Shown one piece after another: positions 1 through 64,000 of a stretch of DNA of 64,000 nt. Positions within the stretch are counted from its first letter, which is position 1. Every line of letters starts with the position of its first letter. Location: positions 1,550,001 to 1,614,000 of the forward strand of contig NC_063150.1 in the NCBI RefSeq assembly GCF_020921035.1, given 5' to 3'. The notes below the pieces were generated by a model. The model ran no database searches, was not told the DNA's origin, and was given only the letters and a program-made list of their open reading frames with translations. Made by a program: the position numbers and the translations under genes. Source of the stretch: Rhodamnia argentea (lineage: Eukaryota > Streptophyta > Magnoliopsida > Myrtales > Myrtaceae).

Positions 1-370
1 TGATTGAGACTTGCATAAGGTCATGCAAGCTTGCGCAAGACTCCAAATGAATGCAAGAAAACTAACAAATGGTACTTCTGATACAACTATTTCGGAAAGG
101 AATTAAGCCAGTTTAATATGATCAACGGCCTTGTCAAATGTTATTCAACTCCAATTTCCTAAGCAAAAAGCGAAAATAAGAAAATGTATAGTACTTAAGT
201 TCTGCTGCCCATAGCCATACCTCCATCCTGGTTCCCTTTAGTAATGTCATTAAGTGATGAAATCTAAAGAATCACTGTCTATGCCAATAACTGAGATGAA
301 AAGGTGAGATCCCTTTGCTTCTCAGTTAGATTTTGCTGAACATAATATTTTTGGCGAATTTCAAGTACTG

Positions 371-766
371 TTTTTATGCTCTTTCATTCGAGTTATCCCC
401 ATGCAATAATTCAAGGACACCACATTCCTAACCACCTACATGTTCCTTAATAATATTATTAAAACTTTTTTGCAGATTCTAAACCAAACCACCAGCAGTA
501 CTCCTGTTCAAAGCTTTTTTTGAATCATCTGAAATTGATTAGTCATTCAGGATTTTGCAGAAGATAAATTTTTATGCTCTTTCATTCGAGTTATCCCCAT
601 GCAATAATTCTAGGACACCACATTCCTAACCACCTACATGTTCCTTAATAATATTATTAAAACTTTTTTGCAGATTCTAAACCAAACCACCAGCAGTACT
701 CCTGTTCAAAGCTTTTTTTGAATCATCTGAAATTGATTAGTCATTCAGGATTTTGCAGAAGATAAA
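371..766. repeat. 198-bp direct tandem duplication inside a kinesin intron
   Basis: Bases 371-568 are repeated head to tail at 569-766, with one mismatch that I can see (aattcaagg versus aattctagg). The duplication lies wholly in the intron after exon 9. The near identity implies a recent event or an assembly artefact. Confidence 0.93.
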
Positions 767-811
767 TTTGCAGTAGGGGAATAATCACAATCAAAGAGAA
801 AAGACCCATAC

Positions 812-2895
812 CCAAGCTGTGAGAGTGAGCGATTTATATTCCCAGCTTCCTTTAGCCGTTCTCCTGCAGCTCCTGTCAACTTCTGCCTTTCCGATCCAGC
901 CAGATCGACCAGATTAATTCTACTTGTTTTGAAACTGCTAATTCCATCAGCCATGCTCTGTAATCAAGACGAGACTAACTTTTAGAGAAAAGTCATAGCA
1001 CCCCATAATTTTACAGCACTTGTCAACTTTGGCGATTGCTTCGTTTTAAAGATGCTTATCCCATAACCCATGCTTTGTAATCAAGTGGAGACTAACATCC
1101 AATGTAAAGTCATGCACTCCACAATTTTTTAGTACAACTAAATTATTTCTGTTTACCTTGCATCGGGATTCAATTATGAAAGTAAAGACACTGTGTGAGC
1201 GAGAACTCTCTGCATTTATGCTGGTAGCACCAGTTCTCCTGTTTGACAGTCCCTGCACCATTAATGGTTGTTTAGGAGATTATGCTGGACCTATATTAAA
1301 GTTCTTAGATGCAAGGCCAATAACAAATCTGCATTAGTTCAAAAAGATTCTAAATCCATACCCGTAGCAAGAGTTGGTTCACATCCTTCATAGTGCACAC
1401 GCTTTCCTCAGAGAGGTTCTCGACGTATACACCAGATTTGACATCTTCTCTAATCTGATTAGGAAAAGAGTCATGAGACTTTACATGGATTTCCTAAATT
1501 ACAGTGTTACAGAGGTTATAATAAACTTCAGTAATCTAACCTGAAGATTTCGCTGATTTGGATCCAGTAAATCAGTAATCTGTTCATTATAGATCTACAA
1601 ATACAGAGTGTTGAGTGATGAAAGATTATAAATTGGTGCTGCATGGTATAAGAGACTTAGGAAAAATCAATCCAACAAGAAGAAAAAACCTCGAGAAATG
1701 AACAGCGACATTGATATTTAAGCTGTTTGTCAGCATGCTTAATTTGTTCCTGCACACAAAAAGGAAGACTTTGTACTATAATGGTGCTCAGCTTAAGGGA
1801 AGTGCCTCAAAAGATGTACCACACAGGAGCAGTTTTCACCTCATTTATACGGGCAAAGAGGCACTCAAGAATACGAGGAGTTAAGCCTTGTTGGTTCGAC
1901 AACTTATCTTCCAGTAATGCCTGTGCTGGACCCCACATTGTGTAAGTTTTCCCACTTCCAGTCTACCAAAACAGATACGCAACGGTTAATATCATAACAG
2001 GATCTATATGTGATTACAAACAGATCAGGAGTGTAGATTAAGTACCTGGCCATAAGCAAATATGGAACTGTTAAATCCGGCCAAGCAATTTTCAACAAGA
2101 GGGGCGCCTACAAGCTCAAAAATATCGAGCTGCAATAATAGAATGCAAACTAATGTTTTAGTCCATTTCTCAGGTAACGATGGATCTTAAGTTGCTTGAG
2201 ATCAGCTAAGAGTACCTGTGATGCCTCGGCATCAGCTACAGCATCAAATGTGAATGTTTGACCATTAATTGAAACAGAGTCAGTAGACACATTTTGCACT
2301 ATCATCTCTCCCTCTTCTTCATCATGGTTTAGTGGTCGCATCCTTACTACGACCTGACCATAATATTAAATCAGCAGAAGTATATCTTAGCGAAGTACTG
2401 CTACGTTAAAATGCAAAAATCAATCAATTAGAGGTTAAATATAGCAAATCTGTTGCTGTACACGCTACCAATGAATGCAGTAGTCCAGTTTAGGTAATAT
2501 CTAACCAAGTTTCCCTCCATTTCCAGCAATCAATCGCCATGTACCACAAAAAAATGAAGCAAGATCGCGGAGCTACAAAACCTAATCACCTTCACGCCAG
2601 TATCGGAAGCTCCAGCTAGGGCATTCTCCGCGACCGCCTCCACGCTGAGCTTCCTCTTCAGCGGATTAGACGAGGGCGGCCGCGGAGGCAGCGGAAACCG
2701 CGCCTTCGCGGCGGCCGCCGGCGAGGCCCTCTTGTCCGAGCCCATGGAGTTCGGATCCGGCGGCGGAGTGTTCTCCTTGCACCGGCTCGACTTCTTCGAC
2801 GACGACTTGCTCTTCGGCGGCGGTGAATCGTAGGCAGGCGGTGCTTGCGCTTCTCTGAACACGGCCGCGCCTTTGGGCAACATGAAGTGCTTCAT
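812..2895 (-). CDS. KIN12: Kinesin-12 (PAKRP1/PAKRP1L-like), N-terminal and motor part, partial
   Basis: Plus-end microtubule motor; the Arabidopsis relatives PAKRP1 and PAKRP1L act at the phragmoplast midzone in cytokinesis. Nine in-phase coding exons are read: 2590-2895, 2216-2353, 2046-2129, 1840-1962, 1690-1749, 1541-1594, 1362-1454, 1157-1252 and 812-957, all with GT-AG borders. The start MKHFMLPKG matches the family start, and the basic, proline-rich head precedes the motor. Motor motifs are P-loop [12 protein letters not shown] (1927-1962), switch I NAESSRSH (exon 8) and switch II DLAGSE (exon 9). Exon 9 ends in phase 2 after NRSLSQLG. The next exon, expected to encode the rest of the motor, is not in 1-811, so the gene continues past the left edge behind a long intron. 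Family assignment is by memory of the Arabidopsis sequence; KIN-12A versus 12B cannot be decided. Confidence 0.93.
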
Positions 2896-3110
2896 CGGCG
2901 AAGTGCAACACAGAGAGAGAGAGACAGAAGAGACAGAGAGAGAAGGGTCGCGGGCGTCTCTGAACGAGAGCTAGGGTTTGAGGAAGGAGACAAAGCAGCG
3001 AGAGAAGAGGTAGAGAGAGAGAGAGGAAAGAGAAGATGTAGCCGTTGGCGAGAGAGATTTTGAAATTGGGGGAGTTCCCAGCGGAGAAGATGATGAAGTG
3101 ACGTCGCACG
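2896..3110 (-). promoter_or_regulatory. GA/CT-rich leader and proximal promoter of the kinesin gene
   Basis: Upstream of the kinesin start on the minus strand is a pyrimidine-rich tract (CTCTCTGTCTCT-like, 2910-3045), typical of plant 5' leaders. No clear TATA box was found; the transcription start is not resolved. Confidence 0.45.
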
Positions 3111-4404
3111 TGCCAAGTCCCCTCACGCGTGCGGGCATCTTAAAACTGGTTCGATCTATTTCTTGGATCTGGAGCGCTGTGGATTTGTAAATTTTGTGGC
3201 CAGTGACCCCGAACCGATTTAAATAATCTTAACTTTAAACTACATTTATTTTTTAAATAGTATACATGAATATACATAATAAAAAATTCACATTATAAAT
3301 AAGAGTATTGATTATTTCAAATTGTTCGACTATCACTTAATGACCCTAAAACCCATCTCGAATCAACAATTTGAACTTCACTTATGGAATTAAACGATAG
3401 TATCATGTTAATAATGGAATGACTACATTGTTCAAGAGAAACAAATGAAAATTGCATCAGGCAGGCCAAAGCCATTTGGTGATTTGGTGATTTGGTGATT
3501 TAAGGTGTGTTTGTTTCATTGAAAACTTCATGATAAAAGAAAATATTTTTCACAATAATCATGTTCAAAGAAAATGGTTAATTTTCATTTGTTTAGTGGT
3601 TTTATAGAAAGTTATTTACTTACTAGAAGCGGGAGTTGTTCTCCTCCCAATTTAATATTATTATTTTCAGTCCATGAAAAACGATTTCCATAGATAGATT
3701 AATTTTCCGTCATCTAAATGTCAAAAAATCGGAAAATAATTTTCCACAAACAATTCTCCTTCAAACAAACGGATCCTTAATTACGTGGCGGTCCAATATG
3801 AAATTCTTTTTACAACCCAAGGGTACTGTCATAAAGGTCTCTTTGCCGGGAGGACTCTCGTGGGACACTCTTTGCGAGCTCCACGAGCCAATTAAATTAC
3901 GCCTTCGGAGTGTGATTGTGTTCTTGATCCATAGCAATTTTACATAAGGCGGGGTTGGAATTTCAAAAAGCGACCCGGAATTCTCGATCGAAATGGTCCC
4001 TAACATGTCCGGCTACCGGAAGGCTTACATAACACTCTGCAAGCCTCATGGACCGATTAAGTTTACGCCTTCAGCTTGTGCTAAGTGTCCTGGATCCACA
4101 GTAATTTCAAAGACAATTGGTCGGATTCGTGAAAAAAATGACCTGCAGCTCCTGATTTGGAAGTACCTGACGCCCCCGACCAATCGCCTAATCCGGGGAT
4201 TTAACCGAACATGAAATTTAGGGAGACAAAACCAATCTCGTATGCATAAATATAGAATGGAAACATTGACACGAGGAGGGAACAAAACATGAATGAAAAC
4301 TCTCGATCACCAAACAAGTTCGGGGAGTTTGATAGAAATCGAGCAGCTGAATAAGAAATGACATGGGAATAATGATAGGGCCAAATATAATGCTGAAAAG
4401 GCAA
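3111..4404. other. Intergenic DNA with a minisatellite and a small MITE
   Basis: There is no convincing gene here. A 9-bp minisatellite (units like atttggtga) lies at about 3475-3502 and runs directly into the MITE at 3501-3779. The short reading frames do not resemble known proteins. Confidence 0.6.
3501..3779. mobile_element. Small non-autonomous TIR element (MITE)
   Basis: The ends are inverted: the left end begins TTAAGGTGTGTTTGTTTCA and the right end, reverse complemented, reads TTAAGGATCCGTTTGTTTGA. The body is AT-rich with several 'gaaaa' blocks and no coding capacity. No target duplication could be fixed. The ends resemble the family at 36847-37578. Confidence 0.6.
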
Positions 4405-4765
4405 TGTTAGAATTCGACACACAATCACAACGAAATAAAGCGTAAAGCGAGAAAGAGAAATCGACACGAGATTTATCCCGGTTCGCCCTTGAACTAAGGC
4501 TACGTTAAAGTACTATTGCACCTTGCTAAGTTACGTCAATAGATGATTCCACTATAATTAGCACATTACACTTCTTATTACATCACTCAATCATAAGCAA
4601 AAAATAATATATATATGCATATAACTCTTTATGAGCACAAGCCCAAACCCAAACTATCAATGAAAAAATATTAACTCAAATTATAAAAGCCCTCTTGTGT
4701 CTAGAGGGCGCTCCCTCTCGTGAAACCTTTGTTCGCTCATTTAGAAGCAAGATTCCTTGCTTTTC
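4405..4765. repeat. Dispersed LTR-like repeat, copy 1
   Basis: Starts TGTTAGAATTCGACACAC and is recognisably related, base by base with gaps, to 43172-43500: shared blocks include the 'cacaatcacaacgaaataaag' segment, the 'gattctactataatta' type segment and a 'cccaaaccc..aactat' segment. A TG start and a priming-like 'ggttcgcccttgaac' tract suggest a solo LTR or TRIM-like fossil. No internal coding region is attached, and the copies are clearly diverged, so it is not recent. Confidence 0.5.
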
Positions 4766-6057
4766 CATAGATAGGGAGTATGAATCACACCCCAATAGGC
4801 AATTGCATCCACATTAAAATATTACTACGAGTGTGTGCCGGCCTTGCTCACCTAGACCTAGCAAGGGCCCCCACGCCCTCACCTAGCCAAATTTGGGTGA
4901 GGGTGTCGCGACCCACACCCAAGTGTAGGGGAATAAAAAAGGACATCTCCAAATTGTTGGGTGTCTCAACCCTAAGTGCAAGGGAAGAAAAAAGGTAAAT
5001 AAAAAAGAAAAAAAGTTACATCATTAAAATAATTTTAAAATAATGTCCAAAGGACTTGCCTTTTCATTGAGCTACGCCCCGTAAACTCTTTTAGGAGTTC
5101 CAAACGTTAGCACCGGTCTTGTTACGTAGGACGGCCGACGTCCACGTCAATGATTTTCGACCAAAATTAGTCAAATGGATTGAATTGACACAAATGCAAA
5201 AAGTTTAGGATAGAATTAGTATTATATAGATAAGATTGAATTGGCACAATTACAATAAACTTAGAACTTTTTTCATGATTCTTCGTAAATCCATCTCCAT
5301 GATAGTTGGACAAATTCTCATTGAACCTTGAGCTCCCAAGCTGAATCCATTCAAGTTCCACAAGTTCATAAACAAAAAATGAGTGAATTTTATGAATTTA
5401 AGGTGGTTTTTTTCGCCGAAATGAAAAATTAAAAAATCATTAGACTTATACGGCTTTGATGATGCAAAAGAAAAAAAATGAACTTATTGTACAATAATAA
5501 GTATCATAGTGTAAATCTAAAAAAAAAAAAAAACCAAATATTAGGTTCAATCTCAGTTTTGTCCCGAACTTTTTCTTGTCTTAAAAAAAAAACGTCTAAA
5601 AATAGTCACTGGTTTCTTCAAAACTATCAACATCAGAATATGTTTGTTTTATACAAAGGTGAGAGTATTGATGAAGACGCAAGTTCAAATAATGAACCTC
5701 TTACTTGCCTCGATGTTCATAGTTTTGAAGAAATTAGTGGCTTTTTTTTTTTTTTTTTTTTTTTTTTGTGGACGCATGGGCTGATTTGAGTTTAGACAAA
5801 AAGAAAATTATGTCAGAATTGAAATTGGATCTGAAGTTAGAAGATTTTTAGGGAATAAGACCAATTTTTCTAGGCCTTGGTTGACAAAACGATGGTGCAA
5901 AGGCTTGATGTGGTGCCATTGCATCCACAGGAAATGGGTTTGTACATTTTGAGAGGATGATATCTTTTTGGGATTTTGATCCGACTACATCCGTATGCCC
6001 AAGAGGGCTCACGGTATTGGATAGAGCAAATTAATATAAACGTGCCATCTACATATA
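4766..6057. other. Intergenic AT-rich DNA with one MULE-type arm
   Basis: At 5165-5270 there are degenerate ~35-bp repeats of the type 'aattgaattggcacaa..aaacttag', the same subterminal repeat family seen at 42.2, 46.8, 56.4 and 63.6 kb. A long T run lies at 5742-5767. No gene was recognised. Confidence 0.5.
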
Positions 6058-6066
6058 TAAAATTAT

Positions 6067-6588
6067 GGGTTAATACCACGGAAAACCCTAAATTGATACA
6101 CTCGTGACAAATTTATGTCAAACTATTTTTTTTTATCACAAAAAACTCCCAAACTAATATACTTGTGACAAATTTACCCTAAACTAGTATACTTGTGATA
6201 AAATTACACTCCATTAGTTTTCATTAAATTTAACCGTCAAATTGTTGAGTTACATAGCACATGGCAGGTCATGGATGTGCAAATTTATGATTTTTACCCT
6301 CTATTTATCACAAGTGTATCAATTTGGGATTTTTCATAGTATTAATCTAATTTAACAAAGGGTAAATTTGTCACAAGTATACCATTTTGCAATTTTCGTG
6401 GTAAAAAAAGTTAATTTAGGGTAAATTCATCACATGTATACCAGTTTAGGATTTTTGATGGTCAAAAAAATAATTTGAGATAAATTCATCACAGATGTAC
6501 TAGTTTGGGTTTTTTTGTGGTCAAAAAAATACTTTAGGATAAATTTGTCACAAGTGTATCAGTTTGGAATTTTCTGTGTTATCAACCC
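6067..6588. mobile_element. Mutator-type MITE with perfect 9-bp target duplication
   Basis: Terminal inverted repeats: the left end is GGGTTAATACCACGGAAAA and the right end, reverse complemented, is GGGTTGATAACACAGAAAA. Inside each end are degenerate ~40-60-bp tandem units containing 'acttgtgacaaattta' or its complement, pointing inward on both sides, around a short unique centre (about 6215-6300). The flanks carry an identical 9-mer TAAAATTAT at 6058-6066 and 6589-6597. A 9-bp duplication is characteristic of Mutator-like transposition. There is no coding capacity, so it is non-autonomous. Confidence 0.88.
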
Positions 6589-6716
6589 TAAAATTATTTG
6601 CTTATTTTTTATTATTATTTTCCCCTCCCGCTCGATGAGGGGCTCGCCTCTAATTAGCTAGTTGCAATTGCAATAATGTCACGAGTGCCTTGAGAACCGG
6701 CTCGATGTATCCTATG

Positions 6717-7320
6717 ACGATGAGTTTATATGCTCCTTACATAATTGAGGTCTCTCTTCATCTATCAACTCAAGCTTTTAGAACAATTAACAATGGTTCC
6801 CTGAAATTGGATATGATATCGGAAACATGTTTCACCCTAATTTATTTTGTCGGATGTCACATGTTATTTCTAATCCAATTTGCACGCGAGAAAGTGTTGA
6901 CGTATGACACGTATGGTTTCTTTCTTTTTTTCTTTTTTGGTTGGAGATATATATGTTTTTCAAACACCTATCAACTCGAGTTTTTGAGTCGGACTTTACA
7001 AGACTGATTTTGACGATGGGGTTTATATTCTCTTTACATAATTGCAGTCTCTCTCAACAAACTTTTGGATCAATTGAGAGGGGCAACATGGAATCTGAGA
7101 TAACACTATATATAGATTCAACCCCAATTTTATTTCGTGCACGTTTCGTCGGATATCACGCGTCATTCCTAATCGGATTTGCACGGGAGAAGAAGTGTTG
7201 AAACATGATATATATGGCTCCTGACCACCTCTCAGCTCGACCCTAATCTGAATTACACGCAAGAAGAGATGTTGAAACACGATATATGTGATCTCCCACC
7301 ATCCATCATCTCAAGTTTTT
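6717..7320. repeat. Diverged tandem repeat, ~296-bp period
   Basis: Blocks 'cgatgagtttatatgctcc' at 6717 and 'cgatggggtttatattctc' at 7013 open two related units. Each carries a 'gtcggatrtcac' block and a 'tttgcacgsgagaa..gtgttga' block (6850-6900 and 7149-7200). A third partial unit follows at 7250-7285. The short open frames here are shadows of the repeat. Confidence 0.7.
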
Positions 7321-7566
7321 TTTTAGTTAGATAGATATTGGACGAACTCGCCCCACTAGGGGAGAGAGAGAGTGTGTGTGTGTGTGTGAGTTGTCGATGA
7401 ATGCAAACAAAATCATGCAGAAACAAAGAATGAGGTGTCGTTTAGTATAAGACGCGGCACGCCGTTGGTGTTGCCTTCATCGGTCTCATCCTCCTCCCTT
7501 AATTTGCGTGTCCACCCCCCACAACCACAGCCATTCTCTCTCTCTCTCTCTCACTCTCTTTCTTTC

Positions 7567-7574
7567 TATAAATA
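7567..7574 (+). promoter_or_regulatory. TATA box of the cystatin gene
   Basis: TATAAATA lies 78 bases upstream of the cystatin ATG, just after a CT-rich tract at 7533-7566. Confidence 0.75.
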
Positions 7575-7651
7575 CAAGCAAACTCATCGTCGCTCTCATC
7601 AACAATCTCACCCTTCCATCATTATCCATCAACAACAGCAAACACCTTCGC

Positions 7652-8062
7652 ATGGCCTCCTCACTATTGTTCCTCATCACCCTCACCCTCACCTCCCTCT
7701 CCTTCCTCGCCGCCGGCTATGTTGGCCCCCGAGTCGGGGGCAGGACCTCCGTCCCCGACGTGAGGTCGAACGAGGAGGTGCAGAAACTGGGGCGGTACTC
7801 GGTGGAGGAGTACAACCGCATGCAGCGACGGGGAGGCGGCGGCGGCGGGAACGGGGAGATCGCGTTCGGGGAGGTGGTGGGGGCGGAGAGGCAGGTGGTG
7901 GCGGGGATCAAGTACTACCTAAAGATCGAGGGGGTGCAGCGCGGGGCGAGGAAGGTGTTCGAGTCGGTGGTGGTGGTGAAGCCGTGGGTGCGATCCAAGG
8001 AGCTCGTCACCTTCGGGCCATCCAGAGGCGGGGACGGTGGCCGCGGCAAGTCCGGGTTTTGA
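7652..8062 (+). CDS. Phytocystatin (cysteine proteinase inhibitor), secreted
   Basis: Inhibitor of papain-like cysteine proteases. The start chosen is the ATG at 7652, which directly begins a signal peptide (MASSLLFLITLTLTSLSFLA, about 1-22); the longer open frame upstream overlaps the TATA box and leader, so it is rejected. The mature part has an N-terminal GG trunk (residues 29-30), the plant-specific helix motif LGRYSVEEYN, the reactive-site loop QVVAG (GERQVVAGIKYY context) and the second hairpin PW motif (VVKPWVRSKE). These are all the elements of an active cystatin. Oddities are a poly-glycine run before the conserved 'EIAFGEVVGAERQ' part and a Gly/Arg-rich tail (SRGGDGGRGKSGF). Single exon, 136 aa, high GC. 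A poly(A) signal follows at 8240. Confidence 0.93.
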   Translation: MASSLLFLITLTLTSLSFLAAGYVGPRVGGRTSVPDVRSNEEVQKLGRYSVEEYNRMQRRGGGGGGNGEIAFGEVVGAERQVVAGIKYYLKIEGVQRGARKVFESVVVVKPWVRSKELVTFGPSRGGDGGRGKSGF

Positions 8063-8239
8063 GATCAGTCAGTAACCAATCCGGCTTCTTATTGAGTTAA
8101 ATAACGAGTTTATCTTCTTTGCTTTCTTCTTTTTTTCTCTTGGTGGGTGTTTTTGGTGTGTTTGTCTTGAGTTTTGTTAGATCTTCGTAGGTTTTTTTCT
8201 CTGCATGCACAGGTTAAGTTCGAGCTGTGTAACTGTCTG

Positions 8240-8245
8240 AATAAA
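8240..8245 (+). terminator. Poly(A) signal AATAAA of the cystatin gene
   Basis: AATAAA lies 178 bases after the cystatin stop codon, within a T/GT-rich 3' region. Confidence 0.6.
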
Positions 8246-9147
8246 AGGCAATAATGAGTGATGAAGAAGAAATTTTATGTTCGGAACGACGGATTTTTTC
8301 GGTTCCATGAATCGGTCTGGTCTGGTCTGCTCGACCTATAAACTTCACCACTCCCGACAATGGGGCTGTTTACTAAATTTGGTTTACTGAGTCAGTGACG
8401 CGTGGTTATGGCCGAGTCAGAGTCAACAGGAACTACTCGAGTTTGGTACACTCCAAATGGCAAATACTTGCTATGTCAGTTTGCGTCTTAGAGAGGTAGT
8501 TAGAGATTTAATTAGGCCTGCCGACGTGGGGTTGAGAACATCTTTCATTCGGTCCGACTTCTTTCTTCTTCTACTTTCGAATCTTGTTCTTCTTAATGTC
8601 GGAAGGAAGTTTCGAACCCTGTAAAATACTCAATGATATGCCCTTCGACAAACGCCATTTGGAAAGTTCGAACGATCTTCATGGTAAAAAGAAATATTCT
8701 TAATAATTTGGTAGATTACAGAAAGTGTTTCGTTTTTTTTTTTTTCAACAATCTGCAAGGAAAATGATCGGTGCTCATTACGGCCGAGGCATGCTTGCCC
8801 ACAGCATATTCAACTCTGAACAAGCGAATAGGAAAAGCTCGTCTTCCATGGCTAATGGAAGCTTTTTGAGACAAAAAAACGAACCGAGTGGACAAGACAC
8901 TGATCCTGGCATCAATCATCGAAGACTTTTAATAATTTCATACCTCCCATGGCTCTTATGAACGTTTCGGGTATTACATCATAGTTGAGATCCTTAAAAA
9001 CTGTTTTTGAGGTCAAATGTTGAAGGAGGTTTTCTCGTTCTTGTCAACATAAAGAGCGACAAGGCAAATCCCCCGGAACTCTTTTTTGTATCTTTTTTTT
9101 TTTTTTTATCTACATTCCCGTCTACTAGCTCTCTGTATCTGTTATTC
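8246..9147. other. Convergent intergenic spacer between cystatin and SEC
   Basis: No gene or clear mobile element. It holds the 3' ends of the converging cystatin (+) and SEC (-) transcripts and T-runs at 8728-8741 and 9092-9106. Confidence 0.5.
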
Positions 9148-12100
9148 CTACCTATTGCATGGGAACTCCGAATCGCTCTCGGTTACTTTGAAGGGCTGAG
9201 GATTCTCGCCGCAGCAGTAGAGATTCCACATCTTGAAGTATGCCCGCTCGAGGTTTCTCACCTGGATTTTGATGTTTGTTTAAATAGATCAATCAATTGA
9301 CCCGAAAAAGCTTACAACATGCAGGTGCAATGAAACCAGAAACAGAAATCAGGGGAATTGCCAAGAAATAGAGCTCACCCATCGGGTTGTGTCAAACAAA
9401 GGGCAAGTCAGACGAGCTGCCTTAAGCCTACTTTTAAGATCCTCGAGCTTCAGTCGGTTCAATGCGAGTGAAACCGCTTTCTCTTCATATTCCTTCAGAC
9501 TGTCGGATTGGATCATTTTAGTCCCAGAAAGCAATGTAAATACATCAGCAGCGAGGATGGAATAGGGGAATATGATACTTAATGATAGCGTACCAAGAAT
9601 TTACACAACCATCTCAACCAAACTACAGGTTGCAAATGCAGTGCACACATGAGGACTTGAAAGTTGTCAAAAAGTCAAACTACCTAATAGTCTACTCAAT
9701 GATGCACACAAGAGAACGAGTATGCCAACTAAACCAAATATAGTAGTAATGGCAGGACTACCATAGAAATACGACCTTTTCCTCTTCATGGAAATAACTC
9801 ATTCATACAAAACACGTGTGTGGGAGAGAGAGAGAGAGAGAGTGCGAGTGTGTACCTATTAACAATCATCTCTTCCCCAACTCCAGTAGCCAGACATAAT
9901 GAACCTGCAACTCTTGTTGCCATTTTCTCAAGGGGAAGCGTCACCATTGGAAGACCAGCCCATAGAACATCAGTGCCCGTTGTGTGAGCATTACATAGAG
10001 GTCTGCCCACATAGTAGCAAAATGCGCAATAAATTCCTTTTATCTTTGGCATAAATCAAGACAGCCAATGAATAAGTTAAAGAATCTGTCCGCCAATGGA
10101 AACTACATTTCAATTTTTTTCTTGGCGAGAATGGGAAGAAGCTAATGAAAGATATCTCACGTGTCAAGGAACAGATCTGCTAGAGCACTGCGCTTTATAT
10201 GCTCATTTTTCATGGCAACATCTGTGAAAATAATTTGATCAGGTTGCACACCCCTTTGAGTAGCATCTGCCAGAGAGAAGAATTTTTAAATTGATATTCA
10301 CCCAGTGACCAAGATCGAATATCGAAGAAAGCATCCATCAAACATAACATGATATTTTCAAACGGCACAATGTTGGAGAAAAACACACATGCACGGAGTC
10401 TGGTTTCGCCTGCTGCAGGGAATCGGAGGAGCCAAAGTGCACTGTTGGGTACACGTTTGAGAATATTGCACCTATTACGATGACAAAGACAGATCAAACA
10501 AGTTAAAACATCTCCTAAGGATGAACTGCCGAAAAAAAATAACCAAACGATGTGGCATTACCAAGTGTTGACAATATCAGGATCCATCTTGTAAAGCTGA
10601 TTGAAACAAGCAAATATGAATTTGTCCTCAGGTAATCCATAATCTGATCTTTTTGAATGGCAACTGGGGTCCAATACTTCTCGGTTTTTCTGATAATGAT
10701 TATTGCAATAAAAGGAAGGTGTTAAAATACACTCCATCAATAGTTCACCAAAAGAAGATGAAACAAAGTGAAAATGACTGACCTGCTTATAATCATTAAC
10801 GAAGTAACAATGAGGAAGATGGACAATCTTCTCAGAGTAGATGTGTGAGAAATGAAAAGGCGACACAAACTGCAATTGAAGAACTTGAAAGTCAATAAGT
10901 TGTATCTTCGGGTGACAGAGACAAGAAATACCAAAATATAAATGAAATTGTCAACCTCATCTGTGACCAAATAATGTATATAAGATGCCCCCGTTGTTCC
11001 AGGAAATCCCATGTATGATATTTGTATAGGAGCAGGTTGCATGGCAAATATTTCATTTCTTGCCCCCTGCGGGCAAAAGAAGTGGTTTATTATGACTTTG
11101 ACGGGAAGTAATATCAATCACAGAAAAGGGTGAAAACAAAAATCATGCAGATTGGAGAAAATAAGGATTTGTCAGGAGAAAAGCAGCCTGTCGTACTAGT
11201 ATTTCATTAAAGATCCAGGTCCAAATCATATAGCATGATAGATGTTAATGATGATACCTATAAATATGGCTCTCAATTACAGATGATATACTGCAAAATC
11301 ATACACACAAGCACCATACCTTTGTGTAGCCATTTAAATTGACAAGAATCTGAATTTTATGTTCGTTAATTAGCCTCGCAATCATGTCAGAAGTCATGGA
11401 GGAGACATCAATGAAGTGCTCTGCTTCTGACTGTGTGCGAAGTCTCCATTCAGTTCCATCATTGGGACTCAACGCATAACAGAAGACCTACAATATATCA
11501 ACTATTAGATCAACAAAGCGACGCAAAACCAAGCCTATACTTTCACATCGAACAAACCTCAATGTTTTCTCTGTCATGCATGCCAAACACTGAGCCCATG
11601 AGGTGAGACAAGGGATGATTGCCAAAATCACTGCTTACATAACTGAAAATCAAGGATGAGATCTGTCAGTGACAACCTCACGGAAAGAATGATCGCTTCA
11701 GGCAGTGTACACACATGCGAAATAGACTAAGGTTCTTTTTTAGTTTTGTTTTTGTGGTGGGGAAGGCTTACCCAACCCTTAGACGTCCACTCCCACCATC
11801 ACTCTTGACAGGATATTGTGCAGGATAGTTGAAAGGAGGAAGCGAGTAACGGGATGCAACAAGAGCACTGTACGCAGCATATTTGCGACTACAAAAAAAG
11901 AGAATTGTGAAAAAAACCGCTACAGCACCTTTTATTCACTTAACAGAAAAGGCAGCATAACTCACCTAATTTCAAGTGCAAGCATTGGATCAAGGGGATA
12001 GGCTATCGCGTGAAAAGGCTGTACACTCGGAATCACTGACATCTGAAAGTAGTATATGGGCACAATTATAAACCAGTTGAATGTATTCTTTACAAAAGCC

Positions 12101-13413
12101 GATATAGATGTATTTACGTATGAGAAAAGATAAATTACCTACGTATGACAAAAGAAAAATTACCTTAATCTGTCTCCTCAGTATTCCTTCCACTTCAGAA
12201 AACTTTTTCTCTCGATCTTCCCAGTCACAAACACACTAAAATAATGGTCAAATCAAGAAAATAAAGATGTAAGCATTTAACATGAAACAATGATGATCAA
12301 ATGCATTAGGTTGCCTGTACTATTGAACTCAACTCGACAATCCTCAAAAATAAATTGATTTTCAAAACTAACTTTATGAACTATGAAGATGTATAACAAA
12401 AGATAGAATTGGACTTCCTCAGGAACTTAAAATGTCCCTGCTTACAGTCCCATCTCCACAATATCGCAATATGACATGTCCACTACTCAGAATGCACTCC
12501 GATTGAATTTTCACTAAATATCTCCAAACAATCTCGCAGAAATTATTTAAAGCCCAAACTGCATTCGTCAGGCAAATATCAATTATGTGAAAGCATGCAA
12601 AACCAATCACAATGAGCGAGCGAATAACCTCCCGCCCAAATCTCGTGAACTTGATCTGTAACACATGAGCTTTCATCACTGCATGATGTCTAATAGAGAA
12701 GTTCTGATAGTTCAGCCATGGACAATATCAAATCAAAGAGATCGCACCAGATCATCTTGAGACCATTACATCAACCCCAAACTATCTTATTATAGTCCTA
12801 CTTGTCAGAAACCGGAAAGATAAAAGTCAACCAATTTACAAATTACAAGATGAAAGTTTCCCTGTTGATAGGTGCAAGTGCACTTCAGCCTCACCTGCTG
12901 TATGTAAAACCAAGGGCAAAAATGGGAGGAGAATGCAGTCATTACGATACCTGCAAAGTATGCAGAAGGTTGCAAGTTGCTTCTGGAAAATCAGGACGAA
13001 GAGCTAGTGCTTGCTTGTAGCTCTTTATAGCTGGTTCAACATGTCCACTGATTCCCAGAAAACCAGTAAGAATCCTTGTATAGCTGTAGAAAAGTCTCAA
13101 GAGACATCATAAGTAATCAAACTACTAAACCTGTCCTTATAAGCTGATGCTAGATTTGCATGAGCCTCAGCCATTGTGGGTCTGATGTTAATTGCGCGAA
13201 CATAGTCTTGAATGGCTTCACTAACCCTTCCAATCTCCTTGTATGTGTTACCACGGTTGACAAGCCCATCAGCTGCCATAGGATCAATTCTCAGAACTTC
13301 ATTGTAGCACGAAATTGCATCGGCATAGTTACCCTGTGATGGACCACAATAAAAGAATAAAAAAGACAGCAACAAATTAGACCTCTTTCCTTGCAGAATG
13401 ATCATCTACCCGG

Positions 13414-13474
<61 letters not shown>

Positions 13475-16400
13475 TGCTTGTATATTATTGCCAAATTGTT
13501 AAAAGGAGCAGAAAGTCCCACTGTCACAGTAAGGGTAGCCTTATAAAAGGAGGCAGCAACATTTAACATGTTCCTACAAGATTAACTTCTCAATGAGGGC
13601 GAGTTCCAACTAGTACTAGTACATTGATAATAAACAAGTGGCAAGTAGAGAAATGATCCATGTGATGGAAGTACCATTCCATATAAATATTCCCCAGATT
13701 TGTCAATGCTTGAGGATGGTTAGGTTGTAAAGAAAGACAGTGCTTCACAGAGAAGGAAAAAAAGATCAGGCATGGTCAAAAATACAAAATTAGGGAACCG
13801 ATGGATGCAAACTTTCATATAAACTTACTCGATAGCACGAAATGGCTTCCTCAACCCTTCCAGAATCTTTTAAAGCATTACCCTAATCATCCAAAAAGAA
13901 ACATTAATTGAATAAAAGGGTAATCGCAAGGATAAACCCCATGAATCTAAACGTAAGAGATGGCGAACCAAATTATTGTATGCCTCCAAGAAGCCTGAGT
14001 CAAAAGTAATTGCTCGCTTATAATTGACAATGGCCAAATCAAGTTGACCTTGTTCATAATAGATACTGGCCAAATTACCTGCACCATCAAATTTGACAGA
14101 TCAATAAGTTCCATTTGATTCCACGAATAGTGCCTATCTGATCCAGTGCATGAATCGCTCATTAACACGTGGAAACATTTCTAGGATGAAATCACTGACA
14201 TGATGAGACTGCTTTACCATCACAAAGATATATTTGCATTAATAGCGTAGGTCATGTGCTTTCCAGTATCCCAACTAGTTGACCTTTTTGACTCAAGTGT
14301 TGACACGAGAACTCTCTCTCGGAAAAATCAAATTCAGCAAGATGTCTCACTTCCATATTTTCCGCCAGTCTTTTCACAAATATCACAGAATAAGCTAAGC
14401 AAAAACTCACCATATGCCATAGCATAATCTGGTCGAGACTGCAGAGCACGCTGATAGCATATAATAGCCTCCTGAGGCATTCCCAAGGCCTGGAAAAGGC
14501 AAAAGAAAGATCTTGTTTTTCACCAGACACTCGTCCTGGCTTTTGCAGCTACCCCACCTCATTAGCACGATATTGATAGCTTACCTTATATACGTTTCCA
14601 AGGTTCAGGTAGGCATCTGAAAATGTTGGTCTGAGTTTTACTGCTTCCTGTAAATAAAGGTTATGATTTCAAATCACTTAAAGAAAGAACCCTAATGAGA
14701 ACATTTCTGACCACAATGAAAAGCAAATATCAAAAACATTCCAGAAAGTCACTCTTGTACATAGCCTGCCAAGTGGATCCTTTCTTGGTTTCTAACCAAA
14801 CAATAAACCTAACTAGCAGCCATCACCTTACAAATACAAATGCATGCTCAAGAACTTCTAATGCAAAAATGCATGAAATTTTAATGAAGAGAAAAAATTT
14901 CAACCAGATAACTAACCTTATAGTACTGAAGTGCCTTGTTAAGATCCCCTGCCTCCATGAAAAGGCCAGCAAGATTTGACCATGCAATTGCAAAATTTGG
15001 TTGTATACGGATGGCCTCAAGGTAACAATTGTATGCCTAAAAAGTGAACAAATACTCAGAAATTGCACAAATTCAAGATTCAATAACCAACATGTGCTTC
15101 CTGAACTACTCAGAAAGGACTGAATAAAGCATCCGGAGAAAATATTTTCCTATTTGACCATGCTATTCAAAAATTTGGTTGTACAACTTAAACGGCACAA
15201 AAAAATTCAAAAATCAATACATGTCTCCTCAACTGTTCTGTGATAATTAAATATTCAACATCTTCTCCAAAATAATGAGTAAAAGAATTAACTAAACTAT
15301 TACGCCCACTATAAATGAACAATTTACTTAGATTATACATTAATACAATTTCCAACAGCAATAAGACAATCATTCCATGAAACAAAACAGAAATCACAAG
15401 TGTCAAAAGCAGTCTAGGAACTAAAATAGACCAATTTAAAGAAGCACCAGTGCCCCAAGCCCATTCCCACCTCCATTGAAAAAAGGAACTATGAAATACA
15501 ACCAGAAACACATGGACAGGTAAATCACAGAAGCAATTAAAGTTGTAAGTCATGTCACCTCTTGCACTAAACCCTGAGCTTTCATTAAATTTCCGAGGTT
15601 ACTTTGAGCATCAACCTGCACCAACGGGCAAACAAAAAATAAGAAACATCTAGAACTTACAACATAGACTTCTCAAATATGAGCCTGATAATACCAAGCG
15701 TGGATTAAGTGCCAAAGCCTGCCGACAACACTGTCCAGCCTCTGTATATCTTCCTTTTCGCATATATGCACTCCCTAAATTTGACCAGGCATCAGCAAAA
15801 TTGGGTCGAAGCTGCAAACGTCATTGGACAAATTAAGATTAGATCATGAATCCGATGGCCCGTTATTTGAATCACTAATCAAGAAAAATTATGAAACTCA
15901 GAACGCCTTGAAAAAGAAGAAGTGTTCCCCTTGGTCATACTTCTACAATTGTTAAAATCTATTAACATTAATTAGCACAGCTGCGAAACCAAAGGTTAGA
16001 TGCTCCATACTTGGTAAGAGAATGGATCTCACATGCCACTGGGCCATACCTTTACTATGGAAAACCGTCCAAACAAGTTGGGAAGTAAATATGTATTCTA
16101 ACCATCTATCGCTGTTTCTGGGCATTCAAGTCAAGTTTACATCTAAAAACTCAATATAGTAGGAAGAACATCAAAACAAAAAACAATTTCTTATGTGAGA
16201 GAAAAAGAACTCCATTAGTAACAAATCTTTCAAGCAGAATACACACCTCAATAGCAATTAAGTAGTAACGAATCGCTGCATCAATATTCCCCTTCTCCTG
16301 AGAAAGAAAATATGCAGGAAAAACCGTCACAAACTTGACCCACATAAACCAACCAGCTTAAATGCTGTACCCTAGCACCGTTGAAGCTGTTGTACCAATT

Positions 16401-18503
16401 ACCTTCCACGCATTTGCCATATTTCCATAGCACTCAGCAAAATGTGGATCAATTCGAAGTGCTTCCTCATTCTTGGCTATGCACATATCTAAATCATGCA
16501 GCTACAGCATTCAAATCAAGTAGCCGAATCAGATCCATAGACCTAATATCATCTAATCATCAGATTAAAAGGGAAAAAAAAAACATGGAACCATTGAAAC
16601 AACCTGATAATATATTGCTCCGAGCAGTAGAAGGTTATCAGTCCGTTGGGGGTTTCTTTCATAAACAGCAAGGCTGTGCTCTAGTGCCTGCTTATAGATT
16701 CCAGCTTTATATTTCTGATGGGCAAGAGCTATCAGAATGTCTTCATTAGCTACAAATAAACAATGCGATTCAAAACGTTAACTCGATCATCAAAAGAGCC
16801 ACAGGGAAGCTCAGAAACAATTCAGATAAAATGCAGGGACATTTATAAAACATAAGACAAAGCCATCAGACAACACATTAATGAACACGAAAACCAAACA
16901 CACCTTGAGGAAAGATTACAATTTCGATACTACAAAGTCACAATATGTCAGAGCTTTCTTTGAAAGTTTGGCCTCAGTACAGTTCCCATTTGGAAAGCTT
17001 AATAGAAACTCTAACGCAATTACCAAAATAGAACCCAGAAAGCGTACTCTTACATGAAGCTTCCATCTTCAAACTCCTGAGCAAAAAGAATACGAGAAAC
17101 GGAAAAACAAAACAAATTGAAAGCCCTCAAACTTATTGTTTTATGCCAGGCATTTGCATGCATCGCTACTCAAGACACCAGCTAAGCAGAAACTTTAAAT
17201 AACCACGACGGAAACTTTCGATCAAAGTTTTCATAAAATGGTGCAGCTTATCTTCTCTACCACCAAAAAGATCACTAAGTGTCTTTAGCCACAAGTGGTA
17301 ACAATACCACCGGATACCTCTATTTACAGCATATATATTAACTCAAACATGTAACATACTTTGCACGAATTGATTTCGCTTTCCATTTCGGACAAGCTAG
17401 TATGGCATAAGGGAAGTTCTTCCTATTAAGAATCCTACTTCCTTCTTGCAAGCAGTGAATATCGGCCTCACCTATATTTTTTAATAAACAAATCAAGTCA
17501 AATGACCGGATATTTTATTAGATTTCTCCTTCTATATTTCAAGACCGCCAAAGAAATAGATTTCAGAAAGATAATGCATACAATTGCCATTTCAAGGTCC
17601 ACATTTACAAGCAAACGCTGACCTCATACATGTCCGTAGTGGTATAATCACCGAAACCCAACCAGATGAACTCCTTATAATTCGAGTCATCTTGTAGGTC
17701 CATATTCTAACTTATGAACCTTTGAGCACAGTTGAGCAACTTCCCCAATCACACAAACGAAGAGAAACATTGGCTCAATGACGAGATCTCAATATAAACG
17801 GTAATCACAGACTTAGTGCAAGCTAATCTTAAATTTATAACCAGAATTGAATAAACAGCAAAAGGCGTCATGGCCAGAGATCACTCAAAACGATTTAAGG
17901 ACAAAGATTGGCACCGTATTCCTACCTCTGATTATTCCTTGTGATCATTAGGTAATGATAATAAGTAGGTTTAACCTAATATCCAGGAACGCAAAAAACT
18001 AGCGGCAATCGAAAGATCGAACAAGCCAGAGCATGATCGCCGTAGAAATGGTGAAACATCGGTGCACCCATGACGATTCAAGCTGGCTGACATGCTATTG
18101 CAGGGAGACCAAAAAAAAAAGAAGACCTTTCCAGAAAAAATATGTCTATGGGACAACCATCAGAAAAGAAGCTTCAAACAATCAAGCACGAAATTTCGAT
18201 CCGAACCCTAAAACTCACCAAAAGCAACGCAAATAACGATCTAAAACAAAGACGAATCCCAAAAGAACCAAAAAGAATAATTAAGAAAGAAAGAAAAAAA
18301 AAACCTTCGCGAGAGTCCAGGGGCTGAGAGATCCTGAGGCTGGACAAGGAAGAAGAAACAGCATCGGGCTTGAGAGGCAAGGGCTCGTTGCTGAACGAGG
18401 CCAATTGGAGCTGTTCCTGCTGGTGCTGCTGCAGCTGCTGGTGCTGCTGCAGCTGTTGCAGCTGCTGCTGATGCAGCCGCGGATCGCTTTGCAGCGACAG
18501 CAT
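9148..18503 (-). CDS. SEC: SECRET AGENT-type O-linked N-acetylglucosamine transferase
   Basis: Transfers GlcNAc from UDP-GlcNAc to Ser/Thr of nuclear and cytosolic proteins; in Arabidopsis SEC targets include DELLA proteins. I read 28 in-phase exons: 18305-18503, 16604-16749, 16403-16501, 16247-16297, 15695-15811, 15559-15615, 14917-15036, 14585-14647, 14411-14489, 13969-14078, 13829-13882, 13675-13742, 13471-13573, 13131-13333, 12951-13047, 12164-12235, 11966-12042, 11772-11888, 11558-11642, 11320-11487, 10956-11066, 10783-10869, 10562-10689, 10389-10471, 10161-10266, 9856-10002, 9379-9499 and 9148-9261. The total is 993 aa. The first exon is Gln-rich (CAG/CTG repeats). Exons 2-15 encode TPRs; exons 16-28 encode the catalytic region, with the UDP-binding part [11 protein letters not shown] in exon 26. 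The protein ends EFPCNR. A normally conserved Asp reads His at 10974-10976 (YIHYLV). Confidence 0.96.
13419..13470. repeat. Compound (TG)n(AG)n microsatellite forming a SEC splice donor
   Basis: A TG run followed by an AG run ends exactly at the exon 13 border. On the gene strand the exon ends CAG and the intron begins GTCTCTCTCT, so the donor site itself is the edge of the microsatellite. Confidence 0.9.
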
Positions 18504-18730
18504 TTGCGGCGTAGCGACGAGGCCCTCTCTCCGTTCACCGATCGGGAGCCGGGGAAGATTCCCTCGACCGAAGGAGCTTCAGATTTTCTCGGGAAAATAG
18601 AAAAAACGCCACGAGGTTTCTCGAGAAAACTCTCTCTCTCTCTCTCTCTCTCTTGTATTTAAGAGGAAATTCGGGAATTTGGAGAATCCTTTCTTTTTCT
18701 CTCTCTCTACCAAAAAGCGTCCCCCCTATC
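18504..18730 (-). promoter_or_regulatory. CT/GA-rich 5' leader and promoter of SEC
   Basis: Minus-strand leader with (GA)n tracts at 18633-18652 and 18698-18707. A TTAAATACAAG element just upstream of the first tract (18653-18663) could be a TATA-like site, but this is uncertain. Confidence 0.4.
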
Positions 18731-21060
18731 AACACGCGTTAAATGTCGAGCTTCTCTCCAGGAGCTTCGATCCTGTGTTGCCCGCCACACCCGACAGCCC
18801 GTAGATCCGCGTCGGATGCTCGACACGTTTGGCCTCCGAACGTCCTGGACGCCGACGGGTGTGTAACGTGTTCGAACGGAGGCCCCGTGTGATCTTACGG
18901 CGGGAAGTGGGATGCCCGGAATCGCCCTCGGGCTCCAGCGCGACGACGCGTGTACGCGAGAACAGTACGGCCTCTGGTTGAAAGTTCGGCGAGGGTGGGG
19001 TGGTTTCCCAAATTTCAATTAAGGTTAGGTTAGATTGACATTTATCTCACGATCATGCGTGATCGGGAAAGAATCCAATTTCGATCGGGGCCGGCGATTC
19101 TCGACACGATCCGTTGACGCCACACGTAATAAAACTGATTGAATTCCGGCATAAAGGAATCATCTGTCATTTTACGCGGGCTCGCCGCTTGATTTCAATG
19201 CGGCGCAATTGTACGCATTGTAACGTTTTCGATACATTCAAAGACGCTTCTCTGTTAAGGGCTTGCGAAGACGGCACGCGTAAAATCAAAGAATCAATAA
19301 TAAGACGAAAGACAGATTTGGGGATACAGAAGCCGTTGAACATGAAGACATACTAACTGAATAGCATGTCTAAATTAATGTGATGTGCAATTACTCATAT
19401 CGTCTAAAAAACATGTTAAAAATGTTAACATGACATATTCATTAAGTAGCACTGGTTTATGTGCGTTTACAAAAAAGTGAATGTTCGGTTCGCGTCGTAT
19501 TGACATTTGACATGTGACATGTTTGATGATCATATTTGTCGTGTCATATCATGAGATCTTATTAAATATGTTAATATAGTCCATCAAGTTTATTAAATAT
19601 GTCGTATTCGAGTTAAACATGCTGATGTTATCCCCCCATTTCGACACGACGCCATGAAAGAACATGAATTGTCCCTAATTCCAATTTGCAAAGCCAGTCT
19701 TGTGTACCATTCTAAAAAATCAGCACCAAAAAGGAGAAAACAGATGAGTAACAAATTTGACAATACCAAGCAAAAACACCAAAGCATAAAATCTACATTT
19801 ATATGTGCACGATTGGAAGTTAGTACTCCTATATCAATTATAATTCAATAATATATCAATTACAATTCAATATCGATTTCACATCAATTGCCAAACCGGA
19901 TTTCCTCGAGTTCAACTGGGCTTGGCCATTGGTCAATCTAACTAGATAGCCTCGCCAAACTTTGCAGAACATATCTCCAAGTTCTAGTGGTGTGGGTATG
20001 CGTGTCCCAATTGGCGAGCTGCTAGACACATGATCGGGTCTATTTGAAAAATAATTCTAATATTGGGTGGAGGGAAAGCATCGATAATTTACATTCTTTT
20101 CCTCTTTAACAAGAGATGAAATGCATTCACTACATATCAGAAAGAAGATACATGATAGTCTTCCCAAATCCAGCACACAAAGGAAATTCACTTGGTTGCC
20201 CATAACCAATGATGCAGGCTTTGCAGCAAGCTTAACAAAACCGACTACTAGACTTAGTCAACTGCTATTGACCTAGCTTAAACTGACCCACCAAAAGACA
20301 CTCGAGGTGCCATGTCTCAGATTCAGTAACGCAGAGCCGTCGCAGGACACCTCGAGCCATACTCGAAGTTGCAGGCCAGTAGCAGTTGCCATATGTTAGC
20401 AACCATGGTGAGACAAAAATCATTTGCGCATCGTGAAGGCCCTCTCTTGCAATCTTCCATAGAAATCTGCTGGTTTGTCGTCTTCTCCCCGGACACAGCA
20501 AATCGTCTTGTGAAACTCATGCAAACAGACCATTAAGACAAATTCTGTGCCTCAAGCATATTCATTAACTTCTTGATCAAGAATGTCCAACTTTTTCATA
20601 TAAACCAGAAACAAGTCCGAAAACATAGCATGAAACGAACAAATGGATTTCAGAGGAAAGATAAGGCTAACTGGCAAAGATGTGGAGATAGCAGGCACAG
20701 GAAAGAATCTGATGATACAACTAGCAAGAAAGATTTACGTAGAACAAAACCCAGAAGAATGATTCGCACGAAGTCTTACCTAATCCAATCAAACCAAGCA
20801 TGGCAAGCCCTAATGATCCTCAAAATGGTAAACAAAAAGAACAGGAAAAAAAATGGAGAACCGTCTATACATGTCTCAATGAACTACAGGCACCTGCATA
20901 TTGGAACCTTTTATATACGAAAGCATGTGTATTGTACATGGATTGAGGGCACCTTTCTTTCTAATGCTAGGTAATCTCAACTTAATATTCCCCCAAAAAA
21001 CTCGTCAATCGTTGACCACATATATGAAGAGATGCAAATTATCTAGATACCGAGCTTGAT
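18731..21060. other. Unassigned intergenic DNA
   Basis: 18731-19010 is GC-rich with CpG-dense short frames and no recognised protein. 19370-19620 is AT-rich with repeated 'acatg/catgt' words. 20150-20970 has short frames on both strands, none recognised. No exon-intron structure was found. Confidence 0.4.
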
Positions 21061-21373
21061 TCACCGTTTCAATGATTTCATAGACACAGAACTTTCTCTT
21101 TCTGCAGGGATTCTTAAAATTGAATTGTATGGATTTTTTCTCATTTCTGAGGGAATATGGTGAAAACTCTCTTCCAAGTGTGGTAAAAAGAAATTCTGTT
21201 GCATCCAGATAGCATGGCCATAGTTTTGCTCCAGATAAGCATCGACATAAGAAGATGAAACCGCATTAGGACATTTTCTTTCTCCTGTAAGGGCAAGTAA
21301 ATCTACTTGGATATTTGCCTCCTCATTCTTTTTCTTTGATTTCTGCGTTATGTTGCAAATTGAGCACTGATCG
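21061..21373 (-). CDS. Unassigned terminal-exon-like reading frame
   Basis: After a good acceptor (a pyrimidine-poor but standard TTGCAG ending at 21374) about 104 codons stay open to a stop at 21061. The peptide is hydrophilic, begins SPDQCSICNI and has an acidic/basic linker (KSKKKNEE). A possible partner exon at 21470-21590 reads KSFLLVKPAPRCHTG in another frame. I do not recognise either. They could be the 3' end of a small gene, remains of one, or chance. Confidence 0.25.
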
Positions 21374-22661
21374 GGTGACTGCAATTTAGCAATTTTATCA
21401 ACTTCAACAGATAATTAGCTTCCCTTTCTTCATATGATGTTATGTGGCTGGTCCATGCATTTAGAGCACATGCCTAATTTCACTGAGATATCGCAGCCAG
21501 GTACTACCAGGAGAGGAGGACCCGGTGTGGCACCTAGGAGCTGGCTTCACAAGAAGAAAACTCTTCGTCAAATCCAACTGAGTTTGGGGTGGATTAGTTG
21601 ATTCGAACGTCCAAATAACCATATTGTAAAAAAGGATCTTGTTAACATTACCTAATAAAGAAACATTTGCATTTTGAATGCACTGATTGTGCATAACACG
21701 AGAATGACAACACTTTAAAAGGTGACGAATTTCTTTATTTGGATATTTAACAAGTTCATCTTGGGCACTTGTAAACAAAATCCCTACAAGATAACAATAA
21801 GAACATTCATTGGACAGAACATTTGATGACACAGGAAACAAAAATGAATAGCATTCGCTACACCGTATCCAATTATCAAAAGATAGAAGCCATTGAATAT
21901 GATGACAAACAAGTTCTAATATTACCTTAGGGTAATGGGTTCATCATGGCCCTCAGCCACAATTCCCTAGTGATGCTCATTAGTGTGTGAACAAACTCTG
22001 CTATGATCCTCCTCCGAGAGAAAACTTCGAGTGAATAAGCAACTCAACAAATGTAAAGGAACATTCAAAGTTGAACAATTTAATGCCCAAAAGTCTACAG
22101 ATTGTATGGTGATAAAGAGGTACGTGAAATTAGGAACTTTATGATGTAATTATGTCTGTTTGAATAGGTTTGAGATGGAAAATTGATTGGCGACAAGGAG
22201 ATGGGACAATTTCTTACAGTTTTGTTGAATTCTTTGAAGGAACTATTGCTATTTCACATTCAAAAGGAGTAACTACATGAACGGTTAACTTTGGTATCTA
22301 ATAGGTGGCTCATTTAACTAAATGAGTGACTTTATGATTGTCTATATGATCATGGGATATCTCTCTTAATTACATCAAAGACTTAATCATTGTGTATTCC
22401 CACCAGAGGTTTTAAAAATATTTAGGACATGGAGGCCAAATACCAACTGATATCTTAACCAGACCTTTTCCACAATTACATAATCAGTCGCATTTTAACC
22501 ATAGGTTGGATATGCTGTTTCTTTCAAAACATCAGCACCATCTTATTTCTTACTGAAATTTGGGAAACAATTACATTTATGGAAAATAATATGTTTGAAA
22601 CTATCACAGAGCATGAGACACGAGTAACAATGAAAGACCATCATATCTTAAGAATACTTAC

Positions 22662-23800
22662 GTAAGAATGTTTGTGAAACTCAGCTATTAGTTCCACTAG
22701 CCAGTTATCTAGTAAATTCAACAAAGCAGCTAATAAATCAAGAAAACTTATTCACAGCGGCCACTGTCGCACAACCAACATAACTGGTATACCTGCACAA
22801 GGGAGGATACGCAAGATAAACAAATGTCTCGAACAAGGTGTGTAAGAAAAGGTTCATTCTTTAGAAGTTTCTCAAATGAAAAATCATTCAGTTTCAATCA
22901 AAACGATTTGACAAGCCTAGAGATTGCAGCTCACCTTCCTTATTGATGGAGCCCGGAAACTTATAACGTATTTGCAAAGGACATGGGTATTCATGACAGG
23001 GAACCAGACTATGTACTTTGGTTAAAAGGATTCTCGAGGCAGGGGTTCCCTGGAACCCAGAGTAACAACTTCTTGCTTACCCAGTATAGCTTCACACATT
23101 AGAATGCGTCTCATTTCAATCTCATCCAGCTTAGATGCCAAGGCACTGCAAAACAGAAAGTAAGCTAAATGTAAGTAGTGGAACAGACTGGTTGTGATGG
23201 ATATCAACTTATTAAGAGAACTGTCGTTGCAAGCCTCAATTAGAAAGCAACTCTATGTAATGAGGCTTAGTATTGGGAAAATGGGCTGACTGCATGTTAC
23301 CCTCATAACAACTATAGCCTCAGGCTTTCGACCATAACTTTAACACATCATACTTTGTCTGAAAGAAACGAAAATAATTTCCATATGTCCCAGCAAATTC
23401 CCTGCTACCATCTTTCTGAGTTCAACCAGCAATTTAATGGGAGCAATTCATATCCCAAAGATTAACCACAGAAAAAGCCTTTAGATCTCTAGTGTCTCAA
23501 AATTAAAACTTTAGAAACGATCTGCAGCATATTACTTATTCCCAAAAATGCAATTGCTCAGAACGACCTAGAGTAGAAAAGGTATTTTAAGAGGTCTAGT
23601 GAGAAGTTATTACTTCTCAATGGCAAAGTTCATTGGAGAGAAGTACACAACAACACCATAAGAAATGGTATAGCGTCGAGCTATGATGTTACAGATAGTT
23701 CGTTTCAGCCCCAATAATGTATGCTTAATGTGGGCATCAGTTTGCCACTGCCTGAGAGAGAGTTCGTAATGACTCAACCCAAGTTAATTTGTGTCGAGAA
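22662..23800 (-). pseudogene. Decayed SRO (RCD1/SIMILAR TO RCD ONE) gene: PARP-like and RST remains
   Basis: SRO proteins are plant regulators with a non-catalytic PARP-like domain and a C-terminal RST domain. Block 1 (23614-23790) reads SQAVAN, a one-base frame shift, then DAHIKHTLLGLKRTICNII and YGVVVYFSPMNFAIE. Block 2 (22935-23145), after a TGCAG acceptor, reads MRRILMCEAILGKQEVVTLG, an in-frame TAA (23022-23024), then YIVWFPVMNTHV and YVISFRAPSIRK before a GTGAGC donor. The family segment 'FDSGVDDL' is missing at the stop. Block 3 (about 22662-22775) reads LLNLLDNWLVELIAEFHKHS, RST-like, before a GTAAGT donor. Block order and spacing match an intron-bearing SRO gene, so it is an old unprocessed copy. 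No intact N-terminus was found. Confidence 0.78.
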
Positions 23801-25399
23801 GTCCCAAATAAGCTAGTCCGCATGAGATTGTTCAGATTGTTCATTCCATATTTGTCAACCTAAATGGTTGGGCTTTCTAGGGTCACTAAAGTAATTTTCT
23901 GCTGAACTTTCTCTTATTCACATTCAATTGACTATTGGAATGCACCTTTCCATCAAACCCAGTCACACCGTTTACGTGTCAATCTATAGGCTAATATTAC
24001 CCTCGCTAGCAAGAGTTAGAAATTGCCCATGAAATTCTATCCTTATGCACAAAGGATATGCAGTTAGATTATGATTGGCTATAGGAACTGATAATTCTTC
24101 GAATATGGTATTATTTAGTTGACATAATGGCATTCATATTCAAAGTCTGCATGTCAGCTGTCCTTTGACCGTTTTATAGGACGTGTCAATGCGACAAATA
24201 AGCCATCAGTAAAAAGGATTGTCAATGAATGTTACTTATTACCCACCTCGTATATTGGAATTCTCGATTTGGTGCCTGTGTCTCTTCCCTTTTAGCCAGA
24301 ATCAAAATTATGTAGATGAAAAATGAAGTTTGATATCCATAATCCATGAGACTGCCCTGCGTGAGTATGTTATTTAATACATTATCAAAGAAAGGAAGTG
24401 ACGGTTTCACAATACAAATGTAAATTGTGGAGTTGTTATAGTTTTCCAGATCTGTGAATTTTATCGATGCTTACCATTGTTCACTTTAGTGCATTTTTCT
24501 TAGAACAGTGTCACTTTTTAACCCAAGAAAAAAGTGTAATAGTGGCTATTAGGACGTTGTCGAAGAGCTCACCACCAATTTTTTCAAGACTAAGACAGCC
24601 GAAAGTGCCCAAGCTTCAACGATACACATAAAGGCATGATTAGTACCACAATCTCACTGCACCAATTATCCTTCTCCCAATTAAGGATTGTGTAAAAATG
24701 AATTTTGGAACTTCAAGTTAGAGTTAGGTTTCTAATTGTACTTATTCGTAGGAAGAGCGGTTGAATGGGATAATATGGACTATGGTGTTTAATGTCTTAT
24801 ATCGCCACAGGTATGGAGGACTTTCCAGAAAGCAGCTAGTATTGCAAAGAGCTACTCTAGTAGCTAGTTCGCAAAGAGCTACTTTAGTAGCTAGTTCTCC
24901 CAAAAAAGATAAAAGAAAAACGTCTTCAATCAGGTATTATCTGGTAGATTTCCTAACCAAACTGATGCAAAGAAAAGCTAATCGTGCTTTGAATCTCTAA
25001 ACATATAAAAGATTTAGGGAGTAGAAATATTCAGAAAAGTGACATACCATTATTTTATATGACCTCCAAATAATAGGGGTCAAGGTCAGTCGGTGAGACG
25101 ATGGTGAATAAGCTCCATCGTCGAGAGGGAAACAGCCCAAATCACCAGCTAAGGCCCCTAAATGACTGCTTAGCTTCCAAATGAATGTAATCAGCCCTGT
25201 GAAAATGAACAGATGCAACTTCTGCCAATTTATAAACTTGTGCCTTCTTAATGTGCATGATAACTCAGAAGCGGATACTGGAAATGCTTTTCCAGAATCC
25301 TCTGTTTCAAGCACAAGAATTATGTCCTTTACAAAGTCTATCCTTACAAAAATTTCATAGATCAACCTTCAGAAGGGACATTTAAACTTCACAGTGCAT
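23801..25399. other. Unassigned DNA between the SRO relic and the PPR gene
   Basis: Probably includes the 3' UTR of the PPR gene. A 27-bp direct repeat (gcaaagagctactctagtag type) occurs twice at about 24844-24897. No gene was recognised. Confidence 0.4.
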
Positions 25400-27707
25400 T
25401 TACTGGTTTTTAAAAGAGTCTTCCTTCCACAGCTCTGATACCGAATCGATAAGAGTGTTGTAGGTCCACCTAGTCTTTGCTTTGTTTTGAAGTTCAAAGG
25501 AGCAGTAGATATCTTCGCAACTTCTCAAGAAATGACCTTTACCAAATGCAATGAGAACCAGTGGGTCAGTTTCCATCTCCACATCCCTGCAGAGGAACCC
25601 CATCCTTCTCCATGCATCTAAAATCGGAAATCCATCAAAACCAATTCGGTTTGCATCTAATAACACCCCAACAGTCACAATATCGGGTTTCAATCTTTCG
25701 GCTGGCAGCCCCAATAGTAAAGTTCTCAAGTGCTTAAAATCTTTCATCTTCAAAAGGGTAAGAAAAACAGTGTTCACAAGTGTCACGGTCCAAGGAACTC
25801 CGGCTTCTTCCATCTCTCTGACAACCAAGTCCATGCCTGTGTTACTCAAAAGACGAGCATTAGAAAGGAGCCGTAAGAACCAAGAAAGATCACTACCACT
25901 ACTTGAAGAACAATGGCATCCCAAATCATCCAGCCTAGAAAACATGTAGTTTTCTATATATATTCCAGCCAATTTTCTGATAAGATCCTCCTTTAGGGGA
26001 ATTTTCGCATTCAAAACCCTTATGTAAGCCTTCTCCATCTTAGCTAAAATACCAAAGTTGGCGTATGCATCAAGCATCGATACCAGAGATAATGGCTGCA
26101 AATACATTCTCTTAGAAAACATTGTTCGCTGCAGTCTCTCCATCTGTTGAAGTAACCCAGCACGAGAAAACTCTCGAATAAGCAAATTATAAGTTACATG
26201 GTCAGGCAAACATCCGTTTAATTCCATTTGCTTTACACACGTACCCAACTCATCATACATTTTATATTTTCCATATGCTCGGATTAGCCCGTTATAGGTC
26301 TCGTTATTAGGGCCCAAGTCATTTTCTCTCATCTCATCAAGAAACAGTAACGCATCATCAAAGCTCCCTCTGTTGGCATATCCATGGACCATTGAATTGT
26401 ACATTTCTACAGAAGCTTTCAGATAGTTATTTTTCATCTGTTGAAATGCTGAAACTGCTTCATTCATAAGACCCTCTTCACATAACAACAGTATGATCCT
26501 CTCATAGTTGAACTCAGTAAGGCGTGATGGTTTTCTGTCCTTCCACATATCAAATACCTGTTAACACCACCATGATTGTTATTTATCCAAAGGTCATAAA
26601 AAATTAGTTCCTCAAAGAGTACAGAGAAAGGGAAGATGACCAGATTCTCGAATCAGTTCTTATCACTGAACACCCTGTACAAATCATTGAAGCACGATTC
26701 ACATGGCATCTTTTCACGACCGTACAAATTCAATTGGTATTGTGGGAAGTGTAAACAATTTACAATCATAGCAAAAGGCTTCACCTTTTACATAGTTTCT
26801 ATTTTGTCAGCCCCAACAAAAACTAAAACTGAAAGAAAAATCTTGATTCTGTGTTATCAACGTTCGGCCCAAACATCGTACAACTGGCATATACTGGACT
26901 GCCATCATTTTTTTCTTGGATAAGTAAGTTATTCATTGGCTTACCAACTAAAGAGAAGTGATCAACCCCAAAAAAAAATAAAAACTGAAGGGAAGTGAAG
27001 GGCTAGATCCACCACAAGCCCAAGTATTACAACTGCCATGTTCAAAGCCTAAGAAAACATTCAAGCAGTAATTACAGCCTCTTGTCCCAGTAGAAGTTGG
27101 AGTCGGATTATGGAGGCAACAATTCACTATTAATAGCCGTGTAATTCAACTTTCACATCAAATCCTTATTGCCCATTTGCTCATTCTTTTCTATCAGCAA
27201 CCAAAACAGACGACCCCATAGGAAGATTATACCAGAGCACCAAACTCTATACTAAACAGAAAAGCTTCGCAACTAAAAGGTCGAAACTTGTCAAGAAAAA
27301 GAGTAGCACAATACCTTGAGAATTTCAAGGGACCTCGAAGCGTGTCGCAGGGACTTGACCACGGCCCAGAACTGGTCCCGAGTCCAATCTCCATCGTCTT
27401 CGAGCATCCGCAGAGGGCAAGAGCCCTTCTCGCTGAGCCTCTGGAGCAACGAATTGAGCCTCCGGTGCTCGTGAAAGGCCTCCACGAGGACCGCCCTGTG
27501 TTGCGCGGAGCTGCAACGCGGGGTTTCGATTTCATGGCGTGATTGCAAATGGGTGTTTGGGGATCTCGACTTCTTGCTGCTGCCGTCCTTGCTGCCGTGG
27601 GCGACGAAGCTCGCGGTTCGTCTTCTGTGGGGTTTCCAAGCTGCGAGCGCAAGTGAGAGGGCCGTGCCGATGCCGCCATGGCTTTGGAACTTGATGGCGC
27701 CCTCCAT
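25400..27707 (-). CDS. Pentatricopeptide repeat (P-class) protein, probably organellar
   Basis: PPR proteins bind organellar RNAs and act in processing, stability or translation. Two exons: 27315-27707 and 25400-26557, joined in phase 0 (LEILK then VFDMWKDR), giving 516 aa. The start at 27707 (MEGAIKFQSHGG) is preferred because it opens a basic, Ser/Arg-rich transit-peptide-like stretch; an in-frame ATG at 27779 would add 24 residues. The repeats are P-type, e.g. YNSMVHGYANRGSFDDALLF, YNGLIRAYGKYKMYDELGTC and YNLLIREFSRAGLLQQMERL. There is no E, DYW or SMR domain. The overall form recalls the Arabidopsis At4g14190-like group, but that is a memory match and not certain. Confidence 0.88.
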
Positions 27708-29438
27708 GTTTGGCTTTTGGCCGTCCGTTCTCTGAAGAACTTTTTTCCTACTCTTCAGACTGTTATCATGAGTTTCCAAAACAGTTTAGTCCTGTGCTTT
27801 TGAAACGATCAATTTTCGTTCTGGTACTTTGTACTCGTGATGAAACCGATCCCAATTATCTTTCGACGGAAATGAAATCACTTTCATCACATTCGCATTC
27901 ACATTCTTGATGATTCCTACGTAGTAATGTACAATTTCAGGAAGATGTTATTACAAGACGCCACTGTTCTCATGGGTCAAAGGGTAAGAAACGGCATCGT
28001 TTTAATCCACCGTGAACTCGGTTAAGTTTACAGCCATGTATTGATATATAAAGTCACCTCATCATTTTCGTCCGTCAATTTGAATAGAATTAGCGCGGGA
28101 ACATAATTGCGTCAATGGTGCCCAACAAAGTAATGTACAATTCGAGGACGATGAAATTACAAGACGACGCTGTGCTTATGGGTTAAAAGGGAAAAATGGC
28201 GTCATTTTAATCCACATTGGATGATTTCGGTTAAGTTTACAATCATGTCTCGATGTATAAAGTCACGTCATCATTTTCGTCCATCAATTTGGATGGAAGT
28301 CATGAAGGAGCTTAATTGCATCAATGATAGCCAATGGATTAATGTACAATTCCGGAAAAATGTAATTACAAGACGACACTATATTGATGGGTTAAAAGAA
28401 AAAAGACATTGTTTTAACTTACCGTTGGCGACTCGGTTACGTTTACAGCAATGTATCAATATATTATGTCACGTCATCAACCGAAGAACTTAATTGCATC
28501 CAAGTTACAAGTTTGAGGATTATGTTGTGCTATCTGAAATTTTTAAAACACAATTGCATTTTCACGATAAATTTTAAACTTTTGGTACATGAATCCCTAA
28601 TTTAAAGAATCCGTGTGTGTGGTAAAAGATCTTTTCGAGGCAAAAGAAACAATCACCATAATGATCTTGCAAATTTCTTTTTTGACTTTGATAATGTTCT
28701 TTCCGGTGACAACACGAATGGTCACTAGAACTAGAATTTGAGGTGATAAATTTCCTAATTAAACTTTCTCATTACGTGGTAAAATAGAGATAGTGTTTTC
28801 AAGACATTAAATTGTTATATTCATCTTTAACCCTTCTTCATAAGTAAAAAAAAAAATTCTCACTGTTTAGAAAGCAAATGGAAATTATCATAGAAGCATA
28901 GAATATTTTTCCTCCTTCATTGAGTGGACCTTGAAAGGTAAAAATGTTATTTGCCATTGAAATATCTACTTCCAATTCTCTATTTTGTTGCGGTGCCATT
29001 TCTCAAAGCATGCAGCCTCACAAATAGGAGCAGAACACATTTTTACATGACTACTTACAATTGCATGTACAAACCTTCTTGCATCAAATTGTTTATCCAG
29101 AAAAAAAAAAATCGTACTTTAAAAGCGCAAAACATTAGAAAGATCAATTCCCACAACAAGAAGCTCAAAAGATTAGCTTTGACTAGCATTGGACTCCATT
29201 GTTTGTTGCTGAATGAACCATGAACCACCACTACTTACCAGTAACAAAGCATGCATGCATCCCTCATCTTAATGGAAACCCTAGAACTCATTGGGAGTTT
29301 AGGAGCTTGCATCCGCATTCAGATGCGTTCTCTAATACATTCCAAACTTCCAACCGATCGACAAAAGTAAGGTTATTCGGAACTACATATATAGACACAC
29401 AACACGGATAGATAGAGATGGAGTGAGAGCGATGTTGA
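27708..29438. other. Intergenic DNA with a 3-unit tandem array
   Basis: Upstream of the PPR gene lies the tandem array at 27924-28505. The rest (28506-29438) is AT-rich without recognised genes. Confidence 0.5.
27924..28505. repeat. Three-unit tandem array, ~206-210-bp period
   Basis: Units begin at 'gtaatgtacaatt' (27924, 28130) and 'ttaatgtacaatt' (28339). Each carries in order 'attacaagac', 'gggt(c/t)aaa', 'ggttaagtttac' and 'gtcatcattttcgtcc'. The third unit is truncated. The units are clearly diverged from one another, so the array is old. Confidence 0.85.
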
Positions 29439-31509
29439 TTAGTTGGCTTTAATCTTCCCCTTCATTATGTTTAAAACTTCATCAATATCATTGGCTATGG
29501 CCACCAAGTCTCTTGCGATCCCCGCCAATCCTTGCTTAGAAAACCCGGCACAGTAAATGTCATTCTCTCCCTTCCAATGATGTGGGCACGGGCGTTTCGG
29601 CATCCCATCTTTGTTCAGCATGTCTTCGTAGTCCCGTATGCGTTCAACAAATGTGTTCCTTCGGTTAGAAAGTATGAGAGAGCGAATAGCATGATAATTT
29701 AAATATTATGATTCACTACTAGAAAAATTATCATATAATTATTACTCAACGACTTGTACAATATAGCACAAATCATTACAGTCAATTAACCTTAAACTAC
29801 TCGTATTTGATCAGCAAAGCAAATGCCATATCCATTTCAAAAGGCTGAAAATGTACATAGATATGCTTTCCTTCAATGAAAAGGAGCGTAGCTTGCAAAA
29901 CTACCTATCTATTCATGAAGTTCAATGCTATAAACTTTGTATTGTGGTGCTCTATTATTTGCTTGGACCAACCTTGAGCTAGTAATTTGCAGTACTCTTG
30001 TAGCCTATTGCAAAGATAATCCCATCGAATTGCTTAATAACACGGTTCTCAAATACCACATTATTACCATCAATCCTCACAATTCCAGGAAGAACCTGCA
30101 AAAAGATTAGAATGATCAAAGCCACCTTGGTTATAAATTGTCAAAACATAAATGATCCGTAAACACTTTTGCTTTGTAGGATTGACAGAAATAAACATGG
30201 ACAAAATGTCAATAGTATATGTAGCTTTTACCATAATATCTCCAGATTGAATTTTCTTAACCGTATCAATGTCAATTACTGGAGATTTTCCACAAGCCAC
30301 TTTTAGGTGAAATGGGCCTTTAGCCGGTCTACGGATCCCATGCCTAGTCAAATCGCCATACCAAAGCTTCCCAAGAAATGTCACCACAGCATCGGTGTCT
30401 GTCATCGGGACGTACTTGGATAATAACATTCCGATGTAAACCATTTCCTTGTTGAGCACATGAAACTGCAATAAGTTGCACAATTATATCAGTAGATCAT
30501 TGTCCATTTGCTTTTCTCTCTCTCTATCAATAAAAAAGTTGAGGGATTGACCAAATTATTTTGTGATTGAAATTGTTCATTTGCTTTTGCTATAAATGCT
30601 AGATATTCACTTAGATTTTGCAATCCTCTGCCAAATTGAGACTCAAAATCTCATTAAGAAGGTTTAGAAGAAAATATCATAAATGCAAATGGAAATTATA
30701 TGAATACCTAACATGTTAAAAGGTAAAAAAAGACTTTGAATTAGGTCAAGTCCATGCCATTCATGCCCATTCCGGGGGGCAAGATTCAAATTTTTTTTTT
30801 TTAAAAGGGGACTGAAATCAATTAATGAGAAAAAAAAATGAAGCAAAAATGACAGAAGACAGAAAAAAAAAGGTAAATAGAAAAGACATCGTACTGGGTT
30901 CCTAATCACAATTGAAGTATGAGCACCAAAGTTTGATAGATCATAGCTAATTATCTCCATCCCTGAATTTCCACACCCAACTGCTAAACCTTCTTTGTTC
31001 TCATAGTCTTTCTCGGATTTATACTCGCTCGAATGGACGATCTTTCCTTCAAAGCCGTCCAACCCAGGCAACTCGGTGATAAAACCCTTGCCGTTTTCAC
31101 CCGTTGCCACAACCAAGAACTGGGCCATATAGACCTCCTTCTCTTGGGTCAACGTGTTCCTAGCATCAACCCTCCACTTCCTCTCCTTCTCGACGTACCA
31201 GCCTGCTTTGACGGAACGACAGTACCGGGGCTTGATACCGAACTTGGAGATGTAAGAGTCGATGTACTCGACGAACGAGTTTCTGGATATGAAGGTAGCG
31301 GACGACGATGCATGGGCCATGTAGGGCAGTGAACAGAATTTTTAAGCAAGATGGAGGTTCAAGCGATCATATGATCTCTTTTTCCACGGTGAGGCATAAT
31401 AGTCTTCTTTCTCTAGAACTATGCTTGGAATCGATAGGTGAGATAAACAATTGGAGACCGCTGGGCCTGAAGGGCCAGCTCCTACTATCAGCGCCACCAC
31501 CTCGTCCAT
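29439..31509 (-). pseudogene. YUCCA10/11-like flavin monooxygenase with two nonsense codons
   Basis: YUCCA enzymes convert indole-3-pyruvate to auxin (IAA) using FAD and NADPH. Exons: 30895-31509, 30232-30465, 29973-30095, and a last exon from about 29660 to the stop at 29439. The FAD motif is [10 protein letters not shown] and the NADPH motif [28 protein letters not shown] and the C-terminal AGFSKQGLAG are all in family order. Two codons are nonsense: TAA at 31342-31344 right after HLA, and TAG at 29979-29981 where Trp is expected (ANY*LK). Otherwise frames and splice sites are intact, and introns are kept, so this is a recently disabled gene copy rather than a retrocopy. The family ATGY motif reads AIGY. 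Sequencing error at two sites is the alternative. Confidence 0.87.
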
Positions 31510-32723
31510 ATTAAGTCTAGGTTTTTCTCTTCTCAAGCTATTTCTATCTTATTTTAGTGTGTGCTGTGTTTTCGTTTGTGCTTCCTTTTATGGTGGAAAG
31601 AAGACATGATTGCTTGACGCCAGTCCCTTCCAAGTGTCGTTGGCGATCTCTTACGTTGGGCTCTCCATTTGTGTACATCTGGAAACAATGCACAAGCCGT
31701 AGATTCTGGGTTCGATGTCAAAAAAGGCAATGCGACGGTTATCGAGCTGGGTTTAACATAGTTGACCTTATTAACTTTAGTCCCGACTATCTCCTTCATT
31801 AAATGATGTAGATTATGTCCTTAATTATGAGGAATTAAGGTTTGGGCATGTATGAAAAGATGACAAAAATCAAGAGTGGTAAGCAATGGATATACATGCA
31901 ATTGGTTATTAGTCATTTGCCATACATCGGAGAATCTAAAGATGAATGTCTCGGCGACTACTTGAGTCGAAAAATGAAGTGGTGATGCCTTAAAGAGTGA
32001 AGTAATATCATCATGTTATCACTTGAACAACTAAGATTATGATCTTGGGTGATAACAAGGGACAAAACCCTCAATCCTTGAGCATATCTGGTAATAAAAG
32101 GACATAAGTACCGTACAACATCTTGATTTAATCTATCCCCGAGTGATTCTCAATTTGCCGCCATCTCGCCTTACATGATATTCAGCCTAGTAGTCATCAT
32201 GTACACCTGTTAATTATTGAAAGACATAAGCATCATACCCCATCTTCATATAGTTGTATTTATATGTCTAAGCAAAAAGAATTTGATTGTAAATTCGTGC
32301 TGCCATCATTACTTGCATGGTAAGTTAATTTGAAATAATGTTACTTAAAAGAGAAACTTTGTCGTCTTTTACATAATCATAATCGAACTATATCCGCTAA
32401 AACGAAAGAAATCCAATATTTATGATATCACTTAGATTTGTTCTTCAAGCAATATCGTGTCATTTTAGAAAAACTCTTATCTCATTCTAATGCGATTGTT
32501 TTTTTCCTGTCGAATCATAATGGCTAGGCGACGTAATTTGCGCATCACTTAGCTTAATAAGGTATCACTGACTATTATCTTTGACAAAGGCAACCAGAGA
32601 ATATTTGATTGAATAAGATGAAGTATCATGAAAAATAAGTATATGGATTCATATCCTCCAATCACTTGCCAGAGGAATTTCGCATATCTTCTAAGGTCAT
32701 AAACATGATAAATCATCTTGGTA
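31510..32723. other. Intergenic DNA upstream of the YUCCA-like locus
   Basis: AT-rich; no genes, RNA genes or clear element ends seen. Confidence 0.5.
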
Positions 32724-34850
32724 TCTAGCGATGGATATATAGTTTTTAACAAGGAAAAAAGTAGCCAACCTCAAAAAAATGTTTCACAATACATTAAGAG
32801 CGTAAGAAAATCCAACATTTTCTGGCAGTATTTAAAGTTATTATCTCGGCGACATAATTTTACGTCTAACGTTATTTTCTATCAACTGGTGACATTACGT
32901 TGTGTATGACATTATTATTATTATTATTATTTATCTATTGACAATATTATGTTGTGTTGGACGTTACTTTCTATCTATTGGCAACATTTTGTCGCATCTT
33001 ACGCTCTTTTATATTTGTGTAATTTTAGCTCATAAAAGCTGCTACAAGCAATACTAAGGTCACTTTAAATTAGAGTACCGTGAGACATGGTCTTTATGTA
33101 TAAGAATTTTATTCTTTAAATCTATCCTATCATGTCTTCAAAGGTAGGGGTGTGTAGGTTCCGAGACAGTCGAGGTTTATGGCTTACTTTGAAACCTACC
33201 ATGAACCTATTGGGAATCTTCTTTAAAAACTCTTGAAATCACCTTCTTGAAATCCGAAAACAGAAGTAGCAGAGCTCGGGGAACCTTTTCCTGATGATGT
33301 TTATGCTTTTATTTTGTCATGAGATATATGTAACAAAAAGTTCAAAGGATTAGCTTATTAGATAAGAGCATATAGACTTTGCATCGAAAGAAACATGAGT
33401 CTTTCATTCGATTCTTACTCAATATGATCTTTTAGGCGATGTTACAAGGAAATAATTCTTGTGAGAACCCGGTTGTGACATGGTATTGTTGTGGGATTTG
33501 TCATTCCAAATTCTCACCAAAGCTCATTGATGCTTATCTATTTTCATTAATGATCTTAGGATTGATTACAAATATAATGGTCTCACAATTCTGAAAGTTT
33601 GCCCATTTTTACAATCAAGTTTCTCAACCTTTTTTTTTTCAATCGAAAACCTCAATTTATAATGTCCCTGAATGTGAAGGTTCTATTAAATGAAGTATTA
33701 CACCATGTGTCTTTTACCGTTGTGATTTGCTTATTCAGTAAAAATTGTGAGAGAATGTTGATTATGATTGCCAATTCAAATTAAAATAGTTAATTAGTAG
33801 TTTTCTTTATTCTCTTGGTAACTAAAGATGGACATATAGTTTTATAATAGGAAAAAAGTGGCCGACCTCGAAAAATTGTTTCATAATACGGCATAAAAAT
33901 ACTTGAAAGTCTATCAAAAAGAATTATTTTATCTGTTTCCATAGTAACGAAAAATCTAATTGTATACTTTAAGAGCATAAGAAAATCCAACCTTTTCTGA
34001 CAGTATCTAGACGACATAATTGTACGCCTGACGTTATTTTCTATCTGTTGGCGATATTGTCTGACAATATTGGCAATATTCTGCCACGTTATTTACAATC
34101 TATTGGCAACGTTTTGTGGTGGTTGACGCTTGTTTCTATTTGTATACTTTTAGCTTTTTAAAGCTGCTACATGCAATACTAACATCACTTCAAATTAGAG
34201 TACTGCGAATTAAGAATCTCTATTTGTGAGAATTTTATTTTCTAAATCCACCCTAATATGTCTTCAAATGTAGGGGTCTGTAGGTTCCAAGATAGACAAG
34301 GTACATGCCTTACCCTAAAACCTATCATGTATCTACTAGGAACCTTCTTTATAAACTCTTAAAATCACCTTCTTAGGATCTGAAAACAGAAGCAGCAGAC
34401 CTCAGTGAATCTTTTCATGATAACGCGCGTGTGTATGTATGTGAATTAACTTATTAGACAAGAGAAGTTGGGCTTTGCACATGAATAAACATTAATTTTT
34501 CATTAGATTCTTACTCAATTAGATCTTTTAGGCAATGTTCCAAGGAAGTAATTCTTGTGACGCCCCAGACCTAGCGTTATTTTTTCCTAATGAATCTGAT
34601 ATTTTCAAAATTCTTACCAAAGTTCATTGACGCCTATCTATTTTCATTACTGCAACTTGGGATTAATCATGGAGATAATCACAAGTCTGAAAGTTTGGCT
34701 ATTTTACAATTGAGTATCTCAACTTTCTTTTTTCATTCAATCGAGAACCTCAATTTCTAATGTCACTGAATGCGAGGTTTCTATTAAATGAAGCATTAGA
34801 TACGTGTCCTTTACCAATTCAAATTAAATTAGTCAATTAACATTTTCCTT
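32724..34850. repeat. Diverged ~1.1-kb segmental tandem duplication
   Basis: Unit A (about 32724-33795) and unit B (about 33818-34850) share many ordered blocks: 'aagagcgtaagaaaatccaa' at 32794 with 'aagagcataagaaaatccaa' at 33971, a 'taggggt.tgtaggttcc' block at 33146 and 34272, 'gaaaacagaag.agcaga' at 33259 and 34382, and a final 'aattcaaattaaa.tagt' block at 33773 and 34816. No coding capacity was recognised. Both copies carry small independent insertions. Confidence 0.8.
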
Positions 34851-36339
34851 CTTCGTCTTTTCCTCCTCTTCTTCGTGCTTGCAGCTTGCCAGCTCGTGAT
34901 ATTCAGCCCAGTTGCTCGAGCTTGATGTCCTTGTTGGCCAAACCTGTTGCCACCGTCAACGTACTCTTTTAAAAGTTATGGCACTTAAGTGAATGTTTTG
35001 AAAGTTATAGCACTTAAGTGAACGTCGTACAAAAGTTATGGCACTTCTAATGTACTTTTCCCCAAATATTGCTGCTACCAAAACCCCCCACTTTTGCTTC
35101 ATCGCTACCCTAGGCTCGACTCTAATACCACCTTCGGTTCTCCTCCACCACCTTCGGTTATTGCTCACTCTAGACGACCTCCAATGGAGGTTACCTACAT
35201 CATCATATTTGAGGCCCCACAACCTCATATATGAGCTTACGACCTCCGATATGAGGCTGCCTCTTCGACTCTGGGTTTGCTACCTTGTGGAGTCCCGGGT
35301 CGAAGCAATTTCAAACAGGTGGCGTTGGTTCCGGTGGCGCGGCTCAAGTTTGGTAGAGGTGGTAGTGCTAATTAGGAGTGATCAGCCACTCTAAAACCGA
35401 GAACCGCCCGCTAGGAACCGGTTCCGAGAATTAGGAACTGTGAAGCATTTGCTCGTTTTATGGATCCACTCGAGAACCCGAACCACAGGTTCGATCCGAT
35501 TCCTAAGTGGGTTCATGGAATCGGTCCTACCGAGCACCAATATCAATTAAAAAAGATTGTACTAGAGTGAATCAATGAAGCTATTCCCAATTTCCCATGG
35601 AATACTCTGTATTCATTCAAGTCACTCTGAATTGTCACATCTTGACAAAACCATGAAAACCGCAACACTTGTTCCCTTTTCTGACCCTCTTTTTCCTTCT
35701 CAAAATCGTGTACCATACAAGTATACTTTCAGTAAACCCCAAAATATGAACCATCTCCATTAGTGAGATGTACGTAGGGGGTATAGCGTACCAAAAGGTC
35801 TCACTGTTCCTCATCCTCCCACAAGATGATTAGCCTGAATGGACAACATTCTCAATGTTAATCCAAAACAAAGGTCCGGTCCGATTGAGAATGTAACATA
35901 TATATATATATATAGGTTCAGTTAGTCCGGGTAAATGGTTCCAATATGAAATCAAGAACTGAATTGATATCCGGAAAAACCACCCAAAACTAACCAGTTG
36001 GGTACGGTCCGATTCGATTCGGGTGGATTTCGATTTTTTTTCTCAGCCCTGGTTCTAATGGCGGTAGAGAGCCATGGTTGTCAAGCGAGAGAAAGAGAGA
36101 GAAGGACCCCACAATATATTTATCGCCAAGCCAGACAAAGTTTTTCCACGTAAGGGTCTAACTCAGCGTATTAAATGGTTAGTTGCGCTCTTATGACGTC
36201 ATTATCCTGATTCTGGCAATTGCTGCCACAATGACTTTTACTTGCACCTTCGTACCTTCATGATCTATATATTTTCTTTTTCTTTTTTTTGTCAAAGATC
36301 TATATATTTTCTAGTCATAAACAATTCGCATATTATTCT
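34851..36339. other. Intergenic DNA with fragments of dispersed repeats
   Basis: 34965-35060 has three short 'aaagttatggcacttaagtg'-type units like the arms of the MULE element at 58.3-59.2 kb. 35370-36055 carries many 'ggttcc/ggaacc' words (e.g. 'gaaccggttccgag'), a dispersed sequence type also at 48440-48560, 57090-57250 and 59920-60110. No gene. Confidence 0.45.
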
Positions 36340-36690
36340 AGGGGTGTCAATGGGCTGGGTCGGGCCGAGTCTTGGCCCGGCCTTAGTCGACTTGAAACAG
36401 AATAGTACCGAGCTCGACCCGGGCCACTGGCCTGGGTCCTGGTCGGATTCCGGTCTGATTTTTTTTTCTTCTTTTTTTGGAATCAAAATCAATTAACAAA
36501 CCCATAAAATGAAAGAATATAAAAAGAAAATATAAATTAAATTAAATTAAAAAGAAAATATTGATGTTAAAAAAAGTCAGGCGACGGGCCGACCCAACCC
36601 GAGCACCAAATCCGGCCGGAAAAACTTGAAAATTAAGTGAATTTTCAAGCCGGACCGGGCCGTCTAGCGCGAGCCTTTTTTGACACCCCT
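36340..36690. mobile_element. hAT-like MITE with AGGGGTGTCAA termini
   Basis: Perfect 11-bp terminal inverted repeats: AGGGGTGTCAA at 36340-36350 and TTGACACCCCT at 36680-36690. Subterminal GC-rich 'gggtcgggccgag' and 'cggaccgggccg' blocks face each other across an AT-rich core. No coding region. The target duplication could not be fixed. Related subterminal words occur at 46935-47406. Confidence 0.8.
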
Positions 36691-36846
36691 GCATTATGCA
36701 CCTGCCAAATTCGAAATAGAGTTGGATGATTTTTTTCAACTAAAGAATACATACGTAAAAACCAAAGATGAGGGTATATTTTTCACAAAAATAAGGATTT
36801 ATTAGATAACCGCCCAAGTATGAAACTGTAATTCGTATTGCTATCT

Positions 36847-37578
36847 AAGCTATATTTGTTTCACGAAAAATGTGACGTCTTTGGAAAATATTTTTCGAAA
36901 AGTTGAAAATGACAATATTTTCCAGTGTTTTGTTGGGACTTAAAAAATGAACTAGAAAATATCTCTCGTCATCTAGTAAGAATCTCATTTGATTTTCTGT
37001 GTCGTTGTTTGATTGGAAATTGCTAACAAGGACCTATGGACCTAGCCTTTCTATGTGGCACGACCGACGCTAATATGGGTAATTTTTGTAATTTCAAAAA
37101 TAATTTTTTGATAATTTTTTTTTTTAAATTTTTTTTTTTCTTTTTTTTTTTACCGATCGCCAACCACGGTGACGGCCGGCGACCCGCCACAAGTGAGGGA
37201 CAAGCTGGCAAAGGCCAATGACGCCGGCCTTGGTTGGGGCTAGCGTGGTTTGAGCTCACGAGACTCGAGCAAGCTCGATCTCGCTCGAGGCCGACGATTG
37301 GCAAAGGAAGAAAGAATAGACAAAAAAGAGAAAAATTTAAAATAAAATTGCTAAACCTTACTAAAAAACCAAAATAAAAAATAAAAATAAAAAATAATCA
37401 GAAAGAAAAGGAATGTGAAGGAATGGATGGAAGAAAGACAATGAAAAATGTTAAAAGGAAATCATTTTTTCAACTTTTGAATATGTTTTTTTCATGAGTA
37501 AAAAATGTTGTCCTTGACTAGTTTATTTTTTCTGAACCTGATTTTTTTTTTTTTTTTTGTAAAACAAACGAGCCCTAA
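36847..37578. mobile_element. hAT-like MITE with GC-rich core
   Basis: The left end is AAGCTATATTTGTTTCAC; the right end reverse complemented is TTAGGGCTCGTTTGTTTTAC. The flanks TGCTATCT (36839-36846) and TGCTCTCT (37579-37586) match at 7 of 8 positions, consistent with an 8-bp hAT target duplication. The core at 37155-37300 is abruptly GC-rich ('gacggccggcgacccgcc') between AT-rich arms. No transposase. Confidence 0.72.
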
Positions 37579-38430
37579 TGCTCTCTATTTTTCTTTTTTT
37601 CTTTTTTTAATTGAAGTTGAGTCAAGATGTTGGCGTTTTGTAGAGGTCCTTTTTCTTTTTCATGGCAAATGATGGGCAACGATGGGCTCACTCATGCAAG
37701 CAATGGCCTTTGAAACATGCTTGCTATTTGCGCAAAGAGGGATCAACGCCAACACAAATTACGTTGTTTTTTTTTTTTCCCCATTTTTGGGTCCATACAA
37801 AGTACATTGATTGCACGTGCGAAACTCATGGTCTGTGGATAATCAAGATCATCCCAACGTTTTGAATTTTGACTATCTCACCTTTACGGGAATTACTTGC
37901 CTGGACCGAACCGAACCGAGACCACAAACAAATCCGGTGCACCAAATAAAATTACCTAGAGATGAGCAGAAATACGTATCCATTCAGCACTAGCATCAAT
38001 AAAGAGTCCTTTCGTTTTCTTTCCTTTTTAACTACAAGCACCATGAGTCCTCAAAATCAGGTCCATTCCCCCTATAGATCCATCTAAACAGAGAGCATGC
38101 AAGAAGTTCACACATCCCAGACACATTCAAGCAACATTTGACTGAAAGAGAAGCTTCGTCCATTTACCAAGTCGCCCCAGGATCAGATGAAGCAGAAATT
38201 ACACAAGACTGCTCAAGAACTTGGTCCCGCCAGAGAGGATAAAACCCTCAATAAGTTCATCCACACGTCTTTGTTCAATTACATCGCACCAGTTAAAAGT
38301 GAATAATCTACTTCATCGAGCATCACAAAAGGACCGACGGTGCTAGAGAGACCGGGTGATCTCATTTCTATTCACCCGCTAAAAAAGTCACGGCACGAGC
38401 AGTGAAGATCCAGACATGATGACTGTGGCC
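37579..38430. other. Intergenic DNA and probable 3' UTR of RPT5
   Basis: T-runs at 37541-37558 and 37770-37780. 38000-38430 probably contains the RPT5 3' UTR. No gene. Confidence 0.45.
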
Positions 38431-41400
38431 TTAAGCATAGTAATTCAGGCTTGCTTTCTTCTTCGCTTGGACCTGTATGATCCCTTCATTGAAGTCCTCA
38501 TGAGTAACCTGACAGATACCAACAGCAAATCAAAAACTTGCCACTGGAACATAACCACGCAACTTTGTCCCATAATTGGAGAGGGAAGGAGAGAGATTAA
38601 TTACTTCTGTAGCATCGCGGCGAAGTGCAAGCATGCCAGCCTCCACACAAACTGCTTTCAACTGAGCCCCATTGAAATCATCCGTCGATCTGGCTAGCTC
38701 TTCGAAATTAACATCAGGGTGAACATTCATCTTCCTTGAATGAATCTATAGTCACAACACAAATGATCAGCTTCTAATAAAATACCAGCAAGCTGTAGAA
38801 GAATATCAATTCTACAACAGTAAGTGCAGCATTTACTTCGGACTTCTCTTTTCAGTAGAAAAAGGATTACTTATTCATAAGCGACTTCTGTCGGACTCTA
38901 TTAATCATATGCTAAGATGTACCTGTAAAATACGAGCCCTGGCTTCTTCAGTCGGATGAGGGAACTCAATTTTACGATCCAATCGACCAGAGCGCATAAG
39001 TGCAGGATCCAATATATCAGCTCGATTTGTTGCAGCAATAACCTGCAAAATGATAAATATGCCGAAACTCACGTTGACCATAGTCATTTCATTGGTAGAT
39101 GTTACTTATACAAAATATATCTATGAGCTGCATGGGCAATATCCATTTACGTACATGGGAATTGAGTTAAATCAAGGTTCATAGAGAGAAAGTGACACCT
39201 TAATTCGATCATCACTACTAAAGCCATCAAGCTGATTGAGCAACTCTAACATTGTGCGCTGGACCTCTCTATCTCCACTTACTTCACTGCAAACACCAAG
39301 AGAACAATCCGCTGTAAACATAGTGTACGAAAGAAACAACAGTTTTACAAACCAATTACAAGATGATGATTAGAGTGGAGGTTATATTACTATTAACAAC
39401 TCTTAATATCTGCATAGTAATTTAACTTTGCAGATTATTTTCTTATTTCCAATGTATCCATATTACAAGGACACAAACCATACATATTCTCTTTGTTATC
39501 CACTCATAATTAACATAACCAAGGTTCAGTTGTTCATAATCCACTTCATTTTTAAGGCTAAGGAAACTAACTGGCATACCTATCGAAACGTTTTGTGCCA
39601 ATAGCATCGATTTCGTCAATGAAGATAATGCAGGGAGATTTCTCTTTTGCGAGCTGGAAAGCATCACGCACAAGTTTTGCTCCATCTCCAATAAACATCT
39701 GCATGAATGTGTGATCTAATAAGTATATGGCTTCCAACTAAGTTAGTATATGGCTTCCAACTAAGTCATAGAACCCAATATCCAGGAAGACTAATTATTT
39801 ATTACTACCAGATTGAATAATCTGACACAATATCAAGAAAGGAAACAGCTATTCCGCTGTAACATCAATTCGCAGTGGAAGCACAAGGCAGCATCTTCTG
39901 GGGCGAACATGCATTAATTAATGGTTAGCACCAACCCAGTAATATAAGAGCACATATATACCTGGACAAGCTGAGGGCCAGCTAGCTTCAAAAAAGTGGC
40001 ATTAGTCTGCGCTGCACAAGCACGTGCCATTAAAGTTTTCCCAGTCCCAGGAGGACCATATAACAGTACTCCCTTAGGAGGACGAACTCCCAGCTTCTGA
40101 AATCGTTCTTTATGTGTCATTGGCAGAACAATAGCCTCTACTAGTTCTTGGATCTGTGTTAACAACAGCATTGTCACTAGATTGTCTACTTAAGTAGTGC
40201 GTGCAGGGTTGATCAAAAGTCTAGCAATGTACCTGTTTCTCTAGTCCTCCAATGTCACTGTAATCTTCTGTTGGTTTTTCATCTACTTCCATAGCTTTCA
40301 CACGGGAATCATATTCAGATGGTAGAGTATCCAAGATCAGATAGCTGTCTTTGTTTACACCAACTAAATCACCAGGTTTTAACTTGTCTGGATCAACAAG
40401 GCCAACAACAGGAAGAAAGATTGTCTGCATCGTAGACACAAATATGAAGCCTCTTTCAGTTTTCTTGACTACTGAACTATAAGTGCCTTAAAGTCCTTGA
40501 GAATGATAAATGTTCTTAAAAAAATTTCAAAGCTAAGATATACAGCTTGGAACAACCAAACCTACAAGTACACTGCCCTCAGATAACAGGACTGATTGCA
40601 TAAGAAAAGGCACTAGCATATGAAGAATCTACATCAAAATAACAGCAAATTCCACCAAAATAGAACTTACAACTATACATTTTTTCTCCACCCACTGTCT
40701 AAATACATGTAAATTACACAGCTAAACCCATCAACTAATTGATCTCAATTAAATGACCTTGCCCAGCGTATAGGTCAAATATAATGCACCTCTCACAGTT
40801 GTAGCAATTAGAACCAGAAAATAGCCCAATAAAAGTCCATATATCTTCTATGTATTATTCAAATACACTCAGATGTCTTCGATGAAACAAATATAGTTCC
40901 AAAAAAGGGAACATAGATAGCATGCAGCAAAATGATTTGATATCTAATTTAGACAAACAGTTGAAGTACTGGTGCTGCAAGTGAACCCAACACGACTTTG
41001 CATTTTTCCAAAAAGCCATACCTGACGTGTCGATGTCTTCAGGACAACACACTTGCCCTTCCTTTGTGAGTCAAGATCAATATTAGCACCATCTTCCTCA
41101 GCCTCATCCTCAGGGTTCATCTCGAGAATCTTGAAGCGCAATACGTTCGAATTAGAGGATAACTCAAATCAAGAAGGAAGACAAAAGCACTGGAAGCTTC
41201 AGGAGCATATCACCCAGACCATCTAGATCTCCTTACAACGAGGAACGCATTATCATCTCTCATTGACCAAGAAGACACACACTCAAGCTAAATACATTCG
41301 GAGAAAAAATCTTTGTCGCCTGAATTACAAAGACATAGTGCAACATGTAGCTTGCCACACCCCGAATTTTCAACAGAGTTTTGTCAGGGACAGTTCCCAA

Positions 41401-41900
41401 ACAACAAGTAGAACAAGAGCCCTTCATCCAGACCCATCTTACAGTCAACGAATTTCAGAAAGTACCTCAACAATATTGCCGACCAAGTAAGGAAGTTGCT
41501 TGTTGAGCTTTATCTTCTCTTGATTCTCCTTTATCTTCTCCCTGTACGACTCCAGCTCCAGATTCGTCCTCTGAACCTCCTCCTGTCCATCACAAAAAAA
41601 CCAAAATCCCACAAAAACCCCAATCAAAATCCCATCGATGCACGAACTAAAATTAGATTCAAAAGAAACCCTCGCGCACAAACCAAGTACAGAAGCCCCA
41701 ACAAGAAGTAAACTCGCGCTACAAGCCCTAACAATCTAATCGAAGCCATCAACATCCACAGAGAGAGAGAGAGAGAGAGAGACCTTGAGGATGCGAACTT
41801 CATTGTCGAGGAGGCGAGAGGCTCTGACGATGTCCTCAGTAGTCATGGAAGCCAACTGGTCATCCTCGAAGTTGGAGTCTTCGACCATAGCCGTCGCCAT
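38431..41900 (-). CDS. RPT5: 26S proteasome regulatory ATPase RPT5 (subunit 6A)
   Basis: One of six AAA ATPases of the 19S base that unfold substrates and open the 20S gate. Ten exons: 41784-41900, 41466-41582, 41022-41129, 40233-40424, 39962-40153, 39580-39698, 39199-39286, 38923-39042, 38605-38745 and 38431-38508; in phase throughout, 423 aa, matching family length. The order is N-terminal coiled coil ([20 protein letters not shown]), OB-fold region, Walker A GPPGTGKT (exon 5), Walker B IIFIDEID (exon 6), arginine-finger region MRSGRLDRK (exon 8) and the C-terminal YYA, an HbYX-type tail that docks into the 20S ring. The start [12 protein letters not shown] agrees with the Arabidopsis start. 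Intron 1 starts GTCTCTCTCT inside a CT microsatellite. It appears intact. Confidence 0.97.
41761..41783. repeat. (GA)n microsatellite at the RPT5 intron 1 donor
   Basis: The GA run on the + strand ends at the exon 1 border. On the gene strand exon 1 ends CTCAAG and the intron begins GTCTCTCTCTCT. Confidence 0.9.
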
Positions 41901-41953
41901 CCTGCGATCAGGCCAAGCTCTCGTTCCCGAACGACGAAGCTGGAACTTCACAC

Positions 41954-41956
<3 letters not shown>

Positions 41957-42001
<45 letters not shown>
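41957..42001 (-). promoter_or_regulatory. (CT)n tract in the RPT5 5' leader
   Basis: About 22 GA/CT units, 57 bases upstream of the RPT5 ATG, in the expected 5' leader. Such tracts are common in plant housekeeping leaders. Confidence 0.6.
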
Positions 42002-42004
<3 letters not shown>

Positions 42005-42169
42005 TTTCAGTGGATTGCCGCAGAAGAAAAGTGATGGTTGCTCGGGGAAGACGATGTTGTGGTCGTATTGAAGCAATGCAGTCTTGCTTTGCTTGGGCCT
42101 TAAGCCCACTGAGAATCTTTCGCCGAGGCCCAAACATTCTTAAACTTAGTGATAATTAATTACCCGTCT

Positions 42170-42360
42170 TTCCACAATAGCCCCCAAATTTTAAAGAATT
42201 ACAAAATATCCCCTCTGAACTTTTAAAAGTTATGGGGGCGAACTGTCAAAAAAGTTCTAAATCTATTACTTTGATACCAATTTAGTCCTAAATCTTTTTT
42301 TGGTGCCAATTCAATCATAAACCTTTTGCATTAGTACCAATTCGGTCCTAAGAAAAACAT
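42170..42360. mobile_element. MULE-type MITE arm (degenerate repeats)
   Basis: Repeats of the type 'ccaatttagtcctaaatctttt' occur at 42275-42350, one orientation only. The opposite arm was not found, so this is a fragment. Confidence 0.45.
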
Positions 42361-42364
42361 AAAC

Positions 42365-43150
42365 AGTATTATAAATCGTAAGCTATGGACCAACAAGATC
42401 TTTATGGCTTTCAAGAAAATCCTAGCGATAATCTTGAGAAATCCATGTTGTTTTGCAAAGTTCAATCCCGACCACAAAGTTCAAAATTCTGCTTATGTGA
42501 CGAACATATTCCTATGAATGCAACAAAATCACCAAGCTAGTCACCCCATTCGTTTATGAATAAACCCCTTGCACCAGCAAGTCTCGCATTGCCTTTAGAC
42601 GCTCCATTAGTATTCAATTTAATCAACCTAGAAGGTGGAAGATCCCATTTGACCAAAATCGAAAAAGTATATGATCCACTTAATGTCGAGTTATTCACAG
42701 ATGAAAACCTTGATCATTTCTTATGTGTATGACCAAATTACTTATACCCGAATTCGAAGGGACAATAAAGTTGTCCTGAAAAAATGACTTGTTTCTTCAT
42801 TGTAAAAAAAAAAAAAAAGCCACACTCCTGCTCCAAAAATTATGTTCCATCATGATGAAAATTTGGTTGCCCTTTACTAGCGAAATCTAAATTCAACCAT
42901 TAACAAATATTCATCGAGAAGAATTCTCCCAAATATTATTGTGGGACAAACTCACAATTGGATAATCCTTTGGAACATGTAAAGTTGTTTCGACATGAGA
43001 CTTCCATCTCAAGCAATACGTATTTCGCCCCAAGTTGGGAGACGTCTTTAATTTATTAGTCAATAGTCGATTATGAGCGGCTAGCCAGATGAAAGTTCTA
43101 ATACGTTGATGTTCTTTCCACTTCCAAATAGTGGACCATATATTATGAGA
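42365..43150 (-). mobile_element. LINE fragment (zinc-binding RT tail and RNase H), degraded
   Basis: Minus-strand translation gives WKWKEHQRIRTFIWLAAHNR and LLTNKLKTSPNLG, the linker typical of the zf-RVT domain of plant L1-type LINEs, then further on WDLPPSRLIKLNTNGASKGN and DFVAFIGICSSHK, typical of the RNase H domain. Several stops and frame changes interrupt it (e.g. within the stretch after HVPKDYP and after NEWGD). The 5' endonuclease and RT core are absent, so it is a truncated, inactive copy. Confidence 0.82.
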
Positions 43151-43171
43151 TTCTTAATTGTCTACCCCATT

Positions 43172-43500
43172 TGTTAGGATTCGGCGCACAATCACAACGA
43201 AATAAAGCTCAAAAAACAAGAAAGAGAAATTGAGACACAAGATTTTATCTTGGTTCACCTTTAAACTAGGGCTACGTCCAGCAGATGATTCTACTATAAT
43301 TAATACCTCGCATCTCTAGTTACATTACTCAATTACAAACGAAAAAAAATATATATAAAAGTAGCTATTCATAAGCCCGAACCCAAGTCCAAACTATTAA
43401 TGAAAAACTATGGGCTTAAATCGTAAAAGCCCTTTATTGTTCAGGGAACGATGTTCCCTTGAGACCCTCACGTGCTTTTATTAAAGAGTATGGACCACGC
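43172..43500. repeat. Dispersed LTR-like repeat, copy 2
   Basis: Starts TGTTAGGATTCGGCGCAC and aligns with 4405-4765 along most of its length. It lies directly beside the LINE fragment. Probable solo LTR or TRIM-type fossil, diverged from copy 1; no internal region. Confidence 0.5.
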
Positions 43501-44380
43501 CCAACACCATTCATTACTCAAAGATAAAAACCAGCTGCCAATACCCTCTCTCAAAAGAGTGTCTTCCCGATCAGATGTCAAAGGAGTTTTGACAACTTGA
43601 ATGCTAACGATTATTATATCTTTTGGTATTACTCCCCGGATATTCAAAAATCCCAATTTTCCTATAGACTTCTATGTTGAAGAATATCTCAAATTATATA
43701 ACCATCATAAGTGCAAGCTACTGAATTCTATTCACGGACACTTTCACCTTCCCTCGTCACGATTGGACTCCGTTGAGATCGTGGTTTGGTCTCTGCATCA
43801 AAACAGCTATGGCTTTTCATGTTTGATTCCTGTTCGACATAATCTTTTAGGCAAGACTATAAGGCAAAATTTTCTTGCGATGCCGTAGTCCTACCACGAA
43901 ACTTCAGGTGAATTTCTTAATGGAAGTCATAGTGAATATTTGTTGATGGAACTCGTATGGGGGAGACGGGGGTATTGCACCATGTACAAGCCTCATCTCT
44001 TATCTTCATTTTACCATGTTTCATTCGTGCATGCGACGAACTAGAAAAGAAAACATCCCTTGCACCTGTCCTTGTCCCTTTGCCTCAGCCCCCCCGAGTC
44101 TCTGTCTCCGCCGTTGTTGTCCCACGGCCTCTCTGACGAGCCTACCGCTGGACTCGGCACACAGCCGCCCTGGCCAACCATGCCCCACTTGAGTTTGCCT
44201 CCACTCGAGGTCAACAATGGTCGTGGACCTTGAAAAGCCTGCCAACGGATGACACTGAACGCCGATAGACCATCGTTCGAGGTTAATTGGGACTTCGGAT
44301 TAGCCTTGATCGCAACGGTGGAGCGCGAGAAGAGAGGGCGCACACTTTGCTGGCAAGTCTCTCTAGAGAATTTTTTTCTT
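43501..44380. other. Unassigned intergenic DNA downstream of the first UGT
   Basis: 44040-44350 is GC-rich with a short CpG-dense frame on the minus strand, not recognised. Nothing else supported. Confidence 0.4.
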
Positions 44381-44608
44381 TCATGTCGACTTGTATGACA
44401 CGTTTGCGTGGTGTGAGCGAGCATGCTAGTTAGATCAAGCTCCAAAATGAATAGACAACCTCCTATTACGGCAATACATCTCGTTGTTGTTATACATGAG
44501 AGTTTATTCACTTGCAGAAACATAAACCTAATTTTCCACAAGATGTTACAAATATAAAACCAGGTAGAAATACAAAAGCAAAGGAATAACAGGTGAAGTA
44601 CTAGCATT

Positions 44609-46012
44609 CTAGTGACCATCTGCTTCCATTTGGATCTCCTCCAAGAATGCCTTGAGATTCCTATCCGACGAACCACCTTCTTTGGCAGCTGCTCTTGCCA
44701 GTCCCTTCCACTTCCTGGCATTCCTTCTGATTTCCTCCCCCTTTTCTCCATCGCCCATCACCAATTCCAAGCACTTTTTGATCTCATCTCCTTCCACGAT
44801 GCCTCTCTCGTTCGTGTTCACCCTCACCCCAACCTTCCATTCATTCTCAACCAGCATGGCATTGGTTTGCTGGTCACCCCATTGTGGGAATGCCACCATT
44901 GGGACCCCACAAGCCAAGCTCTCAAAGGTTGAGTTCCAACCACTGTGAGTCACAAAGCAGCCTGCTGAAGCATGGGAGAGCACCTCCACTTGAGAGCACC
45001 ATGGCACTATCATTCCCTTTTGCTCCAATTCCTCCATACAGCTCAATTGTTCTTCATCTCCCTCTCCTTCCTGTTCTTTGTCCTTCCTAATCACCCACAA
45101 GAACGGACGGCCAGTGCCTAGTAACCCCCGCGCCATCTCTTCCTTTTGTTCCTTGGACAGCACGGAGATGCTTCCGAATGATATATAGGTCACCGAACCT
45201 TTGGGCTTGGTGTCTAGCCACCGGACGTAATCTTTCGAACCCTGGAAGAGATCGCCTCCGAAGGATTTATCCAGGGGATCTTGTCCGTCCAAGAACGCGG
45301 AAGGAATTAGCGGACCAATCCCGAACATGGTAATGTTGCCAATGGCTTTTAATGCTTCAGGCTCTAGCGCATCGAAAGTGTTCGCAAGTACTCTTGGATT
45401 CTTCTCTTCCTTGAATACTTCAAACTGCACTTGCATTAGAGGCAGAGTAAAAGCATATTGGTTTTCGGGTGTCAAAAATGAGGGGACATCGCGGCAAGTT
45501 AGACGCGGCAATCCCGGTAAGTGGAGTGATGCCGAAGGATCGTCCTTACCTAGGTTTCTGATAATATCACCATAACCATTGAAATAGTAGTAATATATAT
45601 CAAGAAGGGCTGCAGGCTGAGCCCAAATGAGTGTTGAGGGGATTTGAAGAGAATGGGCCACCTGAGCGACCCAAGGAATGACCGTGGTATAAAATATGCA
45701 CGCGAATTTGCGGCCATCGCTGAGGCTAGTAACGACAAGGTCTCTTAGAGTTTCCGAACCCAGTCGCTCTACGTCGGCCATGTACTGCTCGAAGTCGATC
45801 CCAGGCCTGAGCCCCTCCTCGGAGCCGTCGGAGAAGGAGGCAAAGGACAAACCTTCGGGTGGGTCAGACTTGGCCATGCGGCGGTAAGCCAACGAGGCGG
45901 TGGCGAAGGTGACACGAGCGCCCGCGTTTAGAAGACGCTTGGCAAATTGGAGGGCTGGGTTGATGAGGCCTTGGCCTGGGAATGCTACTACAAGATAATT
46001 GAGGGGAGCCAT
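44609..46012 (-). CDS. UGT75-like UDP-glycosyltransferase, tandem copy A (catalytic His replaced by Leu)
   Basis: Family 1 UGTs glucosylate small lipophilic acceptors with UDP-sugars. UGT75 relatives include anthocyanin 5-O-, crocetin and other carboxyl/hydroxyl glucosyltransferases. Intronless, 467 aa, full family length. The PSPG box starts WCSQVEVLSHASAGCF and ends VAFPQWGDQ, with Trp22 and Gln44 that favour UDP-glucose; it has HSGWNST where HCGWNST is usual and HAS where HPS is usual. The UGT75 signature IYYYYFNGYGD is present. The N-terminal loop reads FPGQGLINPALQ where the family reads FPAQGHINPALQ, so the catalytic base histidine (residue 16, codon 45965-45967) is Leu. It is 94% identical (28 differences) to copy B at 49086. 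The frame is fully open, with a TATA box upstream. The acceptor cannot be predicted. Confidence 0.95.
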   Translation of the reverse strand: MAPLNYLVVAFPGQGLINPALQFAKRLLNAGARVTFATASLAYRRMAKSDPPEGLSFASFSDGSEEGLRPGIDFEQYMADVERLGSETLRDLVVTSLSDGRKFACIFYTTVIPWVAQVAHSLQIPSTLIWAQPAALLDIYYYYFNGYGDIIRNLGKDDPSASLHLPGLPRLTCRDVPSFLTPENQYAFTLPLMQVQFEVFKEEKNPRVLANTFDALEPEALKAIGNITMFGIGPLIPSAFLDGQDPLDKSFGGDLFQGSKDYVRWLDTKPKGSVTYISFGSISVLSKEQKEEMARGLLGTGRPFLWVIRKDKEQEGEGDEEQLSCMEELEQKGMIVPWCSQVEVLSHASAGCFVTHSGWNSTFESLACGVPMVAFPQWGDQQTNAMLVENEWKVGVRVNTNERGIVEGDEIKKCLELVMGDGEKGEEIRRNARKWKGLARAAAKEGGSSDRNLKAFLEEIQMEADGH

Positions 46013-46097
46013 GGTTAAGGGCTGATGCTATACTTTTTTTTCTCTCTCTCTCTTTCTTTTTGAGTTTTTGGTGCAAGAATAGAGCGTTCCTTGCTAC

Positions 46098-46107
46098 TTA
46101 TATATAC
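46098..46107 (-). promoter_or_regulatory. TATA box of UGT copy A
   Basis: Minus-strand TATATATAAG lies about 86-95 bases upstream of the ATG, in a segment conserved at copy B and at the orphan promoter near 51.15 kb. Confidence 0.7.
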
Positions 46108-46397
46108 TAACTGGGACTTGAGGGGATGGCATAGACGACGACGAAAAAGAGAAAGCAGCTGTCGTACGTTATTACGCATATGCATGTTTTAAGTGATAAA
46201 GTATTGTTTGATTTCGACCTCTTTGTGTTGAGGTTGAGTTTCATTATTCTCAAGGTTAGAAGAAGCGAAAATCATATATGCTTCTCTGCTTCTCATCTTG
46301 GATAAGGCATACATAATTCAAAATATAATGAATGATGGGTTGGCCAACCTTTTCTTAATATTTGCATAATTAGCGATTAATTAATCTTTCTTAATAT

Positions 46398-46400
<3 letters not shown>

Positions 46401-46476
<76 letters not shown>
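46401..46476. repeat. Compound (CT)n(CA)n microsatellite in the UGT A upstream region
   Basis: About 22 CT units followed by about 16 CA units. The equivalent site upstream of copy B (50895-50911) has only a short CT run, so the expansion followed the duplication. Confidence 0.9.
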
Positions 46477-46479
<3 letters not shown>

Positions 46480-46812
46480 CATTACTTGGTCAGATTGAAG
46501 TGTTTTACTGCATTTTGGCTTTCTTTGTCCTATGCTCGAGTCATAACAAAATCATGGGGGGACTTCAACACCTACCAGTCCGAAAAAAAAAAATCAATTT
46601 CATATGCGACAATTTCTATGTTCAGGAAAGCAGTTTGCAAATTCATTACAATGAATCATACTCAAAATAAATCATGAGCATAATACCCTCAAATATCTTA
46701 GAATTGGAATGAGTTTCGCAACGGATCACAAAATCTCCAAGATAAACAAATCATTTTGTCTATGATTTGGAATAGGACAAAGGTGGCTGGATAGGTATTG
46801 ACTAGGCCAGGT

Positions 46813-47903
46813 CGACAATTATCAAAAAAGCCATAAACTTATTGTACGGATATTAATTTAGTTCCAAACTTTTCAATTTGGCCAGTTTTGTCCTAAATCT
46901 TTTGACGGTTTGCTAATGTAGTTGTTTTCGCCAATAGTGTGTCAAACGGATGAGTCGAGGTTTGGTTTGGGTCGGGTCAAATATAGTCCGACCCATATTA
47001 ACTCATTTAACCCTTTTGACCCATTTTCATACAGTACAAATCTAATAATCCATATCCAACCCGACCCATATTACTTAAACACTTTTACATTTAACCCAAC
47101 CATGGAATATTTTTCTTATAGTTTATTAGGAAAATGCAGTGGTTGGCGGTGATGGGGGACGGTGGCAGTGTTCCAAAAAAGTATCACATTTTTTTTAATT
47201 TTATTTTTTTCTTTCTTTTACTTTTAAAAATAAAAAATAAAAGCTAATATCTTGAGGCCCTTTTACAAGTGGTGCTTAGGAAGCTACAAGTCATATACCA
47301 AAAATGGGTCGAAAATTGATTGGGTTAAGACCCTATTTTAAATTTGCTGAATTCATATATGATTGAAGTGAATAAAAGTGGATGAAAAACCAATATTGAC
47401 ACCTCTACCTGTCAATTTTGGAAAAAAATTACTGACGTGATGATTTAGTCGGCGCCGTTTGTCTTACGTGATACAATCGATGCTTATATTTTAAATGTTC
47501 GTAATTTTCTTTCTTTATTTTCTTTTTATTTTTATTATTTTTATTTATTTCCTATTTTCTCCACCTGTCGCGAGGCCCGGGTGACCTCTATCGGCCACAT
47601 CCGAGGGCTGCGACTTACTCTCAATAGCCTTGTCTGATCCAACAAGGGTCACTCTTCTCACCCCCTCACCCGAGGCCGACGAGGACGTCCCGACACTCAC
47701 CTGTGGCCGATGACCTATGCCGGAGATTAGAGGAGGTAAATAGAAAAAAAAAAAACGAAATAGGAAACGAGAGAAAAAAATAAAATAAATGCAAAAATTG
47801 TCCACATGAGCATCAGCCGTGCCACGTAAGACTTAATTGGCAAAATTAAAAAATTTCTGATTGAACTGGTATCCATACAATAAGTGTAGGGGTGATTTTC
47901 CCT
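46813..47903. mobile_element. MULE-type element with nested hAT-like MITE and GC-rich core
   Basis: Left arm from 46813 and right arm to 47903 are inverted relatives: shared words are ACTTATTGTACGGATA (left) and ACTTATTGTATGGATA (right, reverse complement), then 'tttaatttggcca'-like words. Within it, 46935-47406 has GTGTCAA..TTGACACC ends and 'gggtcgggtc'/'gacccat' subterminal words, a nested MITE. 47565-47735 is a GC-rich core. This insertion-rich block separates the two UGT copies. Confidence 0.62.
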
Positions 47904-48860
47904 TTTTGTGCAAGTGAATCAATTGCTTCTTGTTCACAAAAAAAAAAAAAAAATCAATTGCTTCTTCTACTGTTTGTAAAAGTTGAAGCGTTCATCCGCT
48001 ATAATTTGAAGAAGGTCGTAAATTGACCACTCTACATTTTTATGGATGGATGAAAGCCTCGAACCATTAGGATATTATTCATTTTTGCCCATACGTAAGA
48101 TTGTGCTTTTTCTAACACACCACGTATAGTTGTTTGGAGAGTGAAATCACATGTTACCCAAAACGTATAACGGATGGATGATGAGAATTATATGTGTATG
48201 ATGATCGATCGATGCTTATGTTCTAGCACTCCTCACAATTTTTAATTAATGCACAGACGGACACAAACACAAAATGACTATCTGAAGGCCCATAGATCAT
48301 GCTGCAAGTGTCATGAACTAGTCACATTTAAGCTTTTAGCCTGTCCGAGCGGCTACTCAAATTCCCACGTATGTTAGTATAGTTTATTTTACTTAGGATA
48401 GTGAATTGATTATAAATATTATGAAATTCTAGAATTAAAAGTAGGAGTGATCGGTTCCCAATCTGGTCCCACCTAAGAACCGAAATCAAACTAGGAGGAC
48501 CGGTTCCCAGTATCTGAAATCGGAAATCGAACTGGTTCTCAGGCGGTTCAACGGAACCGATGGACGTCGAGCTGGAGAGGATGAACTGTTGAAGGGGTTG
48601 TTGGAGTACTGCAACCTGTCAACGAGGAGAAAAGGGGTTGGAATCGGTTCACTTGATATCAACTTTGGTCTACATGCCACCAAACCTGGGCGTGCAACTT
48701 CGGAAGGAGGTACAGAGGAACAAAGTTAGATACTATGCCAGACGCGCCTGAGGAACTTTGGGTTTGGTTCATTTCTCTCAAAACCCAACATGGTGCAATG
48801 CATCGGGGATATCATATATGTAACAGTTGCCCCTAAAAAAGAGATAAAATCAGCCCACAT
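47904..48860. other. Intergenic DNA between the UGT copies
   Basis: Holds an A-run with short flanking repeats (47926-47965) and a 'cggttcc' dispersed repeat fragment at 48440-48560. No gene. The UGT duplication boundary lies near 48860. Confidence 0.45.
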
Positions 48861-49085
48861 TCTGACTTGTATGGCACATTTACAAGGTGTGAGCGAGCAT
48901 GCTAGCTAGATCAAGCTCCCAAATGAACAGACAACCTCCTATTATTGCAATACATCTCATTTTTGTTATACATGAGAGTTTTATTCACTTACAGTAACAT
49001 AAACCTAATTTTCCCCAAGATGTTACAAATACAAAACCAGATAGAAATACAAAAGCAAAGGAATAACAGGTGAAGTACTAGCACT

Positions 49086-50489
49086 CTAGTGACCACCTGC
49101 TTCCATTTGGATCTCCTCCAAGAATGCCTTGAGATTCCTATTCGATGACCCACCTTCTTTGGCAGCTTCTCTTGCCAGTCCCTTCCACTTCCTGGCATTC
49201 CTTCTGATTTCCTCTCCCTTTTCTCCGTCTCCCACCACCAATTCCAAGCACCTCTTGATCTCATCTCCTTCCACGATGCCTCTCTCGTTCGCGTTCACCC
49301 TCACCCCAACCTTCCATTCATTCTCAACCAGCATGGCATTGGTTTGCTGGTCATTCCACTGTGGGAATGCCACCATTGGGACCCCACAAGCCAAGCTCTC
49401 GAAGGTTGAGTTCCAACCACTGTGAGTCACAAAGCAGCCTACTGAAGCATGGGATAGCACCTCCACTTGAGAGCACCATGGCACTATCATTCCCTTTTGC
49501 TCTAATTCCTCCATGCAGCTCAATTGATCTTCCTCTCCCTCTCCTTCCTCTTCTTTGTCCTTCCTAATCACCCACAAGAATGGATGGCCGGTGCCTAGTA
49601 ACCCCCGCGCCATCTCTTCCTTTTGTTCCTTGGACAGCACGGAGATGCTTCCGAATGATACATAAATCACCGAACCTTTGGGCTTAGTGTCTAGCCACTG
49701 GATGTAGTCTTTCGAACCCTGGAAGAGATCGCCTCCGAAGGATTTGTCCAGGGGATCTTGTCCATCCAAGAACGCGGAAGGAATTAGCGGACCGATCCCG
49801 AACATTGTAATGTCGCCAATGGCTTTTAATGCTTCGGGCTCTAGCGCATCGAAAGTGTTCACAAGTACTCTTGGATTCTTCTCTTCCTCGAATACTTTAA
49901 ACTGCACTCGCATTAGGGGCAGACTAAAAGCATATTGGTTTTCTGGTGTGAAGAATGTGGGGACGTCTCGGCAAGTTAGCAGCGGCAATCCCGGTAAGTG
50001 GAGTGATGCCGAAGGATCGTCCTTACCTAGGTTTCTGATAATATCACCATAACCATTGAAATAGTAGTAATATATATCAAGAAGGGCTGCAGGTTGAGCC
50101 CAAATGAGTGTTGAGGGGATTTGAAGAGAATGAGCCACCTGAGCAACCCAAGGAATGACCGTGGTATAAAATATGCACGCGAATTTGCGGCCTTCGCTGA
50201 GGCTAGTAACGACAAGGTCTCTTAGAGTTTCCGAACCCAGTCGCTCTATGTCGGCCATGTACTGCTCGAAGTCAATCCCAGGCCTGAGCCCCTCCTCGGA
50301 GCCGTCGGAGAAGGAGGCAAAGGACAAACCTTCAGGGGGGTCAGACTTAGCCATGCGGCGGTAAGCCGACGAGGCGGTGGCAAAGGTGACACGAGCGCCC
50401 GCGTTTAGAAGACGCTTGGCAAATTGGAGGGCCGGGTTGATGAGGCCTTGGCCTGGGAATGCTACTACAAGATAATTGAGGGGAGCCAT
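49086..50489 (-). CDS. UGT75-like UDP-glycosyltransferase, tandem copy B (catalytic His replaced by Leu)
   Basis: Same family and length (467 aa, one exon) as copy A. The N-terminal loop again reads FPGQGLINPALQ, so Leu stands where the catalytic His is expected (codon 50442-50444). PSPG box: WCSQVEVLSHASVGCF to VAFPQWNDQ, with Trp22 and Gln44. The 28 differences from copy A are uneven: 3 in the first 168 residues and 25 in the remaining 299, which suggests conversion of the 5' half or relaxed or diversifying change in the 3' half. Homology extends into both flanks, so the duplicated unit is about 2.2 kb. The open frame and promoter argue for an expressed gene; catalytic competence is doubtful or altered. 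Confidence 0.95.
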   Translation of the reverse strand: MAPLNYLVVAFPGQGLINPALQFAKRLLNAGARVTFATASSAYRRMAKSDPPEGLSFASFSDGSEEGLRPGIDFEQYMADIERLGSETLRDLVVTSLSEGRKFACIFYTTVIPWVAQVAHSLQIPSTLIWAQPAALLDIYYYYFNGYGDIIRNLGKDDPSASLHLPGLPLLTCRDVPTFFTPENQYAFSLPLMRVQFKVFEEEKNPRVLVNTFDALEPEALKAIGDITMFGIGPLIPSAFLDGQDPLDKSFGGDLFQGSKDYIQWLDTKPKGSVIYVSFGSISVLSKEQKEEMARGLLGTGHPFLWVIRKDKEEEGEGEEDQLSCMEELEQKGMIVPWCSQVEVLSHASVGCFVTHSGWNSTFESLACGVPMVAFPQWNDQQTNAMLVENEWKVGVRVNANERGIVEGDEIKRCLELVVGDGEKGEEIRRNARKWKGLAREAAKEGGSSNRNLKAFLEEIQMEAGGH

Positions 50490-50573
50490 GGTTTAGGGGT
50501 AATGGTATAAACTTGTTTTCTTCTCTCTCTTTCTTTTTGAGCTTTTGGTGCAAGAACAGAGCGTTCCTTGCTC

Positions 50574-50584
50574 CTTATATATAC
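50574..50584 (-). promoter_or_regulatory. TATA box of UGT copy B
   Basis: Minus-strand GTATATATAAG, about 85 bases upstream of the ATG at 50489, equivalent to the copy A site. Confidence 0.7.
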
Positions 50585-51045
50585 TTACTGGGATTTGAGG
50601 GGATGGCATAGACGATGACGAAAAAGAGAAAGCAGCTGTTGAATGTTATTACGCATATGCATGTTTTAAGTGATAAAGTACTATTTGATTTTGAACTCTT
50701 TGTGGTTCCACTAAATTATTGAGGTTGAGCATCAATATTCTCAAGGCTAGAAGAAGCGAAAATCATGAAGGCTTCTCTGCTTATCATCTTGGATAAGTCG
50801 TAGATAATTCAAAATATAATGAATGATGGATTCGCCTACCTTTTCTTAATATTTTCATAATTAGTGATAAACTTGTCTTAATATATTATCTAGCCCTCTC
50901 TCTCTCTCTCCCACGTTTCGTTACTTGGTCAGATTGAAGTGTTTTACTGCACTTTGGCTTTCTTTGTCCTTTGCTCAAGTTATGACAAAATCATGGGCGG
51001 GCTTCAAAACCTACCAGTCCACTGCATCGTCGCATACACAGACCA

Positions 51046-51600
51046 ATGTGAGGGGAACCATGGTTAAGGGCTGATGCTATACTTTTTTTCTTTTCTCCCT
51101 TTCTTTTTGAGTTTCTTGTGCAAGAATTATAGTGTTCCTTGCTCCTTATATATGTACTTACTGGGATTTGAGGGGCTTGCCTATATGATGACGAAAAAGA
51201 GAAGGTAGCTGCTGAATTTTAGTACGCATATGCATGTTTTAAGTGACAAAGTATTATTTGTTTTGCCCATCAACAAAGAGGATTGTTTGAATTGGTATTC
51301 TCTGGGGTTCGTCAAAGATGTTGAGGTCGAGCTTCATTATTCTCAGGGCAAGAAGAAGAAGCCAAAACAATGACAATGATATGTACTTCTGCTTCTCAAC
51401 TTGGATAATTCACAGATAATTTAAAATATCATAAATTTCGGATTGGGTTATCTTTCCTTACTGTTTTTCATCATTACATAAGCTCCGTCTCTCCGTCTCT
51501 CGTCAGACCGAAGTGTTTCATTTCATTTTTGGCTTTCTCTGTCCTTGCACGGTCGTGTACCGTGACGCAATCATGGGGTTTTCAAAACCTACCGGTCCAC
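51046..51600 (-). pseudogene. Orphan third copy of the UGT promoter and start codon, body deleted
   Basis: From the start-codon context (minus-strand ATGGTTCCCCTCAC; compare ATGGCTCCCCTCAA in copies A and B) the sequence matches the upstream regions of A and B: 'aagggctgatgctatac', a TC-rich tract, a TATA box at about 51148-51157, 'gatgacgaaaaagagaa' and 'cgcatatgcatgttttaagtg'. Only about 15 codons follow the ATG before a stop, and none are UGT-like. A third tandem UGT therefore once stood here and lost its body. Confidence 0.82.
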
Positions 51601-51779
51601 TGTATACAAATATAATTGTGCAGACTCAAAAGAGTTTTTGCTTGCCGCAAGAATTGAAACTAATCTATTCCTCCATAAAGAAGAACAACTAAGCCCCAAC
51701 GCGTAGTCATATAATAGTACCATAGTCACAAACGCATCTCGGAATTTACACAATTACGAAATTGACAGGATCATTTTGG

Positions 51780-51920
51780 ATGAAGAACTTGGAATTAGAA
51801 GATGATCATGAGGAGGAAGAGCGAAAGAAAGAGGAGGAAGTATTGTTGATGTTAGAGAGAGATGACTACTACGAAGAAGGCGATGATAATGATGATTGGG
51901 TAATGCAAGTTGATGATTGA
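51780..51920 (+). CDS. Short, highly acidic reading frame, unassigned
   Basis: An ATG-started 46-codon frame rich in Asp/Glu (MKNLELEDDHEEEERKKEEE at the start, DDWVMQVDD at the end). The GA-rich base composition alone could produce it. I do not recognise it; it may be a fragment of a larger, lost gene. Confidence 0.2.
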   Translation: MKNLELEDDHEEEERKKEEEVLLMLERDDYYEEGDDNDDWVMQVDD

Positions 51921-52454
51921 TTGATCCATAAGATCGGGAGGTCTCTACACACCTTTCGATCAGTTCTAGGTTTTTTTTTATTGGCCAGTAGCATTTTCAC
52001 TAATTTCTCCTCGTGAATGCTTACATCATCCAAAATTATACAGAGCATCATTTGTTTGATCTTTTTCTTGGCATTGCACAATTAGCTCAACAATGTTTTC
52101 CATATCATGTTTTTAATCAGTACCCGCAACATGTGGCTAAGGTTTTATATGGAATATTATCTTTTTGTATTTAATTCCACAACCAAATGTTTTCTATATA
52201 TATATATATATGGGTTGTGTCCACCAAAGAGAGAGCTAGATATCGGCTCAAGAATAATGCAACAGTTGAAACTTTGAAAATGACTTGCGCATTCAAAATA
52301 TACCTTACATCATTTTAAGCAGTAACTATCACGCTACTGAAATATCCGTGTTCCGCATGAAGCTTAGATTCAAGAATAATGCACAACATGAGCGACACAA
52401 CATTACCAGAAATAAATAAATGAAAAGGAAAGGAGGAAATTGGCTTGGACAGCA

Positions 52455-55400
52455 TTAACTATTCCGAGATGCCGATTGCCGAGGCGGATCGGTGGCAACA
52501 TCAAATCCAGGAGGTATGAAAACAACATCATCCCATGTTGAATTAGAATTTTCCTGCAATCACTCCCCATGTTACTTATTCCATCCATTTGAACAACCAA
52601 AAGAGGACCAGCAATAGTGATATCACGATCGCAACTGCTGGCATATGTTGAGAAAAACTAACTCGATAATGATCTTATACACTCTTTTATCAAGCAAAAT
52701 CAGGAGAAATAAAAGTAAGGCCAGTTTTACTCACCTTCATTCCTTTTATGATTTCCTCAAGGACTGCAACCTACATGGCCAAGCCCAGGAAAAGAGAATT
52801 GCTCAACCAGGAGGAACGCCTCGTCATATGTCCAAGAAGTAAAAAATTGATGCAAAGATCGTACCTGAATGTCACCTTGTCTAAATGCGGGATTTAACCT
52901 ATTTTGTTGGCGAGAAGCTCTGAATAATGAATTTTCCAGGTCCTCCTAGAGAAAACACAAATGAGAAAAACTCTGAACTACAAATAATAAAACTATGAAG
53001 GTGCAAACTACAATTTTCTTGAAGAACTGACCTTTCTGAAGAATACTGGACGATAGCTTTGGCTCTGGCTCCTTAGTATCAAGCTTCTGGACTGCATCAA
53101 CAATGATCAGTGAGTATAAAAGGCATCATACTTGAAATCCACAAAATTGATTGAAGACAAATTCATATCAGCAACAGAACAAAACAATCCCATCGCCCAT
53201 AATAAACATGACACCTACCCAATTCACACTAATTCACATGACATACAACTAGTTGGAATCAAGAAGAGAAAAGAAAACAATACGAAGCTGCGGAGGAATC
53301 TGTGAGTTGTTAACTAGTGCGATGCTAAACTTTCAGACTATACTCAGTTTTCAATCAATCCCTTCTTATACACCATATTTTCGACCAACCCATTACACAA
53401 TTAATTTAGTTCAAGCGAAACTCATATCCTCATTTAAATAAATTTAACATAGAATACTTGAACCCCCATCCAAACTACCAATCCAACTACTTGATAGTTG
53501 CAACAAGACCATGAGAGTTCCAAGAACATCATGACACAGACTTTGGTTAGGCTAAAAGGTAATTACAAGAAAGGGAATTTGAGCATGCAATTATAAACTC
53601 TAAGATTCTAACTCAGATCAGCCACAAATGTGGATAGCGATATTGCATATTATTTTCAATCCTGTCAAGCAATTGCTTCATTAGCAACTGTTTCCTATAA
53701 GTAATCCCTGACTCTCACAGATCTGCCTTAATCAAATCCAGAAAAGTGTTAGCCGGCAGCAGTTGCACACTTTTAGAAATATTCCCATTGTTCAAATTGT
53801 TTCCAGTGCCCTTTGCAATTCTTCATCGACAGTCTTCTGAAGAGTGCAACGGAGCTCTGTAGATGAAGAAAAGTTAGCAAGTACCTGGAAAACTGGAACC
53901 CCTGGGAAGGCCTCGTCAGACAAGTCGTTCATTTGCCTCACCTGCAAATGTCTAATTAACCCTTTCCAAGAAGAGACAATAACAGAGTTCAGCAAGTAAT
54001 GCACCGTGTATGCCAACTCTAACAAAATAACTGCTGTTGCACCAATCCCAGTAGATCTAATTTTACCTGTGAAACAGAATCCTTCTCTCTTGACCATTAC
54101 TACGGTTTGTTCTACAACTATCTACATTAGTCATGCAAGTGCAAGGTAGATATCTTCCTCGAAAAGGACTGTAAATTAGAGTAAATGGGCAAAGATGGCA
54201 ATTTAAACAGCCTCCTTCTAATACTACAGCAACTACTCCAAGCCTCTGAACTGCCCTCCACATTTCCAAGACAGTGAGGCTCAAAAGTCAGTGTGATTGT
54301 CTTCTAAAAACCGAGGGTCCAACATTCGAGAAACATGTTTACATCAAAACCATCAACGCTATCCAGCAGAATCACAATCATCGCTGAATGGTTGGTTATG
54401 CCTTTCAGATCATGCAATGTACTCAGTACCTTCACCATTTATCATTCCAACCGAGAAGACGAAGATCCTTGAGTCACAAGTCAACAGGATGCTTAAGTTG
54501 ACAAGCTATTGCAATTCCGAAGAACAAATTCAAATTCCAAACCCGCTGATCCATTCAAATCCAGAAGAAATATATATCCACAAAAGTCGCCCATCACAGC
54601 CAAGAGATAAAGCCTGAGATGTGTCACCTCAAAACAGTAACTTCTCTCACCACAATATCAACCGAACTTAGCTCTATAAACAAGGAAAGCCCATCCCAAC
54701 GCATCACATTTCAACCATAACATTGTTTGTGCAGGGAATCTACTTACTTTGATAGCGTTTTTAATCTGAGAAAGCTCTGGAATCAGCCTAAACGCAACAC
54801 CATCGACCTTGAGTTGAAACACCTGCGAAATCAAATCATCCAGTAAACTTCCCACTGTCTTCTCAATAAACACGTAACCATTAGATGATGATACATTAAA
54901 ATCACAATCCAAGAAAGGGCAATTTAAAAGCTACCACCTTGTTCAAAGCAACAGGCACGACTCTAGACCCGCTCCTCATCCCGGGATCCATGCTCTTCAT
55001 CTGCTCAAGAAGTGCCTCGGCATCCTCTTCCTTGAAACAGAACAACCCCAAGGCCTTCCTCGTCGAAACGCCCGAGACCAACACGAACTCCTCGGAGGAA
55101 TTGCTCAGCGCGTACACCGGCACGCCCGCCAGCCGCTCCTGAATCTCCTCCACAGACATTGGCCGGCGCGACTTAGGGCTAACCGAAGCCAATTGGGCGT
55201 TGCCAACATCCGCCACCCGCGCGAAAACCGGGCTCTTCGCCCCGGCGGGAGAGGCAACGAGCTTGAAATTCGAAATTCCGGAATCGAGCGCGTGCCTCGT
55301 CTGGTTTTGGAGGTCGCAGAGCGAGGACTGAAGATTGGACGCGAGGGAATCCGGGAGGCGAGAGAGGTTGCGGAGGAGAGAGGAGCAGTGGCCGTGGACG

Positions 55401-55492
55401 GCGGTGAAAGCTTGCTGGAGGTTGAATTCGTTGGGGGGTCGTCCGATTGGGGAGGAGGCCTTAGGATTGGTGGAGACGGAGCTCAAGTTCAT
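52455..55492 (-). CDS. TIC22L: TIC22-like chloroplast import protein
   Basis: TIC22 proteins sit in the plastid intermembrane space and act as chaperone-like factors in preprotein import between TOC and TIC. Seven exons: 54938-55492, 54748-54822, 53885-53941, 53032-53091, 52865-52945, 52735-52770 and 52455-52553, in phase, 320 aa. Family signatures in order: EEIQERLAGVPVYALSNSSE, FVLVSGVS, KEEDAEALLEQMKSMDPGMR, VFQLKVDGVAFRLIPE, GVPVFQ, YRPVFFRKEDLE, NRLNPAFRQGDIQ, WDDVVFIPPGF. The start at 55492 (MNLSSVSTNP) is chosen because it is the first with family-like content; an in-frame ATG at 55627 would add 45 residues that look like leader. It most resembles the TIC22-III (AT3G23710) type. No breaks seen. 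Confidence 0.94.
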
Positions 55493-55969
55493 GGCTGCTT
55501 CTGCGCAATGTACCGTTTTCGCGGAAAGACGACGAGAAGTTCGGAGAGGTTCGAAGGGTTTGAAGAAGACGAAGAAGATACGAGAACGGAGAGACGAAAG
55601 AGGGTTTTGGGGTTTTTGTCGGGGCAAATAATTAATTACGCAGAATTCATCTTTCAGGTCTCCAACTATATCGAATATACAATTGAGTCCATAAAATTTA
55701 TAGTTTTTTTCAGTTGAGACCTTTAAATTTACGCGATTTGTACCAAACCCATTTTACGGTTAACCTCTTGATCGCCACATACCAAAAGTATTTCAAAATC
55801 CTTATTTGAAGATTTGAAGATTACCTCTTGTCATTATTAGAAAGTGAGGATACAATATGTTCTCTCGATCCGTAAAATTTTCCTAATTATTCTAAACATT
55901 TATGGTATCGCTTTTATCTAGATTAGGAATTTTGATAATACCATTTATGTGCATTTGGTATTGTAGGTA

Positions 55970-56815
55970 TGTTTTGGTTTCTTTACTCGCGAATTTCTTG
56001 GCTTCATTTGGTACCAAAGCGAGTCGCGGATTTACACAGACATTGAGATGGAGGCGATGCACGCCAGATTTCAACAACTCCAAGGAGGGATGCGGCATGT
56101 TAATCGGTGTTAAAGAGCACGGTGCTAGCCCCAGTGCCAATGAAGATAGCGGAAGTTTTAATGTATATTGTGATATGGATTCTTCAAGCAACTCTAGCAA
56201 GCAATGTTCCAAAGAAGATGGGAGAGATGGAGAATCTCCATCTACCAATGTAGGACAATGCTGCAGAGAAAGAAGAACTCATTCCGATCGAGATCTTGGT
56301 GTTACCGTGCAGATTAATCCTGATTTTGAAGGGCGAACGATTGGCTCCATGCAGCTGAATGTAAAAATTGTTCAAAAAGTTCTAAATCTATTGTTCGACA
56401 GCTAATTTAGCCCTAAACATTTTGACGATTTGCCAATTTAGTCCTAAATCTTTTGATGATTTACAAATTTAGTCCTTCCGGCCAATGATCCAAATAATAG
56501 TTTTAGAATTAAATTGGCAAATTTTCAAAATATTTAAGATTAAATTTATACAATTAAAAAATTTAGGACCACATTGGCATATTGTCAGAAAGTTTATGAC
56601 TAAGTTGGCACAATTAAAAGGTTTAAGATTTTTTGGACAACTATCCCTAGGTGAATGTGCCCTCGAGTTGGAAGAAGTGCATAGATGATAGGAGATTCAG
56701 ATTACTTGCTACCGAGTTGAAGAAAGTACGCAAGCAAGATGAGAGTTTGGGAGAAGCTTCCAAAAGAGAGTTTGAAGCAAAAGCTTCTGCCCGAGCATTA
56801 TCGCCAAGACAAGTC
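55970..56815 (+). pseudogene. Unknown protein-coding remnant split by a MITE
   Basis: An open frame to 56362 contains RRCTPDFNNSKEG, a serine-rich acidic stretch (DMDSSSNSSKQCSKEDGRDG) and ending GRTIGSMQLNV. After the inserted element (56363-56649) the same frame resumes at the duplicated site as VPSSWKKCIDDRRFRLLATE and LKKVRKQDESLGEASKRE, to a stop near 56815. That the frame is continuous across the empty site shows it was coding before the insertion. A candidate acceptor (TTACACAG) lies at about 56040. I do not recognise the family; no complete gene structure is present. Confidence 0.5.
56363..56649. mobile_element. Mutator-type MITE inside a reading frame
   Basis: About 287 bp. The arms carry inverted 'caaaaagttctaaatc' / 'ggtttaagattttttgg' words and internal degenerate 'ccaatttagtcctaaa' repeats. 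Flanks GCTGAATGT (56354-56362) and GGTGAATGT (56650-56658) match at 8 of 9 positions, fitting a 9-bp Mutator-like target duplication. Confidence 0.75.
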
Positions 56816-57533
56816 TCTTGAAACTTCACGATCTTCATCAACATGGATGACCGCGGAAGAATACACCATGGAGTTTGATAACATCTTCAAATCCACAATT
56901 GAGCGACCGTCTATGTTTCTATGTTATCTCCCAACCTTACCGGACGTTGAATTATGTTATCTTGTTCCTTCATCTTGATACATATTATTGTGGAAGTATG
57001 AATTTTTCATGTACATGTCAATTTCGAGGCAAGATGAATGTCATCTTGAAAGTGGATGACCAATTGTGTTGACACCAAGATTGGGCAACCAGGCCTGTTC
57101 AATCTAGAAATCGAATCAAACCGGTCTTACCCCGCCGGTTCCAAGTAGATTCCACAGGGATTAGTTTGGTTCTTAGGTAAAAATTTTGGAAACCGGCCTT
57201 CAACCAGTTGAACTACTTAGGTAGAATTGGTTTTATACTGGTTGTGATCACGTGGTTGCAAGGTAAAAATTTGCTAAATAGCTGACCAATTGAGAATGAC
57301 GATTATGGTATACTTTATATGTGCTGAACAGAGTTTGAAAGATCAATGAGAAGACACTTGTAGGCTTTTGTCTAAGAGATCAGAGAAAATATTCAGTGGT
57401 TACGTAGTACCACGTCATAAGCTGACATGGCAAGCATTCACATACCAAAATCCACTCGCAAATTGGCACATTTCCATGAAGTGGCAAGCAAATAAAAAAA
57501 CGTCAAAAATCCACTTGAGTAGCCTCTCTCTCT
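56816..57533. other. Unassigned DNA
   Basis: Contains a dispersed 'ccggttcc' repeat fragment (57090-57250). Short frames only. Confidence 0.4.
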
Positions 57534-57929
57534 CTCTCTCGTCATGGCCGAGCCACCACTTTGTTGTTGCTCACGGTTACGCTAATCCGTTGACAGACTG
57601 GGAGGTCTATGGCCGAGCCACCCCTCTATCATCAGTTCATCACCACTGCTCACAATCAAAGCTAACCCCTTCATAGTAGCTCGCGGCCATGCTCGTCCTT
57701 CGCCACATCTAGAGCCATGGTCCATGCCCGAGCCACTCTCTCGTCATGGCCGAGCCACCACTTTGTTGTTGCTCACGGTGACGCTAATCCGTTGACAGAT
57801 TGGGAGGTCTATGGCTGAGCCACCCCTCTATCATCACCACTGCTCACAATCAAAGCTAACCCCTTCATCGTAGCTCGCGGCCATGCTCGTCCTTCGCCAC
57901 ATCTAGAGCCATGGTCCATGCCCGAGCCA
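57534..57929. repeat. Two-unit ~200-bp tandem repeat
   Basis: Unit 1 (about 57534-57735) and unit 2 (57736-57929) are nearly identical; unit 2 lacks a 9-base 'gttcatcac' type segment and has a few substitutions. Each unit begins 'ctctcgtcatggccgagcc' and ends 'ggtccatgcccgagcca'. A diverged piece of the same sequence lies at 59843-59915. Confidence 0.92.
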
Positions 57930-58296
57930 TTTTGGGGAACTTAGTGAACGAATTGGAAGAAATTATATCAAACTTTGAAACTGAATTCACTTTTTTTAAG
58001 GAATTATTTGTACTACGACGTTGCTAATATTTACCGGCAAAAATCCTTCAGGATACAACAAAGTCGTGGAATGAGAATTTCCAAAAACTCTCAATGGGAA
58101 ACAATTGAAAAAGATGGTTGTATTACTCTTTTGGAAAGAAAGTTGTTTGTGAGTGAATATTGAATAGAATCGTTGAATATATGACAGCCAAAACCTTGGT
58201 GAACAAACATCTTATTCTGAAAAGAACACAACTTTTCATGTCCGAAAGATTACAACTCTTCATGTCTTAAAACTATAAATTCGGACACAATTCTTT

Positions 58297-59180
58297 AGGG
58301 AGAAAAACACCGTAAATACCAAAAGTTGTGTACGGCGCTCACTTTAGTATCAAAATTCTATGTCGGATCATTTAAATGCCAAATCGAAGAAAAAAATGAT
58401 CACTTAAGTGCATCCGACGAGATATTCCGGCCAAAATTAATACGTGGCATTTATAATTAAATTTTTAATATAAAGTTACATTATTTTAAAAAATGAAGCC
58501 CACATGGACTTTGTAACTTTAAAAAACTAAAATAAAGTAAAAAAATTATATTTAAAAATTGCTAAAAACTATTTTTTTTAAATACAAATTTTATTTAGAT
58601 TAAATTTAAAAACAAGGTTAAAAATTTAACGAAAAAATTAAAAAGGGAGGAAATTAAAAAAATTTAAAAAATTTAAAAAGCTAATAAAAAATTTTCTCCG
58701 TTGGTCCCCCCTTTTTAAATTTTTTAAATTTTCGTTAAAATTTTAAGGCTATTTTTAAATTTAATTTAAATTTTTTAAAATCTTTTTTAAAATTAAGGGA
58801 ATGATTCAATTGCACCAATTTAACAAATTTTAGGACTTAAATGCATTTTTTTTTGTAATTTTTAGGACTCTAATTGTACTTTCGTGAGAAGTTTTAAGAC
58901 TTTTAGTACGGGTCTTTTTTTTTTTTTGGAATTTTTAGCTTTTTATTTTCTTAATCTAATTAAGTTTGTATTTTTATTTTATTTTTTCAACTTTTATTTT
59001 TTTTTATCGCTATTGGGCCTCCGGCGAGCCATGTCGCCTTCAAATATTAATAATAAAAAATGCCACATCAGATTTCTGGCCAATAAGATCATAGTTGGCA
59101 CTTAAGTGATTCGATGGAAACTTTTGACATTAAAGTAAGCGTCGTACACAACTTTTGTCACTCATGGTGTTCTTATCCCA
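58297..59180. mobile_element. Long-TIR Mutator-type MITE, 0.88 kb
   Basis: Left end GGGAGAAAAACACCGTAAAT and right end (reverse complement) GGGATAAGAACACCATGAGT start inverted arms of about 90 bp that share AAAAGTTGTGTACGGCGCTC / AAAAGTTGTGTACGACGCTT. Flanking 9-mers AATTCTTTA (58289-58297) and AATTCTTCA (59181-59189) match at 8 of 9. The interior 58600-58800 is a second AT-rich inverted repeat around 'ttttctccgttggtcccccc'. No transposase. Confidence 0.82.
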
Positions 59181-61290
59181 AATTCTTCATCTCCAAGAAA
59201 AACTATTAATGTTGATCTAACTCTTTATGTCCGAAAACTGTTATGTCCGGAAAAAAAAAATTACAACATTTCAAAGGTTGTAACAAATAAAAAATAAAAA
59301 TTTGAAATTAAAAAGAATAACCGCAACTCCTCCGTAAAGCGATCACACCTATAAAAAATAACGATCATTGATTAGTGTCAATTCTGATACGCAATAGTTT
59401 AATAATCACACACCAGTATGTTGGTAGAGTAGGATTTAGCCCACTCAACCCGTTGTCTTCATTTGTAACAATAGAAGACATCCATGTTAGAGTAATTAAA
59501 TATTAAATCACGTATTTATCTAAAAATTTAATCTTTCGGAATAGTTGGTAGTGGTCCCACAAAACCTTACATGATATCAGAACAAAAACTCATGAGTTCA
59601 AATCTTTTCGGGCTCCTTGTCTCCCCAATGAAATATTTACACGCTTAGTACTAAGCGAAAAGACCAGACTAAGTGTGAAACATTTATTTAAAAGCTTAAG
59701 CTTTCGTAACGGTTAGCAGTGGTCTAACAAAATCTCATAGTTCACACTTGACACTTATATATTGGCCCACGCTCTTCCATATTTCCTATGTGAAATAAGA
59801 AAGAAGGCATCACTTTGTTTGCTTTACAACAAATCATCGACAATTCACCCCCTTCATAGTCGCTCACGGCCGAGCTCGTTTGTCGCCAGATCTAGAACCA
59901 TGGTCCATTGCCAAGTTGGTTCCTTAGATCGTTCCTCTAACAAGTTGGTTCCTACCAATCTTGAAACCGACCGCTCTTAATTAGCACTTAGAGTGACGCC
60001 TCATACCGTTCACAATATAACATTTTAGAACCGATCAGAATAGTTCCTGTAGATACAAGTAGATGGGGACGGAACTTTGAAGTAGCTATAAGGGGCGGGA
60101 CAGTCATCCCTAATATATCTCTTTGAGGATAGCAGTTAGGGTTAGTCTCTAAAATGCTTAGCCACGAGCTTCACAAAACAGTCACCAATTTCATTAAACG
60201 GCGGGTACATAGGACGACTAGCGACTGGCTCTTCCAACTATCTTGACCATCGGGGACGGGCCATTGGATTTGTGTGGAACGGTTTTGCCTGATGTCATCC
60301 CTACAAGCAAAGCTATTGCTCTCTACACAAATTGGGAAGTTAATCGCGCTTTCAGATCCGATTATCTCTGCATTGAAATTCATTTCGAGTACTCTTTAAA
60401 GCTGCTATATTCATCACGACCTTAAACTTCGACTTGGCTCTTTTTGACAAATGAACAAGGCCAGTACATGGCCAGGCACGAGCAGAAATTCAAGGCCTGA
60501 AGTTACAATCATAAGTTAATTAGCTTCTCTTAATCATTTCGTTTTCTGTTTGTCATTCTCTTTCTCTTTCTCTTTCTCTTTCTCTTTGTCGGTTGTTTCT
60601 TTTTCCTGGGGAGAAGGTTCGGTGGGTCTTTCGTTCGAACAATTTCATGTGCAGTCAAATGTTTGAATTTGACTAGCAAGTGATGGCTGAGAGTGTTGAA
60701 AAGGAGAAAAAGTAGTGGGCCTAGTGGCTAACTCCCCCACGGAATTACATTGAGTGGTCTGACATTATTTGCCTGTCTCTCTCTACCATAAAGCTTCCAA
60801 GTTGTTTGATTGATTAAAAAAGGATTGAATTTTCAAATTCCATGAAAAATAGGTTAAATATGAAAATGTGGGTCCTTGAATTGCGACATGAGCATTATTC
60901 GTCCATCAAATTTACGATAGACACTATTTGTCTTCGTAAGATCATACTCCCATAAAAACGTAATCGTGTTGTATCTTTTGAAGGAGAAGGGGCTAACTTA
61001 ACTTTATAAAATGAGTTGGTTCTTCTGAAGTTGGATTGAAAGAGCCGGAGGCTCGAGAATGTCGCCTTTCGAAGTGTTCATCGGTAACCGAAGTGTTCAT
61101 CGGTAACCAAAGTATCACGACCTAATCAAATAATGCCGTCCACTGTCCCATCAACAAAGACCAAGGGCGTCTTCTCTGTGCTTGGTATGAGAGAGGCGGC
61201 TATTTTAAAGGATACAAAATCAAACTTTAAACTAAATACTGAAAAAATTAAAGAATATTCCATTCGATGTTGAAGACAAGGCATGAGTTT
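59181..61290. other. Intergenic DNA upstream of UGT C
   Basis: Contains a (tctttc)n-like tract at 60560-60587, a doubled 'gaagtgttcatcggtaacc' at 61071-61108, and dispersed repeat fragments at 59843-60110. No gene. Confidence 0.5.
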
Positions 61291-61291
61291 C

Positions 61292-61300
61292 TATATAAAA
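61292..61300 (+). promoter_or_regulatory. TATA box of UGT C
   Basis: TATATAAAA lies 50 bases upstream of the ATG at 61350, so the 5' leader is short. Confidence 0.72.
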
Positions 61301-61349
61301 ATCTTCCATAGTCTCATCAGCTGCACTTCCCTAGCTAGCTCCTAAAGTC

Positions 61350-62747
61350 ATGGTTCCTTCCCACTTTCTCCTCGTAGCGCTCCCGAACCGCGGTGCTATG
61401 AACCCGGCCCTCCTGCTGGCTGAGCGCCTCGCGCGCGTCGGCAGTCACGTCACTTTCCTTACCACCGTGTCCGCCCACCGCCGCATGATCAATCCGGTTC
61501 GCCTTGAAGGTGTAACCATTACCACGTTCTCTGATGGCTATGACGACGGGCGTAAGCCAGGGGTTGACTCCGAGCGCTTCTACGCCGAGATGGAGCGCCG
61601 GGGGTCAGAAGCTCTTAGTGGCCTCATCAAGTATAGTTTTGGACGAGGCCTCAGGATCACCTGCGCACTCCACACGGTGATCCCTTGGGTCGACGACGTT
61701 GCTCGCTCCTTTCAAATCGAATCCGTTCTCGTTTGGATTCAACCCGCTAGCGTGTTCAGCATATACTACTATTACTTCAATGGCTATGAGGATGTGATCA
61801 AGAACGTTACAAGCCAAAGCTGTGATACCTCGTCGCTCATCCGGTTGCCCGGCCTACCACCACTAACCAACCGTGACGTCCCCTCCTTTTTCAACCATGA
61901 AAACAAGTATGCTTTTGTTCTGCCAAAATTGCAAAGCCAATTCGAGCAGCTAACAGAGGGGGGGAATACAAAAGTAGTACTTGTGAACACCTTCGATGCG
62001 CTCGAACTCGAGGTATTAAGAGGGATCGGTACACTGAATTTGGTCGGAATTGGGCCTGTTGTCCCGCTCCGTTTCTTAGACGCACAGAATGATAATTCTT
62101 CTGATAAATCTTCCAGAGGCGACCTCTTTCGGGGCTCTGAGGATTATTTTCAGTGGTTGAATTCGAAGGAGGAAGCATCGGTAATTTATGTAGCCTTTGG
62201 AAGCATGGCGACGCTATCGAAGGCGCAAAAGCGAGAAATGGCGTGCGGATTGCTAGAGACCAGCCGGCCATTCTTGTGGGTGATAAGGGAGAGCGATGGA
62301 GATGATGATGAACTCATTCACAAAGAGGAACTAGACAAGATAGGAGTGATAGTCCCATGGTGCTCTCAAACCGACGTGTTGTCGCATCCTTCGATAGGAT
62401 GTTTCCTCACTCACTGCGGGTGGAACTCGACACTCGAGAGCTTGGCGTGCGGCGTTCCAATGGTGGCATTCCCCCAATTTGGCGACCAGATGACGAACGC
62501 GAAACTCGTCCAGGACGTGTGGAAGGTCGGGGTTCGAGTGTCCGAGATCAATGAAGAAGGCATTAACGTTGAGGGAGGCGAAATCAAGAAGTGCTTGGAA
62601 TTGGTCATGGGAGGTGAAGAGATAGGTGAAGGAATCAGAAGGCATGCAAAGAAGTGGAAGGATTTGGCCATGGAGGCTTTCAAGGAGGGTGGATCTTCGG
62701 ACAGAAATCTCAAGGCCTTTGTTGAAGAATTCTCAAAAGTAGATTAA
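61350..62747 (+). CDS. UGT75-like UDP-glycosyltransferase C (catalytic His replaced by Ala)
   Basis: Intronless, 465 aa, opposite strand to copies A and B and far more diverged, but sharing the UGT75 signature IYYYYFNGYED and VLVNTFDALE. The PSPG box runs from WCSQTDVLSHPSIGCF to VAFPQFGDQ, with the standard HCGWNST, Trp22 and Gln44, pointing to UDP-glucose use. The N-terminal loop reads LPNRGAMNPALL where the family reads FPAQGHINPALQ: the catalytic His is Ala (codon 61395-61397) and the neighbouring residues also differ. The frame is fully open, with TATA box and poly(A) signal in place, so it looks like a maintained gene rather than a relic. Acceptor unknown. Confidence 0.95.
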   Translation: MVPSHFLLVALPNRGAMNPALLLAERLARVGSHVTFLTTVSAHRRMINPVRLEGVTITTFSDGYDDGRKPGVDSERFYAEMERRGSEALSGLIKYSFGRGLRITCALHTVIPWVDDVARSFQIESVLVWIQPASVFSIYYYYFNGYEDVIKNVTSQSCDTSSLIRLPGLPPLTNRDVPSFFNHENKYAFVLPKLQSQFEQLTEGGNTKVVLVNTFDALELEVLRGIGTLNLVGIGPVVPLRFLDAQNDNSSDKSSRGDLFRGSEDYFQWLNSKEEASVIYVAFGSMATLSKAQKREMACGLLETSRPFLWVIRESDGDDDELIHKEELDKIGVIVPWCSQTDVLSHPSIGCFLTHCGWNSTLESLACGVPMVAFPQFGDQMTNAKLVQDVWKVGVRVSEINEEGINVEGGEIKKCLELVMGGEEIGEGIRRHAKKWKDLAMEAFKEGGSSDRNLKAFVEEFSKVD

Positions 62748-62897
62748 TTCACGACAAAATGCAATATGTTAGCTTGAATTTATATGTTCGTACCGTTCTT
62801 TAAATGTGCATGAATCTTTGGAAATTGTACCAATGTGAGTGGCATTATAGTTCATGTATGGATAAGGACAAATCTTATGTCGTGTACTAAAAGCGAA

Positions 62898-62903
62898 AAT
62901 AAA
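62898..62903 (+). terminator. Poly(A) signal of UGT C
   Basis: AATAAA lies about 150 bases past the UGT C stop codon. Confidence 0.55.
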
Positions 62904-62989
62904 AGAAGTTTGAACGAGCCTTGTTGATAGTGGTCAATTTCATTATTCCATTTATAACAGGTGAATTATTCGAATTTTGATGCTGCTGG

Positions 62990-63725
62990 TATATTGTTCA
63001 CTATTTGGATTGATGTTTTTCTAATTTGAGAAAAAGACATAAGTTCGGCAAGGGTCGCCGGCGATTGGCGACGACCGACGACCATCGAACGGAGACCGGT
63101 GACAAGCAGATGGCGACCTCGATCTACGACAGATGATTGGCGGACAGCGACTAATCGGCCAGATCCCGGCGAGCTCGAGGCTCGCCCGAGGCCTTCACAG
63201 TTTACAAACATTTTAGGTTCAAATTGAATGGGCTGAATATGGGTTTGCATCAAACCCCTATAACACCCATATAAACTTAGACTTTAACATTTCAACCATT
63301 TTTAACCCATTTTTAAACTTTTAAGTGACCCATATTTCACACGGGCCCACAAAAACTGTGTTAATAAATGAATTTCTGTTGCCACTATTAAGGGCCGTGA
63401 AGGCCCTTACCCGTGATCGGTGAGGCCGCGGTGGCCTCTCCTGGGGCCTTCACGGGCCCTCCGACCCAGGGCGATGTGACTTGGGCGAGGCCTTCGCGGC
63501 CAGCAAGGGTCGTCACTCACCCTCACCAGCAAAGAAGAAAAGGAAAACAAAAAATCAAAATGCAAAAAACTAATACCATCTCATTCTCAACGATTTCCGA
63601 TCAAAATGGGTCGAATGGACTTAATTGGCAAAATGTAAAACAATTGAGGACTTAATTGTTAAAATTGAAAAGTTTAGGATTGAATTGACTGAAGTGCAAT
63701 AAATTTAGAGCTTTTTAGATAATTT
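62990..63725. mobile_element. GC-rich cores with a MULE-type right arm
   Basis: Two GC-rich blocks (63040-63190 and 63390-63530, words like 'ggccgtgaaggccc') are separated by AT-rich DNA with 'aacccat' words. 63590-63720 carries the 'aattggcaaaa..aggacttaatt' repeats of the MULE-type arms seen elsewhere. The left arm is not recognisable, so limits are uncertain. Confidence 0.4.
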
Positions 63726-63871
63726 TCCTTACAATTATTCGCAACATTTTGCCGATGATTGTGTATATATTGGTACTTGGACTTGGCTATTCTCAACGAA
63801 TGAACAAGGCCAGAAAATGAACAAACCCATGTAGAAATTCAAGGCCTAAACCTAAAATCACAAGTTAATTA

Positions 63872-64000
63872 GGGTGCGCATGGTAGCACTTTTGGAAGGG
63901 AATTTCGCCTTCGGAAGTGCTTATGAAGTATAAATCTTTTTGGTAATCTAACTTCTGAAGGCGAAATCTGTTTAGTAAAAACTTTTACTTCTGAAAAAAA
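63872..64000. mobile_element. Start of another MITE, cut by the window edge
   Basis: Begins 'agggtgcgcatggtagcac', a typical hAT/MITE-like end, followed by inverted words 'tttcgccttcggaagt' and 'acttctgaaggcgaaa'. The other end is outside the window. Confidence 0.4.

Follow-up and report, generated by a model that had tools for sequence, protein, structure and literature searches.

Constrained tandem UGT75-like genes of Rhodamnia argentea with leucine at the position of the catalytic histidine

A histidine near the N terminus that acts as the base is a textbook element of inverting plant UGTs. The window analysed here, a stretch of 64,000 nucleotides of Rhodamnia argentea DNA, encodes two tandem UGTs (genes A and B) in which this residue is a leucine, and the question raised by the locus is what such proteins may still do. 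Both are putative UGT75 members, as suggested by the residue correspondence with CsUGT75L12.

Reading frames and donor site of genes A and B

The frames of A and B run from ATG through the stop codon with no break, and their Leu16 sits within the motif FPGQGLINP (Table 1). This bears out the sequence-only reading, which had reported this motif, a CTC codon in each copy and two complete frames. An error in base calling at codon 16 is unlikely, because A and B agree there despite 65 differing sites (NG86 count) and because a third gene, located elsewhere, likewise carries CTC. Against PF00201 (GT1/UDPGT; curated cut-off, 19.5 bits), A and B score 84.7 and 83.8 bits (sequences used without the initial Met), and gene C scores 96.7 bits.

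When A is aligned with solved UGT chains, Leu16 lies opposite a His in the first and third chains shown and opposite an Ala in the second, while Thr109 lies opposite an Asp in the first and third. The best 60 of 114 solved-structure matches, listed both for A and for the His-bearing relative E, are mostly labelled glycosyltransferase and include UGT74F2 and UGT74AN1; no chain named UGT75 was found among them. The AlphaFold2 model of A, obtained from three UGTs of the window with A and B entered without the initial Met, was unusable (mean pLDDT 37.9, pTM 0.31).

The donor site is retained, with W338, Q341, H356, G358, W359, N360, S361, E364, D380, and Q381 all present in A and B, and the PSPG donor residues (W, Q, HxGWNS, E, and D-Q) are found throughout A-E. 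The earlier description of both copies as otherwise complete and provided with good PSPG boxes stands as far as these residues are concerned, with one departure to be added, namely a Ser at position 357 (HSGWNS) instead of the Cys (HCGWNS) present in the other ten aligned rows. Each gene lies in a duplicated unit, and a third copy of their 5' flank is probably the remnant of an additional UGT copy.

Table 1. Features of the UGT75-like locus; positions are those of the window unless a contig (C1) is given
Feature	Position	Strand	Remarks
Gene A	44609..46012	-	One-exon UGT, 467 aa, uninterrupted; Leu16 at the catalytic-His position
Codon 16 of A	45965..45967	-	CTC (Leu)
PSPG donor box of A	44870..45001	-	W338 to Q381; coordinates derived by hand
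Duplicated unit around A	44382..46423	.	Matches 48858-50910, 92.8% over 2060 columns
Gene B	49086..50489	-	One-exon UGT, 467 aa, uninterrupted; Leu16; 94% aa identity to A
Codon 16 of B	50442..50444	-	CTC (Leu)
PSPG donor box of B	49347..49478	-	Coordinates derived by hand
Duplicated unit around B	48858..50910	.	Matches the unit around A
Third copy of the A/B 5' flank	51035..51265	.	TATA-like stretch and ATG context; no UGT frame behind
Gene C	61350..62747	+	One-exon UGT, 465 aa, intact; Ala16 (GCT, 61395-61397), Arg14, Phe378 (A numbering)
Gene F	C1:14583920-14585299		FPGQGLINP with CTC at the His position

Distribution and origin of the His-less copies

The sequence-only reading had described two tandem copies. 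Both do carry Leu, but the loss of His is not confined to them: C has Ala, D (the first UGT outside the window) has Ser, encoded by TCT, and a further Leu copy, gene F, belongs to another UGT75-like cluster at a distance of 13 Mb. None of these five genes holds the N-terminal catalytic His of a canonical inverting plant UGT. His is missing in 5 of the 13 open UGT75-like frames found (13 being a lower bound), with three replacement residues, and is present in the other 8. Its loss is not general in this genome, since 53 of 59 readable UGT N-terminal stretches have His and six have another residue. These 59 stretches, which take in fragments and one broken copy, are 62 rows minus two genes fetched twice (L006 and L007) and the gapped L066; L035 was scored as His, its printed G reflecting a shift of one column (motif PAIGHL). 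The UGT places came from the best-scoring candidates in the genome (346.7 Mb, 74 contigs) together with the local cluster, and the UGT count for the genome is a lower bound.

Nine UGT75-like genes form one clade with respect to three other UGTs of the genome (support 100/100). Gene F is sister to the His-bearing gene L056 (support 100/99; 86% identity in a comparison of 200 residues), and a clade of F with A and B was rejected (p-AU 0.0006). From this placement of F, the change from His to Leu is judged to have arisen at least twice. His was lost two or three times in all: a single loss shared by A-D was not rejected (p-AU 0.061), and the best tree, in which the His-bearing E joins C and D, supports this grouping with only 67/55. 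A short gene-conversion tract may have moved the Leu between the clusters, although the codons flanking it in F (GGT and ATA) are those of L056 and not those of A (GGC and ATC).

Selective constraint after the loss of His

Neither of the two marks of a pseudogene, a broken frame or neutral rates, was found in A and B. Their pairwise dN/dS is 0.222 (95% interval 0.134-0.379; P for neutrality 1.2e-8). The codon model, run with a custom script and not with a standard program, although its A/B and C/D values roughly agree with the pairwise counts, gave omega values of 0.158 (A/B stem), 0.267 (A/B tips; 0.408 for the B tip), and 0.192 (background). An omega of 1 was rejected on the tips and the stems of both A/B and C/D (LRT 25.8 to 38.6). 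For the pair F and L056, the 200 codons read give an omega of 0.32 (P neutral 9e-5). A and B are not decaying, and purifying selection has acted on the branch on which His was lost and afterwards. The dN/dS check called for by the sequence-only reading has accordingly found the Leu genes under purifying selection, and the combination that it regarded as refuting (orthologues with His beside copies with pseudogene-like rates) was not encountered within this genome, where His relatives exist and the rates are constrained.

A and B could also be relaxed relics, that is, young tandem copies that have lost their function and have yet to decay. The same cluster contains broken UGT copies (C1:1626660-1627649 and C1:1641069-1641899) as well as fragments, and omega is higher on the His-less branches taken jointly than elsewhere (0.269 vs 0.185, LRT 7.6), which would fit this idea, although the rise is partly common to a young His-bearing pair (L046/L069 tips, 0.236). 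The idea is nevertheless improbable, given that stem and tip omega values lie far below 1 and that the frames are intact where neutral drift mostly yields stops (a simple neutral point-mutation simulation places a stop in a copy of A with a probability of ~0.97 at half the A-B dS). Moreover, with 46 unique changes as against 41 in its His-bearing relative L056, A is not evolving at an accelerated rate. Unique changes exceed those of L056 in C and D (73 vs 41 and 66 vs 36), and likewise in the His-bearing E (71 vs 31). Purifying selection means that the protein matters; it does not make the protein catalytic.

Glycosyl transfer with residue 16 replaced

In CsUGT75L12, a flavonoid 7-O-glucosyltransferase of tea, the mutation H56A raised the activity, whereas H56L destroyed the activity with kaempferol (PMC5517534). 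This enzyme resembles A-D in having Thr where VvGT1 has Asp119, and A, B, and F in having Gln two residues ahead of the His site; counting from residue numbers alone pairs its Q174 with Q132 of the present genes and its Y182 with their Y140. It differs in its wild-type His56, a position naturally held by Leu in A, B, and F, by Ala in C, and by Ser in D. In R. argentea the Asp partner is replaced without exception in the nine aligned UGT75-like genes, by Thr in A-D and in the His relatives E and L056, and by Ser in the His relatives L046, L069, and L071. The role of this His as an obligatory base, which the sequence-only reading took as established, is thus not strict in UGT75.

It might be argued that residue 16 is nearly free and that its replacements are ordinary active-site drift with no special chemistry, as the three residues found in the His-less UGT75-like frames, the active H56A mutant of CsUGT75L12, and the missing Asp partner would allow. 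However, most frames of both the UGT75-like set and the census keep His, and H56L is not neutral in CsUGT75L12, so that drift of this kind is very unlikely.

A less easily dismissed, if still doubtful, alternative is that A and B are non-catalytic UDP-sugar binders, kept for binding or regulation after transfer was lost. Their intact donor residues are what a binder would need, their constraint is strong, and inactivity has been reported not only for H56L of CsUGT75L12 but also for H18A of UGT74F2, an enzyme whose favoured reaction is the formation of a glucose ester (PMC5397973). The latter result also weakens the earlier suggestion that carboxylate acceptors would excuse the lost His. Against the binder stand the weak catalytic-base role of His in CsUGT75L12, as judged from H56A, and the literature matches listed, which contain no comparable non-catalytic plant UGT. 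The varied replacements of His and the other pocket changes of C and D (Arg for Gln14 and Phe for Trp378, A numbering) fit a change of acceptor at least equally well.

Another residue could stand in as the base or orienting group, so that ordinary O-glucosylation continues, and the candidate is Gln14, which is conserved in A, B, and F. Glutamine is a poor base, and C and D have Arg in its place. In CsUGT75L12 the equivalent Q54 has been proposed as a possible basic residue and its mutants are weak (PMC5517534), but H56L is dead with Q54 in place, and this substitution is unlikely.

The preferred reading, to which we assign a probability of slightly less than one half (about 0.48), is that A and B are constrained transferases of the UGT75 kind that do not use residue 16 as a general base, their activity being predicted. 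They would bring UDP-sugar and acceptor together, and the nucleophile would attack without proton removal by residue 16, being most likely a nitrogen, or else an oxygen that is already ionised or very acidic. With Leu16, the pocket would become apolar at this end and disfavour phenols in need of deprotonation, and in C and D, Ala or Ser together with Arg14 and Phe378 would remodel the pocket in a different manner from A and B. This reading draws on the absence of His, the retained donor residues, the purifying selection, and the separate recurrence of His-to-Leu.

His-less UGTs as such are already known, and an intact frame with His replaced is a trait that A, B, C, D, and F share with UGT76C and UGT2B10. 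UGT76C2 and UGT76C3 of Arabidopsis, functional plant family 1 UGTs with a natural Cys at this position, prefer N- over O-glycosylation (PMC12246196); they differ from the present genes in the replacing residue (neither Leu, Ala, nor Ser), in keeping the Asp partner, in their cytokinin-type acceptors, and in belonging, by name, to another UGT family. According to PMC8558338, the UGT72B1 mutant H19Q retains half of the N-activity but 1/300 of the O kcat. Human UGT2B10 has Leu at the His site and seems specialised for N-glucuronidation, as stated in PMC7781194, but it is an animal glucuronosyltransferase and the parallel is limited to the residue. These three precedents favour base-independent transfer. 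The dead H56L mutant of CsUGT75L12 argues against it, as do an insect UGT in which His-to-Leu cut O-glucosylation and gained no N-activity (PMC7781194), the higher omega on the His-less branches, and the Cys-to-Ala mutants of UGT76C2/C3, in which N-glycosylation went down and O-glycosylation up (PMC12246196), so that an inert residue at the His site is not simply better for N. The soybean isoflavone 7-O-glucosyltransferase GmIF7GT has also been cited as His-independent (PMC4188811, PMC5517534), one of the two papers calling it devoid of His and the other considering its His15 not important; it differs in O-glucosylating isoflavones. Among the literature matches listed (one library), no report of a natural Leu-type plant UGT was found.

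A bolder proposal, which we regard as possible but rather doubtful, is that the UGT75 clusters of this plant lineage repeatedly and adaptively drop His, through parallel His-to-Leu replacements, and give rise to a base-independent class with new acceptor chemistry (for example, N-glucosylation), a plant parallel to UGT2B10. A missing His invites calling a UGT copy dead, and this genome warns against dismissing such genes as pseudogenes. Its intact His-less copies probably act on a different kind of molecule, or else bind sugar donors with no reaction. A single genome whose close paralogues carry Leu, Ala, Ser, or His constitutes a natural experiment on the role of residue 16, in which the Leu/His sister pair F and L056 makes base-free glycosyl transfer directly testable.

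Genes lacking the catalytic histidine

Two complete tandem UGT75-like frames with Leu at the site of the catalytic His (genes A and B) had been described by the sequence-only reading, and both the residue and the integrity of the frames are borne out (table). Its two-copy scope was too narrow, as the His is also missing from a third UGT of the window that it left unmentioned (C), from a gene just beyond it (D) and from a gene in a distant cluster, about 13 Mb away (F). The loss is real and wider than was stated, and an artefact is unlikely. These proteins belong to GT1, hold a PSPG box and lack the canonical catalytic His; the name UGT75 is likely, on the strength of residue matches.

Features of the two UGT clusters and of two neighboring loci (prefix C1, coordinates on the contig carrying the window; others, within the window)
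Feature	Position	Strand	Description
A	44609-46012	minus	intact one-exon UGT, 467 aa; FPGQGLINP; codon 16 CTC (Leu)
B	49086-50489	minus	intact one-exon UGT, 467 aa; FPGQGLINP; codon 16 CTC (Leu)
C	61350-62747	plus	LPNRGAMNP; Ala at His site
D	C1:1615525-1616922		just beyond window; FPSRGSINP; Ser at His site
E	C1:1636935-1638323		beyond window; FPSQSHINP; His kept
F	C1:14583920-14585299		stop-free open frame, found by motif pattern
FMO-like exon	30664-31341	minus	PF00743
TPR and GT41 gene pieces	10561-13405	minus	PF13844 at 10561-10950; TPR at 13100-13405

A protein search with A recovered 12 or more open frames of nearly full length with at least 59% identity, and another at 45%, a count of 13 that is a lower bound because the best candidates alone were scored. 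They sit in two clusters on one contig (1.59-1.64 Mb and 14.47-14.60 Mb). Reading the motif in all 13 gave eight with His and five without (Leu in A, B, and F, Ala in C, Ser in D). In a wider census of readable UGT N-terminal stretches, which predates the discovery of F and does not count it, His is present in 53 of 59; the other six are A to D and two genes of another UGT kind. Both of the latter are intact frames: L040 (C3:2045000-2048800, 535 aa, PAIGNLVP) has Asn at the site, and L041 (C7:8167800-8171600, 496 aa, PGIGQLVP) has Gln.

The tandem duplication of A and B involves a unit of about 2.06 kb (92.8% identity), flanks included. A third copy of their 5' flank, with promoter and start context and no UGT frame, lies at 51035-51265, and is likely the trace of a further tandem copy, since deleted. 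A CT/CA microsatellite (~46401-46475) is long in the A 5' flank and short in that of B, so their promoters could differ. Broken UGT copies are located between D and E and beyond E. One broken fragment (L010:8401-9000; C1:1632401-1633000) retains His in the motif FPSYGHINPALKFA and is weakly similar to A and B (34-35% over ~140 residues).

Constraint and recurrence

The His-less genes are not decaying. A and B differ by 36 synonymous and 29 nonsynonymous changes, and their dN/dS is 0.222 (0.134-0.379; neutrality P 1.2e-8); the values are 0.351 (0.259-0.476) for C and D, and 0.32 (0.17-0.59), over 200 codons, for F and the His gene L056. A purpose-written branch codon model (nine genes, 454 codons) yielded omega values of 0.192 for the background, 0.158 and 0.267 for the A/B stem and tips, and 0.223 and 0.399 for the C/D stem and tips, and imposing omega = 1 on any of the four foreground classes cost 25.8 to 38.6 in LRT. 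Against this stand the pooled His-less branches (0.269 versus 0.185, LRT 7.6) and the B tip alone (0.408). The tips of a young His pair, L046/L069, reach 0.236, so a slightly elevated tip omega is not peculiar to His loss. Relative to L056, A is not accelerated (46 versus 41 changes); C and D are, and likewise E, a His gene.

His was replaced by Leu at least twice. Over the 200 residues (601 bases) on which comparisons of F rest, identity reaches 86% with L056 and 59% with A; F forms a clade with L056 (support 100/99), the codons flanking its Leu codon match L056 and not A, and the alternative grouping of F with A and B was rejected (p-AU 0.0006). Setting aside column 314, in a gappy stretch, columns 16 and 225 (A numbering) are the only ones at which the five aligned His genes agree and all four of A to D differ. 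The latter, Asp to Gly in A to D and in none of the five, hints at a common His-less ancestor of A/B and C/D, although the best tree separates the two pairs; the tree uniting them is not rejected (p-AU 0.061). Changes confined to one pair include Pro348Ala and Cys357Ser in A/B, and Gln14Arg and Trp378Phe in C/D.

Catalysis without the histidine

Eight of ten other window ORFs matched Pfam (FMO-like, PPR, AAA ATPase in two pieces, Tic22, cystatin, a GT41 piece, TPR repeats); no metabolic gene cluster was seen among the ten, so neighbors do not indicate the acceptor. The FMO-like exon, which looks YUCCA-like (auxin synthesis), lies near relatives of acid-glucosylating UGTs, probably by coincidence. 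The TPR and GT41 pieces presumably form an O-GlcNAc transferase of the SECRET AGENT kind.

Donor residues are intact in A to D. Every one of the nine aligned genes carries Thr or Ser at the Asp-partner position, leaving the His-Asp dyad incomplete throughout the aligned family. The role of His as the acceptor-deprotonating base, which the sequence-only reading took as established, is contradicted in part by published work on a UGT75. According to PMC5517534, this enzyme, CsUGT75L12, has T151 at the Asp site, with Q54 proposed as a possible basic residue; H56A gained activity, whereas H56L was dead with kaempferol. For that acceptor, C resembles the working mutant and A, B, and F the non-working one. 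A less likely but serious rival is that the proteins are non-catalytic.

We favor, at a probability of about 0.48, a base-independent transfer, in which the acceptor of A and B would most likely be a nitrogen or already ionized. The missing His, the constraint and the repeated loss are established by the data; this chemistry is inferred. Carboxylates, proposed earlier as acceptors needing no base, offer no easy way out: UGT74F2 H18A is inactive and its His is suggested to be protonated and to grip the carboxylate (PMC5397973). Nitrogen acceptors are easier: UGT72B1 H19Q lost O-activity 300-fold and N-activity just 2-fold (as told in PMC8558338), UGT76C2/C3, with Cys at the site, favor N-glycosylation (PMC12246196), and human UGT2B10, with Leu, seems N-specialized (PMC7781194). 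Against this, a change of that Cys to Ala in UGT76C2/C3 lowered N- and raised O-glycosylation (PMC12246196), and an insect UGT with His changed to Leu had no N-activity (PMC7781194).

Functional UGTs without this His are already known; the part worth pursuing is its recurrent loss in one family of one genome, together with closely matched Leu and His sisters.
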